A stretch of 64,000 nucleotides of DNA, taken from positions 30,297,001-30,361,000 of the forward strand of contig JAJNNQ010000024.1 in assembly GCA_027886175.1 (NCBI GenBank). The letters are read 5' to 3'. This document shows, piece after piece, positions 1-64,000 of this stretch. The notes under the pieces are model-generated. The model made no database searches. It worked only from the letters and a program-made list of their open reading frames with translations, and had not been told where the DNA came from. Source of the DNA: Phylloscopus collybita. Lineage: Eukaryota > Chordata > Aves > Passeriformes > Phylloscopidae. The stretch's first letter is position 1. Each line of letters starts with the position of its first letter. Made by a program: the position numbers and the translations under genes.

Positions 1-1149
1 ATGCAAATCGTCCCACCGGGTTTTTTGTAATGCTAATTATATCAAATGCATGCTCATCAATGAGAACGTCTAATTCCCCTTGCTCATTATCTAGATGTCA
101 CACACTGATATAGAAGCATCTGAAAAAATTAATCTCCTCATAACACAGTGTTTGTGAGCCCCTTGCCACCACCTTCACAGCTCCTGCCTCTGCCCCAGGA
201 CCCCCAGGTGATACTGGGCACAAGCACATGCACCAAAATTTCCCCCAAAACCACCGCTCCTTTGCTCCTTCCTACAGAGAAGCCTTATCATGAGGCTTTG
301 GTGTTTGATTCACAGAATTGCTTAGGTCTTGTATTTGTGACTTCAATCAACAGGAGTGACACGATGGATATGTGCTATATAGTACTCCAGAAAGTGGCAT
401 CCGAAGTAGTTCAGGACATACATCTTAGCTACTAAGTTTTCTGCCTATAAAATAGTAATAATACCTTATCAGTTAATGGGCCTCCTGGGAATGACGTTAA
501 TTCGAATTTATGAAGCCATTGGATGAGGGGATGGTAAATGTTACAGAAAAGAGGGAGAAGATTGGGAGCCCTGTTTGCAGAATGGGGTGCACGTATGTGT
601 AGTAGATAGCTGATGGATTTGTATACAGCATAGAAAAAACAAAAAAAGGGGGGGGAAAAAAAACACCTTTTTTTTTTTTTTCCCCCCCTCTGTGATCCAT
701 GCTCATCCTACATGGTGAACAAAGAAGGGACTTCGAGGGGACTTCTGGCATTGCGTAACGAAGGACAACCGTGGCACCTATGCACGAGAAAACCAAGTGG
801 CATTTCCCGACTCAAAGCGCAGGGCAGCGACACCTTCTGAGGGGACGTGCTTTCATTTATCGAAGCGCTCCCTAAAAGTGTGAGTTCAACTGTTTGCCAG
901 GTTCTGATCAGGTAAAACCCTCAGGGAGACCCTGACCCGTGCCACGGGCTAGATTGCTTACAGATGCTTTTTGTCATTCTGTTCTTTACGCCTTACGGGG
1001 ATGTTGCCATCCTGACAACAAAATTAACTCCTTTTCTCCCCTTGCTCCCAGCCCAGAGGCACTCACACATTTACTTACTTCAGTTTCACAGCTTCTCGCC
1101 CTCATTAACATTTTTTTTTTCCTTTACAAATTGCTTTTCTTCCAAAAGC
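1..1149. other. No gene recognised at left edge
   Basis: AT-rich to mixed sequence. Short open frames (for example 148-435) show no domain, splice context or codon pattern I can support. The only structured item is the homopurine/homopyrimidine hairpin at 641-690, listed separately. By synteny this should lie just inside or upstream of the 5' end of CHD4, but no CHD4 coding exon is visible. Confidence 0.5.
641..690. repeat. Homopurine/homopyrimidine inverted repeat
   Basis: Runs read A7-G8-A8, then a four-base spacer (cacc), then T14-C7. The G8A8 arm can pair with the T and C runs of the right arm to form an imperfect hairpin or cruciform. It is also a mirror-type purine tract that could form triplex DNA. 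No gene contains it. Confidence 0.7.
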
Positions 1150-1391
1150 TGAGAGGAGCCGCTTTTCCCCGGTGCATCTGGGAGGGGGGCGGTGCAGAGG
1201 GAGCGGAGGTGCCGGGGGCCGTGTGCCCGGAGCCCCTTCGCTTCGGGGGTCCCGCCGGTGCGGCCCGAGGCGCCGCCGGGGGCCGCTGTTGGCCGCGGAG
1301 AGCGCGGGGCGGGCGGGGAGCGGGGCGGGAGCGGAGCCTCCTCCGGCCGGCTGAGCACCGCCTCTCCTCCCCTTCTCCCCTCCCCCCAACT

Positions 1392-1392
<1 letters not shown>
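1150..1392. promoter_or_regulatory. CpG island, candidate CHD4 promoter
   Basis: About 240 bp of very GC-rich sequence packed with CpG (gccgccgggg, ggcgggcgggg, GGGGCGGGAGCGGAG boxes) stands out in a CpG-poor surrounding. It is immediately followed by a T50 tract. In birds such islands normally mark promoters. The gene to the left in conserved synteny is CHD4, transcribed leftwards, so its 5' end is expected here, about 5 kb past the 3' end of LPAR5. No start codon or CHD4 residues are seen, so the assignment rests on position alone. Confidence 0.45.

Positions 1393-1442
<50 letters not shown>
1393..1442. repeat. Poly-T tract of about 50 bases
   Basis: An uninterrupted T homopolymer directly abuts the CpG island. 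It could be a retroposon A-tail in minus orientation or a nucleosome-excluding tract. No target-site duplication was found by eye. The length may be unreliable because of sequencing slippage. Confidence 0.9.
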
Positions 1443-1444
<2 letters not shown>

Positions 1445-3890
1445 CATGGTGTTGGAAAACCGCTTTTATCATCACCTCGAGGTGAAAAGTTTGATCCTCT
1501 CCCTCCACCCCTTGCCTTCCTTGGGAGAAAAGTTCTTCCCTGTTCCTTTGTATTTCAGGGGCTCAAGCGGAGGGGTTTCAGGGGCCAGCGTATGCAGTGC
1601 GGGGAGGTTTTACAGCTACCATGGAAGCCTTGTCGCTGCCACTCTGAAACAGGTAAAAGCAGTGATAGCTATGCCTGACTTTAGTATATGCAGACTCCCA
1701 GATAACCTCAAACAAAATCACCAGCATAGCAGGTTCTTCAGTGATGTTACACTATTTCTTCTTATTTTGCTTGGGAACCCTCACTGATTGCTATCTCGCT
1801 GCTCAAGAAGCTGTGCAAACCAACCAACGAAACAAAAACAAAACAAAAAAAAACAAACCCCAAAACGATCCATGCCCTAAGATCTCTCCGAGTGTAAGAG
1901 CAGAGACAATGGAAATGTGAGAAACAATAAGGAAACCCTGAGCCGGTTTTGGTCAGCAGGATGTGCAGCAGCATCAGAGCAGCGGCAGCCTGGCCTCTGC
2001 CGAGATGCTGTTAGCACTGCAGAATACACGGGTTTGCAGGAAAGGCTTCAAAAGCAACACACAAAATGTGAAGCTTTCGCTGCACTCAGCCACAGGATCA
2101 AGGGCTCTGCAGCTGAAAGGCAAGCAGGGTATGCAAAGTGTAATCCGTGCAAGAACAACTCTGGGAGGGAAAGATAATGAAAAAATGCCTGGGATGACAG
2201 ATCAGCATCTAAAACACAAGGTCAGGGAACCACACAATTATTTAGGTTGGAAGGACCTCTGGAGGACATCCGTTTCAACTCCCAGCAATAAGGGAGGGGG
2301 AGTGGAAGGCAGGGGGTACCTCCTCAAGCTCAAAGCAGGCACAGCTGAAGTTGCTCGGGGCATTTGTAATACAAAATACATCTTTTGTTGTAGGGATACA
2401 TCTAGTGGTGGGAGGCACACAGCCAGTACGCAGTGGAAGGAATAAAAACAGTAATAAAAGCAATCTGAAGATAAGGTCTGGCTTGTTCTGGGACTTCTGA
2501 AACATCTTTTCAAGCTGACTTACAGAACTCAGAGTATCAGAGGGTTTCTAAAAAGTATAAAGTGCATTTTAATATTAATAGTCATGATTAATAGGCATAA
2601 CAATACTTTTGTAAGGAACCATTTCCAGAAGCACAGGACATATCCATTCTGGATAAGTCAAAGGCCTTGAAATCTGAATGTATTTGTACATGTTTGCAGA
2701 TACTGTCTGATCCATACAGAGTAAGTGTTCTGTGCACCTTTGCCATCTCTCTGACCTTTCACTTGTTTAGTCTTACTTGATGAGGAGACATTTGTTTAAT
2801 GTTGACATCTGCAAATGACACGAAGTCAGGAAGCAGTGAATGGCACCTTTTACCTCTGACACACATAACAAGATTACTAATTCAAGAATTATCACAGTAG
2901 GATGTAGAGGGCCACCTGTACAGGTTGGAAAGATTTTGCTAAGCTTCTATTCCCATTTAACTTTCCCTTCTTGAATACCATTGCTTCATGTAGCTCCTGT
3001 TGTTCTAAACACAACCTTTTAAGTGGTTCTGTTTTGTATTGTTGGACACCACCATACCCTAGAACTTTCAGATTTGGCTGGCTGGCTTTTTTTAATACGC
3101 TGATTAGGAAAAAAAAAAAAAAAAAGAAGCAGCCATAAAGCAAGATAAGGGTGAATGACTCATTTCACTAAAAGACAGCACATACATGTGCTGTTCCTTA
3201 TCACCATGTGATGGAATAAAAAACTCCTGAAGCTTACAAAGCAAAACTGCGGAAGCAGAAGCTTAGTTAACACCAATTCTCTCTGTCAAACATGAAAAAT
3301 ATCCCAAATCCCCTCTAGAATCCACAGCAGTTACATTTGACTAGAATCCTCAAAAACAAAACAAAACAAAACTAATGCAAGCTAAAAATACCCAAAGGAC
3401 AAAACACAACAGCCTACAGTGGGCCCACCACTGTCTATATGTAACAATTAAGCAAAGCCTTCAGAAACCCAAAGTCAGGAACTTTTCTGCTGTGTGTAAC
3501 ATGACCACCAACCCTCTTTATTGTTAAACTGGTTGATAGGATTCATTAAGAGATCAGCTTTGCAGTTATTTATAATTTAGTCAAAATATTTGAGCTAAAA
3601 TTTCCTCTGCTGGAGGTGGAATATTTATGAAATGTTCCAGGTAAAAATAGTTCCACTATTTTCAGGAATGAAATTACAAGGAAAGATCATGTTTTCTGAT
3701 GTGCTTTTTGAGAAGTTTTGTGTTGTGGAGGGTACTGTAACTTCAGCAGGGGAGCAGCCTCTTCTGAAGGAGCGGCATCTGCCAGCTGACATTTCATTCA
3801 TACTTGGCAAGCTTGCCGAGAGAAGGCAGAGCCAGACTCTGCTCTCAGTGGCCCTGAGAAAGCACAACAGCCATGACTTGCAACAATCCT
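1443..3890. other. Intergenic, no gene recognised
   Basis: Mixed-composition spacer with an A/C-rich run at about 1815-1862, one CR1 scrap (2228-2300, separate entry) and an A18-type tract near 3108-3125. No coding potential that I can support on either strand. Confidence 0.5.
2228..2300 (-). repeat. CR1 3'-end fragment
   Basis: The stretch reading ttaggttggaaggacctctggaggacatccg is the reverse complement of the conserved CR1 3' end (gaccTCCAgaggtccctTCCAACCT type). Only about 70 bp are left, truncated on both sides, with sense on the minus strand. Confidence 0.65.
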
Positions 3891-4680
3891 GGTGAGCATT
3901 AGGAAAAGCCTCTCCCCAGGGCACCTTTCAGCACTGGTGTGGGCACCTCAGGAAGCTGAGGAATCGCCATCCTTGGAGGTGCTCAGAAGATACCTGGACA
4001 AGGCTCTGAGAAACCTGAACTGCCTCGGAGTCCCAAGTACACCCACTCCACTCCTGGGGCTTTTGCTGTACGAGCTTGGGGACAGGCCAGAGGCAGTGGA
4101 GCTGAGGGCAGCCTCTGCCACCTGATGACTTTGGGGAGAGTTTCCAGAAAGCTCTGCTGGAGCCTTGGCCAGAACTGAACCCCTGCCCCAGGAGATGCTT
4201 TTAGGCTGGTGCTCTTGCCCTTGGCTCCTGTCTGAGGAGTCTGGCCTGCAGCTGTCCGTGCAATCTGTGGATCTAGACCCACGGATAGATTCCTGGCTTG
4301 ACCCAAGACCTGCCTTGTCATGATGGACTTGTCAGGCAATCTCTGGACTGTGTCTCACCCTGGTTCAAGCCTCCGGACCTGATCCTGATGCTGACGTGAC
4401 TTCTTACTTTGACCTTGGACCTGCCTCATCACCACAAGCTTGTCTGATGATCTGGATTCTCAGCTGAACCGGGCTGTCTGCCTATACCTGCCTTTGTCCC
4501 CTTGCTCAGATGTTTTCCCTTGCTGGCTAAGCCTCTTCCTCTGCCTGCCTTGTTACATGCCTGGATCTCAGCTCTCATATTCCTTTAGGGAGCTGCCAGC
4601 CCTCTCTGCCCCTGGCAACCTGCTGTGAGCAGACAGTCTTGGTGGAGACCCCCAGAGGTCCCCACCTGAATATTTCTGTG
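3891..4680 (+). repeat. Interspersed repeat with CR1-like start and internal duplication
   Basis: Positions about 3900-4020 resemble the CR1 segment encoding the end of the element (tccttggaggtgctcagaagatacctggacaaggctctgagaaacctgaac). Downstream, about 4290-4370 and 4405-4480 look like two diverged copies of one unit (cttgaccca-gacctgcct...tgatg...ctggattctc). I do not recognise the family of the second part. No gene is seen. Confidence 0.45.
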
Positions 4681-6477
4681 AACCTAAGACAGCACTCTAG
4701 CCATGTTAAAAGGAAAGAAAAAAGGTAATTTCTCTGGGCGGGGAAGAAAACACAGCTGTGAAGGCATTGTGTTGATGCTTAGGTACATTAGATTAGGGAA
4801 AGGAGAAAGGACCAGAAGGACAGGGACAAGGAAGGGGGTCTAGGAAGGAGGAAGGCGGTGGAAGGTTTGAAAATGGACAGGAGTGCATCTGCTGTAATAT
4901 CACTCCATTATCCCATAAATCCCGGTACAAAAGGGTAGCAGAAGAGATGCACACTGCCCTGTTTCCTCTCCAGCTGCACTATGTCACAAAGGATTCATGG
5001 CAGTCCTGAGTTTTTAAAATAGAAATATCTACAGCCCTACAGCCCTCTTCCACCTCTCTCCCTGCATCTCTTGGGCACCATTAAATGTTCTTCATCTGCA
5101 AATGGATTTCAAGGCTGCTCTGCTGGTGATGCATGGGCTGAGCAAGGGGACAGAGCTGGCTCACCTAGGGCGTATGTCTCACAGGCAGGCGGTGACACAA
5201 GGATGTCTCTGTGGAGAGGCTCATCATCTTCTACAGGTCTTCTTGAAGACCTGCTCCTGCAGTCATCTCTCATAAAACAGATTATAAAAGGGTCTTCAAG
5301 GGAGACTGGAAAAATGGATTTAAAACACAGTATCTCTTAACACAAACCTGTGATATATTCCAATACATTTATTCCCACAGCAGTCGTGAGGTAGAAACTT
5401 GAAATCAGATTTATTGCTTATTGAGAAGTCTAAAAACTATAAACCCTAGCACTTTGGACTGCATTTCTTGTCACTTTCCCTGACCTTTCCTTTAACATTA
5501 AAAAAAACAAAACCACTATAATGGATCCACTCCAGAATAGCCTGAGACCCGCTGGAAGCCACAGAGGGGCTGTTTTGAAGTGCAATTGGAAAGGCAACCT
5601 TTGGCCATCAGCAGGAGTGAAAAACTGGGGCTTCTGGCACTGCCTGTGTACAGTTGGATCTCACTTCTGGGGAGATTTATAGGGCTTTCACATACAGTGC
5701 AGCCTGAAAAAGCATGTACAAACAGTGCAAGCAAATACATTTCACCCCAGCCTCATTCTGTGACATCATTTCTTTTCAACAGTGCAAATCACTCAGACCT
5801 GAAATCAATCATCCTGTATAGGGGCCAGCAGCAAGAGAGTGCAAAGCACTAACGTCAGCATGAGCTTCTGACACGATGACAATATTGGTATCCTCTCTTT
5901 TTTTCTGGGGCCATTGGGAATGTAGTTTTTTTAAGTATGCTAGTGTTTCCCCAAGCCATTTTGCTTTAGGTAAATGTATAGCCATTGTGCCTCGTGTGTG
6001 TGTGCTTGAGTGTGTACAGCTGCACATTTGATATACCTCCTGAAGATTGTTTTGCTAAGGTCTGTGATTTTCTGTACAATTAGGAACCTGTTTTCTGCAA
6101 GATTACTGAAAACTCAGCTGTTCTCCTTGACCTCAACAAAGCTTGCTAAATGCTTCAGTTCTTTTGGAAAATTAAGGTACTCATTTAGGTGTCCTGAGCT
6201 GGACCTATGACTCAAATTGAAACATCTGGTCAAAGGCTTTCCTCAGCCACTGCTAGTAAATTCACTTTGTCAGCAGTGAGTACCGAATCCGTGTTCTGAT
6301 GATCCCCAGAACTGCCTCAGGCTACAGTGCAGCCAGGAGCTACTCAGAGAAGATGGACTTGCTGTAGGAATTCATGCTGGCCAGACCTAGACACACTAAG
6401 TTGGTTTGAAATCCTTGCTCCCCACTGTTTCCCGTACCAAAAGAGTCAGGTATGACCATGTCACGAAGGCACCTTTG
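4681..6477. other. Spacer downstream of LPAR5, no gene recognised
   Basis: About 1.8 kb between the repeat above and the LPAR5 poly(A) signal. Short open frames on both strands lack any recognisable domain. No repeat is obvious by eye. Confidence 0.5.
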
Positions 6478-6483
6478 TTTATT
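6478..6483 (-). terminator. LPAR5 poly(A) signal
   Basis: AATAAA on the minus strand (tttatt on plus), about 150 nt downstream of the LPAR5 stop codon. It implies a short 3'UTR ending near position 6455. Confidence 0.6.
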
Positions 6484-6628
6484 CAAAGCAACCTTTCATC
6501 CTTCAGCTTTGCATCATCACGTTCACCCACAGACAGTCTGCTGTGCTCCCTCAAACAGTTTGCTGTATCCCACAGGTTTGCTGTAGTCAGTGCATACGTG
6601 ACTCTGCAATGGTGTGGTTTGCCCAGGC

Positions 6629-7768
6629 TTAAATCTCCGAGTCCTCGATAGGGCCATTCAGAAATACTGCAGTGGGAAGTGACGGAGAGGACTCATTGGG
6701 ACGGATGAAGTTTGCAGATGGGAACAGTTTTACTTTGGACGCAGCATGGTCTCGGACTGACTTACTCTCCACGATCTGATGCTTAAGTGTTCCCATCTCT
6801 GAGTCCCAGGCTTGTCCCCGCCGCAGTTTCTTGAAGGTGTTACGGAAGCCCTCAGTGCTAAAGTAGTAGATCAAGGGGTCCAGTGTGCAGTTCATGCTGG
6901 CCAACATCATCGTTATAATTAACGCTTGGCGCACGGACGCCCGGGTTTCTTCCTCAACCTTCATCACCCGGGCCTTTATCATCCCGTAAACGGCCAGGGT
7001 AGTGTTGTAGGGCACGAAGCAGATGATGAAGATGACCAGATTGACCAAGAGGAGACGGACAGTCTTCCGCTGTCGCAGGGTCTTCGTCTGGCTGGGCTGG
7101 CAGAGCTCCTGAAAGATCCGAATGGAGCAGTACATCACAGAGCTGAGAGGCAGGAGAAACCCCAAGATTTCAGCCAGGATTACCAGGGGGAAGAGGTTAT
7201 TTTGCCACATGTTGTCGCTAAAGCTTTCAAAGCACAGATAAATGGTCTGGTTTTTTATTTTACAGTGGTTTTGCTTGTGGACTATGGCTGTGGGGATGGA
7301 GCCCATGAAGATGACAACCCAGACGATGAAGCAGAGGAGCTTGGCCACCTTGGGGCGCCGCAGATGCCGCCAGCGAAGCGGGTGAACAATGGCAACGTAG
7401 CGATCCAGGTTGATGCACATGAGGAAGAGGCAGCTACCGTACATGTTGATCTGGAAGACTGAGCCAGAGACCTGGCACAGGATGCTACCAAAGGGCCAGT
7501 GGTGATTGGAATAGTAGTAGAGCCGCAGGGGCAGGGAAAGTGTGAAGCTGAGGTCGCTTATGGCCAGGTTCAACATGTAGATCATCACTACAGACTTCAG
7601 GCGCAGGTATCGGATGAATATCCACAGGGCTACCACATTGAGTATCAGACCTGTGATGAGTATCAGAGCGTAGCCAGGCATGAGGAGGTGGTGGTTGAAG
7701 GTGTAATCCTTGCATGTCTGAGATGTATTGGATATATTGGATGTATTGGATGCTGACATGCCCAGCAT
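6629..7768 (-). CDS. LPAR5: Lysophosphatidic acid receptor 5 (class A GPCR)
   Basis: Receptor at the plasma membrane for lysophosphatidic acid, coupling in mammals to G12/13 and Gq. The 379-residue frame is close to the mammalian length and uninterrupted, as for other single-coding-exon LPARs of the P2Y-like group. Visible hallmarks: N-terminal sequons (NTS, NIS, NTS at about residues 8-16), seven hydrophobic segments, the extracellular disulfide pair C98 and C179, the DRY motif at 122-124 followed by VAIVHPL, LRRPKVAKLLC at the end of intracellular loop 2, FVPYNTTLAVYG in TM6, and a DPLIYYF variant of NPxxY at 297-303. The tail ends DSEI, a class I PDZ-type ending. The family-specific LRRP and FVPYN blocks favour LPAR5 over GPR35 or P2RY relatives. 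A second ATG lies three codons inside; I kept the first because both lie in one context. Neighbours fit CHD4-LPAR5-ACRBP synteny. Confidence 0.95.
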   Translation of the reverse strand: MLGMSASNTSNISNTSQTCKDYTFNHHLLMPGYALILITGLILNVVALWIFIRYLRLKSVVMIYMLNLAISDLSFTLSLPLRLYYYSNHHWPFGSILCQVSGSVFQINMYGSCLFLMCINLDRYVAIVHPLRWRHLRRPKVAKLLCFIVWVVIFMGSIPTAIVHKQNHCKIKNQTIYLCFESFSDNMWQNNLFPLVILAEILGFLLPLSSVMYCSIRIFQELCQPSQTKTLRQRKTVRLLLVNLVIFIICFVPYNTTLAVYGMIKARVMKVEEETRASVRQALIITMMLASMNCTLDPLIYYFSTEGFRNTFKKLRRGQAWDSEMGTLKHQIVESKSVRDHAASKVKLFPSANFIRPNESSPSLPTAVFLNGPIEDSEI

Positions 7769-7813
7769 GGATTGAGGGATGGTCTCGCTGAGATGGCTGA
7801 GCCGGTTGATGGG

Positions 7814-7832
7814 CTAAGGAGGCACAGAGAAG
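7814..7832 (-). other. LPAR5: Splice acceptor of the LPAR5 coding exon
   Basis: The minus strand reads a pyrimidine-rich stretch ending cctccttag just before the 45-nt leader that precedes the LPAR5 ATG. This predicts a coding exon beginning at 7813 and one or more untranslated exons further right, as in mammalian LPAR5. Those exons were not found by eye. Confidence 0.6.
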
Positions 7833-8880
7833 AGCACTGAGGAAAGTCGTTCCCCTCCGAGAAGCCACGGGCAGGTCATTCCTGTCATCTGCAGCTGGGA
7901 GGTAGATGGGCAATATCTCTCTTGTCTGGCACTGCTTTGGATTGCTGGTCTGTGGTCATCTGGCAGGGATGGTAATGTGGAGTCTGCTTCTGCCCCTAGT
8001 TCAGCAATTCTTTCCAGTGGTTATGAGGTGATAAGGTGATGGAGGATCATTGCCAGCTGTTAGTACAATTCCTGATCAAAGTGGAAGACCAAAACAGAAG
8101 AGTTTAAGGTAAAGGAGGGAATCTCTTGAAATGTTAAAATCCCACCATGGTGGCTTCTGCAGCAAGAACTCACAAAGAAACCAAAAGACGAGGGAAAATG
8201 GAGACTAGAAAAGTGAGTAATTACTCACTGGCAGAAGACAGAGCACAGAGAAGGTGGTTGTTCTACAGAATCATTTATCACTCAGAAAATGCACTTTGCT
8301 TTGATCACTGCTGAGAGCACATGAATATAAGAAAGGGACACCACAAGCACACAGGGAAAGTAGTTGAGGCAGATCCAGAGAAAGAAAAAGAAAAAGAAGA
8401 GAGCAGTGTTTTGAAGGAAAAATGCTGACTGGAAGGAACTTAAAATAAAAACGGCATAGTACTGTTTTATATCAGAGAAAAAGGACTTTGTACATCCATT
8501 TCAGATAAAATAAAATTACAGTACAGTTAGACCTGACTCCACCCAAGCTCTTTTTCTTACGTAAAACAACACACACGAACCTCAGTTCCAGTGCCTTCGA
8601 GTTCCTTATGTTTCTTACATTCACACAGCTCCTTTGGTGTCTTTACTTGCATGGGACCAGTGGTGCTTATTTGGATATTATGTCCTCCCTCTGCTGCTTA
8701 TAACACCCTAAAGCTTGAAGTAGCCCATGTCCCAGAAACGCAGAGCAGCACAGCCATGGAGGGGAGCACAATAAAAAAGGAAGTGCTGTGGGATTCATGT
8801 GGACAAACATGACTTCAAAGCAGTGTGAGGCTGGTAACCACCCTAGGTACTAACTGGCAGCACTGTCCAAACACTGATCA
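7833..8880. other. LPAR5 upstream/5' intron region, no coding exon seen
   Basis: A purine-rich patch near 8380-8400 and no open frame of interest. It probably holds an LPAR5 5'UTR intron and possibly its promoter, but no CpG island marks it. Confidence 0.4.
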
Positions 8881-8882
8881 GC

Positions 8883-9015
8883 TGGAGTGAGCCCAGTGGA
8901 AGACCACCAAAATGGTCTGGGGGCTGGAGTACTTGTGCCATGAGGAGATGCTGAGGGAACCGGTCTTGTTCAGCTGGACAAGAGAAGGCTCCAGGTGATA
9001 TAATAGTGGCACTGG
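8883..9015 (+). repeat. CR1 LINE fragment
   Basis: Sense CR1 on plus: ggtctgggggctggag, gccatgaggagatgctgaggga and cttgttcagctgga are the standard CR1 blocks preceding the terminal region. The element is broken at both ends and directly joined to the LTR-like repeat that follows. Confidence 0.75.
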
Positions 9016-9465
9016 GGTTTGCATGGCAAGCTTTTGGTAGATGGGAGGGCTATATGTATGGTTCTATGAGAGTGTGCCAGAAATTTGTGTCTGATACAGC
9101 CAAATCCAGGAGAGACTTGCCACTGGCCAAGGCTGAGCCCATCAGTGATGGTGGTAGCACCTCTGGGATAATGAAAGGGAAAAAGTTACTGTGAGACAGC
9201 AACTGCAGGCAGAGAAGGGAAGTGAGAATACGTGATAGAAACAGCCCTGCAGAAGCCAAGGTCAGTGAAGAAGGAAGGGAATGAGGTGCTCCAGGCACTG
9301 GAGCAAAGATTCCCCTGTTGCCCCTGGAGAAGACCACGGTGAACCCGTGTTGGAGCACTCTGTTCCTGAAGGACAGAACCCTGTGGAAGGGACTCACACT
9401 GGAGCAGGGATTGGTGTGACACAGTTCCCCACAGTTGCTTGCCGGGGTCAAACAGGGACTCCCTC
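9016..9465 (+). mobile_element. LTR-like avian interspersed repeat
   Basis: This ~450-bp block (tttgcatggcaagcttttggtag ... ctgatacagcc ... atcagtgatggtggtagcacctctgggataa ... gaagaccacggtgaacc ... ctggagcaggg) has the look of a widespread avian retroviral-type LTR repeat, as I remember such sequences. I cannot name the family or place its exact ends. It carries no coding capacity here. Confidence 0.45.
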
Positions 9466-9960
9466 ATAAAAGTCCATGTAGATTGTGATTTACTTCAAAA
9501 GGAAAGTAGAATTTTCTGTCTAGAGAATATCTTTACACGAGGTTGATATTACTCAGCAACTTGACAGGCATGTCAAGCGTGTCAGACCTTCTGGATGGCA
9601 TCGGGTGGCAGTGCACAGATCCAGAGAGAATCTGCTGCAGACAGAAGCGTGTGCTGACCTCACAGAGAGGAAGAGAATCATCCTGGTAACAACATGTTAA
9701 ACAGTGGAAGTAGAAACCTAATACAAGAGTGTAGACAGCTACCGACTTGCCCATCCTTTTGTGTTGCTGCGCAGGTCTATCACCAAAACAGGTTTCTTAG
9801 GGAAACCTCTACTGGTTTATCAAACTATATCTGAGTGGATTCTACCCCTCCTGGTGGATGAATACTTTGCATGAAGTCTCATGCAAGTTTGGAGTATAAG
9901 ATAAGCTGACAAGGCAGAAGTGCAAGAATGTTGTTGGTTTCAAGTGAAGTGTTTCATGTT
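9466..9960. other. Intergenic, no gene recognised
   Basis: About 500 bp between two repeats. Nothing is supported on either strand. Confidence 0.5.
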
Positions 9961-9984
9961 TCAAAAAATGTCAAGGGGAAATGG

Positions 9985-10547
9985 TCAAAGGAGGTGATTG
10001 TCCTGCTCACTTTGCAGTGGTGCAGCCTCACCTTGAGTCCTGTGTGCAGTTTTGGGCAATATAAAAAAAGACATTGAGCTATTAGAGAGTGTGCAAAGGA
10101 GAGCCATGAGGGTGGTGAAGGACCTTGAGGGGAAACTGTGTGAGGAGCGGCTGCGGTCACTTGGTCTGTTCAGCCTGGAGAGGAGGAGACTGAGGGGAGA
10201 GCTCATTGTGGTCTACAGCTTCCTTGTGAGGGGGAGAGGGGGGCAGACACTGATCTCTTCTCTGTGTTGACCTCAAGGAATGGCCTGAAGCTGTATCAGG
10301 GGAGGTTTAGGTTGGATATCAGAAAAGGTTCTTCACCCAGAGGGGGGTTGGGCACTGGAACAGGCTCCACAGGGCAGTGGTCACAACACCAAGCCTGACA
10401 GAATTCAAGAAATGTTTGGACAGTGCTCTTGGGCACAGGGCATGATTCTTGGGATGTCCTGTGCAGGGCCAGCAGTTGGACTTGATGATCCTGATGGGTC
10501 CCTTCCAACTCAGTACATTCTGTGATTCCATGATTCTAGGAGAACAT
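9985..10547 (+). repeat. CR1 LINE, 3' portion
   Basis: Sense CR1: tgtgcagttttgggc, gtgcaaaggagagcc, ggtctgttcagcctggagaggaggagactgaggggagagctcattg, ggttcttcacccagagg, and a 3' end ggtcccttccaactcagtacattctgtgattccatgattct with the diagnostic octamer-like terminal repeats. 5'-truncated, as is usual for CR1, and non-coding. Confidence 0.92.
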
Positions 10548-10955
10548 GACAGCTTTTGCTAGAGCCAAAACCCTGCAATGAATTGCAGACTGAACAGACT
10601 GGTCCGACCTTTATCTTGGTGGAAACAAAGTTATTGAGACTGTGTCTTAGTGAGTGACCATGACCTGCTGTAACACATGTACTCAGACCAGCCAGATGTC
10701 AGGTGAAAAGGATTTATCTCTATGGACAGTGTGTTTTTTCAAGCTTTCCAGAGGTACTCAATTAACAGATCTACAGAATATAATATGTAAGCACAGTCCA
10801 TGCTGTGTCAGGCTTTCTACCACTAATATCCCATCTCCAGCTGTGGGTGGTGAAGGGATTATGTTAAGAACAGTACAATCATGTAGTTACACTGCCTCAA
10901 GTTGTCTTCCTGCTTCCTGCATAAATTGTAGCCCAGGAATTTCTTGAGCCACAGG
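10548..10955. other. Intergenic, no gene recognised
   Basis: Short spacer between the young CR1 and the ancient antisense LINE. No coding signal. Confidence 0.5.
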
Positions 10956-12450
10956 TGACCTAGTTGTATTCAGTAGTCCTCAGGGAAGGTTTATTTCATT
11001 GGGGTTTTTCAGTCATTTTTTGAGCTGATGTAAAATTTACCATCTACATTATCCAGTGCCAGGAGTGCCAAGGGGTTCCACAGCTTACTTGTGCCTCAGG
11101 TGAAGAATCACTTCCATATACCCATCTCTCATTCATCATCTGCTAGATTCAATTCTTAGCTTTAGTGCTAGAACAGACAGGGCAAAACCCACCCCTATTC
11201 ACCTTCATTTCCTGGCTGAAAATACTATAAACATCTACCATATTCACACTCAGCAACTTTTTTTTTTTTTTTTTTTTTCAGGCTAAAGGGTCCTTGTCTT
11301 CATAGTTTTCCCTTGTAGAGAAGCTGTTCTGTACTTTTGAACATCCTTGTTGCCTTTCTCAGCACCTTTCCACTTCTGCTGCAGTCTTTGTGAGCCCTGT
11401 GCTGGGGTGCTGGAAACAGGCAGTGCTGATGATGTGGATGCACTTGAGCTGCGTAGGTGTAGATCTCATTTGCAAGTGGTAATGGTCAGTTCAGTTTGCT
11501 TTTCCCCATCACTTCACTAGATAAAATTTCAGCTGTTACTTTAAGTCCAGTCAATCACACTTCTCTTAAGCTCTGCAGTTCTTTGCAGCCAAACCTCATC
11601 TTTTTAAACTTGAATAATTTTATGTCTCCAACAGATTTGTTATTTTATTATTCATCCCTCATGAATAAGTCAAACAGTCCAAGCCCCAGCACAGGTGTCT
11701 GACAACTCCCCTGAGAAAAACAACCATCTACCTTCATTCTCTGTCCCTTCTTTCAGGCACTTTTTATCCAGGTAGGAACATTTTCTTTAATTTTTTTTTA
11801 AGTGAGACCGCCTTTGAAAACCTTCTGGAAATCCACATGGGCCTCTGTTCACATGCTTACTGAGCCCTTTAAGGAAGAACTGTGGGAACAGCGTCCCTTT
11901 ATAAAAGCCATGATGACTTTTCCCCAGTAATTAAATGTGACCACATGCCAATTGATTTTTGCCTTTATTATAGCTTCTACTAATTTGTTCAGCAAAACCA
12001 TCAAGCTGCCTGGTCTGAAACCCCCCAAGAGCCTTTTCTTAAATTGAGTCTGCCTTTAAGAGCTGTTTTAAGCAAAGGTTTCTATAGCACAATTAGTCAG
12101 GTCTTCCACCCTTCAGTTATTTTCAGACCTCTGGGGTAGGAGCCGTGTGGTTTTAGACACTGTTTAGTTCATCTTGCTGCTCTGTGGTTGATCCTACAAC
12201 TGTTTTGACCAGAGACAGTCCTTTCATGAACTTCCCATAAAGAGAGATTCTGCTGTGGAAATCTCCAAGGCTTTCATGACATGAATACCAGTGAAAGAAA
12301 CCCGTTCAGTTTTTTGCCCACCATCACATTTTCTTTCTTTTCTGAGTGGTCTTGCCTCTACATTCTCTAGCCTTTCAGCCTTCAGGACACTGAACAGCAC
12401 AGTTCTAAACTGGCAGCAAAGATCAACGAGAGCAGAAAATAGATTGGGGT
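10956..12450 (-). repeat. Ancient CR1/L3-type LINE relic, antisense
   Basis: The plus strand shows blocks typical of the reverse complement of an amniote CR1 open reading frame: gaacatccttgttgcctttctcagcacctttccacttctgc, aaaatttc...acttctcttaagctctgcagttc, tttataaaagccatgatgacttttccccag, gcttctactaatttgttcagcaaaacc...gcctggtctg. High divergence, indels and a T20 tract at 11259-11278 show it is old and dead. Boundaries are approximate. Confidence 0.6.
11259..11278. repeat. Poly-T tract
   Basis: T20 homopolymer inside the ancient LINE relic. Confidence 0.85.
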
Positions 12451-15400
12451 TTTTGAGGGGATTTTTTTCTCGTGGGTAGATGGAAACACAGAAGAAAGAG
12501 TCTGCTATGGTGTTGGTATGAAGCTAAGCTGATAGTCTCAGACTTGCCATAACAGATACTGTCACCAAGACCTGAAATGGGATGTATGCAGACACAGTCA
12601 TTGGAAAGATGAAGTTGTGGTTGTGGAGAGTTTCTCCAGTGAGCTTTGGAGGTCCTGCTTTGACTGTGCCTCTCTAAAAAGGAAAGCTATGGGTAGGTAA
12701 AGCAGGCTGGCAACAGGGAGACTGATTATCCTTGCTGGTTAATGTCTGAGAGCCAAAAGGCATGTTCCCTGTGGCTGCCTTTAAAAGAACCCTAAGTACT
12801 CATTGCTCTGCACAAAAGCTGCCAAGAGATCTCAAGCCACCAGCTGTGTCAGGAGGCAGTGGTACCACAGCTGAATAATCCCCCTCCTCACAACAAGATG
12901 CTCTCTTTAAATCTTAGAGAAACTTTCTGTTTGGTGACTGACCTTCTGTGTCCCAGGAGGTGGAGGAAGCATTATTTTTCCTCTTCAATTTAAGCCCCTG
13001 AATACCATCAGCTGCCAAGACTGTGACTTGTAAAATCCTTAGGATTTTGAATTTTTTTCTTGGGGGTGGGGGGGTGGGGTGAGAAGCCCTAAATGTACTT
13101 GCATACAGGGTGCAGAACAGGCAGGCATGCCCTGAGATGGGATGTGTGCCTGGTGTCTTGCTGCCTGGTCCTGGGAATCCTCTCTCTCCTGGCACTGTCT
13201 TAGTATGAGTCACTGCCTCCAAGCACTACAAAAATGATGAAGAATCTGAGTATGGGGCTGAGAAATGAGGTGGAAAAAGAAAGCTGGAAAAATACTGATG
13301 AGCATGCTGCAGGGTCAGTGCTTCTGTTTGTGGCTTGTCACTAAAACCATGAGGAGTTTGGGGGCTACTGTGAGAATGCAGAGAGCAAATGTGGCATTGG
13401 GGTGCAGAACTTAAAACACAAACTGCATGAGCTCGCTTACTTAATTTGAAACCAAAGAGGAAAGAACAAAAATGTGTCAAACCTCAGAAAACGCATCCAA
13501 CTTTACTCTAGAAATCAGAGATATATTTTTTAAATAAATGTGGGTGCTTTTTACCTGCTGTTGGTGATAGTCAAGCCCCACTTTTCATCTTTATTTTTCT
13601 ACTTAAGAAATTGGATTTTTGCGATGATTAGAACTTTGAAGACACTCAAGACTTAGGACAGCTTGTTTTTAATGAGAGACACATGATATAAAAGCTGAGA
13701 CCTCAGTATTTAACCCAAGAGGTTTGATCACACTGCTGTCGCCTCCTCCTAAAGATGCTACCCCTCTTCATCTCCTGAGAGTCCCGTGGAAAAGGGCTCC
13801 CACGGTGGGCACCCTGGCAAGTAAGCTCTGCAGGCTGCCTGTGCTTTTAGTATCACAGGATCCCAAAGAAAGCCTCTGTTTGAATAAGTACAGAGATGTG
13901 CCTTGCACCTCTATCTCCACGGGGCAGCTGAGGAGGGGCAGATGTCCCCCAGTGCCCCGTGGTCAGGCCGGGCAGCACGTGCACAGCAGCTCACGGGGAC
14001 TGGTGCCCAAGGTGCCAGACCATCCGGCTCTCCAGATGTTCCCGTCTGCCTTACCTCACTGCTGGAGAAGGGCCAAGTGTGGATGCCAGCTCGCTGCTTG
14101 GTGACTGCTCCCACTGCAGAGGTCTCGATCCGGGCACCAAACCCACAAAGCAGCTTGGATCAAAGCAGAACCAGGCAGGCTCTTCATCCAAATCACAGCT
14201 GTCCCCTACCGCGCTTCGGCTGATTCTACATCTGGCACACTGCAGTTTGACTCTTCTCCTCTCTCACTTCCTGATGCACTTCTGTCTGGCTGCAAAGCAT
14301 GAACTTTGTTATCAAAAGCTGATAAGCGAAACCACATCCTACAAGAGCAAATGCAATCATGAAAGACGCAGTACCCAGGTGTCCTTGCAACTGAGGAGAC
14401 CTGCCCTGGGTCATAGTGCCAAATACTTGCTTGTCTTGCTAACTCAGCCACCCCCAGAAATGGCAGAGGGAAAATAAAACATCCCTCTCCCCAAAATATT
14501 GCTAAACAGGAGGTAGAAGTGAAATATGGGAAGTGAGAGCAAAGTTGATTTAATTGTTAGCCCGCACAAAGACTTGGAGTCCTGTCACTCCCGTGGGCTA
14601 GGGGGCTTTGGGATTGAACTCCTGCCTGGGTGCCCAGCTGTGCACTGCCAGCATGTGGCAGGGTCCAAAAAGAACTCCAAAGAGGTGTCATTGTCTGTGG
14701 CAAGCAAAGGCGTGTTTGCCACGACCCTCGGTCCCTGGCATTCAAGGCTACAGGAGGCACAGAGCTATGAAAGTACAAGGGCTGATTTACCAGGGCGTCT
14801 GTGACCTGGCACTGCCACGTGTAGCTGGGAAGGGAGCTGACCTTGTGCAGAGCCCATCTGGCACTCTGTTGCTTCGGGTCCTATTTCTGCTTTGCCAGTC
14901 TCAGCACACCTGGAAGAAGACACGAGTCACTCCTAATCCCACTGTCCCCCTGCCCCAAGAACAGCTGCCCTGGGAAGTTGCTGTGGGCTCCCTTTCTCTG
15001 CAGCCCTTGCCTGCTGGTGTTTGATTTTCTCACTCCGTGCCTCTCCCTTGCTCTGCTGTTACTGACTCCTCATTCAGGGAATGACACACCAAGGGATATA
15101 TGTTCCTGCTGCTCATAAATCCTTGGAGGGCACAATAGCACTCGAACCACCGAGCTCACCCTGCTTCTTTTCAGTGCCTCTCTTTTTTAACCAGACCCCT
15201 TTTCTCACTCGCTAGTTGCTGGGATCTTTGTTCTCACGGCTTTGTGTCTCTTCAGTTCCCGTCAAGGCGTTGCTACTGATAAAAGGCTGCAGATATGCCA
15301 CGGGGGGTGTCCTTTGCCTAAGGAGTGTCTGACACATCCTGCAGGAACTTCCCCCTCCCCTGCAGCCCTCACCCCTCACACACATGAGCACACACCTGGC

Positions 15401-17021
15401 TGATCCCGGCATTCCTGGCTTTTCCATGTGTGAGAAGACAAGGACACAGTGGCACCCAGCCCAGCCCGTGAGCCCCACGGCATCCTCACCCAGCCATGTT
15501 CACTCACCTCCCCGGATCTCGGTGCATCAGCCCACCAGCTCTGTGTCCCCTGACCCGGGCGGGCTCACACGCCTGCCCCTCGCTGTCTCTTGGGGGCTCA
15601 GCTCGTGGGGAAGAGCAGCTCAACCCCCGGCGTTTCCTCACCGCCGTCTGAGTGAGCAGCAGGTAAGACCAGATTACTGGGGTGTGTGTCGGAGGCTACA
15701 CCCTGATGCTGCAGATCCCAACATGCCTGCCACCCCGGAGTGCTGGCTCCAGAAAGCAGGAGCAAGGACCCAACAGGAGGAGGGATGCAGGGAGCTGGGA
15801 AGGCAAGGAGAGAGGTGAAATGCACACTGTAAGAGAGAGAGGCTGCTCAGGTCTGAAAGGATGACTGATAAACCACAGTGCTCTTCAGACCCCTTGGTGT
15901 GGCAAAATGTGGGAGAGCCGAGCAAAGGGGCGAATCCCTTCATGGAAGAAGCACAGCAGGGCCAGAACAGCCCTGCTTCACTTTCTGAATGATTCAGACA
16001 GGAAAAGCAGAAACCTGTGGCTGCGGAGGAGTTTTACCTCCCAAGGCAGTGGGAAGAGCTGAGGGAATGGCAGTCTCTTGTCCCGGGACATTTCAGCTCC
16101 CTGGTCACACAGCCCACATTTTCCTGGGCTCCCAGGGGCCCTTAGGAAAGAGGTACCCAATGAGAAGGGGGACAGCCACCCCATTACACCTCCTAGGAGA
16201 AGGGCAAGGACTGATCTTGGGGAAGGACAGTCCATGGGGAAGAAAATGAGGAAGATGAAGGGAGACCTGCCAGGGAAAGAGTTAAGAGAGCCAGGGAGCA
16301 GCTGGGCTGTGTCTGTTTGTTGTAGCTATGTGGGCTGCAGGGTAGAAAAGAAGAATCTCCAGCCTGAAGGAGGCAGATGAGGGAGTGTCTTCAAGAACAG
16401 TGGATGTGGGTGAGGGAGGCAGCAGGTCTTCCCCTCTTTGCTTCCATGAGCTGTCACTGCAGGGAAACTCTGTCTCCACAAAGGGCTTGGTGACAAAGCA
16501 GTGACAAGCTGGTGGGTCTGGCAACAGCTGCTTGGTGCTGCTGTGTTCTCCTTGTGTGGAAGGCTCTGTCTGCTGCTGAGGGGGTCTTGGGCTGCTTCCT
16601 GCTGAAGACAATCCCTGGACTGTGGAGGAAGACAACCACATCATCTGCCGACAGGATGGCACAGGCCACGGGTGTGACACAGATGCTGTCCCCATCCACG
16701 TGAGCTCCCTGTGATGGATGCCCACCCCAGAGCCCTAGCTCAGAGCTCTCTCACCGTGCTGCCCAAGCTGTAGCACTGGTGTTGACAACCTCTCAGGGCC
16801 AGCCCAGCATGATTCTGCAGGCTACAGGGTCTCCAATGCTGGCAGGCACACCTGGGCAGCCCACAGTCACTGCCCAGGGCTGGGGCTAACCCTGCTTTGC
16901 AGTGCTGGGCTGGAGCTGCTGTGAAAGCCACTGTTGGGCAGAGGCTGTGGGAAACCACAGGAAGGGATTCAGGTGGCTGCTGTGCTGGGGTTGAAGGTGG
17001 TGAAATTTTGCCCCAGACAGG
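12451..17021. other. GC-richer intergenic stretch, no intact gene
   Basis: GC content rises from about 13.7 kb towards the WNT4-type relict. Many overlapping open frames exist on both strands because stops are scarce in GC-rich DNA, but none shows a domain, and overlapping frames on opposite strands argue for chance. A G-rich run lies at 13063-13080. Upstream regulatory DNA of the WNT4-type gene may lie here but cannot be shown. Confidence 0.45.
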
Positions 17022-17086
17022 ATGGAGCTGGTGTGGCTGTACATGATGCTGATCCATGTGCAGCATGTCGCTGCCGTGACCTGGCT
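17022..17086 (+). pseudogene. WNT4-type relict exon 1 (signal peptide)
   Basis: ATG followed by a hydrophobic leader (MELVWLYMMLIHVQ...) and ending in the codons for Thr-Trp plus CT, then donor gtaagtatg. WNT4 exon 1 likewise ends with Trp-Leu in phase 2. The block is open and looks intact. Confidence 0.75.
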
Positions 17087-17421
17087 GTAAGTATGTTTTG
17101 TGCTTGTACTGTCTGGGTTGGAAAGCCACCTAGGGAGGTGCTGTCTCCAAAGAAAACAGAGTGAGAACAGGGTGGAAAAAGGAATCTGGGCAACCAAAAA
17201 ACAGAAGGGGCATGTCTGGGAACATGGAGGGAGAGGGATGGTAAGGCTGAAGAGATGCAGACCAGAATGGGCAGCAAGAATGTCCAGTTCACAGACAACA
17301 TGGCCACAGCCCCTTCCCTGCCCCATTTCTGCTCTGAGATACGGCTAGAGAGGGTTAGTCCTGCAGAGGGAAGGCCCTGGCTCCAGGTCATCTGCAACTG
17401 AACCTCTCCCCTGCCCCACAG

Positions 17422-17621
17422 GCCAAGCAGGCAGTCCTCTGGCACCCCCAGGGGCTGTGATGGCCTGACAGGGCTGGTGGAAGAGCAGGTGGCAGCCATG
17501 GAGGCAGTGAGGTGAGGTGTGGAGCTGGCTGTCCTCAAGTGCCAGCACCAGCTCCACTCTCGCTGCTGGAACTGCTCCACCCTGCAGGGGCTGCAGGTCT
17601 TCAGCAGGGCCACCATCCAAG
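17422..17621 (+). pseudogene. WNT4-type relict exon 2 with in-frame TGA
   Basis: Acceptor cctctcccctgccccacag and donor CAAG/gtcagt frame the block. The phase continues from exon 1. Residues GLTGLVEEQV, then VR-stop-GVELAVLKC, then QHQLHSRCWNCSTLQGLQVF line up with WNT4 GLIQRQV...VRRGAQLAIEEC...RRWNCSTL. The second Arg of VRRG is replaced by TGA, consistent with CGA to TGA. About seven residues before it, including one Cys, are missing. Confidence 0.85.
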
Positions 17622-18088
17622 GTCAGTGGTGGCATGGGCAGGCTTGGCATGGTGTCCCTCCAATATGTCCCCCTGACGTGTCAGCCTTTCCTGGGCTAGT
17701 GTGCAAGGGTCACACTGGACCCATCCCCAGAGTGGCCGGTGCCCTCTTCCACATGCTACCATGTCTGTCAGCACAGAGCAAACCAAACCAAATGCCCTCA
17801 CATATATTAGCATTCAGGAGAGGCTTTTCCCATTTAGCCAGGTTTGGCATTTTGATCCCATTGGCCCACCCTGGCTCTGCAGACTGGTAAATTTTCTCTC
17901 TGAGCCTGCCACCCACCCTGCCACAGAGCCATGTCACTTACTGACCCCCAGCCTGGGGAACAGCTGCACTGGTGAACATCCTGACATACATTTCTCCCGA
18001 GCAGTCTCCATCTGAAGGCATCCTTCCTGCATGCAGTGACAGCCTCTTTTCCCACACTGTGTCCCATAAGTGCCTTTGCCCTCTGCAG

Positions 18089-18365
18089 ACTGGTGCCCTT
18101 TCTTGTCTCGCTGCTGTGTCTGCTTTCATCCACACCATCTCCTCTGCCAGCATTGCCTTTGCTGTGACCCAGCATTGTCTTTGCTGTGACCCAGCATTGT
18201 CTTTGCTGTGACCCAGCACTGCCTTTGCTGTGACCCAGCATTGTCTTTGCTGTGACCCAGCATTGTCTTTGCTGTGACCCAGCACTGCCTTTGCTGTGAC
18301 CCATGCCTGTAGCCGCAGGGAGCTGCACAAGTGTGGCTGCAAGATCCGAGGAGTCAGCCCTGAAG
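18089..18365 (+). pseudogene. WNT4-type relict exon 3 interrupted by minisatellite
   Basis: After acceptor ctctgcag the conserved frame reads SAFIHTISSASIAFAVT. It is then expanded into seven 22-bp copies and resumes as HACSRRELHKCGCKIRGVSPE before a gtgaag donor. The opening bases do not continue exon 2 in phase, and the expansion brings TGA into frame by its third unit. Confidence 0.85.
18151..18304 (+). repeat. 22-bp minisatellite, seven copies, inside WNT exon 3
   Basis: Unit cattgYctttgctgtgacccag repeated seven times (154 bp). Variants run T-T-C in two successive triplets (units 2-4 and 5-7 are identical sets), so a 66-bp higher-order block was also duplicated. The unit derives from the exon itself (Ile-Ala-Phe-Ala-Val-Thr codons). 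Six extra copies add 132 nt, a multiple of three, yet the inner units run through all three frames and expose TGA. Confidence 0.95.
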
Positions 18366-18517
18366 GTGAAGGAAGAAGCGGGTGGAGGGAGCAAGTGGCA
18401 GAGGGGAAGGTCCATGGGGGAGACAGACCAGAAAAGGAGACACCTTCACTCTCCACAGGTCTTTGGAAGATCCTCTCAGGGCTTCTCTTTCCTTGTCTCA
18501 AGACTTTCCCTCTGCAG

Positions 18518-18612
18518 GTTTTCAGGCCTTTGTGGACAGCCCTGAGAGGAGCCGTGGTGTCTCCTCCAGTCGAGCACTGATGAACCTGCGCAGCAATGAG
18601 GCTGGGAGGAAG
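18518..18612 (+). pseudogene. WNT4-type relict exon 4, core deleted
   Basis: Acceptor ctttccctctgcag; phase continues from exon 3 to give G-FQ, then directly AFVDSPERSRGVSSSRALMNL and RSNEAGRK before donor gtgagg. WNT4 has about 16 residues including the invariant WSGCSDN between FQ and the FVD block. They are absent here and not found in the flanking intron. Confidence 0.85.
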
Positions 18613-19266
18613 GTGAGGGCAGGACCTAGGGCTGGGAGCAAGCCTGGCTGCAGGGGCTTCTCCCTGGCTCGGCAGAGCTCAGTCCAGCCCCCACACCCCA
18701 ACAGGCACTCCAGGGCAGCCAGGTGCTCCTGGAGGAGTCTGCATCCTGCTGCCTTTCCTAGCACAGCACTGTGCTGATTACCCTGAGCTGGTTCCTGCCT
18801 GTGTGGAGGGGCATCCCAGCCTCCCCTACACACTTCTGTGCAGTCTCCTTTGCCCTGCAGACCCCACCTATGATTTAGGAAACAATTCACTCTGTTCTGC
18901 TCTGAAGGGCTTCCTTGCCCCCCAGCCCCTCTTCGATGAAGACATCTGCAGGGGCCGCAGTCAGACCTGCTCCCTTGAACATCCTCCACCTCTGGCCAGA
19001 TCTGTTCCCCTCCCCACAGCCCCGCAGGTCAGATCAGCTCCCCATCCCTCTCGCTGCCTCAGGGATTTATCTTACAGACCCAAACCATCATGTTTCCCAC
19101 AGAGTGGATCTTCTGTTCATATTGGCCTGGCTTAAAAAGACACTTCTGCCCCTTCCCTTCCCTTCCTCTCCAGCCCCATGGGCGGAGCGCTGGGGGAGCA
19201 GCAGCACATGGGAGGTGTTGGGAAGGGTGTCCGTGCTCAGGCTGGCAGCCTCCTGCTGCCCGGCAG

Positions 19267-19680
19267 GCTCTCTGGCCCACATGGGGGTGGAGGGCAAGTG
19301 TCGGGCTCCTGCTGGAAGGTCCCGCCTCCCTTCCGCCGGGTGGGCGACGTCCTCAGGGAATCGTCTGAGGGGGTCACAGAGGTTTACCCGAAGCGGGTCG
19401 CTTCCCGCAAGCTCCTGGTGCCCAAGAGCTCTCACTTCAAGCCCCACACGGCTCACGACCCGGTCTACCTGCAGGCCAGCCCGGATTTGTGCCCCCGGGG
19501 CCCTGGGCACGGGCGGTGCCCCCGGGCCTCGCTGGCCGCGGAGGGCTGCGAGCCGCGCTGCTGGGCCGGGGCTCCCACACGGCCCGGCCGAGGTGGTGGG
19601 GCCCCGAGTGCCGCCGGGGCTGCCCCATCGACTGCAGCAGTGCCGGCACTTCTGTGGAGGTGCCGCTGAGGGGACTGCAG
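19267..19680 (+). pseudogene. WNT4-type relict exon 5, frameshifted
   Basis: After acceptor ctgctgcccggcag the block reads AL-AHMGVEGKC with one base missing, then VSGSC in another frame. It lacks the residues equivalent to HG and EVKTC. It then runs open through CWKVPPPFRRVGD, GVTEV, LLVPKSSHFKPHT, VYLQASPDLC and GCEPRC. After that, GRGSHTA appears in a shifted frame and the terminal Cys-rich region is unrecognisable. The end is approximate. Confidence 0.82.
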
Positions 19681-19833
19681 AGCCGCGGGGCAGATGCCCA
19701 GGGGTGCCATCAGCTCCTGTGTGCTCCCCACGCAGCACCCTCCCGCCAGCCGCCGTGGGCTGTTGTGGTTTGGATTGTTTCTCCGGATGGAGGGTTGGAG
19801 GACACAAGCCGAACAAACCACTAAAGCTGAGAA

Positions 19834-19916
19834 GGAAAAAAAAAAAAAACAAAAAAACAAACAAAACAACAAACAAACACAAACACACAAACAAACAAAC
19901 AAACACCCCCAGCTGC
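19834..19916. repeat. A/C-rich simple repeat
   Basis: A run of A13, then (caaa)n and (aaac)n units, on the plus strand just past the WNT4-type relict. It may be the tail of a retroposed fragment; no body was recognised. Confidence 0.85.
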
Positions 19917-20059
19917 AGTGGAAAGCAAAGTGCCCACAAAAGCTTCTTGCTCACATGCTGCGTTTGGGACCTGGAGGGTCCCCGTCTCCGGTCCCTCCCC
20001 TGTCTCTGGACATGCAAGAAGTGCCTTCTCCAGTGCTCAGCTGCTCCTTTGGTTGGATA

Positions 20060-20427
20060 AATGTTTCCAAGAGGAGTTCCAGCAGCTGCCACAGTGAGGC
20101 TCCCCTCATTCAGTCTGATCTCAGTGCCAGGGAACATTATGGAACAAATCATCCCAAGTGCAATCACACAGCACAATCAGGGAATCTGCCCTCTCCAGGA
20201 TGGGTTCATAGAAGGCAGGTCCTGCTTGACCAACCTGGTCTCCAGGTAACCTGCCTAGGGATGAGGGAAAGGCTGTGCATGTTGTCTGCCTGGACTTCAG
20301 TAAAGCCCTTGGCATCCCTCCCCACGGCATTCTCCTGGAGAAGCTGGCAGCCCATGGCCTGAGCAGGGCATTCTCTGCTGGGTTAAATTCCAGCTGTGTG
20401 ACCGGGCCTGGAGAGTGGTGCTGGCGG
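20060..20427 (+). repeat. CR1 LINE, reverse-transcriptase region (5' part)
   Basis: Sense CR1 ORF2 remnant: tcatcccaagtgcaatcacac, ggtcctgcttgaccaacctggt, gtgcatgttgtctgcctggacttcagtaaagcccttgg. This is the RT segment usually translated as VYLDFSKAFD. Frameshifts and stops are present. It continues after the minisatellite at 20740. Confidence 0.88.
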
Positions 20428-20739
20428 AGTTACACCCACCTGGTCACCAGGGGGGAGTTACATTCACCTGGTCACCAGTGGGGGAGTTACACCCACCTGG
20501 TCACCGGGGGAGGAGTTACATCCACCTGGGCACCAGGGGGTGAGTTACATCCTCCTGGTCACCAAGGGGGAGTTACATCCACCTGGTCACCGGGGGAGGA
20601 GTTACACCCACCTGGTCACCAGTGGGGGAGTTACATCCACTTGGTCACCAGGGGGGAGTTACATCCACCTGGTCACCAAGGGGGGAGTTACATCCACCTG
20701 GTCACCAGTGGAGGAGTTACATCCACCTGGTCACCACTG
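20428..20739 (+). repeat. 28-30-bp minisatellite inside CR1, about 11 copies
   Basis: Unit (g)gagttacatccacctggtcaccagggg repeated about eleven times with small length changes in the G run. The unit matches the point in CR1 where one such stretch precedes ggggctccccagggctcagtcctg, so the array is an expansion of LINE coding sequence rather than a separate insertion. Confidence 0.95.
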
Positions 20740-21642
20740 GGGCTCCCCAGGGCTCAGTCCTGTTTCAGAACCTTATCATTGATCTGGGTGAGGGGATCGA
20801 GGGCACCCTCAGGCAGTTTGCAGGAGACACCAAGCTGGCTGGGAGCGTTGGTCTGCTGGAGGGCAGGAGGGCTCTGCAGAGGGATCTGGACAGGCTGGAT
20901 CCATGGGCTGAGGTCAGTTGTGTGAGGTTCAGTAAGGCCAAGTGCCTTTCATTCAGAACAACCCCAGGCAGCACCACAGGCTGGGCCAGAGTGGCTGGGA
21001 AGCTGCCCAGGGGAAAGGAGCTGGGGGTGCTGGTGACAGCAGCTGAGCATGAGCCAGCTGAGCCCAGGTGGCCGAGAAGGCCAATGGCAGCTGGCCTGTG
21101 TCAGGAATAGTGTGGCCAGCGGGACCAGGGCAGAGATTGTCCTCTTGTATTCTGCACTGGTGGGGCCACAACCTCGAGTGCTGTGTCCAGTTCTGGGCCC
21201 TCATTGCAAGAAAGACACCGAGGGGCTGGAGTGTGTCCAGAGAAGAGCAACAAAGCCTGTGAAGGCTCTGGGGTGGCTAAAGGAGCTGGGGTTGTTTAGC
21301 CTGGAGAAAAGGAGGCTCAGGGGAGCCCTGATGATCACTGTCTACAACTCCCTGAAAGGAGGCTGCAGCCAGGTGGGAGTTGGTCTCTTCTCCCAGGCAA
21401 CCAGCGACAGAACAAGAGGAAATGGCTCCAAGTTGTGCCAGGGGAGGTTCAGGCGGGTATTAGGAAAAAAATTCTTCACTGAAAGTGTGGTCAGGCATTG
21501 GAAGAGGCTCCCCAGGGAAGTGGTGGAATCACCACCCCTAGAAGTGTTCAAAAAACAAGCAGACGTGGCACTTTGTGGTACGGTTTAGGGGGCGTGGTGG
21601 TATTTGGTCAAAGGCCTTGACTGTCTTGAAGGTCTTTACAAA
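20740..21642 (+). repeat. CR1 LINE, 3' part ending at ACRBP
   Basis: Continuation of the same element: ggggctccccagggctcagtcctgtt, cagtttgcaggagacaccaagctggctggg (FADDTKL block), aggagctgggggtgctggt, gtttagcctggagaaaaggaggctcaggggag, attcttcactgaaagtgtggtcaggcattgg. The last recognisable stretch, caaaggccttgactgtcttgaaggtctttacaaacttta, reaches the ACRBP stop codon. Dead copy. Confidence 0.88.
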
Positions 21643-21648
21643 CTTTAT
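21643..21648 (-). terminator. ACRBP: ACRBP poly(A) signal overlapping the stop codon
   Basis: The minus strand reads GAATAAAG: the AATAAA signal contains the TAA stop codon of ACRBP (21647-21645). No other AATAAA was noticed in the next ~150 nt, all of which is CR1-derived. The implied 3'UTR is very short. Confidence 0.6.
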
Positions 21649-21773
21649 TCATTTTTTGATTGCTGCTTGGTGAGGCTGAGGAACTTCTCTTGCCACAGCT
21701 GCACCTCCTTGTCTCCCTCCTTGGCACTCAGCACCTGGTAGGTCTTGTTTTGATTGCATTTCACACGAGTCAC
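21645..21773 (-). CDS. ACRBP: ACRBP exon 10 (C-terminus)
   Basis: Acceptor ctgcccttgcag, phase 0, encodes [20 protein letters not shown] and ends SKNE-stop. Aligns with the mammalian RMRC-QNETY...WSQEF end. Confidence 0.93.
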   Translation of the reverse strand: MTRVKCNQNKTYQVLSAKEGDKEVQLWQEKFLSLTKQQSKNE

Positions 21774-24700
21774 CTGCAAGGGCAGCCTGGGTTGGCAGGA
21801 GCCGTACCACTGCCCATCCTTCCCCAAGGAAAGAGACCTCCACCATATGGGAGCTGGGATGATGGGAGCACCAGGGGGAAGAGGGGAGGACCAGCTGAAC
21901 TGACAGCTAAACTGTGTGTTTGCTAGGATACAGCCCAGTCCTCTGTCCTGCTCTGGTGATTTGGGGTATTGTTACTGCCTAGGAAGCTCCCAGCAGATGG
22001 GGGAGATCCTGCCCTTCAGGGATATACAGGGATATCACCCCTTTACAACATCTGTGCAAATCCCACACACCAATGACACCCCAGTGGTGCTGGGGCCACT
22101 ATTTGTCCCCCCACCTCCCCCAAACACACCCAATTCTGTCCTCCTAGAAGGTAAAGCAGTGGGCCAGTGAGTCCAGCAGGGACCTGGGGCTGGCTGTGGA
22201 GGGGCCAGCCATGGAAGAGCAGGCTGTGCAAAAGGCAACGTAGCTGCTTCTCACCCTCTCGTTGTAGATGCTCTTCAGGAGGCACTGGTAGCTCTTGAAC
22301 ATGCAATAGTTGGGATGCTGAACTCCGCTCGAGTCACAGATCTGGTGAGAGGGGAATGAAGGTCAGAGAAAGAAGAGGAGAAGGAGGAATGGGAACATCC
22401 ACTGATGGTCACCCACCTTTCCCGAGCCATCCCCATCTTCGAAGGTGTCATAGTCTGCCTTCAGCCAGAAGGATACAGCAGGGTCCTTACAGCCATAGAC
22501 GGCCATCTGGCTGCACCAGTACTCCAGCCTCATCCCTCTCAAAAAGTCCGTGTCATAGTCCTCCAGGGTCTCTGAGGACTTGGACTGCAAAGGGGTGGGG
22601 TAAAGTGAGCCATGCTTCTTCCTGCCCTTCCCCAGCTGCCAGTCCAGGCTCCTCCTGAGAGAGCAGCAGGACATACAGCTCGCTCGGTACCTTGCCCTCT
22701 TCATCCTCGTGCTGGGCTGAGATCTGAGGGTTGATGTAGGTGGAGAAGCCGTCCGAGTCGCAGTGGACGCGGTTCAGGGTCTCAATGTTCTGGCACTGCT
22801 CCCTCTTCAGCGAGCAGAAAGCACAGTCAGGGCACAGGTCCTCGTGGTGCCGCCCAAGGTTGTCACACACCTGGATCCAGTGGGGAGTCAGGGGGGAAAA
22901 GGAGACTGAGAACCTCCCAAAAGAGGAGGCCGAGGAGTTCCCATATTCCTGGCTTGGAGCCTGCCTCCCCGGTCACCCAGGTCAGCTTCTCTCAGGAGGT
23001 GGCCTGCACACAGTGGGGGCCAGAGGTGGGCATTGGTGTCTTTACCGTGTCTCCAAACCCAAAGACTCTTTTTTCCATCTCCTTCCAGGCCATGGTGAGC
23101 ATCGACGAGAGGCAGTTTCCCTCCAGCACTGCGTAGCACAGGACCAGCACTGCCTCATCGTTCTGCAGGGCGAGAAGGCTGACAGAGAAAGGGAAGGAGA
23201 GCATCATCTCAGTCCTTGTCACAAGCTGAAGAGGTGCATCTTTAGTTAGAAACTGAAAACAACCCCAGAACAAAGCAAAACATCCCTTCCCAAAGAAACC
23301 TTGGACACTTGGCTAAACTGCGCAGAGTAATGGGGCTCCCTGCAGGGTCTGTACTTGCCTGTGTGACACAGAGGCTACAGGGGGGTTGCTGTGCATTTGG
23401 GGGCATCTGAGAGGGACTGGATGAGGAGCACAGCTTGGAGAGCTTTCCCAGGGCCCCTGCAGCAGCTGCTGCCTAATTTCATCCATCCGAGTGCACAGTG
23501 AGGAGGTGTTTGTTGGATGTCTGCTGAGTGCTGAATGTCGGGCAGCCCCGTTTGGGTCACATATCAGGCCTCCCTCCCAAGTATTTGACAGAAACAGGCA
23601 ATAACTTGTTGACCATGAATTAACTGTTCATCTAAACTGACACGGGTAGCTAAAAGTACAAAATTTAAAGACAATGGGATCAGAGCAATGAGAATATTTG
23701 GCATCTCTAAGGAGCAATGGAATTTGTAAACATGGTACAGAACTGTTAGCAGACAGGGATGGTTGGTTTCAATCGTTGTCAATGATGCAGAAGAGGTAAA
23801 CATGCTCATTAGATATTTGCCTCTTGTATCTGGAAACAAAGCCAGTGATAAATAAACAAACTTTGATCTGACAGAGAGTAAAGAAGAGCAGCAACTGCTT
23901 ATATTAAAATGCTCTTAAAATCCATGCATGGGCTAACATGTATGGACAAGCTTTCCTGAGAATAGCTGAAACTTCTTGGAGACATTCAGATTAACATTTA
24001 AAGCAAAAAAATAAAGAAGAGGTGGAGAACCTGAAGGAAGGTCATGAAGATGAGATTTCCTAAGGCCTGGAAAACTTTCACCTAGAGGTAGAAGTTAAAA
24101 AAGCATCACTCAGCTGAGCAAAGACGTCAGTGGGTACCCACTCAGTCACTCAGCCCTTTTTTACCAAGGAGGCCTTCAGCTGGAAAGCTCTCCTCGTCAG
24201 CAGGTGAAAGAGTAATGAGTTTTGGTGACTGGAATTTGGGGCAAGGTCCATCCAAATCAGAAGCAAACTGCATCTTCCTGACACCAAGGGCATTGAGCAT
24301 GGGGACAGCTGATGGGTGCTTCCTCCACAGTTCAGAGACTTCAAAAAGATATCCCAGACTTCTGTGAGTAGAGGAGTCTGTGGCTCAACCACATAGCACT
24401 GTTGTTTTCTTTGGGGCTCAGCAGACATGACCTCATGTCCTGTGCTGAGCAGGAAGGTCAGGGTGCAGGATCAGGGCAATTCCTAGAGCTGAATGTTAAA
24501 AGAGATGAGCTTCACAGAAAACTGAGTTGTACCACCGGCCCGAGTTTACCAAGAAATTCTGCTGTGCTCTCTGTCATATCCTTTTCCTCCTCTATCTCTG
24601 CTCTCCATCTCTGCTGTGAGGTTTTCTGGCCTCACAGTTGCAAATTTATGAGCTGATTTACCACCTCTGGGTGAGTATAACAGCACTGCTGCTGGTTCTC

Positions 24701-27700
24701 TCCACTTGCTGACATGCTGCTGAGCTGTTTGTGGATGCACAGAGGCTTCACCATGCTTCAGGGAAAGGGATGGGTCTATCTAAAGCGATTTCCTAATGTA
24801 AATCCCTCCCCAGCTTAGAAGCTCTGCATGTTATTGTCCTAACCACTGCCCTGGAAAAAGCCCAACAGCTTCTGCGAGGCAAAGATGCAAAGGGAATGTG
24901 AAAAAAAAAACAACCCAGGATTAAGAAGAATCTGTGGGCTGAGATCAGTAATTGACCCAAGGCCAAGGAGGGGACTTCAGGTAACAGCTTATCATACTTT
25001 AGCATCTCAGGAAGGACACACAGAGCCTGATTTAGAGGTATCTCTGAAGAGTGCTGGTGAGCAGCATCCGCCTCTCCTGCCATGTAATGACAAGGATTTG
25101 GGCCATTAGCTTTCAGCTGCTGAACCTTCCTGATACTGGCTGGCTGAGGTGCCGTGAGCACCTGAGGCGAGCAGAAAAGAAGATAAGGAGCAAACAGCAG
25201 CTTTCCAGCCCTTGGTAACTTCTGATTTAGGGGGGGTTGCTGCAGGAAATGAAAACCAGTTATGAAAAAACTACTCTTAACAGCTTCAGAAAGAGAAGAA
25301 AAAGATCTTTGACTGCATGCCAGGGTTGGTTATGGGTGATGATAATTCAAAAAAGAGGTGGTTTTTTTCTGGAGATGGTACTTTTAATGAAGGGTCTTTT
25401 AAAATGAAAGCCTCTGGGGTTGAAGTAGATAATCACCACAAGGACTGTTTGGAGGGGTAAAGCAGGAGGAGGAGGGGGAGCCACCAGGAGTGTATGTATC
25501 TCTCACTGCACATAAATATCTCAAGGGTGGGTGCCAAGAGGATGGTGCCAGACTCTTTTCAGTGGTGCCTGGCCACAGGATGAAGAGCAGTGGCCATAAA
25601 TCAAAACACAAAAAGTTCTACCTCAACATCAGGAAGAACATCTTTACATTGAGGGTGGCAGAACACTGGAATAGGCTGCCCAGAGAGGTCATGGAGTCTC
25701 CCTCTCAAGACAATCAAAACCCACCTGGACAGGTTGCTGTGTCAGCTGCTGTATGTGACCCTTCCTTGGCAGGGGATTGGACAGAATGATCTCCAACCCT
25801 AACAGTTCTGGGATTCTGAGAGGGCTTGGAGCAGCCTTGCTGGGGAAGCTGGGTTCACATGAGCCACAGGTGAGCATCCATGTGCAAGTACCAACAGAAT
25901 CTGGATCCCAACAGAAGGAGATCTGGATCCAGGATGGCGTGATGCTGAAAGAGGTGTAGGGGTTGTAGCTGACAAATGACACAACAGTGGGAAGCTCTGG
26001 GAAAAAGATTCTTTGTGCAAACAGAAAAGCAGGGAAGGGAGGCTGATGTCCTTCCATGTACCCAAATGCTGAATGCCATCACTGGGTAGTGCAAACAGAG
26101 CTGGAACCTGGGGGTGTTTTAAAGGGACTCCTAAAGTTGCTGCAGAAAATGAGAGTTGCAAGGGCTTTATCAGGTAAGGGCTATAGAGTTCTCTTTAGCT
26201 TATTGCAAGAGTGAATAATGGTTTAGAGGTTAACTCTGAGGAGAGGAAATACAGGGAAATAAGGCAGAGAGCACAATAAGGACTAAAAATAGAAAAGAGG
26301 TGCAATAATTGTCATTTCCCCCTCCCGCCCAATGATTCACTGCTACCAGAAAGTCCACAGGAAAGTGTTGCAGATCCTTCTTGTATTACTACCCTTGCCC
26401 TGTCTCCCTCTAAAGATCATAGCTGGCCTCATCAGGCACTATGAAAGCTGCAATAGCTGCCAGAGCAGCTGCCACAAGCCACAAGGGATGAATAAGAAGG
26501 ATGGATGTCCTGCTGGACGGAAGGCCCTAGGGAAGACACGCAGCTCTGGGATCTGTGCCCATCACAGCCCTGCCCACCTTGTGTTAAACCAGATGCTGAA
26601 TGGCACCTGTGCACAACGACCAGTCCCACCCAGCACTGCTCCTCTTGCTGGAACAAAAATGCCTCCAGGCGTTTTGCCCCTTTTTTAGGTCACGCTTTTG
26701 AAGTCCCTCTGAGAGGAGGCGGGATGTGGCAAAGCCGACAGGCGCGGTCTATCTCACCTCTTTATCCTCGGTGGGGTTTAAGCTTTGCTTAGCATGATTG
26801 ATGGGGCCTGGCTGCCAGTTACAGACACACAGTCAGCATTAGTGTCTTGGAGAAACTCTGCAGAATAGCGAGTGTCATCTGCAATCACAGCAGTCCCCCA
26901 GTAATCCCAATAGAACTCAATCACAGCAAGGCTCAGTCTCAGAGGCAGGGAAAACGAAATCCTCAATGAAACACAGTTTTGCCTGAGAGCACATACACCA
27001 GGAAAACTTCAGGCAGTGAAAGCCTTCTACAATATTAGGAAGGAGGATGACATATGTTAGAGGCTTGCAAGAAGACAGTTGTGGCTTTAACAACATGATG
27101 CAATTCATCTCTACATGCAGAAGTGGAATCTGCGCTGTGGCAGTGGTATGCAGCGTGTTCAAGAGAAACCACAGATGTGCAATCAGGCACAAAATCTGTG
27201 TGCTTACAGGAACGTCACTGGCCAAAAAGAGAGTGAAACCAAAATGACTTCTCCATGAAAACCACATCTAGACACCAATTTTTTTTTTTTTCCTCATGGT
27301 AAGTAAAATAATATTTTCATGTCAGTCAAAGCAAATGGTCCTCAGCCACAAGGCATTAAAGGATCAAAAAGTAAATTTGAGTGAAAGCATAATATGCTTT
27401 TGCAGGTCTTTTCTCTGTCACCACCACCACTGAGGACAGAGGCAAACAGATCCTGGCAGACCAGCTGAGAAGAGCCCAACATGCCCCACAAGCTCCTAAT
27501 GCATCCCTAGGCCAGAGGAACTGAGGAGGGTGTGGGAAAGGGTTGCAGCAAGCTGGCCTGGTGCAGGGCCCTGAACTGCAGCTGAACTGCTGTGATGCTG
27601 CCTCCAAACCCAGAATGGGGAACCAGAAACACCCTAGGAAGAGCTGTGCACACACGCAGAGGGCAGAGGGGTGCACATGCTCGAGGAGAAGTGGTGGCCC

Positions 27701-30700
27701 TGCACAGCTTTGTGCTCCCAGCTGTCTCTTAGCCCAGGGCTGCTGTTGCTCCCCTTGGGTGAGGACAGAGCACTCCTGGGAGTGTTGCTCACACTCAGGT
27801 CAGGCTGCTTTCAGAAACCTCTATTGTATCTTGCACACTGAGAGGCAAGGAGCACAGCGAGACACATCCCAAGGACCTGGGTTGGCAAGGACACCCTTTC
27901 TGGACATCACCCAGACTCGTGGGACGTGTGTTTGGAGGAGGAGGAGTGCAGAGGTGATTGCACAGTGCAGATGGCCACAGTGTGGGCAAGCACAGGCATG
28001 GGACAAAGCCCTGCCTGCAGCTCAGGCCCAGACTAAACTCACTTTGCTCAGGATGCAAGTACAGTGCTGTTTTCAGGCACTAACAGTGCTGGATCGTCCT
28101 TTCCCTGCTCACTTTGTGCTGCAGCGAGGGGTGCCTGGGGCTCCCCAGGTACATTCCTGCTCTGGATGGGGCAGCTTGCTCCACAACACCTGCCCACACT
28201 CACCACCTGCTCCAAGCAGGGACATGGGTGCCCTGGGGCTGCCCTCCAGTGTGCACAGGGACAGCCCTGCACGGTGGTGTGTGGCACCCAGAAAGAGCAG
28301 ACTCCTCCTCACCTGCCTCGGGGGGGAATTTCCTGCTGGAATGTGACTTCTGGGCCCAAGCTGGTGAAGTTCCAAGAGGAGTCCTTGGTGTCCAGGGATG
28401 CATCCAAAGAGAGGGCCGAATGGATCAGATGCCAGATGCTTTTCCTCAGGCTTTGGTCATCAGGGGATTCCACCCTGGAAGGTGAGGTGGTGGCCCAGAG
28501 AGCCGGTGGGTGCGAAGTCCTGCTCTTCTGCCAGGGTGTGGGCACCTTTGGCGTGGCTGTGGGGTGTTTGGTCGGCCGTGGCTTCTGACCTAGCAGTGCA
28601 TGAGAGAACTTGAGGAGGTCTCCCACACTGTCCTGCAGCAGGGCATCAGCAGCAGGTGACAGAAAAGCCTGCTTCTGAGTGGTGAGACACAGGGATGGGG
28701 CGGCCAAGGGCGGTTTTTGGAGGCCAGACAGAAAGCTGCAGGGGTGGAGAGCAGCTACAGCAGACCAGCAGGTGAGCAGGGGTGTCCAGCACAGCTCAGT
28801 GCAGCCATACCTTGTGTGATAGGGGAGCCTCTGCCCTCTCCCAAGAATTTTGGGGTGCTGGATGGCTCCACTGGGAAAGGGCCTGCCAGAGACGAACTCA
28901 AACATGGGACTCGCTGCGTGGAGGAGAGAGGGAGAAACATGACTCTATGTTATCTTCCCTTCCTCCTCACCCTTCCATTTCCCAAGAGCTACTCCCCCCA
29001 CCCATCCCAGATCCCACTCCTTACCTTGACAAAGAACTGCTGCTTGAGGCAGCGATACTGGGCGAACTGGCAGAAGGTCTGGAACTGCGTCACCTCTGAA
29101 AATTCAGAGCAGACCGGCCCTAGAGATAGAGATGTGGGGTGGAGGCAGGCCTGGGTGCACCAAGAGATGGGGACCCTCTGGAGTGGCAGCTTGTGGATGT
29201 GGGGAAAGGCCAAACTGTGTGCCCCTAGGTGGAGATCACAGCCTTGGGCTGCTAGAGCTCCCAATTCCAGGCACCACATCCCTTTTCCCTCCAGCCCCCG
29301 AGGGTTTCACTTTGTCCTTCTGCCCTTTTTCACACAGTTACCTTCCCTATGACAGAGACACAAACCTCCTGTTTTCAGGATCTGATGCTTCTGTTATTAG
29401 TTCTTGCTGGGTTTAAAAAAGAGGAAAAAAAGCAATTTGTGATGTAATATATTAAAAAGATGACCAGACCAGGCCTGGGAGCACCAGAGAATCAGAGAAT
29501 GGTTTGGTTTGGAAGGGTCTTTATAGATCATCAAGTTCCAAGTCCCCTGCAATGGGCAGGGACTCTTTTCACTGCACCAGGTTGTTCAAAGACCCATCCA
29601 GCCTGGTCGTGTTGGGTCAGAGATGGGGCTGCCACAGCTTCTCCAGGCAGATGGCTCCAGAGGGGACAAATTCTTCAGGGCAATAAAATTTGACATTGAT
29701 TCCAGCCTTGCAGGGGGTGGAGGAGGGTCCATAGGGCCAGGATGCTGTTGGCAAAGCCTGTGCCTGTACACACATACACTGCAGCCTTGACCAGAACTGC
29801 CAACACTGCAGCTCTTGCAGCGATTGCAGGAAAGCCAAGGACGTGCAGGAGGGCAGAACACCCTGAAGAATTGGGTGATCTTGTGCTCCCTCTGCTCTAG
29901 GAGTGCATGGCCTGGCTGGCACAGCTAGCCCTGTGAGAGCAGGGGCAGTGCTGGCTGAGAGGGAGGGCACTAGCAGTGAGATTGCACTGCTCTCCTGATA
30001 CTGCTCATGCACCATCTTTTACCCTGCACTCACTTCTTGTGCTGAGCAAACAGCTGCGCCATCAAAAGTGGAATTTCAGATATCCACCAGGATGCCAGCC
30101 CAGAAAAACACCCAGCTTCCAGGAAAAACTCCAGAACCCCACCCCATCTCTTGTTCAAAGCACAAGGTGTTGTAGGGTGCACTCCAGATCCTCACACTGT
30201 CCTTTGTTGAAAGCACAAGGTGACTGCCTTCCTCAGCACCACAGCTGAATGGGCACAATTAATGCTCATGGATATCTGGATGTAGACAGCACTGCCATAG
30301 CTCTGTGAGGACAGCAGAGGCTAAACATGAGAAGATACACTCTCTGCCACATCTGTTCCACCTCTCACCCTGGCTGAAATGTGCCAGAATAGCCCCCAGA
30401 CTGGAAAAAAGGTAACACAAAGGGGAGTAAATTCTGCTGGATAGGTGTGTTAGGCTCAGGGATGGGAGAAAAGAAGGTAAAGAGGGCAGCCTGCAGAACT
30501 GTCCCATCTTCTGGCATTTCCAGATGCTTCTGGTCTTGACAACTGAGTCTCTGAAGGCAGCAGAAGTGGGAGTGTGGCTGGACATGACAAAGAGCAGGGC
30601 TGGGGAATTGGGCACCACAAAGAGAGAAAGCAGGGACACAAAGCACCATGGCATGGTGGATTGCAGGTGCCCAAAAGTGAGTGAGCAACACAGGACCCAT

Positions 30701-32963
30701 CCCTGAGTCTGGTGATGTGGGGTGGGACTCATCCCTCTAACACAGCTGCAGAAACCAGCAAGAAATAGTTGCCCTCATGCTGCAGTCCAAATAAGCACAG
30801 TTGGCTGATCATTCAGCTCATTGACGTTCATATCTAAATATAAAGACATATTTTTTTTATGAGAAAATTGCTCCTATTTTTTTTTCCTCTGAAGAAAAAT
30901 ACAACAGAAGTAGTCCCAAGTTTTTCAGCTGCACAGATATAATTATACCACTTAAATTCTCTGATGCAGGGGTGCAGGGAAAATATGACTGCAGAGATCT
31001 GAAGGGTGCTGTTGCTATGGTGCTTTCTGAACTGGGATGTTTCTTGGCTCCTGAAATGTTAAACATTTAAAAAGGCAGCTTATCATCTCAAGTTTTCTTA
31101 AAGAACTACGAGAGCCCATGAGCCAAGATTCTGCATTAACCCTCAGGTGAAGCTGGAAGGAGCTGGTAAGAGATGAGGAGCTACACCGAGCTTGAGAAAG
31201 CTGTGGCCAGTTCTTCCTCCAGCCACCCCACCAACAGAGATGTGGAGAAGGGAAGGGCCACTGAAGTGGCTGTGGCTTCCAGCCCCATGACCTGTCAGGA
31301 GAGGCTGGGACAGCTGTCCTTGCACAGCTGGGTGAAGAGGAGGAGTCCCAGCAGCCCACCAGGGTTTGAAAGAAACCTACCAGAGGACAAACCCTTTTTG
31401 GTGGTGGCAGACAGCACACGGAGCGGGGGGAAAACCATGCAAATTCCTGCTTAGGAGGTTAGGGCCGGCCTTTGGGAAAAGGTGGGGTTTTTCTCCAGGA
31501 AAGTGGTGCAGCACTGAAAGGGATGCTCAGGGAGGCCACAAAAGGTGGTGCACTCTACTTCTGCCAGTGTCTGCTCCAAGCTGCTCCTTGGGCTATAGGG
31601 CCCATCCCATCCCATCCCATCCCATCCCATCCCATCCCATCCCATCCCATCCCATCCCATCCCATCCCATCCCATCCCATCCCATCCCATCCCATCCCAT
31701 CCCATCCCATCCCCATTCCCACAGTCCTGTGCCATTTTGGGGCAGAGAAACAGCCACCCCACTCCGGCTGGGTCCAGGTGCTCCTCTCAGCCTGGCGGTG
31801 GGCGATGCCCTTACCTTCGGGGATTTCTCCGTGGTTCTCGTCCTGGTCCAGCTGCAGGACGCTGGGGTTGAGGCAGCCGTAGGCCTGGCGCAGCAGGCAG
31901 AACATGTTGGCCTGCCAGGGCGGGTGCAGCCGGGCAAAGAAGTGCTGGTACTCCCGGTCCGACAGCGGGCTGCCCGGCACGGACGGCACCGGCGGAGCCA
32001 CCGCGGCCGCCGGCAGGGTCAGCACACCTACGGGACAAAGAGCTGGGCTGGGCTGGGCTGGGCTGGGCTGGGCTGGGCCGGGCCGGGCTGGGCTGGGCTG
32101 GGCTGGGCTGGGCTGGGCCGGGCTGGGCCCGGCAGGGACAGGCGGCGGGGAAGGAAGGAGCGGCCGGCAGGTTGGCCTGCTCCCCTCTGCTGGTGCTGGG
32201 ACAAGCACTTCGGATGCTGGCCTGAAGTCTCCTTCCATCCCCCCTGCCTGCAGGGAGCTGGGGTTAACCAGGGAAAAGGGGAGGGGAAAGAATGCAAAGA
32301 AGGGGAAAAAAAAACCCCAAAAAAGTTTAAAAGTCAGATTTTATTGTGAGCTTGGTCTGGATTGGGTGGAAATGTTTTGATTTTGGTTTTGTTGTTTCCT
32401 TTTTATATGTGTGTGTGTGTGTGTGTTTGTGGGGGGAGGTTGAGGTTTTTTGTGGTGGTTTTTTTTTTTGTTTGTTTTGTTTTGTTTTGTTTTGTTTTGG
32501 GTTTTTTGGGTTGTTTTTTTTTTTTTTTTGGGGGGGTTTTGGTTTTGGTTTTGGTTTTTTTGGAGGGTTTGGGGGCGGAGCAGTATTGATGTGGGTTTTG
32601 TTTGTTTTTCCCCTCAAAAGCTTCAGCCTCCAGAGGCACCCACAATGGTGGTGACTCCCCTGCACCATGCTGTGGGCACACCCGTGTCCGGGGGGACATC
32701 CCTGCATCTCCTCCCTCCCCTCTTTGCCTCTCCTGCTGCCTCTGCACCATCCTCTGTCCCCCAGCCTGGGTCCCCTGCAAGAGCCTGCAGCTGCCCCGGG
32801 GTGAGCAGAGCTGAGGGCTGGCACGGCCTGTGGGCCGAGCGGGTGCTCCTGTGAATGAAGTCCAGCAGGGGCTCCAGCCCCTGGCTGTGAGGTGGCCCTG
32901 CGGGGGCTGTCACTTACTCAGTAGCCAGAGGAGCCACGATGTGTCTGCCACAGGCTTCAGCAT
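21645..32963 (-). CDS. ACRBP: Acrosin-binding protein (proacrosin-binding protein sp32), 10 coding exons
   Basis: ACRBP is a secretory-pathway protein of the sperm acrosome that binds proacrosin and controls its packing and activation. Coding exons: 32918-32963, 31815-32027, 29025-29119, 28811-28913, 28313-28754, 23046-23178, 22691-22870, 22417-22584, 22255-22341, 21645-21773. All phases join cleanly to 532 codons (531 residues; mammalian protein about 540). A signal peptide (residues 1 to about 26, ending AVA) is followed by [31 protein letters not shown] and KRVPC in the N-terminal domain. A divergent Ser/Pro/Thr-rich middle follows (about 153-290). The C-terminal Cys-rich part has [57 protein letters not shown] and VKCNQNKT. 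The Glu/Gln-rich repeats of the mammalian middle are absent. The exon 5 acceptor is the least certain boundary. Confidence 0.93.
22255..22341 (-). CDS. ACRBP: ACRBP exon 9
   Basis: 29 codons, phases 0/0, bounded by ctcaccag and gtgaga. Encodes [20 protein letters not shown] and on to YNER. The Cys spacing matches a Kazal-like half domain in mammalian ACRBP. Confidence 0.95.
22417..22584 (-). CDS. ACRBP: ACRBP exon 8
   Basis: 56 codons, phases 0/0, bounded by ccctttgcag and gtgggt. Includes [19 protein letters not shown] and FEDGDGSGK, matching mammalian LYGGLHMDFWCARLATKGC and FQDGD. Confidence 0.95.
22691..22870 (-). CDS. ACRBP: ACRBP exon 7
   Basis: 60 codons, phases 0/0, bounded by ggatccag and gtaccg. 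Holds [20 protein letters not shown] and KREQCQN, the best conserved Cys cluster of the family. Confidence 0.95.
23046..23178 (-). CDS. ACRBP: ACRBP exon 6
   Basis: Acceptor tttctctgtcag (not the nearer gccctgcag) is chosen because only it restores the frame from exon 5 and gives [17 protein letters not shown], matching mammalian GSLLQLPHTEALLVLCY. Ends GFGDT before donor gtaaag. Confidence 0.94.
23179..28312. other. ACRBP: ACRBP intron 5 (5.1 kb)
   Basis: Largest ACRBP intron. Contains a sense-on-plus CR1 fragment (25490-25825) and otherwise unremarkable sequence. Several open frames of 90-120 codons show no domain. Confidence 0.75.
25490..25825 (+). repeat. CR1 LINE 3' fragment in ACRBP intron 5
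   Basis: Sense CR1 on plus: ggtgccagactcttttcagtggtgcc, ttctacctcaacatcaggaagaac, gaacactggaataggctgcccagagaggtcatggagtctcc, ttggacagaatgatctccaaccctaacagttctgggattctg. Opposite orientation to ACRBP. Confidence 0.92.
28313..28754 (-). CDS. ACRBP: ACRBP exon 5 (variable middle region)
   Basis: 442 nt, in phase 1, out phase 2 (donor GGCAG/gtgagg). Contains [10 protein letters not shown] and [17 protein letters not shown]...DSSW, which match mammalian LSNNVEELLQ and NIQELIRSAQEID...NSYW. Between them lies Pro/Thr/Ser-rich sequence instead of the mammalian Glu/Gln repeats. The acceptor at ctgctgtag keeps the frame. A stronger-looking ccactcag inside the exon would break it. Confidence 0.82.
28811..28913 (-). 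CDS. ACRBP: ACRBP exon 4
   Basis: Acceptor ctcctccacgcag, donor ACAAG/gtatgg. Encodes [20 protein letters not shown], joining exon 3 to give FVKRVPC, the counterpart of mammalian YAKRVLC. Confidence 0.9.
29025..29119 (-). CDS. ACRBP: ACRBP exon 3
   Basis: Bounded by tatctctag and gtaagg. Encodes [20 protein letters not shown] and [11 protein letters not shown], with Cys positions as in mammalian AVCS...FCQFTHYRC. Confidence 0.95.
29485..29655 (-). repeat. CR1 LINE 3' end in ACRBP intron 2
   Basis: The plus strand shows the reverse complement of the CR1 terminus: agagaatcagagaatggtttggtttggaagggtctttatagatcatcaagttcc ... accaggttgttcaaagacccatccagcctgg. Same orientation as ACRBP. Confidence 0.9.
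31601..31710. repeat. (CCCAT)n pentanucleotide microsatellite, 22 perfect copies
   Basis: 110 bp of exact cccat repeats on plus. On the transcribed ACRBP pre-mRNA this is (GGGAU)n, G-quadruplex-competent. It lies about 100 bp downstream of ACRBP exon 2. Confidence 0.98.
31815..32027 (-). CDS. ACRBP: ACRBP exon 2
   Basis: 213 nt, phases 1/1, donor GAAG/gtaagg. Encodes the end of the signal peptide and [38 protein letters not shown], matching mammalian SPLSPTEYERFFALLTPTW and LVQLDQYENHG. The acceptor cccgtag follows directly on a GGGCT-type repeat, so several AGs precede it. Confidence 0.94.
32041..32132. repeat. (GGGCT)n pentanucleotide microsatellite
   Basis: About 18 copies of gggct with a few gggcc variants on plus, ending 14 bp from the acceptor edge of ACRBP exon 2. 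The G-rich strand is the template strand of ACRBP. Confidence 0.97.
32404..32576. repeat. G/T-only simple-repeat tract in ACRBP intron 1
   Basis: About 170 bp containing (TG)n, (TTTTG)n, T15-16, G7 and (GGTTTT)n with almost no A or C on the plus strand. Strand-asymmetric low-complexity DNA, upstream of the two pentanucleotide arrays in the ACRBP direction. Confidence 0.95.
32918..32963 (-). CDS. ACRBP: ACRBP exon 1 (start codon, signal peptide)
   Basis: ATG at 32963-32961, then [14 protein letters not shown] and a split Ser codon, donor CTGA/gtaagtg. Chosen because it joins exon 2 in phase to form a single hydrophobic leader ending AAAVA. The ATG sits in a GC-rich stretch without a strong Kozak purine check. 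Confidence 0.85.
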
Positions 32964-34260
32964 CGCGGAGCTGCTCGGTGGCCGGCTGGGAGGCACTCAG
33001 GCACCGAGGCGGGCAGACGCAGCAGGCCGGAGCCCTCGGGCTCTGCCCTTGGCAACGGTGGAACCACCCCCCGGCCATGGCAGCGCCCGCAGAACCCGAC
33101 AGTGGTGTCACCCTGGGGCTGGGGAGGGGCCCAGGGGACACGCCGGGCTCATGGGGACGAGGAGGAGCGGGAGCCAAACCGGGAGTTTCTCCCTCTGGTG
33201 GGAGGGACGACCCACAACAGCATCTGAGGCCTGGCCAGGCTAACCTGAGGCTGAGGGGACCCCAAACGTGGTACCCACGGGGTGTCTTAAACCCCAAACT
33301 GTGTCATGGAGGGGGAAAGGAGGCGACATCCGTCCCATCTGCAGGGGTTTCAGGAGCACCCCGTGCCCTGCCAGGAATGTCCCGGCAGCAGCTTGCTTCG
33401 GGATGTGCTGGGAAGCCGGCTGGATCTCTCCCAGGCAGACACGCCACTATCTGAACTCCCGGGGAGCCAGGAGAGCACCGGCTGGTCCTCCCCTGCTTCT
33501 GGCACAGGTGAGCACCTCTCTGGGCACAGTAAAGCCTTCCCAGGAAAAAGCAGGAGGACTGCTGCCGGCAAAAAGGGTTTAGGGGCCACCGGAGCAGAAG
33601 TGCCCAGAGCCCTAAGGACTGATTCTGAAGGAGACCCACAGCCGTGCCCATTTCTTAATGCTGACCCCCCTGAAGTGCAGGGACACGTTGACCCTCGGGT
33701 GCTCCCCGTGGATCGCAGCTGCCTCCCGCAGCCGGGCACCTTCTGATGCGGGAGGGAAAGGCACGGCCACAAACGGCAGGGGAGAGCAGCTGGCAGGCAG
33801 GAAAAGGCCTGGCACAGCAGCCCCGGGAAGTGCAGGCGTGAGCAGGGCTCCGGCTGGCACAGCAGCCCCCGCCTGGCACCCCTGGCTCTGCGGAGCCCGG
33901 CGGAAGCAGGGAGGAGCTGCGGGCCGGGCGGGCCAGCAGGGTGCTGCTCCTGCCGCAAATCCTGCGGGATCCCGGCGGCTCTGCTGCCTGGAGCAGCTGC
34001 AGAGCGCGCTGCGGATGCTGCGGCTGCGAGGCTGGCACATCGCCTGCCGGTGCCCCGTGGCCATTCAGCCTCTCCAGGTGAAAGCTCAAATCGCTCCAGT
34101 CTGTTCAAAATGTGCCCGGTAACAGCACAAAGCGCTGCGGGGCCCGGCAGGAGACCAGCCAGCTTGCTCTGAGATGGCTTGTTGGAAAGCAGCTTTTCTG
34201 AGAAAGCCTGACCATTTAAAAACAGCGCTGAATTCTGAATGTTTTTGCAGCTCTTTAGAA
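32964..34260. promoter_or_regulatory. GC-rich region upstream of ACRBP
   Basis: About 1.3 kb of GC-rich sequence (densest 33680-34020) directly 5' of ACRBP. It plausibly holds its promoter and 5'UTR. Long overlapping open frames on both strands here are chance products of composition. No TATA element is evident. Confidence 0.4.
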
Positions 34261-34594
34261 AAAACAATGATCAGGAGAGGTGTTTTGTTTTTTTTTTCCA
34301 GCTAGCTCTTGCTACTCATATTAAAACAGGCAACCCTGCTGGAGGTTGCGTATTTTGGGCAGTTCTCGTCTTCCATTACTTAGCTTGAGGCATACTGCTT
34401 ATTAGCGGATTTTAGACAATTGCAGGGCCTTCAGCTCCCTGGCTCTGTTAATCACCTCCACTCCTCTGCAACAAAGGAGCCGAGGCTGAGCTCTGTCACC
34501 CTGATTGAGCAGCTTCCCGGAGAGGTTCAGTGCAGACCTCGATGGCTGATGGCAGTGTGGGACTAAGGAAAGCACACTGATGTGGCGTGTCACA

Positions 34595-34812
34595 GAAGCA
34601 TAGAACCAGAGAATCACAGACTCAGAGAATGGTTTGGGGTGGAAGGGACCTTAAAGATCATCCAATTCCAACCCCCCTGCCACGGACAGGGACACTTTCT
34701 ACTAGACCAGGTTACTCAGGGCCCCATCCAACCTGGCCTTGAACGAGGGATGGGGCAGGCACAGCTTCTCTGGGCTGTGCCACACAGTGTTACTGATATT
34801 TGGCAGGTGCTG
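34595..34812 (-). repeat. CR1 LINE 3' end
   Basis: The plus strand reads agaaccagagaatcacagactcagagaatggtttggggtggaagggaccttaaagatcatccaattccaacccccctgccacggacagggacactttctactagaccaggtt, the classic reverse complement of the CR1 terminus. Well preserved, hence fairly young. Sense on minus. Confidence 0.96.
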
Positions 34813-37800
34813 GTCACACGGCCTGTGTCTTCATGTGCCAGCAAGAGATTTATGGCAAATGAGAAGAGGAAACAAGGAGGAATGCAAAAAAAGGGGGACC
34901 TGTCAAAGGAGCCCCCCTTGGTTGCTGCTCTGGTAGCAGTGCCTGTGGGGAGCTATTTTTTTATTTGGAAAGGATATGAGGACATGTTGGCTGGCTGGCA
35001 CTTCTCATGCACTGTGGCACATCCTGGACTTGGTTCAGGTTGTCAGAATCCTTCAGAAAAGTCACAGTCCACAAGTGGACTCTCTGGAAGCCAGCGAGTC
35101 TCTGGCATGCACCCAGCAGGGTTGGGAGGCTGCGAGAGCAGGAGGCAGTGCTGTGCTGTTTGATGAGGTGTGTGCCAGCTGGCTGTGGGGCACCTGCATT
35201 TCAAGTCTCTGCAAAACAGAAGTCATCTCTGGGGGAGGGAAGAGGAGGGGAGGAACAGTGACTTGTACACGATGCATCAGTGCTGCAGGCTGGGGGAAGT
35301 CTACTCCCTACTGCTGCATCAAGCAATTATCCTTGTCAGCAATGCGGAGCACGGGGGTGATGTTAATTCTGTATTTTCTGATTTCTGAGGGCTCGCTCGG
35401 CACCTTCAAGGCTCTGCCCTCCATGGTGCATTACGAGCCCTGTCGTTTGTGCAGTGAAGCAGATTTGCACCCTTGTTTTCAGGGCTGCCACAAAGCAGAG
35501 TTTCCTGCAGCCAGCGTTCCTGTGCCAGCTGAGGGACACAGCTGTAACCCCTACAGAGCTACAGAGTGCCCGAGCCAGCAGCAGGGAGCTGTAACAGCGG
35601 GACAGGAACTCACTGGAGTGCTGTTTTCCATCCAATTGCATGTCAACCCTGAGCTTTGTAAGAGCCTGTCTGGTTTGGGAGGGACCACCCTTCAGCAGAT
35701 GAGCTCCTCTTCCTTGTTGTTGTCTCAGATACTTCAGCTATTTCTCAGCATTTTCCGTGCTGCATGTTCCACCACAAACAGCAGCAGCAGCAATGACTGA
35801 AAACCTCTTGGAAACTCAAAGACCGTGGCTCACAGGCCCTGTGTCAGCACAGTGAGTTAAACTGGGGGGTTTGGGGTAGGGAGAGGATGTCTGGTCAGCT
35901 CAAAACCCCATAAAGATGGAGGCCACAAAGATTAGGTGTGAATTTCAGGGACTTGTTAAGCAGCATCCCCAGGAAGTACATGTCTTAAATAATTTGAAAT
36001 GTAAGCAGAGATGATAGAAAAATGCTTCCAAACCCACGTGTATGTGTGTTGCTAGAAATTAAACAGCAGGCTGCTTAGGGAGGAGGCCACGAGCAGTTCT
36101 GCTTGTGAGGATGTTGGGGTGGTCTCAGGAAGGGCTCGACAGAGCCCCCAAGACTCGCCAGGTTGTGCATTCCTTGGAGAGCCCCAAAGGAAGGTGTGAC
36201 ACCTCCATTTAGTAAAACACACCCCTAAAGGAGCAGGTAGGGAAGGGGGACACTCGCTCCAGTCACACAGAGTTGGACAGTCCAGAGGAGCCCCTCAGCA
36301 GAGGGGACAGCCCAGAGCCATCAGACAGCAGGCAAGCAAATATCCCCTTCCAGTTCAGCACTAACTCTTCCGAAGACTCCTCCAAGATCCCAGTGCTGAC
36401 CCCCATGGGAAGGGCTGTAGGTACCAGCCCATGCAGAGCAGGGCACAGATGCCCATCTCCACAGACAAAAGCACCTGGGAGTGTTGTGATTCGAACCAAA
36501 ATTCTCTGAATTGCTGACTTTATTCACAGGTTAAATCATCTTCATTCTGCATTTTTATTTTATTTCAGTGGGTTTACTGTCATTGGCTTGAGAGCTATGC
36601 GAATATGCTGATAAATATAGACTTTACATTAAAATTGGCACTCTTTTTAACCTGGTACATATGTTAATCTATTCACATTTGTACAAGCACCGCACAGTTA
36701 TAACGTGAATTAATTCAAATACTTAATTTACATTTTATTTTGTTAGGAAATTGTGAATGAAGCATTTTTTTACTTGACATTTAGAAAATGGAATATTTAA
36801 TTGATTGCAAAAACAGCATTTAAAAATGGTTTCTTGAATTATTAATGCAAACTAAAATGGAGTGGATACATAAAAGCCCGCTTGAACAAACTGCTGTAGT
36901 CTTTTTAGGCAGGTTTGTTTCATGCAAGAACAACCTGACCCAACCACAATTTTTTCCCTAATGCGAGCAGGGGCTTGGAGTACAAAGCTCCAGAGAAGTT
37001 TCTTCCCTCCTCAATCTTTCTGTGGTGAGTAAATGGGTTCTTCCAATGACTGCATCATTCAGGTTTTTGGAGCGAGGAAATCTCAGGGTCTCACACTTCT
37101 TTTCCTTACTTGTTGTCAATGTGTAAAAGATAATTCCTTTCCTACTCCCAGATGGGGTTTCAGTTTTGAATGAGTTGCTTCTTCAACGGCAGCAACCCAG
37201 CCCACTGAGATTAAATTGCACACCTGCAAAAACAGACCGGAGTGGACACCTTGCTGAACATTTCTTTCACACCAAGATGTAGGAGCTTAGTGTTTGTCAC
37301 AGCTTTGCCTGTCCTTTAGCCTTGGGCACAAATGTGCTTTTTTTAAAACTAACACTCCTAGCTTCTTTTATGTATTCAGAAAAAATAAACATAAATTAGC
37401 ATAAATTAATCAAGATGTTTGACTATTTTTATAGAGGAAATTCATTTTATTGGATAAAAACAGCTATATTTCTTCTGATACTGTAACTAATAGGAAGCAG
37501 AGTTGGAGAAACTTCCTTCAGTTGTCTTTGCAAAGAAAGGTAGGACATTTCATTTCCTTCTATAAGTCTTTAACTCTTTCAGTGCTGCAGTCTCCCTTGC
37601 CTACTGCCAGCTCTTCAGAGCAGATGTTGCCACTCAGGCTTTCAATGTCTTCACACTGGCAGGGAGAAAGTAGAGCTGTGGCTGATTATAAAAAGCGGAA
37701 CAACTCAGAAATTTTCAACCCAGCCAGGTCTGGGAGGAGATGGGCTTGTGTTCAGTCTGTATGGGCAAGCTGTCTCTTGGGAATGTCTTCCACTGCCAGC

Positions 37801-40755
37801 TTGAGACCTCTGGCCCGATCTGGGCAACATTTGAATTGAATGTACATGGTGGTGGGAGAGTGTCCACCACACATCTCTGAGTGGTGGTTAGGTAAGTAGC
37901 ACCTGAAGAGTGCTTCAGGAAAGGCTGGGTGTGGCTGAGCTGTGGGGTGAATTCATTCAAAAGCAGGAGAGGAAGGAGGTCCCACTGGTGGAAGGGGACA
38001 GTTGTGGCCGGGATGGTTTCCATGCACATGGTGCACGTCTGCTCGTGGGGAAGGGGAATACTTTGCTGAACATCCTCGTCAGCACATTTGCCCAGCTACT
38101 CTCAGGAATGATGCCCACAGATGGGGCAATTAAAGTGGGAAAGATAAATTGGTCCTTTGTGTGCATGACCAATTATTATTAATAAATGGGCTTAACAAGG
38201 CTGCAAAATTCTTCCCTCTTGTCACGCTCTGTGGCTCCAGCCTCCTGAAACTCAGACTTGACTTCACTCATCAACTAGGATATTTCCAATCACTCTAAAA
38301 GGGCAATTTCTCCAGCACCATTTTAGAAAGTGTTTATGTTGCACTGACAGCTGTTCCAGGAAATCTGCAAGCTAGCCAGTTCTGTAAGGGAGTTCATGAT
38401 TACTTTAACTGAGAATATCCCTGCTTTAAGCACTTCGATTCTAGGAGAAGTAAACTTCTCAGATCTCATTACCACTACAGTGACCCAGGTAGCTATTAAC
38501 AAGGATCTTAAAAAAATTTTTTTTTCAAGTAATTTTTGACAGATTTTTTTGGCTACTTCCCATCAAACTGATTTTATTTTGTTGACCTGGATTTCTTGCT
38601 TGTTTTAGAGAGAAGAAATTTATTTCCCTGCTGTTCCAGTTTTTCACATCTGGACTGTTGTGGCAGCTTTCTTGACATCATTAAGGACCAGAACAGAGCT
38701 GGCTCTTTTCCAGCCTTGTAGGTTTTCCCAAACAGTCCAGAGTCTGACAGAGATCAACCCACAGATGCCTCTGGGTGGCTTTCACAGGACGACAAACACC
38801 ATTTATTGAGGACCAATGATCAAAAAAGTCTTTGCCCCAAGAGGTGCCATTTAAAACCTTCCTTACTGTTTGCCTAGGAAGTACACCATCCCCATATGAC
38901 ACCAGCACCAACACAGAATAAATATTTACAGAACACTTCCCCTCCTCTCATTACAAACAATTCTGCTATCTGCAGTCAGTAATGGACAAGTGCCATGTTC
39001 AATTATGTCAAAAACAAAAGGCATTCTAAAAAAAGCTGCTCATGTTTCCAGCCTTGTCACTTACAGGCTTTGTTCCCACTGGCTTCATTTTTGTACTTTG
39101 TATTTTCTAGCTCCTACTGGTTCTTTTCCTCCTCTGGAGATTAAATATTGCACAGCTATTGCCCTTATTCCCTCTCTTCCAAGGTTAGCTTTTAATGTGC
39201 TTTCGTTTGCATTTATACTTGCAAGCCACTTAAAAATGCCCAGGTTTTATCCAAATTTTGGTCTAAATTGTCTCACTATGCAAGCCAGAGCATTTCCTCA
39301 GTGGCAGCAGAAGTCCCTGGAATGCTCCTTGCTGCTGCTAGTGCTTCAAACACCTCTCTGGCCCACAGTTCCTGTAGAGCTTGCTGCTAATGCTGGCCAT
39401 TAAATCCTGTATCTTATCCATCAAAACCAAGCTACTTGGAGCAGTTTCCATCCTTCATTACCCCTGCACTCTGCCCAAAGCCCATCTTCCACTTCAGACC
39501 ACATCCACCCTTTCTTCTGTCAGCTGAGCACCAGTTGATGTCTGAGTAACCCCCAGTTGAGGAGATCAGTTCTCCTGCCACAGCCTGTTCACCCACTGGA
39601 TTGTGGCAGAGTCTTTGTTACTAAAACCATACCAGAGACACAGCCAACACCTTCCAGAACTTGCGTCACCTCTGTTTAGGAAAGGAAGCCCCAGGAAGTG
39701 GTGTAATACAATCTGGGCATCAAGATTCAGACTGTGGCAGGGGTACCACAAACCATATAAGCCACAGCCTGGGCAAGAACTCATCCTTTTTTCTGTGCAG
39801 AATGAACAGAAAAACAGAATGAGCATCCCTCCTTGGGGCAAAAGCAAAGACTGACTCAGTGCTAACTCACTTGAACAGAAAACACCACCAGCTTCTGAGC
39901 TGATGGCTGCCAGGGTCGCCATGGAATGACAAGGCAGGAGTAGCACTGATCTTAACCCACACTGTCCTCTGAAGCCAAGCAGAGCTTTGGCTTCATAACT
40001 AAATGAGCAAAATCCTCCATGGGTCCTCACACAAGTTATCTGGGTGAGGAAAGCATTCCATGTTTCAGGTGGAAGGCTTAAACCTTCCTGAGGAGCAGAC
40101 CACAAGGAGGAAGACTTGGTTTGTCAGTCTCCAGGCTGTGCCAATGGAATTGATAAAGAGGAACTTCAGTACAGGCCACCTCCTCGGAGTTACCTGCAGA
40201 CACTGCAGACCTTCAGGAATTGTTTTGGAGCCTAACGTTATGTTAGTCACAGCAGCTGGAGCTCCTGGCAACAAGGTGATTGTGACCTACTAGGAAGCAA
40301 GCTATCAAGGTGTTTGGAAAACCTACCCAGCTTCTTGGAGACAAGTGGTTTGTCCTGATGGCTTATTCTCTCAGCTGTGCTGCACAACAGACAGCGAGGG
40401 TTGGCCTCTGCCCCCTCCACTCCCCCTCATTTAAGAGAAGGCAACTGATGAAGTAAATGATCAAACAACAGTGGGAATAAGTGTTCCCCTTTTGTGAGGG
40501 CACGACTGCAGGGGCAGGTATTTTTCACAGCCACCAGAAAGCTCAGTAGCTTTCTGCAAGTACATTAGGTACATTTTCAAGCCTGCCTCATGCAGAATGT
40601 CCCTTTTTAGTCACAGGATTGCTACATGAAAAAGCTGTACCACATTCACCATTTACAATAAAAGCAGAGCTAAGAGCAAAAGAAAAACTAGAGAGACAAT
40701 TGCCGCAGTTTATTTTGGAGGTGACATCAAGGCAAACAGAGTGTTTGTTTCAATG
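34813..40755. other. ACRBP-ING4 intergenic region
   Basis: About 6 kb with no supported gene. It includes a markedly AT-rich stretch at 36510-36900 (own finding) and a T-rich patch at 38510-38525. Open frames of up to 274 codons (34976-35800) have no recognisable domain and stop codon scarcity explains them. Confidence 0.5.
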
Positions 40756-40758
40756 AAT

Positions 40759-40764
40759 TTTATT
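40759..40764 (-). terminator. ING4: ING4 poly(A) signal (candidate)
   Basis: AATAAA on the minus strand (tttatt on plus), 0.8 kb downstream of the ING4 stop codon and the first good signal seen there. Sets the likely transcript end near 40740. Confidence 0.5.
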
Positions 40765-41569
40765 TTAATTCTGTATTATACAAATGGGATCTGAATCCCA
40801 AACTTCCCACCATCAACATAACGGAGGAGCACCACTACACAAGAGGAAGCAGAATTTTGAAGCCGGAAGACAGACTGGACCAAGCCGTTTCTCCCCACGT
40901 GGTCAGAAACTCTTCCTCCTTCACACAGTGTGCTTCCCAGACCAGCAGGTTTACCCCAGGAATAAGAGACAAAGCTAGCTCTAAACACTCCCTCTGCCTC
41001 CTCCTCTCCCCAACAAAAGAGGCTGCTCAATGCCAGCAGTGGAATGGTTAAAGACAGGGAGCACATCAGGTTTTCAGTCTCTCAACCAGCCCACTAGATT
41101 AAGAAGTAGCTTGGTTACTCCCTCTCTCCTGAAAAAGATCCAGGAAAATGAATGACCTAAAATGCTGAAGACTTACCTCCTTTCCTTCCCCCATCCCATA
41201 GCCTTGTTCTCTAAGCAGAGAATAGGCAATGAACTCTGAGGAGGCTGAAGGAAAGCCAAGGAAAATCAGGGGCTACCTGAATCCCTGGGAATCTGGTGGC
41301 TACCCTGGTGCCCTCATTCATTCCCTTTGAGGTTCAGAGACCTGTTTGGAATAGTACACAGAGAGGGCCTCCCTTAAGGACTCAGAAGCAACCAGGGATA
41401 CAGAACACACAGGAACCACCGTGAGGGTACACACCATTCCAGGGATGGCCCAAACCACAAACAGGGCAAGACTTCCCTTCAGCCAAGGCCCCGAGGGCTG
41501 GGGGAACTGGGACGAGGCCCTGGCAGGGGGAAGAGAGCTCCTGCAGCAGCACTGAGGTCTCATGTGAAT

Positions 41570-41609
41570 TTACTTCTTCTTCCTCTCCTGGGAACAGCGA
41601 GGGCAGAAC
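41570..41609 (-). CDS. ING4: ING4 exon 8
   Basis: Acceptor ttctaacag; encodes [12 protein letters not shown] and TAA. Supplies the last two zinc-binding Cys of the PHD finger. Confidence 0.97.
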
Positions 41610-44600
41610 CTGTTAGAAAGGGAAGTGCAAAGCCAACATGTAGGGCATGACATGAGCCTCAAGTGCATGGTCCCAAAAGACCTTTTCCAAGGTCCCTGAC
41701 AAAGCCTTAATTCAAGTTTTCCTTTTAATGGTATCTTCTAAGTGTGTATATATAATACTTTTCCCCCTGCCACCTAGGACCTCCCCTTTCCAAAGGCCAG
41801 TGGGCCCCCCAGGTTGCTTCACTCACCATTTTCCCCTTGGTTTTGTTGTCAGACCCACACAGGCAAAGTGAAACCATTCAATGGAACACTGTTGGGATGA
41901 AGAGCAGCCAGTTAAAGAGAGGTTTCCTTTTGAAGTTGTTGCTTTTGGGCTACCAGAGTTTCCCAGCATCTAATCACAAACTCCTAAATCCCTAGCAGTG
42001 ATCAAGGACTGAATACTCACACCCAACCTACACACTGTCAGCAAGGAGAACTCCCCTTCTCCCTTGCTAAGTTTAGGGACAGGAAAACCTTTCAAGGAAA
42101 ACCCTGAAGAAAGAGGCCCTTCAGAGGTCATTGCCAGCCACACCTCTGCCCATCCCACCTACCTGAGTCCTTGTCACTGCTTGCTGTCTCAGGCCCCACC
42201 CAAGGGGGACCAGACTTTCCATGCAAGACTCCTCCCCACTCTGTTCCCCCCCTTTCCACCAGGTGCAGGCTCTTACATCTGGGTTGTCACAGCCAATCAT
42301 CTCCCCATAGGAGACCTGGTGGCAGAGGCAGTAGGTGGGCTCATTGGGGTCCACGGGCATATCCAGTACATCCGAGGGGTGCACGTTTCCAAAGGTGACT
42401 GAAGGCATCCCATACTCTGTGCTACTGCAGGACAAGAATACAGAAAGTCAGCAAAGTAACTGGCTTTGAACTGGCTTTGTGTGTCCCAAGACAGTGCCCT
42501 TGTTTGCCAGAGACAGATATTTCTCTTGTTTACGTACATACAACCAAAGGGACCTGCTTTCCCCTTCAACCCACACCCCCCTGAAAGAATAAAAAAGTTT
42601 CTCTCCTCTTGCTCCCCAAGAAGGGACAGAGGACACACAGTTCCAGTCTGGGGATCTCAGGGAAGCCTGGCTAGGCCTGCCTTGGTCTGATTTCTAGTGC
42701 TGCTTCTCGTTCCCTCAAGTCCCTTAAACACTTACGTGCGGACGAGCTTCAATTTCTTTTGGGCAGTTTTTGGTGCTTCCTCATCAGAGTTCTTCCCTTT
42801 AGAGCGAGCACGGGCAGCTTTTTTCTCTTTCTGGGCTCGGCCCTCTGGTAAGAAGAGGAAAAGGTGTTGCATCTGTCACCCCAGCAAAGCAGACACCTGA
42901 CAGTGACAACCTCTGCAGCACTAAATACACTCCAGCTTTGGAATGTATATTGGCTTTGGGCCGTGCACCCCATCTCAATTTATCTAGTGGCCTTGAATGT
43001 GCTCACACAAGAGCCCAGGTCACCATCTTTTTACCTGTCCTTCAGACTCCAGCGCAACAGTCTTTGATCTGCACCACTCCAGTGCCTGCCTTCATCCCCA
43101 CCACTTCCATAGTCACTTGGCTGCCTCCTGAATCAATCTGCAGCCCAGTGGTGGTACTCACTCTTCTTGCCCTTGCTGGAAGAACTGTCATAGTCACTCG
43201 ACTCTATCTGCTTCTCCTTCAGGTCTGCTTCAAAGCGAGCGAGGTCGGTGTCCAGCCGCCGGATGTGCTTATCCACCTGCAAAGACAGCAGTGACCGGGG
43301 GTCACCACAGGACAGAGCCCAAAGAGAGGACAAAGAGGGGACAAAGGGGCAGGGGGCTTGCACTAAAGAGCTGAGGAGCAAGAGTGGGCATGGCCTAAAA
43401 ATGAAAGATCGGGGCCTTTCTGAGATGGGCGGCTTTAGTTTGGGCCTTCACACGATAAGCACCAGACACTTCCCTTCATACCATCTCGTAGGTCTGCATA
43501 GCCAGCTGAACCTTGTCGTCCCCAAACTCCTTGCACTTCCCATAGGCATCCTGGATTTGCTTGAGAAGCCCCAGTTTTTCCTCTGAAGACAAAGTCCGTG
43601 CATTGCTGATATATTCCGTGGCCAGCTTATCGATCTCTGACTTGAGGTCTGAAACAAGTGAAGCATTAAATACACAAACACCACAAACACGACAGTGCCC
43701 TCCATGAGGAGAGACTGAATGACTGGAGCAGCTCTAGGCCTCCTCCCCTGCCTGGAGATCCCCATGACAAAGGCAAAGCAAAGCAGAGCTGGTCAAGCTA
43801 CATACTCCTTGTCTTGGCAACAAAAGCATCTCTAATCCTCACCTTCTGTCCTCTGATCCAGATCTCGCATGAGCTGGAAGTTTCTCTGTAATTCAAAGGG
43901 CAGGTTCTCAATACCTGCAGAGAAAGGAGAATACATGGAGAAATCAGATTCCTGTCCACGATGCTAAGGCAGGAACAAAGCTAACCAGTAACAACACACA
44001 CACCCCTCTGGTGCACATCAGCCTGCTTACATTTGTTGCTGGCCCCAAAGGAGACAGACTATAAAAATGTGATGTATTTAATGCAGAAGCATAGTTCTAG
44101 AGTACATACTAGATAGGAGAAAACTGCTGCCATGCAGAAAGGTTCACACCAAGAAAGCAGAAACCCAAAATCTGTAATGAGTGTCAGTCATTATAATGCA
44201 TCTTCATCCAAAAACTCCACTCAGTAATGAAAAAAACCAGCACAACAGCTGGTAAATAAAGCCATTTAGTTATTTCTACCCAAGGATGTAAAAATTGAAG
44301 TTGATCAAATGCTAATTTGCTGAAAAGTGAGTGTGTTTAATGCATTCATTTAACATACTGGGGACAGTAGACACTTTGGGCAGAGCAAAGATCAAGTGTG
44401 AGATGGGATGTGGAACACAGAGCAGTCTTAACCCCTCGTGACTTGTAACTTCTGCACTGTCATCTGAGTGTGGTCTGTCCAACACCTGGAAGGATGCCAC
44501 GCATTGTGAATAATAAACGTTTGTAGGGCTCTGAATGAGCAATGTGAAGTTGATAGTCAATTAATTTTCAATGCACTATGCTACTCGCCCCCCAGGCATC

Positions 44601-47600
44601 ACCAGATGCTCAACTGGCAAAGCTGATAAAAACAATTCTCATTTTTCCATGCCTGTCTAATCAAAATGAGATCTAGTGTCACTGCATTAACCTGAAGTCT
44701 AGGCTTGATTACCGTCACCTTTATAACTAATAAAAATCATAAATCTCTCTTGAAGGTTTAAAAAACACAGGTGTTGGGGAAAACTCTTCACAAACACAAC
44801 AGAAGCATGTCTGGGCTTCCTGAACTCGCTCTCCAGCTCACAGGGAGTGCAGCTGAAGGTGTGTCTGGCCATCACCAAAGCTGTCCAACACATCAGTCTG
44901 GGCAGCAATCTCTATTTTCACTGCACATATTTCTACAGCAATGAATGCTTCTCCACTTCCCTGAAGAGCAAGCAGTTGACAGGGAAGGTTCTGTATGCAA
45001 GAGGAAGGTTTTAACAGGTTTCAACAAGTACTATGTAACGGGACCAGAAATTAATTCCTATAAGAGGTTATAATCAACTGTGGGCCTTGCTGAGCACAGA
45101 AGTTGTTCCTTTCACTTAGATTTTTGCCCAAACAGCAGAGTAAGAAGTTACACACAGAATCCTTAGGAGCAATCCAGCTGCTGCTTCAACAGATTTCTGT
45201 TACCGTTTCTGATTTGGTTACCTGAGAAATGCTCAGATAGTAGGTGTCCTTAAGTACCCAGATACATAATCCACAGCACATCACCTCTCTGCATTCAAGG
45301 ACAGTTAACAGTGCAAAATCAAATTCTGAAAAATTACAAAGTGGCCAAATTGTGTTGGCACATCCTGAATTTGATACTTCCATGTTTGTTCAGCATGACA
45401 GACTTCACACAAGGTTTAAGCAGCTGCCTACCGGATTACATCCCTACGGTTCGAAAAAGCATCTCAGAACACGATGGGGACACAATGCCGAAAATTATTA
45501 TTGCTTATAGAGGGAGCTTATGCCAGGGATGAAATCCAGCTTGGGAATCTAGAGACCATGCCTTTTTCCTTCCTGCAATCCCCAGCCTCATCAACTGTAA
45601 ACCTTTCAATTTATACAGCAAATGAAACTTGGGTCATACTGCAGCACGCTGCTTTTCATTCCTCTCCAAAGCATCCGCTGCAGAAGACAAGACAGGTATC
45701 CTCTAGAGGAAAACAGAAGCTGTTCCTGCACTGCACACAATATGTCAAATTTATATTGAGTTTATTAATCCTGGAAGATCACAGCTTCTAAATTCTGGAC
45801 TTTGTGGTTTTTAGAAAAGATTAATGTAATTTCTTTTTCTCTTCTGAAAAGGACAGATGGTAAAAGCACAAATTCCACCAGGTACTGTCAGCTCTCCCTC
45901 AGCAGGGCTAGAAACCCTTAGATAGAGCAAGCACCTGAGCCAGCACAAAAACCAGCAGGATGCTACTCTGCGGGCAGAACAACCCCTCACGAGGTTACGG
46001 TCACATTTCACAGAGATGTTCTTGCACCAGGAGAAACTCAAGCAGGAGTTTGATTCTGCTACACAACCTGAAAGGAACTGTGCTCTAGTTTTTACAGCCA
46101 TCACCGTGAAAACCTGCCGCTAACACTGATGCCAGCACATGCTCTTGCCGGGACAGCATCTGCCTGTCTTTCTTTTGCCTCTGCGTGCCCGGCCTCGTCT
46201 GTTCAGCCCGTGCCCCCCGACCCTTGAGAGCCCCTCTCTCCCCTCAGTGCCGGCCCCTCGGCAGGCCGGGGGCTCCCCTGCCTCGTTCCCTGCTCCTTCC
46301 CTGCCTCCAGGTGTGCAGAGCCCCCTGCTCCCGGCGGCTCTGGCAGTGTGGGGGGAGCTGTCACCCGCTCTGGCTGAGCAAACGCTCAGCACAGGCACCA
46401 CGGGCGGATCACTGAAGCACGTCTGAGCCATGATCTTCCAGAGGCTCATTAGCTGGGCAGGCTTCCACCAGGGCTGACGAGACAAACCCCTGTCAGCTGG
46501 ATTCCTTCCCTGCGAAAACCAGCAACATGATTTCCTAAAACCACAGCAAAATATTTCACTCTGAAAATCTATTATTGGACAAATGTTCTGCCACTGCTTC
46601 GTCAATAAACAGAGGAAATGAAATGAGTGACAGTACAGTGACTTTATAATCAGAACTGCTACAAAGATACTTTATCCGTTCAACTGAAGGTGGAAGGAAG
46701 CTGAGCAGACCATTACAAATGATGATCCAAAGAGAGTCTGGCAATAACAAAAAGCATAACAAGATAAAGCTGCAGATAAGCAAGTTATAACTGAGCAACA
46801 AATTATTTGTATGGTACATAACTTAATCTAGCTGTGGGATGTTTTCTACTATCTGCAGCTTAACTCCAAAGCTCTTGCATAGCCTTAAACAGAAGTGATT
46901 CTCTGCATCACAGAATTTATCACAGGCACCAGAACACTTGCTGAAATTGCTTGACCTGTGCTGTGCTGGCTATCAGACATTATCACTCCCTAAGTCCCAT
47001 TAAAAAAAAATAATCTAGATTTGAGTCTCCATTTCCTCATTCCTACCACCACACTTTCCCTCACTCTTTCTAAAAACATTCACATTATTTATATAATTTC
47101 ATTTCCTTCTGCTTTTCTCCTTTTTTTCCTCTGCAGTTAATTTTGCTCTTTCATCTTAGTAAGATTCACCTAAAATTACCATGACTAAATACAATCTATC
47201 ATAAAATACCCACGTAACTCTCAGATTATGAAACTGATAATTGTAAAGAAAGAACACCCTAGAGACATCTTTGATCACTGGAGAAGAGTGATGATATGCA
47301 ACAACAGACAGAAAAATAAGGCAAAGCAAGGGCCTCTTTCCACACAAATGGCACAGCAGCAAGAGAGGATGGTGAAAATGTACAGGGCAGGAAGTGCCAG
47401 CAAGGCCAGCAGCTTGGCCCAAAGCATGGGCTGGCATTAACACAGCTGTGCCACAGGATCACAGAATGGGTGAGCCTGGAAGGGACCACAGTGGTCAAGC
47501 AGTCCTATCTCCCTGCTTAAGCAGGGTCACCCCAGAGCACATGGCACAGGAGGATTACCTCCTGTTCTGGAATATGTCCAGAGAAGGAGACACCACAACC

Positions 47601-50600
47601 TTAGTGGGGAATCTCTTCTAGTGCTTGGTCACCCACTGAGTAAAGAAGTTCTTCCTCATGTTCAGGTGGAACTCCCTGTGCAGCAGTTTCCACCTGTTGC
47701 CTTGTGTCCTAGTGCTTCTAGGCACCTCTGAGAAGAGCCTGGATCCACCCTTGGCACCCTCCCTGCAGATACTTACAGACACTGCTGAGCCCCCTCTCAG
47801 ACATCTCTTCTGGAGGCTGAACAGGCCCAGCTCCCTCAGCCTTTCCTCACAAGAGAGAAGCTCCAGTCACCAAATCATCCTCATTCCCCTCTGCTGGACA
47901 CACCCCAGGAGCTCCATGTCTCTCCTTAATAAGGAGCCCAGAACTGAACACTGCACTCCACATGCACCTCACCAGGGCTGAGTAGATGGGCAGGATCCTG
48001 CCCTCGACCTGCTGGCAATGCTTTTCCTAATGGACTCATTGCACAGATCCATACAGAAGCCTTGGGCAGCCCTATTATTCCTCTCGTGGTATGATTATCC
48101 TAAAAATCACTGGTGCAGGTCTCTCCGTGGAATTTTTTCACCCCTTTACCCCTTATTTGTCTCTCTACCTACCTTTGTCTTTCCTCTCCTCAAATGTTAG
48201 CCCTTCAGTAAGCCCATTCTTTTGTCTCTTTTATTCTCCTTTCCTTGTCATTCTTTCCCCCATTCATTCTTCCACAGGCATCCATAACCATGCTGTCTTC
48301 TCTCTTAAGAACCACGCACTCTCTCCAAAAGTCAGAATACAACACCACTTATTTTCCTCTCCAGTAATTATTTTATTTACTTCTTTTTAGAAACACATGT
48401 GGGGTGTCAGGTGCAGGCAACTGATGTTTAAACTTCAGCTACTTGACTCAGATGTTGACTGTGACACACAAATGCAGAGCGCAAGCCCACACAGCCTGAT
48501 AACCTCAGTTGTGCTTCAGTCCTCTGCAGCACGTCTGTGCTGTGCCAAACAATGGATTTGTGCTGCCCTAAGTCCTAAAAACAGATCAACAGCACCAAGC
48601 ACCATCCAAACACACAGTGCCTTTCCCAAGACGTCTGTTCATCCACCGTGTTTAGATGCATGTTTGAATTTTATTAAAAAACTGAAAAATACATGTTGAA
48701 ACATAACCACAGTTGCTTTATTGAACAGCTCAGATTTCAGCAAACATTTTGGACATCACATTGCTGAAGGCAATTAAAAAAATTCCTGTTTGTGCCAGGG
48801 ACTGCCACAATGAGAGGGGAAGTTCTTTGCCCTCCAAGACTGCAAACTGGCTGGGATCTTGCTGGGGAAGCACATCGACTTTTCGGTACTCCAGGATTCT
48901 CGTAATTTTGTAGCACTTGAACTACACTGCAGGACCACTGGCTTGCAGCAATCTTCAGGAGCTTCCTTGCTCCCTCATTAGGGGGCAGGGTGTCTTTTAC
49001 ATCCTTCCTTTCAGAGTGTATCACCCTTTTAAACTACTGCTTCTACTCTGTCCTGCCTTCTCAAGCAATCAATCACCTTCCTATGCAGTTTACTGAAAAT
49101 GGTGCTTGAGCACAATGTATCCCCTTCCCTCTCTTCAGAGATGGCTCAGCCCTGCTGCAATAAAAAGTCCTAACCTGTACCTGTCCTCACAACACCTTGG
49201 TAAGGGATAACCCTAACCTACAACTGCAGGTTGTAGGAAGAGGGTACAAAGAGCGTGCTCAGGTGCATGGCAGACTGATTTAGCCACAGCCACCCAGGAA
49301 TTCTGTGGCCATATCACATATCCCAAGCCTTGGGCCAATGCACTGCACACCAGTCCACCCAAGCACACCTACTTCAGGCACTGTCCAAAGACATGGGCAC
49401 CAGTCAGCAGTGACAGCCAACATCAGCAACAGCCAGCCATGGAAACCCAGTACTGCCCCAAAGTGTGGGCCTATCTCTCAGGAAGGGAGGGTTCTTTTTT
49501 TTGACTGATTACAGTAGCTCAATGCTACAGCATCCACAGCCAAGACAGCAGGTGATGTTGTTAAGTCTCAGAAAAGGAATCTTTATTGTTAAAGATCAAC
49601 CTTGAACTGCAAAGCTGGGAGGGCTTGGAAGACTGACACAACAACACTCCTGGCATTTCCCGCCTGCCACAGGGCTCCAAAGGCAGGGACAACCACCAAA
49701 GAGATCACAGGGCTGTTTGCCAAAACAATGACATCAGATTTGCAGTTGGTAAGTGAAGAACTACAGAGAAAACACAGCACGCTCTGCCATGTAAAGCCAT
49801 CTTGTATCAGCTCCAATAAAAATATCAGCCAACAACAAAATCAATTCTAAATGAATTGGTCATTAAATGTATCAGCTCAGTGTGGGCTGTGCCAGTAGCT
49901 TTCACACAGAAACAAATGATGCCTATGAATCACCAAATTCTCTCCCCTGCATGAAATCTTTTGTAATTTTCCGCAGATCATGTGTGGTGCATCACAGGTG
50001 TAAGTAATCCAAAGTCTCAGTAAGGTGAAAGGCATCTTTCACTCCACTAAAACAGTGACAAGTAGAGAAATGACTCATTAAGAGACTCACATTTCTGAAG
50101 AATGAAGTGAGAGACCATAGAGGCAGGAACAGGGAGTATGGCTACATGCTGCTCTGGGAGGGGGTAAGAGTAACGAAGGTAGGAAATGCAAGAGATAGAA
50201 GAACTGCTGGGGAAACTGGAGCACAGCCAGGTCTGGGAAGGAATCAAGGGCTCACCTACAGCAATTCCCGACATCACGCCCATGTCCTCGAAGAGCTTTA
50301 AGATAACGAGACTCATCACGCCCTTGTTTGATGGATCCATACAGAGGAAAATCCATGCAGATGCAGCTACTCCCAAAGAATAATCCCATTTCACTAGGTT
50401 AGCTAATGTTACCAAGGAACGACAGGACATTCCCGTGTCAGTTGTAGGAGAAAGAAGAGGACTCCCATTGGGACATGTGCTGCTCTGTGCTTATGCTGGC
50501 TTAAGTTTTCTAGCAGTGACAAGTCCTCAACTGGTGCATCTCTATGTCCCTACTGACAAATGCAAACAGGAGCAAAGGAAACTCGATGCTTCCCTAACCA

Positions 50601-53600
50601 GCGTAAAAAAGGAGAAACCCAAGGTAAATTACTACACAGTACCATGTTAACTCATCAGCTGAGGTCTCATCCAAGCCTGTTGTCTCCATCACCCTCTGCA
50701 TGGAGGCAGATATGTCCTAGTGCCTGCTCCTGGAACAGGTCCTGACTGGTGGCCTCTGAGGCACCAGAATTAACGTAACACAGCCACCTGAGCAGCCCAG
50801 CCTGTGACATCCTTCTGCCTCTCCAGCTCACCAAGGTTACCTGCTACTCCTGATGCCCATGACTCTCCCAGATGTTTAGGTCTAATTTAGATGAAATGCT
50901 GGCTTTAGTTCCTCAGGGAGGACAGAAACAGTTCTTGTTGTTGAGAAGTAACACGCCTTGGCATGCTGCCATAAAAGATTATTCATGTGTTGTCACTAAG
51001 TACACATACTTTACTCTGGCACCCACTCTGGTGGGTAAACAGGAGGTGGCACAGCAGCTCCCTCTGCTATAAAGACAATCCCTGCACTCATGGCACACTC
51101 ACATATAAACGGAGCCTTGATTCAGGACTGTTTTCTGAGTATGTGTGCTTCAATGGTGTCTTTCACAAAGGAGCTCTACAATCCTCTTGAAACTCCCAAA
51201 CATGAAGAGAACTCAGGGTTTGCATCTCACCTTCTGGAAAACCTGTATTAATCACATTATCCCTCTCTGCCCCTCGAAGCCTCTACAGCTGTATAACCCC
51301 GTGTAAGGGCCAACACTGAGCCAAGCAAAGCTCGAGCAAGCAAAAACTTCTCTTGAGTCTCTGTGCACATTCCATCTTTTAATCACAAAACACTCTTTTC
51401 TTCCTTCTTCCTCCATTCCCTTCTGTATCTCTAAATCCTTTGCACCCATAGGTTTTCCCTTACCAAAGCTGCACTGTGTTACTGCTTAAGGGAAAGCATT
51501 TTTTATCTTGCTTTCTCCCCTCGAAATCAGGCATAAAATGGTTTAGAAACCAGAAGGAGGTCAATATTTGAAGAGATGGAAATCTTTGTATGTTTAAATT
51601 CAGCCAGGAGAAAAACACTCAGGAAGGAAAATGGAACAAGACATATTCCTCTTCTGCCATTCCCTGAATCCCTTGGCTCAGTAAGTAGGATGAAGGAATG
51701 AAGGTGATCAGAGTAGACAAGATATGGAGTTTCCCTGTCACGATGCTCAGCACAGAAGGAATGAACGTGTTTTTCTGCTGCAAAAACATCTGCCAGGAGC
51801 ATAACACACTTCAGATAGATCTGCTTTGTAATTAACAGCCTAAAGCCAAGGAAAGAGCATTCCTAATCCTAGGTCTAAACCCAATTTCAAATTACAGCAA
51901 GGACTTGAAAGCTGCTGAAATACCGGACCTAAGAAGCTTCTAGACACCTTTTACTAAAGGACCCCTCCTTAACTTGGCTGTTACACAAAAAATCATGGAA
52001 AAGAACTTCAGATGTCTAAAGTAGAGGGCTTAAAATATATGAACTGAAGCAACTGGGGCTGTATGCCTAGCTTTCAGACTGCTCATGCATTTTAACGTAC
52101 AGTTTTTAATTACTTATTTACATGATGTTTCATACAAGGTGTTTCTCATTCCCAGTGACTGAGCACTGACTCAAAGTTTTATTTTGTTCTCTTTGCTCAA
52201 TACAGAGTCACATGCTCAGATCCAGAGCTCAGTCTGAAAAGTGACTTTGCAATCAGCTTTTCAAGGTGCTCACTATTGTGACACTAAAGTGTTTTCACAA
52301 TGCTGCAGTGGAGTGGCCCATTTCCCTCAGCACCAAGATTTACTGAGGACGAGAGATTAAAGCCAAGAAGGCCAGCTAATTACAAACTCCCCTCTTGAAA
52401 TGTGCAAAAATGCTTCATAGCTTGTCTTTTCAGAGTTATCTGTTCAAGGCAGACTCCAGCTGCAGCTATGAGCATTCTGCACATCTGCTCCTCTGACTAA
52501 AAATTTCCACTCATAATCTGAGGGAAGCACAATCCAAGCAAGGAAAACCTGTATAAAGTGGGACTCATGACATAAATAAAAACATCAAACTCACTTTGTC
52601 AGAGTGATATTCAGTTGCTTCAAACAGGAGGGCGCCTTTTTTTTTTCCCTACAATTTTCACTTTATTCCTTAGACACCTTCCTTTATTCAAAGATAAAGA
52701 ATAAAGGGGGTCCTAGGAATAAATGCCCTTTCATCACACATTACTAATTCATTCCCTGAGCAGATCCAGACAGAAAACCATATAAAAATAAAAGAGAATC
52801 CCTGTGGGAGGAAAAGAGACGTTCAATTGAAAAGTGGGTTTGCAAGAGCACTATACTACTGAAAGAATCCCATTCCAAGACACAGATGCAAATTAAGAAT
52901 TAGACAGTTTTTATAAGAGATGACCAAAAGTTCTGCACTATTTATTTCTATCAAATTTCAGGAAGCTTTAGGATATTAGTGAACTATCTTAAAATGGAAC
53001 TGAATGTTTTTAAAACACTGAAATCATGTGGGGGAAAAGGGGGAGCAGCAAGGAGGAAACTGAATGCTATCAATCAGCATCAAGAAGACTCGTGTCTACA
53101 ATACTGCCTGCATTTGCACAGAGTCTGCAGCAGAGGAGAGCAGGCTTAGAGAAGAACAATATGGGTAATTAGAAATAGATGCCATTACCTATCAGCAGCC
53201 TGACTTACTGAAGACTGTGATGGGTGCTCTTTGACTCTTAGAATTCATATATGCTTTCCTGAAAGAAATCTAGAATAAGCACAGCAAGTGCCTTATGATT
53301 AGCTAATAACAGCAAGTAATACTGCACCAGACAAAGATGAAAAAGGCCTTAGAGATCTAAGAGCAAGCAAAAAAGGCTAAACCATCACAGCAAGAATGTT
53401 TTGCTCTTCCTAAAATCTTTGTAACCAGGTCCTTTTAAGGACCTTTAGATTGTGCACATCACTTTCATTATTTTTTAAGCAAGACACCTCAACAACAACA
53501 GTGACTCTACTGTATTAATATCCACCTTCAACAGGATGAGAACCTCTAATCCAGTCACAGCACCACAAATCTCAGCTGAGAGAGAAGAGTTTGGCATTTC

Positions 53601-54998
53601 CTCTGCATGCCTGTACTAGAGAGGAAGAGGAGTTCCCAGGTTGGCTGATCTTAATTGACTGTGATGACATGATCCAGAGGTGTTTGACTTTGGCAGGAGC
53701 ATTCTCCAGCCACCAACCTTCCCTCCTTTCCAGCTGGGCACCTGCCGTACCTCTCCGCACTCAGTGCTGCATCCTGCCCGTCTCTGCTTCCAGCTGCAGA
53801 TCCCAGGCTTTTGCTCCTTTACCTTTGCTCTGCAGCTCTTACCCAAAATTCACTTCTGCCCCCCAAGTAGGAAAACCCTGCATCCTCCCTATGCACTTAC
53901 TCCTTGTCCATCTGCTTCCTTCTCCTCTCTCCTGGCCCTTGTCCTCCCAGCTGAGGAGCCTCAGTCAACTGCAGCTTCCTACGAGGGAGCAAGAACTGCA
54001 CCTTGGCTCCTCTCCAACCTGCCTCCTCATTCAACTCTTCTTCCTGGCTTGTGCATCCTCCTTCCTTCAAGCACTTAGATCCTTGCCTGTTCATCTGCAG
54101 CTTCTTTTCAGCTTTCACCGAAATTTATTACGGTTCTTGATCATTCTTAGAGACATTCCCTTTCCTAATGCCAAAAGGAGCACTGAAGACACGAGGAACG
54201 AGACTCCCCAGCCTTAAACACGCCACCCCGTGAACATCCTCCTCGTCTCTGGTGCCAACATCAGACCAGCAGGCAAACGTGAGAACAGCATTCCTCAAAG
54301 AACAGGTTATTCAATCTTAACCCATTAGCCCATTCACTGAGAAACAACTCCCCTGATGGATCTGCTCGGCTACTTTAAGAACGCGTGGATAAAACATGCA
54401 CTGAAAGTCTCGTCCCCAAAGGGCAGAGTCTGAGGAAGTTTTAAGCACCTTAAGGCAGGATGATAAAATGGGAGGTACCATAGGAGGGCTCTGACAACGT
54501 TACCAACTCCATTAGCATTTACAGAGCTCCTCTTCGGCCAGAAAAGCAGGGCTGCATGTAAACTGACAGCGAAGGAAACTACCATAACCACCGCTCTACA
54601 GATCCGAAAGTTCTCTCTGGCTCGATGTCTATCCCGGGAAACCACTAACAGCCAAGCTCCCGCTCCCGAGAGGCGGCTGGAGCAACACCGGGCTCCTTTC
54701 TCACGGGACAAACTAATCGCGGGGCCGCGGTGTCAGGGCTCCCGCAGCAGCTGCAGCCGAACCTCGCCCCACGGACGGGGCCTCTCCGCACGGCCCGGGG
54801 ACCTGGCGCCCGACAGCGGGGCCGGGCTGCGCCCGAGGGGCCGGGAGAGCTCGCAGGCGCCCTGCACAGCGCTCGGCCCCCGCGGGGCCCTGCCCCTCGG
54901 CCCGTCCGTGCCCCCCGGGCCGGCTCAGCCGCGGCCTCGGCCCCGCCCCGGCGGCTCTTACTGTCCAGGTAGTGCTCCAGGTACATCCCGGCCGCCAT
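41570..54998 (-). CDS. ING4: Inhibitor of growth protein 4, 8 coding exons
   Basis: Nuclear chromatin reader: its PHD finger binds H3K4me3 and it is a subunit of the HBO1 (KAT7) histone acetyltransferase complex. Exons: 54962-54998, 43843-43914, 43482-43648, 43162-43276, 42736-42844, 42277-42424, 41827-41888, 41570-41609. Phases join to 250 codons, giving 249 residues, equal to mammalian ING4. Order: N-terminal helical ING dimerisation domain (about 1-105; [33 protein letters not shown]), Lys-rich nuclear localisation region (about 128-150; [13 protein letters not shown]), then the Cys4-His-Cys3 PHD finger ([35 protein letters not shown]) and the basic tail QERKKK. Differs from ING5 in this tail and linker. 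Intron 1 is about 11 kb. CpG-island promoter at the start. Confidence 0.98.
41827..41888 (-). CDS. ING4: ING4 exon 7
   Basis: Acceptor catcccaacag, donor TG/gtgagt. Encodes [20 protein letters not shown], with His and Cys zinc ligands and the aromatic cage Trp. Confidence 0.97.
42277..42424 (-). CDS. ING4: ING4 exon 6
   Basis: Acceptor tcctgcag, donor gtaaga. Encodes [20 protein letters not shown] and the first PHD Cys ligands ([19 protein letters not shown]). Confidence 0.97.
42736..42844 (-). CDS. ING4: ING4 exon 5
   Basis: Acceptor ttcttaccag, donor AC/gtaagt. Encodes [20 protein letters not shown] and [13 protein letters not shown], the nuclear localisation segment. Confidence 0.96.
43162..43276 (-). 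CDS. ING4: ING4 exon 4
   Basis: Acceptor gtctttgcag, donor A/gtgagt. Encodes [20 protein letters not shown] and [11 protein letters not shown], the end of the helical ING domain. Confidence 0.97.
43482..43648 (-). CDS. ING4: ING4 exon 3
   Basis: Acceptor cttgtttcag, donor ATG/gtatga. Encodes [20 protein letters not shown] and [20 protein letters not shown], the second part of the helical domain. Confidence 0.97.
43843..43914 (-). CDS. ING4: ING4 exon 2
   Basis: Acceptor tttctctgcag, donor GAAG/gtgagg. Encodes [20 protein letters not shown] then RTE. Confidence 0.97.
43915..54961. other. ING4: ING4 intron 1 (11 kb)
   Basis: Large AT-leaning first intron. Holds a CR1 copy (47455-48095), a GC-rich patch at 46180-46390 and a pyrimidine-biased stretch at 53690-54110. 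No second gene is established. A 127-codon minus-strand frame at 50047-50430 is discussed as a finding. Confidence 0.8.
47455..48095 (-). repeat. CR1 LINE in ING4 intron 1
   Basis: The plus strand shows the CR1 3' end reversed: aggatcacagaatgggtgagcctggaagggaccacagtgg, cctcatgttcaggtggaactccctgtgcagcagtttccacctgttgcc, tctggaggctgaacaggcccagctccctcagcctttcctcac, ggagctccatgtctctcctt. About 640 bp, same strand as ING4. Confidence 0.95.
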
Positions 54999-55200
54999 CT
55001 TGGGCCCCACACAGCGGCGCTTCCGGCGGGAAGCGGACGCGCGCGCCCCCCGGAAGCGGCGCTGCCCGCCGGCGAAGCCGCTTCCGCCCGCCTGCCCCGG
55101 CACTTCCGCCCCGCTCCCGCCGCCATTTCGGGCTCTGCGGGGCTGCCCCGGGCGGGCCCCGCGCAGGGAAGCGAGGGTGACCGCGGGGTCGCTCCTACGG
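54640..55200 (-). promoter_or_regulatory. ING4: ING4 CpG-island promoter
   Basis: About 550 bp of dense CpG with GC boxes (gggccgggctgc, ccccgccccgg on plus) centred on the ING4 start codon. Lacks a TATA box, as is common for housekeeping chromatin genes. The island ends abruptly where a CR1 element begins at about 55195. Bidirectional activity is possible but no rightward gene was seen. Confidence 0.85.
54962..54998 (-). CDS. ING4: ING4 exon 1 (start codon)
   Basis: ATG at 54998-54996 in the context CCCAAGATGG, a strong Kozak match. Encodes [12 protein letters not shown] and a split Ser codon before donor gtaagag. Confidence 0.98.
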
Positions 55201-55583
55201 GGAAAGGCTGAGCGAGCTGAGCCTCTTCAGCCCGAGAGGCTCAGATGAGTGAGAGGGGACCCCATCCATGTCTATAAGTATCTGAAAGGAGAACGTGAGA
55301 CTCCACTCGGTGGTGCCAAGCACTAGGACAAGAGGCAACGGACAGAAACTGATGGAGAGGAAGTTCCACCTGAACATGAGGAAGAACTTCCTTACTGTGC
55401 AGGTGTCTGAGCACTGGAGCAGATTGCCCAGAGAGGTTGTGGAGTCTCTCTCACTGCAGATATTCCAGAACGATCTGGATGCAGTCCTGTGGCATGTGCT
55501 CTGGGGTGACCCTGCCTGAGCAGGGAGTTTGGAGCACTGACCCACTGTGGTCCCTTCCAGCCTGGCCCATTCTGTCATCTGGG
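55195..55583 (+). repeat. CR1 LINE abutting the ING4 promoter
   Basis: Sense CR1 on plus: gagctgagcctcttcagcccgagaggctcag, tccatgtctataagtatctgaaaggag, ggaagttccacctgaacatgaggaagaacttccttactgtg, gcactggagcagattgcccagagaggttgtggagtctc, ggtcccttccagcctggcccattctgtcatct. Confidence 0.95.
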
Positions 55584-58500
55584 TGAGGAAGTGCTGTTGA
55601 CTTCTTCCTATGGTTTTCATTCACCTCATAATCCACCAGTGCCGAGCAGCTGCTGCTGTGTCTTAAACGGAGATGGATGATCTCTGCTGCAGCAGGACTG
55701 GTACAACCTAACACTCCTAGCAGACTAACAAAGGAAATTAAGTTAAACATGTGACCGTGCTCTCTTTCTCTTCATCATGCCAGAACCACTTTCGTGACCA
55801 TACACCACGAGCCACTTGAAGTTTTAGAGCCCCCTGTGCTGTGGAGTGGAGGAGCCCTTCCCCAGCCGTCCTTTTTACACGCAGGGTGTGGTGTTGTGAA
55901 GTCACATGGGATTATGGAGGAACTGAGACAAAATTATCTTACTTCTGTTGATCCTTAGGTTCCAAGATACGCAGGATTGTTTTTCAAGAGGTCAGTGTTC
56001 ATTTAGCATCCTGTACAGTTTAGGAGGCACTGTGTTTGGTAAACACTGCATTTCATCCACCTTTCTCCTGCCCACTCACCTACACCATCCCGTTTTTTCC
56101 TGACAGTCTGTATAATGACAGCCATTGCTCAGGACTGAATGCTCCCAGATTCTGGCCACAAAAAGTGATTACATTTCTTTTTCTCTCTTTTTCTCCCAAA
56201 GATCTTCCAAGACACCATGCCTTTATATATATGGATATACTAGGATTAAGTCTTTGAGCAGCCTGCACTGCAAGACTAAGGAGCTGTTATATAAAGGAAC
56301 TGCAGCTGTTTGAACTATGAACCATCTTGCTGTTAAACTGCTTGGTTAATTCAGAGATCCTCTGTGTTCTGATGATGGAGTTTTCCATTCCTCTTCCTAC
56401 AGTCATTTAAGTTATTTATGACATATTTTTAATTATTCAAAACACATTTCTTAGTCTTTTCAGTTCCCATGTGGAGCAGCTGGCTTCAGTTAGCTGAACA
56501 TTATTGTTAAGCCTCTTTAAAGTACTTCAAAATTCTTGTATAAATTGCCTTACACTCTTAATTAAGGGGAAGGATGTGGCTGTTACATAAAAAAAAAAAA
56601 AGAAAAAAAAAAAAAAAAAAAAGCTCCCTATACCATGTCACAGTCCTAAACCAGAATCTCCCAAACACATCCTGCTTGGGGCTACCAAGCTGAATGGAGC
56701 TGATGTTAAAAATCAGACATTCTTAGACATCACTAATTTGCTTAAGAGACCACCTGGGAACCCCATCTTATCCTCCAAGCTAAGGCTAGGAAGATGTCAG
56801 AATTCTAGACCACTGAAATGGAGAAACAATCTCCCTCTGGACTTCTTGCCACTGCAGATACAAATGATAGGGCAAAGGAGAGGCACTTGCCTAAAATGTA
56901 AATGGCAAATCTCAGTAAAGTGTACAAATGTGTCTCTAACTGCGTGAACTGCCACTGTGAATTTGCAAAATAAAGGGAAGAGGCAGTTTTGTGTGCCTGT
57001 GTGGTCTCACAGCAGTAGAAAAACTCTTACCATTCCAGCAAAAACTAGTTCCTGAGCTCTGAGTCTGGGAAAGCTTGTTATTTTTGCTTTCTTTACAAAG
57101 CCAGAGGGTTTGCATCATCGCTCAGGGCTCCAGAAGCATCCTCACCCACAGAGGAAGTGTCACCACGGTAGTTATTTGTCGAGAGGTGGAACATTTTTTG
57201 AACACTTCTGCACGTTGAAGTCCGAGCAGGGGCGCAGGTGATTGTGCAGGAAGGTGCTTTCCCAGCTGAAACAAGCTCCGGAGCGCCAGGGCCATCCATG
57301 GCTGATCCTCACCCAGCCTCACACGCCGATCCTGCGGCAAGTGCTGTAGTGACAAAGCCTCACACGCTAACTCCTGTGCTTATCACACTCCTCCCCCTCA
57401 GCCCAGTTTGCTACTACAGCTCCATCCTGCGGGTTAATCCTGTGGGTAGCTCCTGGTTCCACAGAGGGCCTGCCCAGGCCTCGGCACCTCCCACAGGGAA
57501 GCTGCAGGGCCTACAGAAGCAGTCTGCAGGAGCGGTTCTCAACCTTTATTGATCTACAGATGCCTGTGTGTTTTTTCCCCTTGGAAAGGTAAACACTGCA
57601 TACCAAATTCAAGCCTCCAGATTTTAGTTACCTTGTAGACTTCTTAAATGTTTTCCAAGGACTGTGGGGTGAAGGCCAGCGCTTGAGGGGGATCCTCATG
57701 CAGAACCCAGCAGGACAGCTGTAACTTCAGACTCTTGTTCAGTTACCTTTTTGCTGTTGAGGTACTCAACTCTTCCCACTCTTTAACATTCTCCCTGAAC
57801 TTTCCATTTCCCGTCTTCAGGAAACGTGAGAGGTACCCACACTTTGCTCTCACAAATGGCAGATGATTGATCTGCAGCACTTGGCCCCAAGGGAGTTCAT
57901 TAGCTTTACAAATGAAAATACAAATTATAGCTGTGTCCATGTTTTGAAAACGTATCCTACTTCAGTAGCAAAACTAGGCATAGACTCTAGTTCTTTGGTG
58001 TCAGGATTTCTTTTCTTGCAGTTTTTTTCCATTCATTACACAGACACTACATGAAATCGAAATGTTTGTTGGACCAAGTTACTACATCTCTCTAGTACTT
58101 TGGTGTTCTACTATACAGAAACAAGAAACCATGCACACAAATTTAATCTGTTGTACCTGAAAGGACGATTGAACAGGTACCTATCTTGTAGTTAAGGAAG
58201 TGTACAGAGCAATTTCATTCTATGTTCTGAAACTGCACTAGTAAACTTGGGCAGCTTTCAGGTACATTACCTGCAAAATATCAGAAGAAAATCCTAAACA
58301 TGATATATATCCTTTAGTTGATATAAAGATGATAAAATAATCAATAAAAATATAGAAGACAGACAGAATCTCATAATTATATTCTATATTAGGAAGAAAG
58401 TTGGATGATGTAGACACATCTGTGAGGTAATGAAATATTACCTATTGCCAATGAGATTTAGGAAGATGTTTAGTTTTACCCATTAAATAAAACACCCTAG

Positions 58501-58955
58501 AAGTTGCATAGCTAGAAACTGACAATCAGTAATTTGAAAAGAATTATCTGGCAAGCAGATGGAAGCAATGGGCTTTCTTTTCCAAACAACTTTGAAGTTC
58601 TGAATGTGTTCCAGAAGACTAGTAAATACTTTTACTTAAAAAGTATCTGCAAAGCAAGTGGGCTCATCCAGGTTGCTGTAAGGCAGTAAACCTAACACTG
58701 ATGTGGCAAAATCACAGTGGCATTGACAAGGGTTGCACTCAGCTAAGGAAAGAAACATATTGCTGTTTGTTTTAATTTGAAGAAGAAGACCTAATTAAAA
58801 GAACTGGATATCCTTGTATGGCAGTCTAAGTTTGGTGGCTCAAGATAGCCATCTAGGCCTAATGTAGCAAGACTTTAACTGAACAGTACACAGCCAGGTC
58901 ACTGAAAGGTGAAAGAAAGGCAACAGAAAATAACTACATGATGGAGCCAAGCCTT
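55584..58955. other. Intergenic, ING4 to next gene, no gene recognised
   Basis: AT-rich spacer with an A-rich tract at 56589-56622. The open frame at 57238-57552 and others lack domains. Confidence 0.5.
56589..56622. repeat. Poly-A tract with one G
   Basis: About 34 bases of A interrupted by a single G. Possible retroposon tail, but no body was recognised to its left. Confidence 0.9.
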
Positions 58956-59310
58956 ATTGTGAGACACCTAAACCAGCTCAATTTAATTCAGCTGTTCGGA
59001 AAGATGAATAGAGTGACTTGATCGTGGTCTGTAATTCATTACACAGGAAGAAAAACTTCTTATAGCAGAAGACTTTAATGTACTCAACAAAGGCATAGCA
59101 AGACCCTATGGATTAAAATAAAAAAAAAACACCCCCAAAACAGTAGTAATATAGAGTGGCAGTTTCAATGGCAGTGATAACTCACAAAAGAACTGTAATA
59201 AGGGACATGGTTGATTAACCATAAGGCTTTAAATTATAAAAGTCTTAAATCTTTCTTGAAGATTTAACTGAATTATAGACCAGCACTACTATCATTAGTC
59301 ACGGCTGAGA
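58956..59310 (+). repeat. Ancient CR1 relic
   Basis: Weak but ordered matches to amniote-wide old CR1 3' sequence: gagtgacttgatcgtggtctgtaa, cttcttatagcagaagactttaatgtactcaacaaaggcatagcaagaccctatgg, gaccagcactactatcattag. Very diverged. Confidence 0.5.
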
Positions 59311-61190
59311 TTCTGTTACTGTTTGTGGGTGACTTTTCTAAATTATTTCCAGCCTACATGATGTTTCCTTTTAAAGCAATGATGATTTGTAAAATTCAAC
59401 TAAGAACACAAAATCAGCTTGGAAAAGGACAAGAAGAAGTGCTATTGCCTTTCAGGAAAGATACAAGATGCAACCTAACACAGAATTCCAGAGTCATTGT
59501 CAAGTCTTCTTGGGTACAAACATATAGAAAGGAATGGATCCGCAGCACAATGAAAATGCAGGGTCAAAGAATTCAGGGAGCTGAAGAAGAAGGACCATGG
59601 GATCTTGTTAAGAGAATATCCCACTCGTGTGAGTGGGAGGTAAATAATTGAACCGTCGTTGGCTTGAGTGCACAAAGCTGCAGACTGCAGAACTTCAGGC
59701 TTCATTTAAAGAGGGAAGAGTTTTGTATAAGTCATTACATTTTGTGTCTTGCAGGTAGTTACTGTACTTTTTAAACCATCTGGAGCACTTTGAGTATGTT
59801 AAACAACCTTGGGAATCCAAAGAAGAAGACCTAATCCAAACTCAAATAAGTGACAAAGATAATGAGGGTAAGGTATCTTCAATTATTTCCACATCAGTAA
59901 CAGGACTGGGTAAACAGAGGAATTCTCATTGATAAGAAAGAAAAGAAGGCCTGGAATAAAGTGGCATTTCTGAAGCTCAATGGGAATGTCCTTTAGTAAG
60001 AAATAATTAGTTTCTTCCTGGGCAACAGTAAAAGCTATAGGCTCAGCAGCAAACTGCACAAACACGAATAGTAACACGTTTGAAATGACTGGTAACAAGA
60101 ACTGTACAGCCTTAAATACACATGGATGCCCATGCTGGGTAGCAGATTCCAAGAAGGGAAAGGGTAGCAGACATCAGAAAACGTTTTTAACATATAAAAC
60201 GAAAAATCATTGCAAAGAATTTTAACTTGTGAGCCATTCCCCAGGGAATTCAACCAGTCAGCAAAGCATTGTTCTGACTTTTAAAGCTTCCCCAGCTTAA
60301 TTCAAGACACTGCACCCAAACCAAGTAATTTTTCGGACTTCAAGATGATGCATTCAAGATGAGAGAACAACCTGAGTGAAGCTGGAAGTTTTGTCCTGTC
60401 CATGTGGAACACAGACATGCAGAGGAGAGCCACTGTGCTGAGTCTGGCAAATTCCAAGGAGAGCAAAACTATAAACTGAGTTGTCCATGGGAAAAAAAAA
60501 AAAAGAAAGAAGGCAGAGGAATAGGAATTAAACTCTCCTGTAAGGAGAAACGTAACAAGATGAAAAAGGTGAGGCCAGACAGCAACCAACATAAATTAGA
60601 TGCTATAAAAATAGAGAAAACTCTTAAGAAAAGCTTTGTGACTAGCAAAACTAGTGGTAAAAGGAGTATTTTCTCTTTCATTCCTTTCACAAAATAAACA
60701 AAGAAACCTTACTAATAGTACTGATCCATGCTAGATAAAAATGGTGAAAATGATAGTGAAACAAAACAGGAGAAACCAGTCAACAAATACTTCCAATTCC
60801 ATCTAAAGAAAGGAACAGAATGTAGTAGTCATATGAAAATAGCAACTTCTATCTAGTACCATAGTATCAAAGTAGGAGATGAGACAACACCTATTAGGGA
60901 TGTATATCTTGAAATCAACAAAGAAACAGGAGTCCTGAAAGAGTTCTGTAACCAGCTCTCTAGCCCAGTGATTCTGATTTTAATTAAACTTGGGATATTA
61001 GAGAAATACCTTAAGACACTCATGACAAAAGGCAAATGAAATGACTCAATGCCAAAATTATGGAAAAACTGTAGAGATGAAGAATTAGTGAACAAAAAAA
61101 AATAAAACCTGTAACACTAAGGTTTTATAAAATACAGACTCTGTAGTACAAAAAAAAAAGAGAGAGAGAGAGAAAACCCAAACCCTAATT
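59311..61190. other. Intergenic, no gene recognised
   Basis: AT-rich, A-biased sequence on plus that may be further decayed LINE body linking the two relics. An A12 run lies at about 60490. No supported coding region. Confidence 0.4.
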
Positions 61191-62250
61191 TCATTCTTAG
61201 ATGATACCATTACACATTTGATTTAACAAAGGGGACTGCATAGGTGCAACATACTTAAATTTTTATAAGGCATTGACCTAGCACCATAAGTCAGAAAGAT
61301 AAACTGTACATAATCAAATACTAAGAGGATTAAGAAATGCCCAGCCTGCAAGTTTCAAAAAGAAGCTAATGAGAAGTTGCACTCAATGATGCTTTTCAAG
61401 TCAGCGTAGGTTAGATGCAATATTGCATTTCAACCTGGATCTGAAAGTAAAAATAACAACTGATACAGTTTGCAGGTGACAGAACTATGAAAGCTGTGAG
61501 TAACCTGGTCCATCAGTCAGCCAGGTCCATTCAAACACGCTGGACTTGGACACAGCCTCATGTGAAGCATCCAGGAAACAAGAACCCAGAGCATGCCTGT
61601 AGGGAAGGGAAAACACTATCATGGAAACCCAAGACTTTGGATGGTCAGACTTTTCTAGACAAGCAGCCACTGTGAGCTCCTGTGTAATGCTGTGAGAAGA
61701 GGGAAAACACAATCCTCTGCAGACGTAAGGCAAAGAGCCAGGGGGACCTCATCCATGGCACTGGGGCTTCAACACTCAATTTCAAAATGAACGCTTATAA
61801 GATACTGAAAAAATTGACAGGATGTAGAAAGAAAAGACAAGAATAATTCATGGGCTGGAAGAAATCCCTTACAATGGAAGATTTACAGAGTTCTGTCTGT
61901 TTACCTTGTCATAAAGTGGATTGAGAAGGGACATTAGAGTGTTTAAATACAAGTCTAGGGGCGAAAGGTCCCATTCAGGCTCTCTGAATCAGAGGGATGA
62001 ATGTTTCCAGAACTAGTAACCAGAAGCCAAAATAAGGAGAAATCTGGCTTAAATATTTAAACAGTGAAAACATGAAGCCCTTGCAGCAAGCTACCAATGG
62101 ATTTTGTGTCCCAGTGCCTCAAAATCAAGCCAATGAATTTTGTCAACACAGTTCAAATACACATTAGTTCTTGGTGCTCAATACAGCCGAAATGGATTGA
62201 AATGTCACCTGTGAAATGCAGGAGTCAAACCAGACAGCTCTTTCTAGCCT
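61191..62250 (+). repeat. Ancient CR1 relic, RT end to 3'UTR
   Basis: Ordered matches to old CR1: caactgatacagtttgcaggtgacagaact (the FADD codons), gacattagagtgtttaaatac, agccaaaataaggagaaatctggcttaaatatttaaacagtgaaa...aagctaccaatggattttgtgtcccagtgcctcaaaatcaagcc, gtcaaaccagacagctctttctagcct. Sense on plus, no open frame. Confidence 0.55.
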
Positions 62251-62904
62251 AAACTATGCACCTACCAAACACTCCACCCATTTGCAGCCAACCCTGGTGA
62301 CTGAAAGCAGAGAAAAAGGTTTCTGCCACAGGCTCTCCAGGTGCAGAGCTCCTCGCTTTCCTTGTGCAAACCGCAAAGTGCCCGAGGCAGGGATGTGCCG
62401 CCCTCGCGCCTGCCCGCACGGCTCCCTCGGGCAGCCAGAGGCTCCTGCAGGGGTCAGCTGCAGGGGGAAGGAACACACGTCACAGGGGCAGGGTGCTCAC
62501 AGCAGCACCTTCCAGGAGCCTTTTACACCAATTTATTTCTATACAGGGTGGTTAAAAAAAATAAAATAGAAGCCCCTATTGGTTGTTCATACAGAAGTCT
62601 GGGATTCTATAGGCTTTGGGTGGGTGACTGATTTTAAAACCCAACAACACATGCTTTTTCCCTTGCCTTCTCATTCTCTTCCAAGTCAGCCTCCATGATC
62701 CAAAGAAACTAACAAGTAACACACAAGACTAGCAGTCATGTGGACCAATTAAAAAAAAAAGAGGAAGGAGAATTGAAGACGAAGAGAAAGGGAAAAACAA
62801 ACGAAGATTGAAAATAAAAATTCGCCAGGATAATGCGTTTTATAAACACAGAGATAGAAACAGTTACAGCAAGGACAGAGCGGGCCAGGGGTGGGGAATA
62901 GATA

Positions 62905-62925
62905 TTTATATATATATATATATAA
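62905..62925. repeat. (TA)n microsatellite
   Basis: About ten TA units with ttta at the left edge. Confidence 0.95.
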
Positions 62926-63185
62926 ATTCAAGGGGCCTTCAGTTTATTCTTGTTGGCTCCCCCTTCTCATTAGATTGGTCTCTCTGTGGGGATCTTCATC
63001 CCCTTCTCTCCACTGTCCACCTTTTGGGGATTCTCTCCCATTACCAGGGTCCAGAAGAGGCCACCACTGCCATGTGAGTCCAGCCCGTCTTGGCAAGAGG
63101 GAGCCTGGGAGAGCACTCTGGCAGGAGATGAGCAGGAGAAGCTAGCCTTTCCCTGCCTCCTGCCAGCTCCTTGAAAAGACTGGTC

Positions 63186-63220
63186 TATTCCTCCTCCTCC
63201 TCCTCCTCCGCCTCCTCCTC
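63186..63220. repeat. (CCT)n / (AGG)n trinucleotide repeat
   Basis: About eleven cct units with one ccg. In one minus-strand frame it reads as a run of Glu ended by TAG (63187-63185); in others as Arg or Gly. Confidence 0.9.
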
Positions 63221-64000
63221 TTTCCCATTGGGAAACTGGGGCAGGACAGGTATGTGAGCGTCAGAACTGCTGTCATTCCACCTTTCAGGAAAGGAGTAGA
63301 GAGAAGGGTGAAGATTATTTTGGCAGTCTCTTACCCTCCCTCCAGCTGCTTTTTGGTTTGTTGTTGATGCCTGCAGGCTTTTCTGAGGAGGTGGGGGGAA
63401 AAGCAGGAGGGAGAGGAGGAGGAGTACAAGCTGCTAGGATATCATCCACAACAGGCAGGAAGAGCAATGAGCAGGAACCCACATTCCTACGGGGCCATCG
63501 TGCTGCTCAGACAGCTGGGAGAGCCAGTTCAGACAGACTCCTCTCTATTGCTCTCCACAAGGGGAGGAGAAAGAATGCAATACTCCACAGCCCTTAGGCA
63601 GTCTAGGCACCTGTCCACCTCAAAGAACATGCCTCACCTCTCCCCCCTCCACTGGTCTCACCTTCCACTGGGGAGAAGGTTTCTCCCATCCAGTCCTTGG
63701 GGCAGGACGAGTGACCCCTCCTCCCTTTCACAAGCAGGAGGGACAGGAATGGATATTTCTCTCTTAGACACTCAAAGCAATCCTCAAAGAACCCCATCCC
63801 GCTGTCAACCCTGCCACATTCTTCTGTGGCCTGCTAAAAACACGTGTCCAAGCCCCTGTATATACAAGGGCCGTCTCTCCATCCCATCCACCATGCGTGT
63901 CTCGACACGCAACCCCGCTTCGTACGCATCCTACAGTGAGAGAGAAGGCAGAACAGGGGCCTTTCTTTGGGTTTCAAAGGAGGGGCTCTTGCATGAGGAA

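Follow-up and report, generated by a model that had tools for sequence, protein, structure and literature searches.

In a stretch of 64,000 nucleotides from Phylloscopus collybita (the window, whose numbering is used throughout), we found what is almost certainly a unitary, unprocessed pseudogene of the vertebrate WNT4B orthologue, which sits where the ancestral gene did, flanked by LPAR5 and ACRBP, and in this oscine songbird is inactivated and drifts free of constraint. This interpretation is built on what was observed at the locus: its homology and exon–intron organisation, its grouping with WNT4B, its neighbouring genes and its lesions. All five of five exons of a WNT gene were traced as collinear remains on the plus strand, from 17022 to ~19672. 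The introns are retained, the reading frame is disrupted and no intact copy was seen among the genome candidates scored (116 of 130), which together are the marks of a unitary pseudogene, and a processed copy was ruled out by the retained introns. A relict with its introns was also what an earlier sequence-only reading of the window had proposed. The object is of an ordinary kind, with clean evidence; it is the gene that is unusual.

The homology was examined with TBLASTN, in which four proteins were searched against the window and the reversed window was used as control. The matches fell into collinear blocks starting at 17022, 17411–17456, 18119–18284, 18523 and 19272–19307, with E-values for Cyanocitta WNT4B of 4e-7, 2e-19, 5e-9, 2e-8 and 5e-31 for exons 1 to 5, respectively. 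Exon 1 matched Cyanocitta at 86% and was also found with Rissa (kittiwake) WNT4B at E 4e-4, and the E-values of exon 2 ranged from 2e-19 to 5e-20. Since no match below E 0.68 was obtained in the reversed window and the best match in the forward window outside the WNT blocks had an E of 0.33, the WNT matches in the window are well beyond chance. The Pfam wnt profile (PF00110; cut-off 20.3 bits) exceeded its gathering score in the ORFs of exon 5 (37.3 bits, 2.9e-9) and exon 2 (21.0 bits), and the ORFs of exons 3 and 4 taken alone scored 11.9 and 13.2 bits, under that cut-off. A protein search with the conceptual relict returned 220 proteins at E ≤ 0.001; among the best 120 of these, the top matches, labelled “Wnt-4-like” or “Wnt-4”, came from birds, turtles and a crocodilian, with a Cyanocitta model marked LOW QUALITY (4.8e-93, 62% identity) and Rissa in the lead. 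Furthermore, a search of the whole assembly (1.25 Gb) recovered four of the relict blocks with E-values from 1e-28 to 6.5e-6.

The exons were read from a frameshift-tolerant alignment of the window to Rissa WNT4B, on which the identities given here are based. Exon 1 (17022–17086) has an ATG, a plausible signal peptide and the donor GTAAGT, and 15 of its 22 residues are identical to Rissa. Exon 2 (17422–17621), with boundaries read as CCCCACAG / GTCAGT, keeps 48 of 71 residues. In exon 3 (~18119–18365; donor GTGAAG), 24 of 27 residues are identical in the 3' half only, and the acceptor is off its homologous position, as the closest AG upstream ends at 18088, leaving a gap of 30 nt to the first codon with homology. 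Exon 4 (18518–18612), bounded by CTCTGCAG / GTGAGG, shares 25 of 30 residues, and exon 5 (19267–~19672), which starts at CCCGGCAG, shares 81 of 117 with three partial codons. Five plus-strand blocks in WNT exon order, with WNT signature strings, a signal peptide, agreeing phases and surviving splice sites, had been described earlier from the sequence. The collinear matches, set against the reversed control, bear out the blocks; every quoted residue string was found in the window, and wherever junctions were compared (exons 2 to 5) the phases equal those of the genome's own WNT4A. Splice sites are canonical for exons 1, 2, 4 and 5, donors and acceptors alike, and exon 3 has a canonical donor and a doubtful acceptor. 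The relict reads Cys in RCWNCSTL where the intact genes have Arg (RRWNCSTL). Exon 5 is very GC-rich (GC 0.73, CpG observed/expected 0.65), and the next highest CpG ratios were those of exon 1 (0.45) and exon 4 (0.38); these base counts used the ends 17080, 17622 and 18367 for exons 1, 2 and 3 as against the read ends 17086, 17621 and 18365.

All exons from the second onwards carry lesions when compared with Rissa WNT4B. Exon 2 has a TGA at 17513–17515 where Rissa has Arg, lacks seven codons (21 nt), and is out of frame at its 5' end, so that AKQAVL and PRGCDGL lie in different frames. Within exon 3, Tandem Repeats Finder detected a plus-strand minisatellite of 7.1 copies of 22 bp (18147–18303), the units of which derive from codons of the SIAFAVT stretch; this expansion amounts to about 132 bp, the frame (ORF 17945–18211) runs into a stop at 18209–18211 inside it, and two further codons are absent. 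Exon 4 has an in-frame deletion of 48 nt (16 codons), which takes out the conserved Cys152. Exon 5 contains partial codons at 19302, 19562 and 19636 together with several deletions, one of them within the CHGVSGSC/EVRTC segment, and the lipidation segment CHGVSGSC is broken by a deletion and a frameshift; the reading frames suggest a further frameshift near the start of this exon. The TGA, the minisatellite and the large deletions go beyond what had been noticed earlier. WNT4A and WNT4B have 24 conserved cysteines in common, of which the relict keeps about 15 (20 positions filled); the frameshift-tolerant alignment would add Cys205. With this cysteine count and the broken CHGVSGSC, the locus reads as the relict of a WNT gene that would encode no functional WNT. 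A second minisatellite, of about 11 copies of 29 bp, occupies 20422–20742, so that with the exon 3 repeat there are two within 3 kb. This stretch resembles, in our estimation, a remnant of a CR1-type retrotransposon, and none of its three ORFs gave a Pfam match above cut-off.

Against a pseudogene it may be said that exon 4 and the 3' half of exon 3 are still 83–89% identical to the kittiwake protein and that most splice signals persist. The locus might be functional even now, as a shortened secreted peptide, a non-coding RNA or an enhancer inside the old gene, and the intact signal peptide and donor of exon 1, the GC- and CpG-richness of exon 5 and the survival of several splice sites would agree with this. 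However, the frame loss and the TGA in exon 2 would truncate any peptide, the growth of the exon 3 minisatellite is consistent with no constraint, the relict has the longest end branch (0.41) among the 12 oscine WNT4B rows of the tree described below, and it retains only 92 of the 127 filled sites that do not vary across a core set of 17 rows. We therefore regard a functional locus as very improbable and favour the inactivated pseudogene, from which transcription of a non-coding remnant could still occur. The earlier suggestion that the loss was recent is not borne out: although splice sites are preserved, the reading frame is badly broken up, and annotated passerine sequences are on average eroded.

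The identity of the gene was determined in a maximum-likelihood tree of 57 rows, comprising the relict, 38 WNT4B candidates, 14 WNT4A and four outgroup WNT of the same genome. The relict grouped with 11 oscine WNT4B rows (100/95), nested in 22 bird WNT4B rows (100/99), in a WNT4B clade standing apart from WNT4A (100/100). This clade contains birds, turtles, a crocodilian, lizards, a newt, a caecilian, a lungfish, the coelacanth, Polypterus, teleost wnt4b and a shark gene. Thus, the earlier assignment to a WNT4-type gene and a candidate WNT4B ohnologue was upheld by the grouping with fish wnt4b, and the relict did not fall outside WNT4. The outgroup rows drew a long-branch warning, and the WNT4A rows were not strictly monophyletic, a shark WNT4A row adjoining WNT4B (92/88) with the relict's placement unaffected. 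Because of the odd placements of Falco with Dromaius (90/81), Strigops with Neopelma (99/77) and Alligator with lizards (98/71), the fine branching within the WNT4B tree is untrustworthy.

The position between LPAR5 and ACRBP, also named in the sequence-only reading, was confirmed by the flanking genes. LPAR5 (6629–7813, minus strand) is an intact single-exon ORF (Pfam 7tm_1, 1e-56), 96% identical to the oscine Cyanoderma cluster (178 members), 93% to Eulacestoma and 85–89% to suboscine clusters, which marks the bird as an oscine songbird; the oscine and suboscine labels, like the bird orders and suborders, are our assignments from the organism names. On the other side, genome profile searches detected an ACRBP-family (PBP_sp32) exon at 31810–32025 (minus strand; PF07222, E 1e-16) and an ING-domain exon at 43467–43655 (minus strand; PF12998, E 1e-8), the match of which is interrupted by one TGA. 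The latter is probably ING4, a name that we take from the human gene order, in which CHD4 presumably lies beyond LPAR5. When 33 flanking and neighbouring ORFs were searched with Pfam, LPAR5 alone was above the curated cut-off. The ACRBP-family exon is flanked by CCCAT repeats (22.6 copies, 100% matches, 31601–31713) and GCTGG repeats (17.4 copies, 95%, 32042–32128), and a second PBP_sp32 exon match, possibly a paralogue, is present in the same genome (C16:183727–183954).

The neighbourhood was compared in other species through the size of each cluster's longest contig, equal sizes being taken as an indirect proxy of synteny in place of maps. WNT4B and LPAR5 were on equal-sized contigs in four of the five other species comparable in both lists, namely Carettochelys (383128740), Lissotriton (1965638399), Elgaria (121985326) and Microcaecilia (56647458); the fifth, Gavia, gave 133328454 for WNT4B against 16723 for LPAR5, which is on a short contig. 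The contig sizes of WNT4A and LPAR5 differed in the three species found (Guaruba, Formicarius and Nannospalax), a weak contrast because some of these assemblies are apparently draft. The relict occupies the place beside LPAR5 that seems to be conserved in the WNT4B group.

A decayed duplicate of the same genome's WNT4A, with no ancient ohnologue involved, would also explain WNT similarity here, and WNT4A proteins do match the relict (best E 1e-23). However, Rissa WNT4B outscored Catharus WNT4A in all blocks, the LPAR5 neighbourhood agrees with WNT4B of other species, and forcing the relict to group with the WNT4A rows in an AU test cost 114 log-likelihood units (p-AU 3e-7). With the tree placing it inside oscine WNT4B, this origin was ruled out and its probability is close to nil. 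WNT4A itself is present on contig C46, with exons 2–5 open and exon 1 not located; it shares the WNT family and the compared phases with the relict as a paralogue, and in exon 5 its identity with Rissa WNT4B is 72%. A search of the genome with Rissa WNT4B, in which 116 of 130 candidates were scored, gave 65 matches; among these the window was the sole WNT4B-like place and no second WNT4B was seen.

It is scarcely credible that the bird has an intact gene and that the lesions are assembly or base-calling errors: NCBI marks the WNT4B models of Cyanocitta, Phaethornis and Ara as LOW QUALITY, which points to frame problems at WNT4B in other assemblies too, but the 48-nt and 21-nt deletions, the minisatellite of ~132 bp and the many changes at invariant sites are atypical of sequencing errors, and the frame of the neighbouring LPAR5 is intact.

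Other birds, turtles, crocodilians, lizards and lobe-finned fish have near full-length WNT4B annotations that carry the names “Wnt-4” or “Wnt-4-like”. Intact WNT4B is already present in the databases under other labels, WNT similarity beside LPAR5 is indicated for other sauropsids, and the term relict holds alongside the full-length gene of several other birds. The sauropsid WNT4B of Rissa (P0003) and Struthio (P0006), both labelled “Wnt-4-like”, of Pelodiscus (P0005) and Alligator (P0007), labelled “Wnt-4”, and of Gekko (P0019), labelled “Wnt-4” with the label unverified, share their exons and tree clade with the relict; these five fill all 24 conserved cysteines, whereas the relict has stops, frameshifts and deletions. 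The teleost wnt4b of Oryzias (P0116) and Salminus (P0112) belong to the same WNT4B clade and, unlike the relict, are intact. The nearest tree relatives of the relict (100/95) are oscine WNT4B fragments or low-quality models from Cyanocitta (P0002), Corvus (P0055), Chloebia (P0051), Vidua (P0047) and Callaeas (P0026), all protein models only, which have also lost invariant sites and are less decayed. Among the 133 WNT4 proteins drawn from the best 120 of 220 and the best 120 of 1450 matches, 77 were nearer to WNT4B and 56 to WNT4A, and all 16 nameable mammalian proteins were nearer to WNT4A. This agrees indirectly with the earlier statement that a WNT gene is missing from this position in mammals.

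The extent of erosion was measured at the sites invariant in the 17-row core, the rows of which (e.g., Rissa, Struthio and the bird's own WNT4A) necessarily score 100%. Annotated WNT4B of passerines (15 entries) kept 79–97% of the filled invariant sites (median 88%, from rounded values) and the 23 other bird entries outside the core kept 83–100% (median 94%); the two ranges overlap, and the entries include many that are incomplete or are poor models with intron read-through. High values among non-passerines were those of Dromaius (100%, and 98% in a second model), Phalacrocorax, Otus and Ciccaba (99%), Falco (98%), and Buteo, Eudromia and Phaethornis (97%); Eudyptes had 96% and Pygoscelis 95%. 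Low values were found in Ara and Pezoporus (83%), Apteryx (84%), Pedionomus (88%), Gavia (89%), Rhynochetos (91%), Columba (92%, with C217S), Strix and Trogon (93%), and Apus, Nestor and Strigops (94%). Outside birds, Chelonoidis kept 98%, Elgaria and Polypterus 97%, Lissotriton 96%, teleosts 93–94%, the shark row 91% and Microcaecilia 88%. Owing to the overlapping ranges and the partial or poor gene models, an apparent erosion of WNT4B across passerines and some other birds is a lead and not proof.

The intact ancestor of the relict would have encoded a secreted, lipid-modified WNT4-type ligand, as its homologues suggest, and no WNT ligand is likely to be made from the relict today. Constraint on WNT4B may have been relaxed in passerines before the relict broke, and, with WNT4A still present in the genome, losing WNT4B was presumably tolerable. 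Vertebrates are seemingly refractory to losing entire Wnt subfamilies, according to the part of PMC6060547 consulted, and WNT4A keeps the WNT4 subfamily alive in this songbird despite the loss of WNT4B. The “elusive” ohnologues lost in mammals and birds, described in the gecko genome paper (PMC5901865), offer a parallel, for WNT4B is likewise a loss-prone early-vertebrate duplicate with a retained sister gene; it differs from them in that the main text of that paper does not contain WNT4B and several birds retain the gene. In teleosts, as far as the portions available of the two papers go, wnt4b lies on a conserved chromosome with rspo1 (PMC7240998) and the medaka gene has sexually dimorphic expression (PMC9490121). 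In the accessible parts of PMC3636272 and PMC7096497, “WNT4” is given without a or b. The coelacanth “WNT4” of PMC3636272 has a CDS of 1068 nt and 355 residues, the same length as Latimeria P0043 of the WNT4B clade, and by this length match only it may be WNT4B rather than WNT4A. A term search of the available text of PMC12954441 gave no mention of WNT, LPAR5, ACRBP or CHD4. None of the titles listed in our searches of open-access literature deals with WNT4B in birds or its loss, and nothing joined Wnt4b with LPAR5 or with elusive genes; subscription journals, mostly outside this scope, may well note it.

These findings suggest that two different genes go under the label “WNT4” in sauropsids, lobe-finned fish and amphibians. 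Whether WNT4B, a ligand retained from early jawed vertebrates onwards, has come under relaxed constraint across passerines, perhaps separately in parrots and pigeons, and inactivated more than once, such that birds are losing a Wnt ligand lineage by lineage with WNT4A untouched, is in our judgement an evenly balanced question. With WNT4B still legible as a fossil here, WNT4A retained and the gene intact in other birds, the locus represents the fossil of a lost developmental signal and no new gene, and intact, eroding and dead copies may form a natural series in which the role of WNT4B, and why songbirds manage without it, could be tested.
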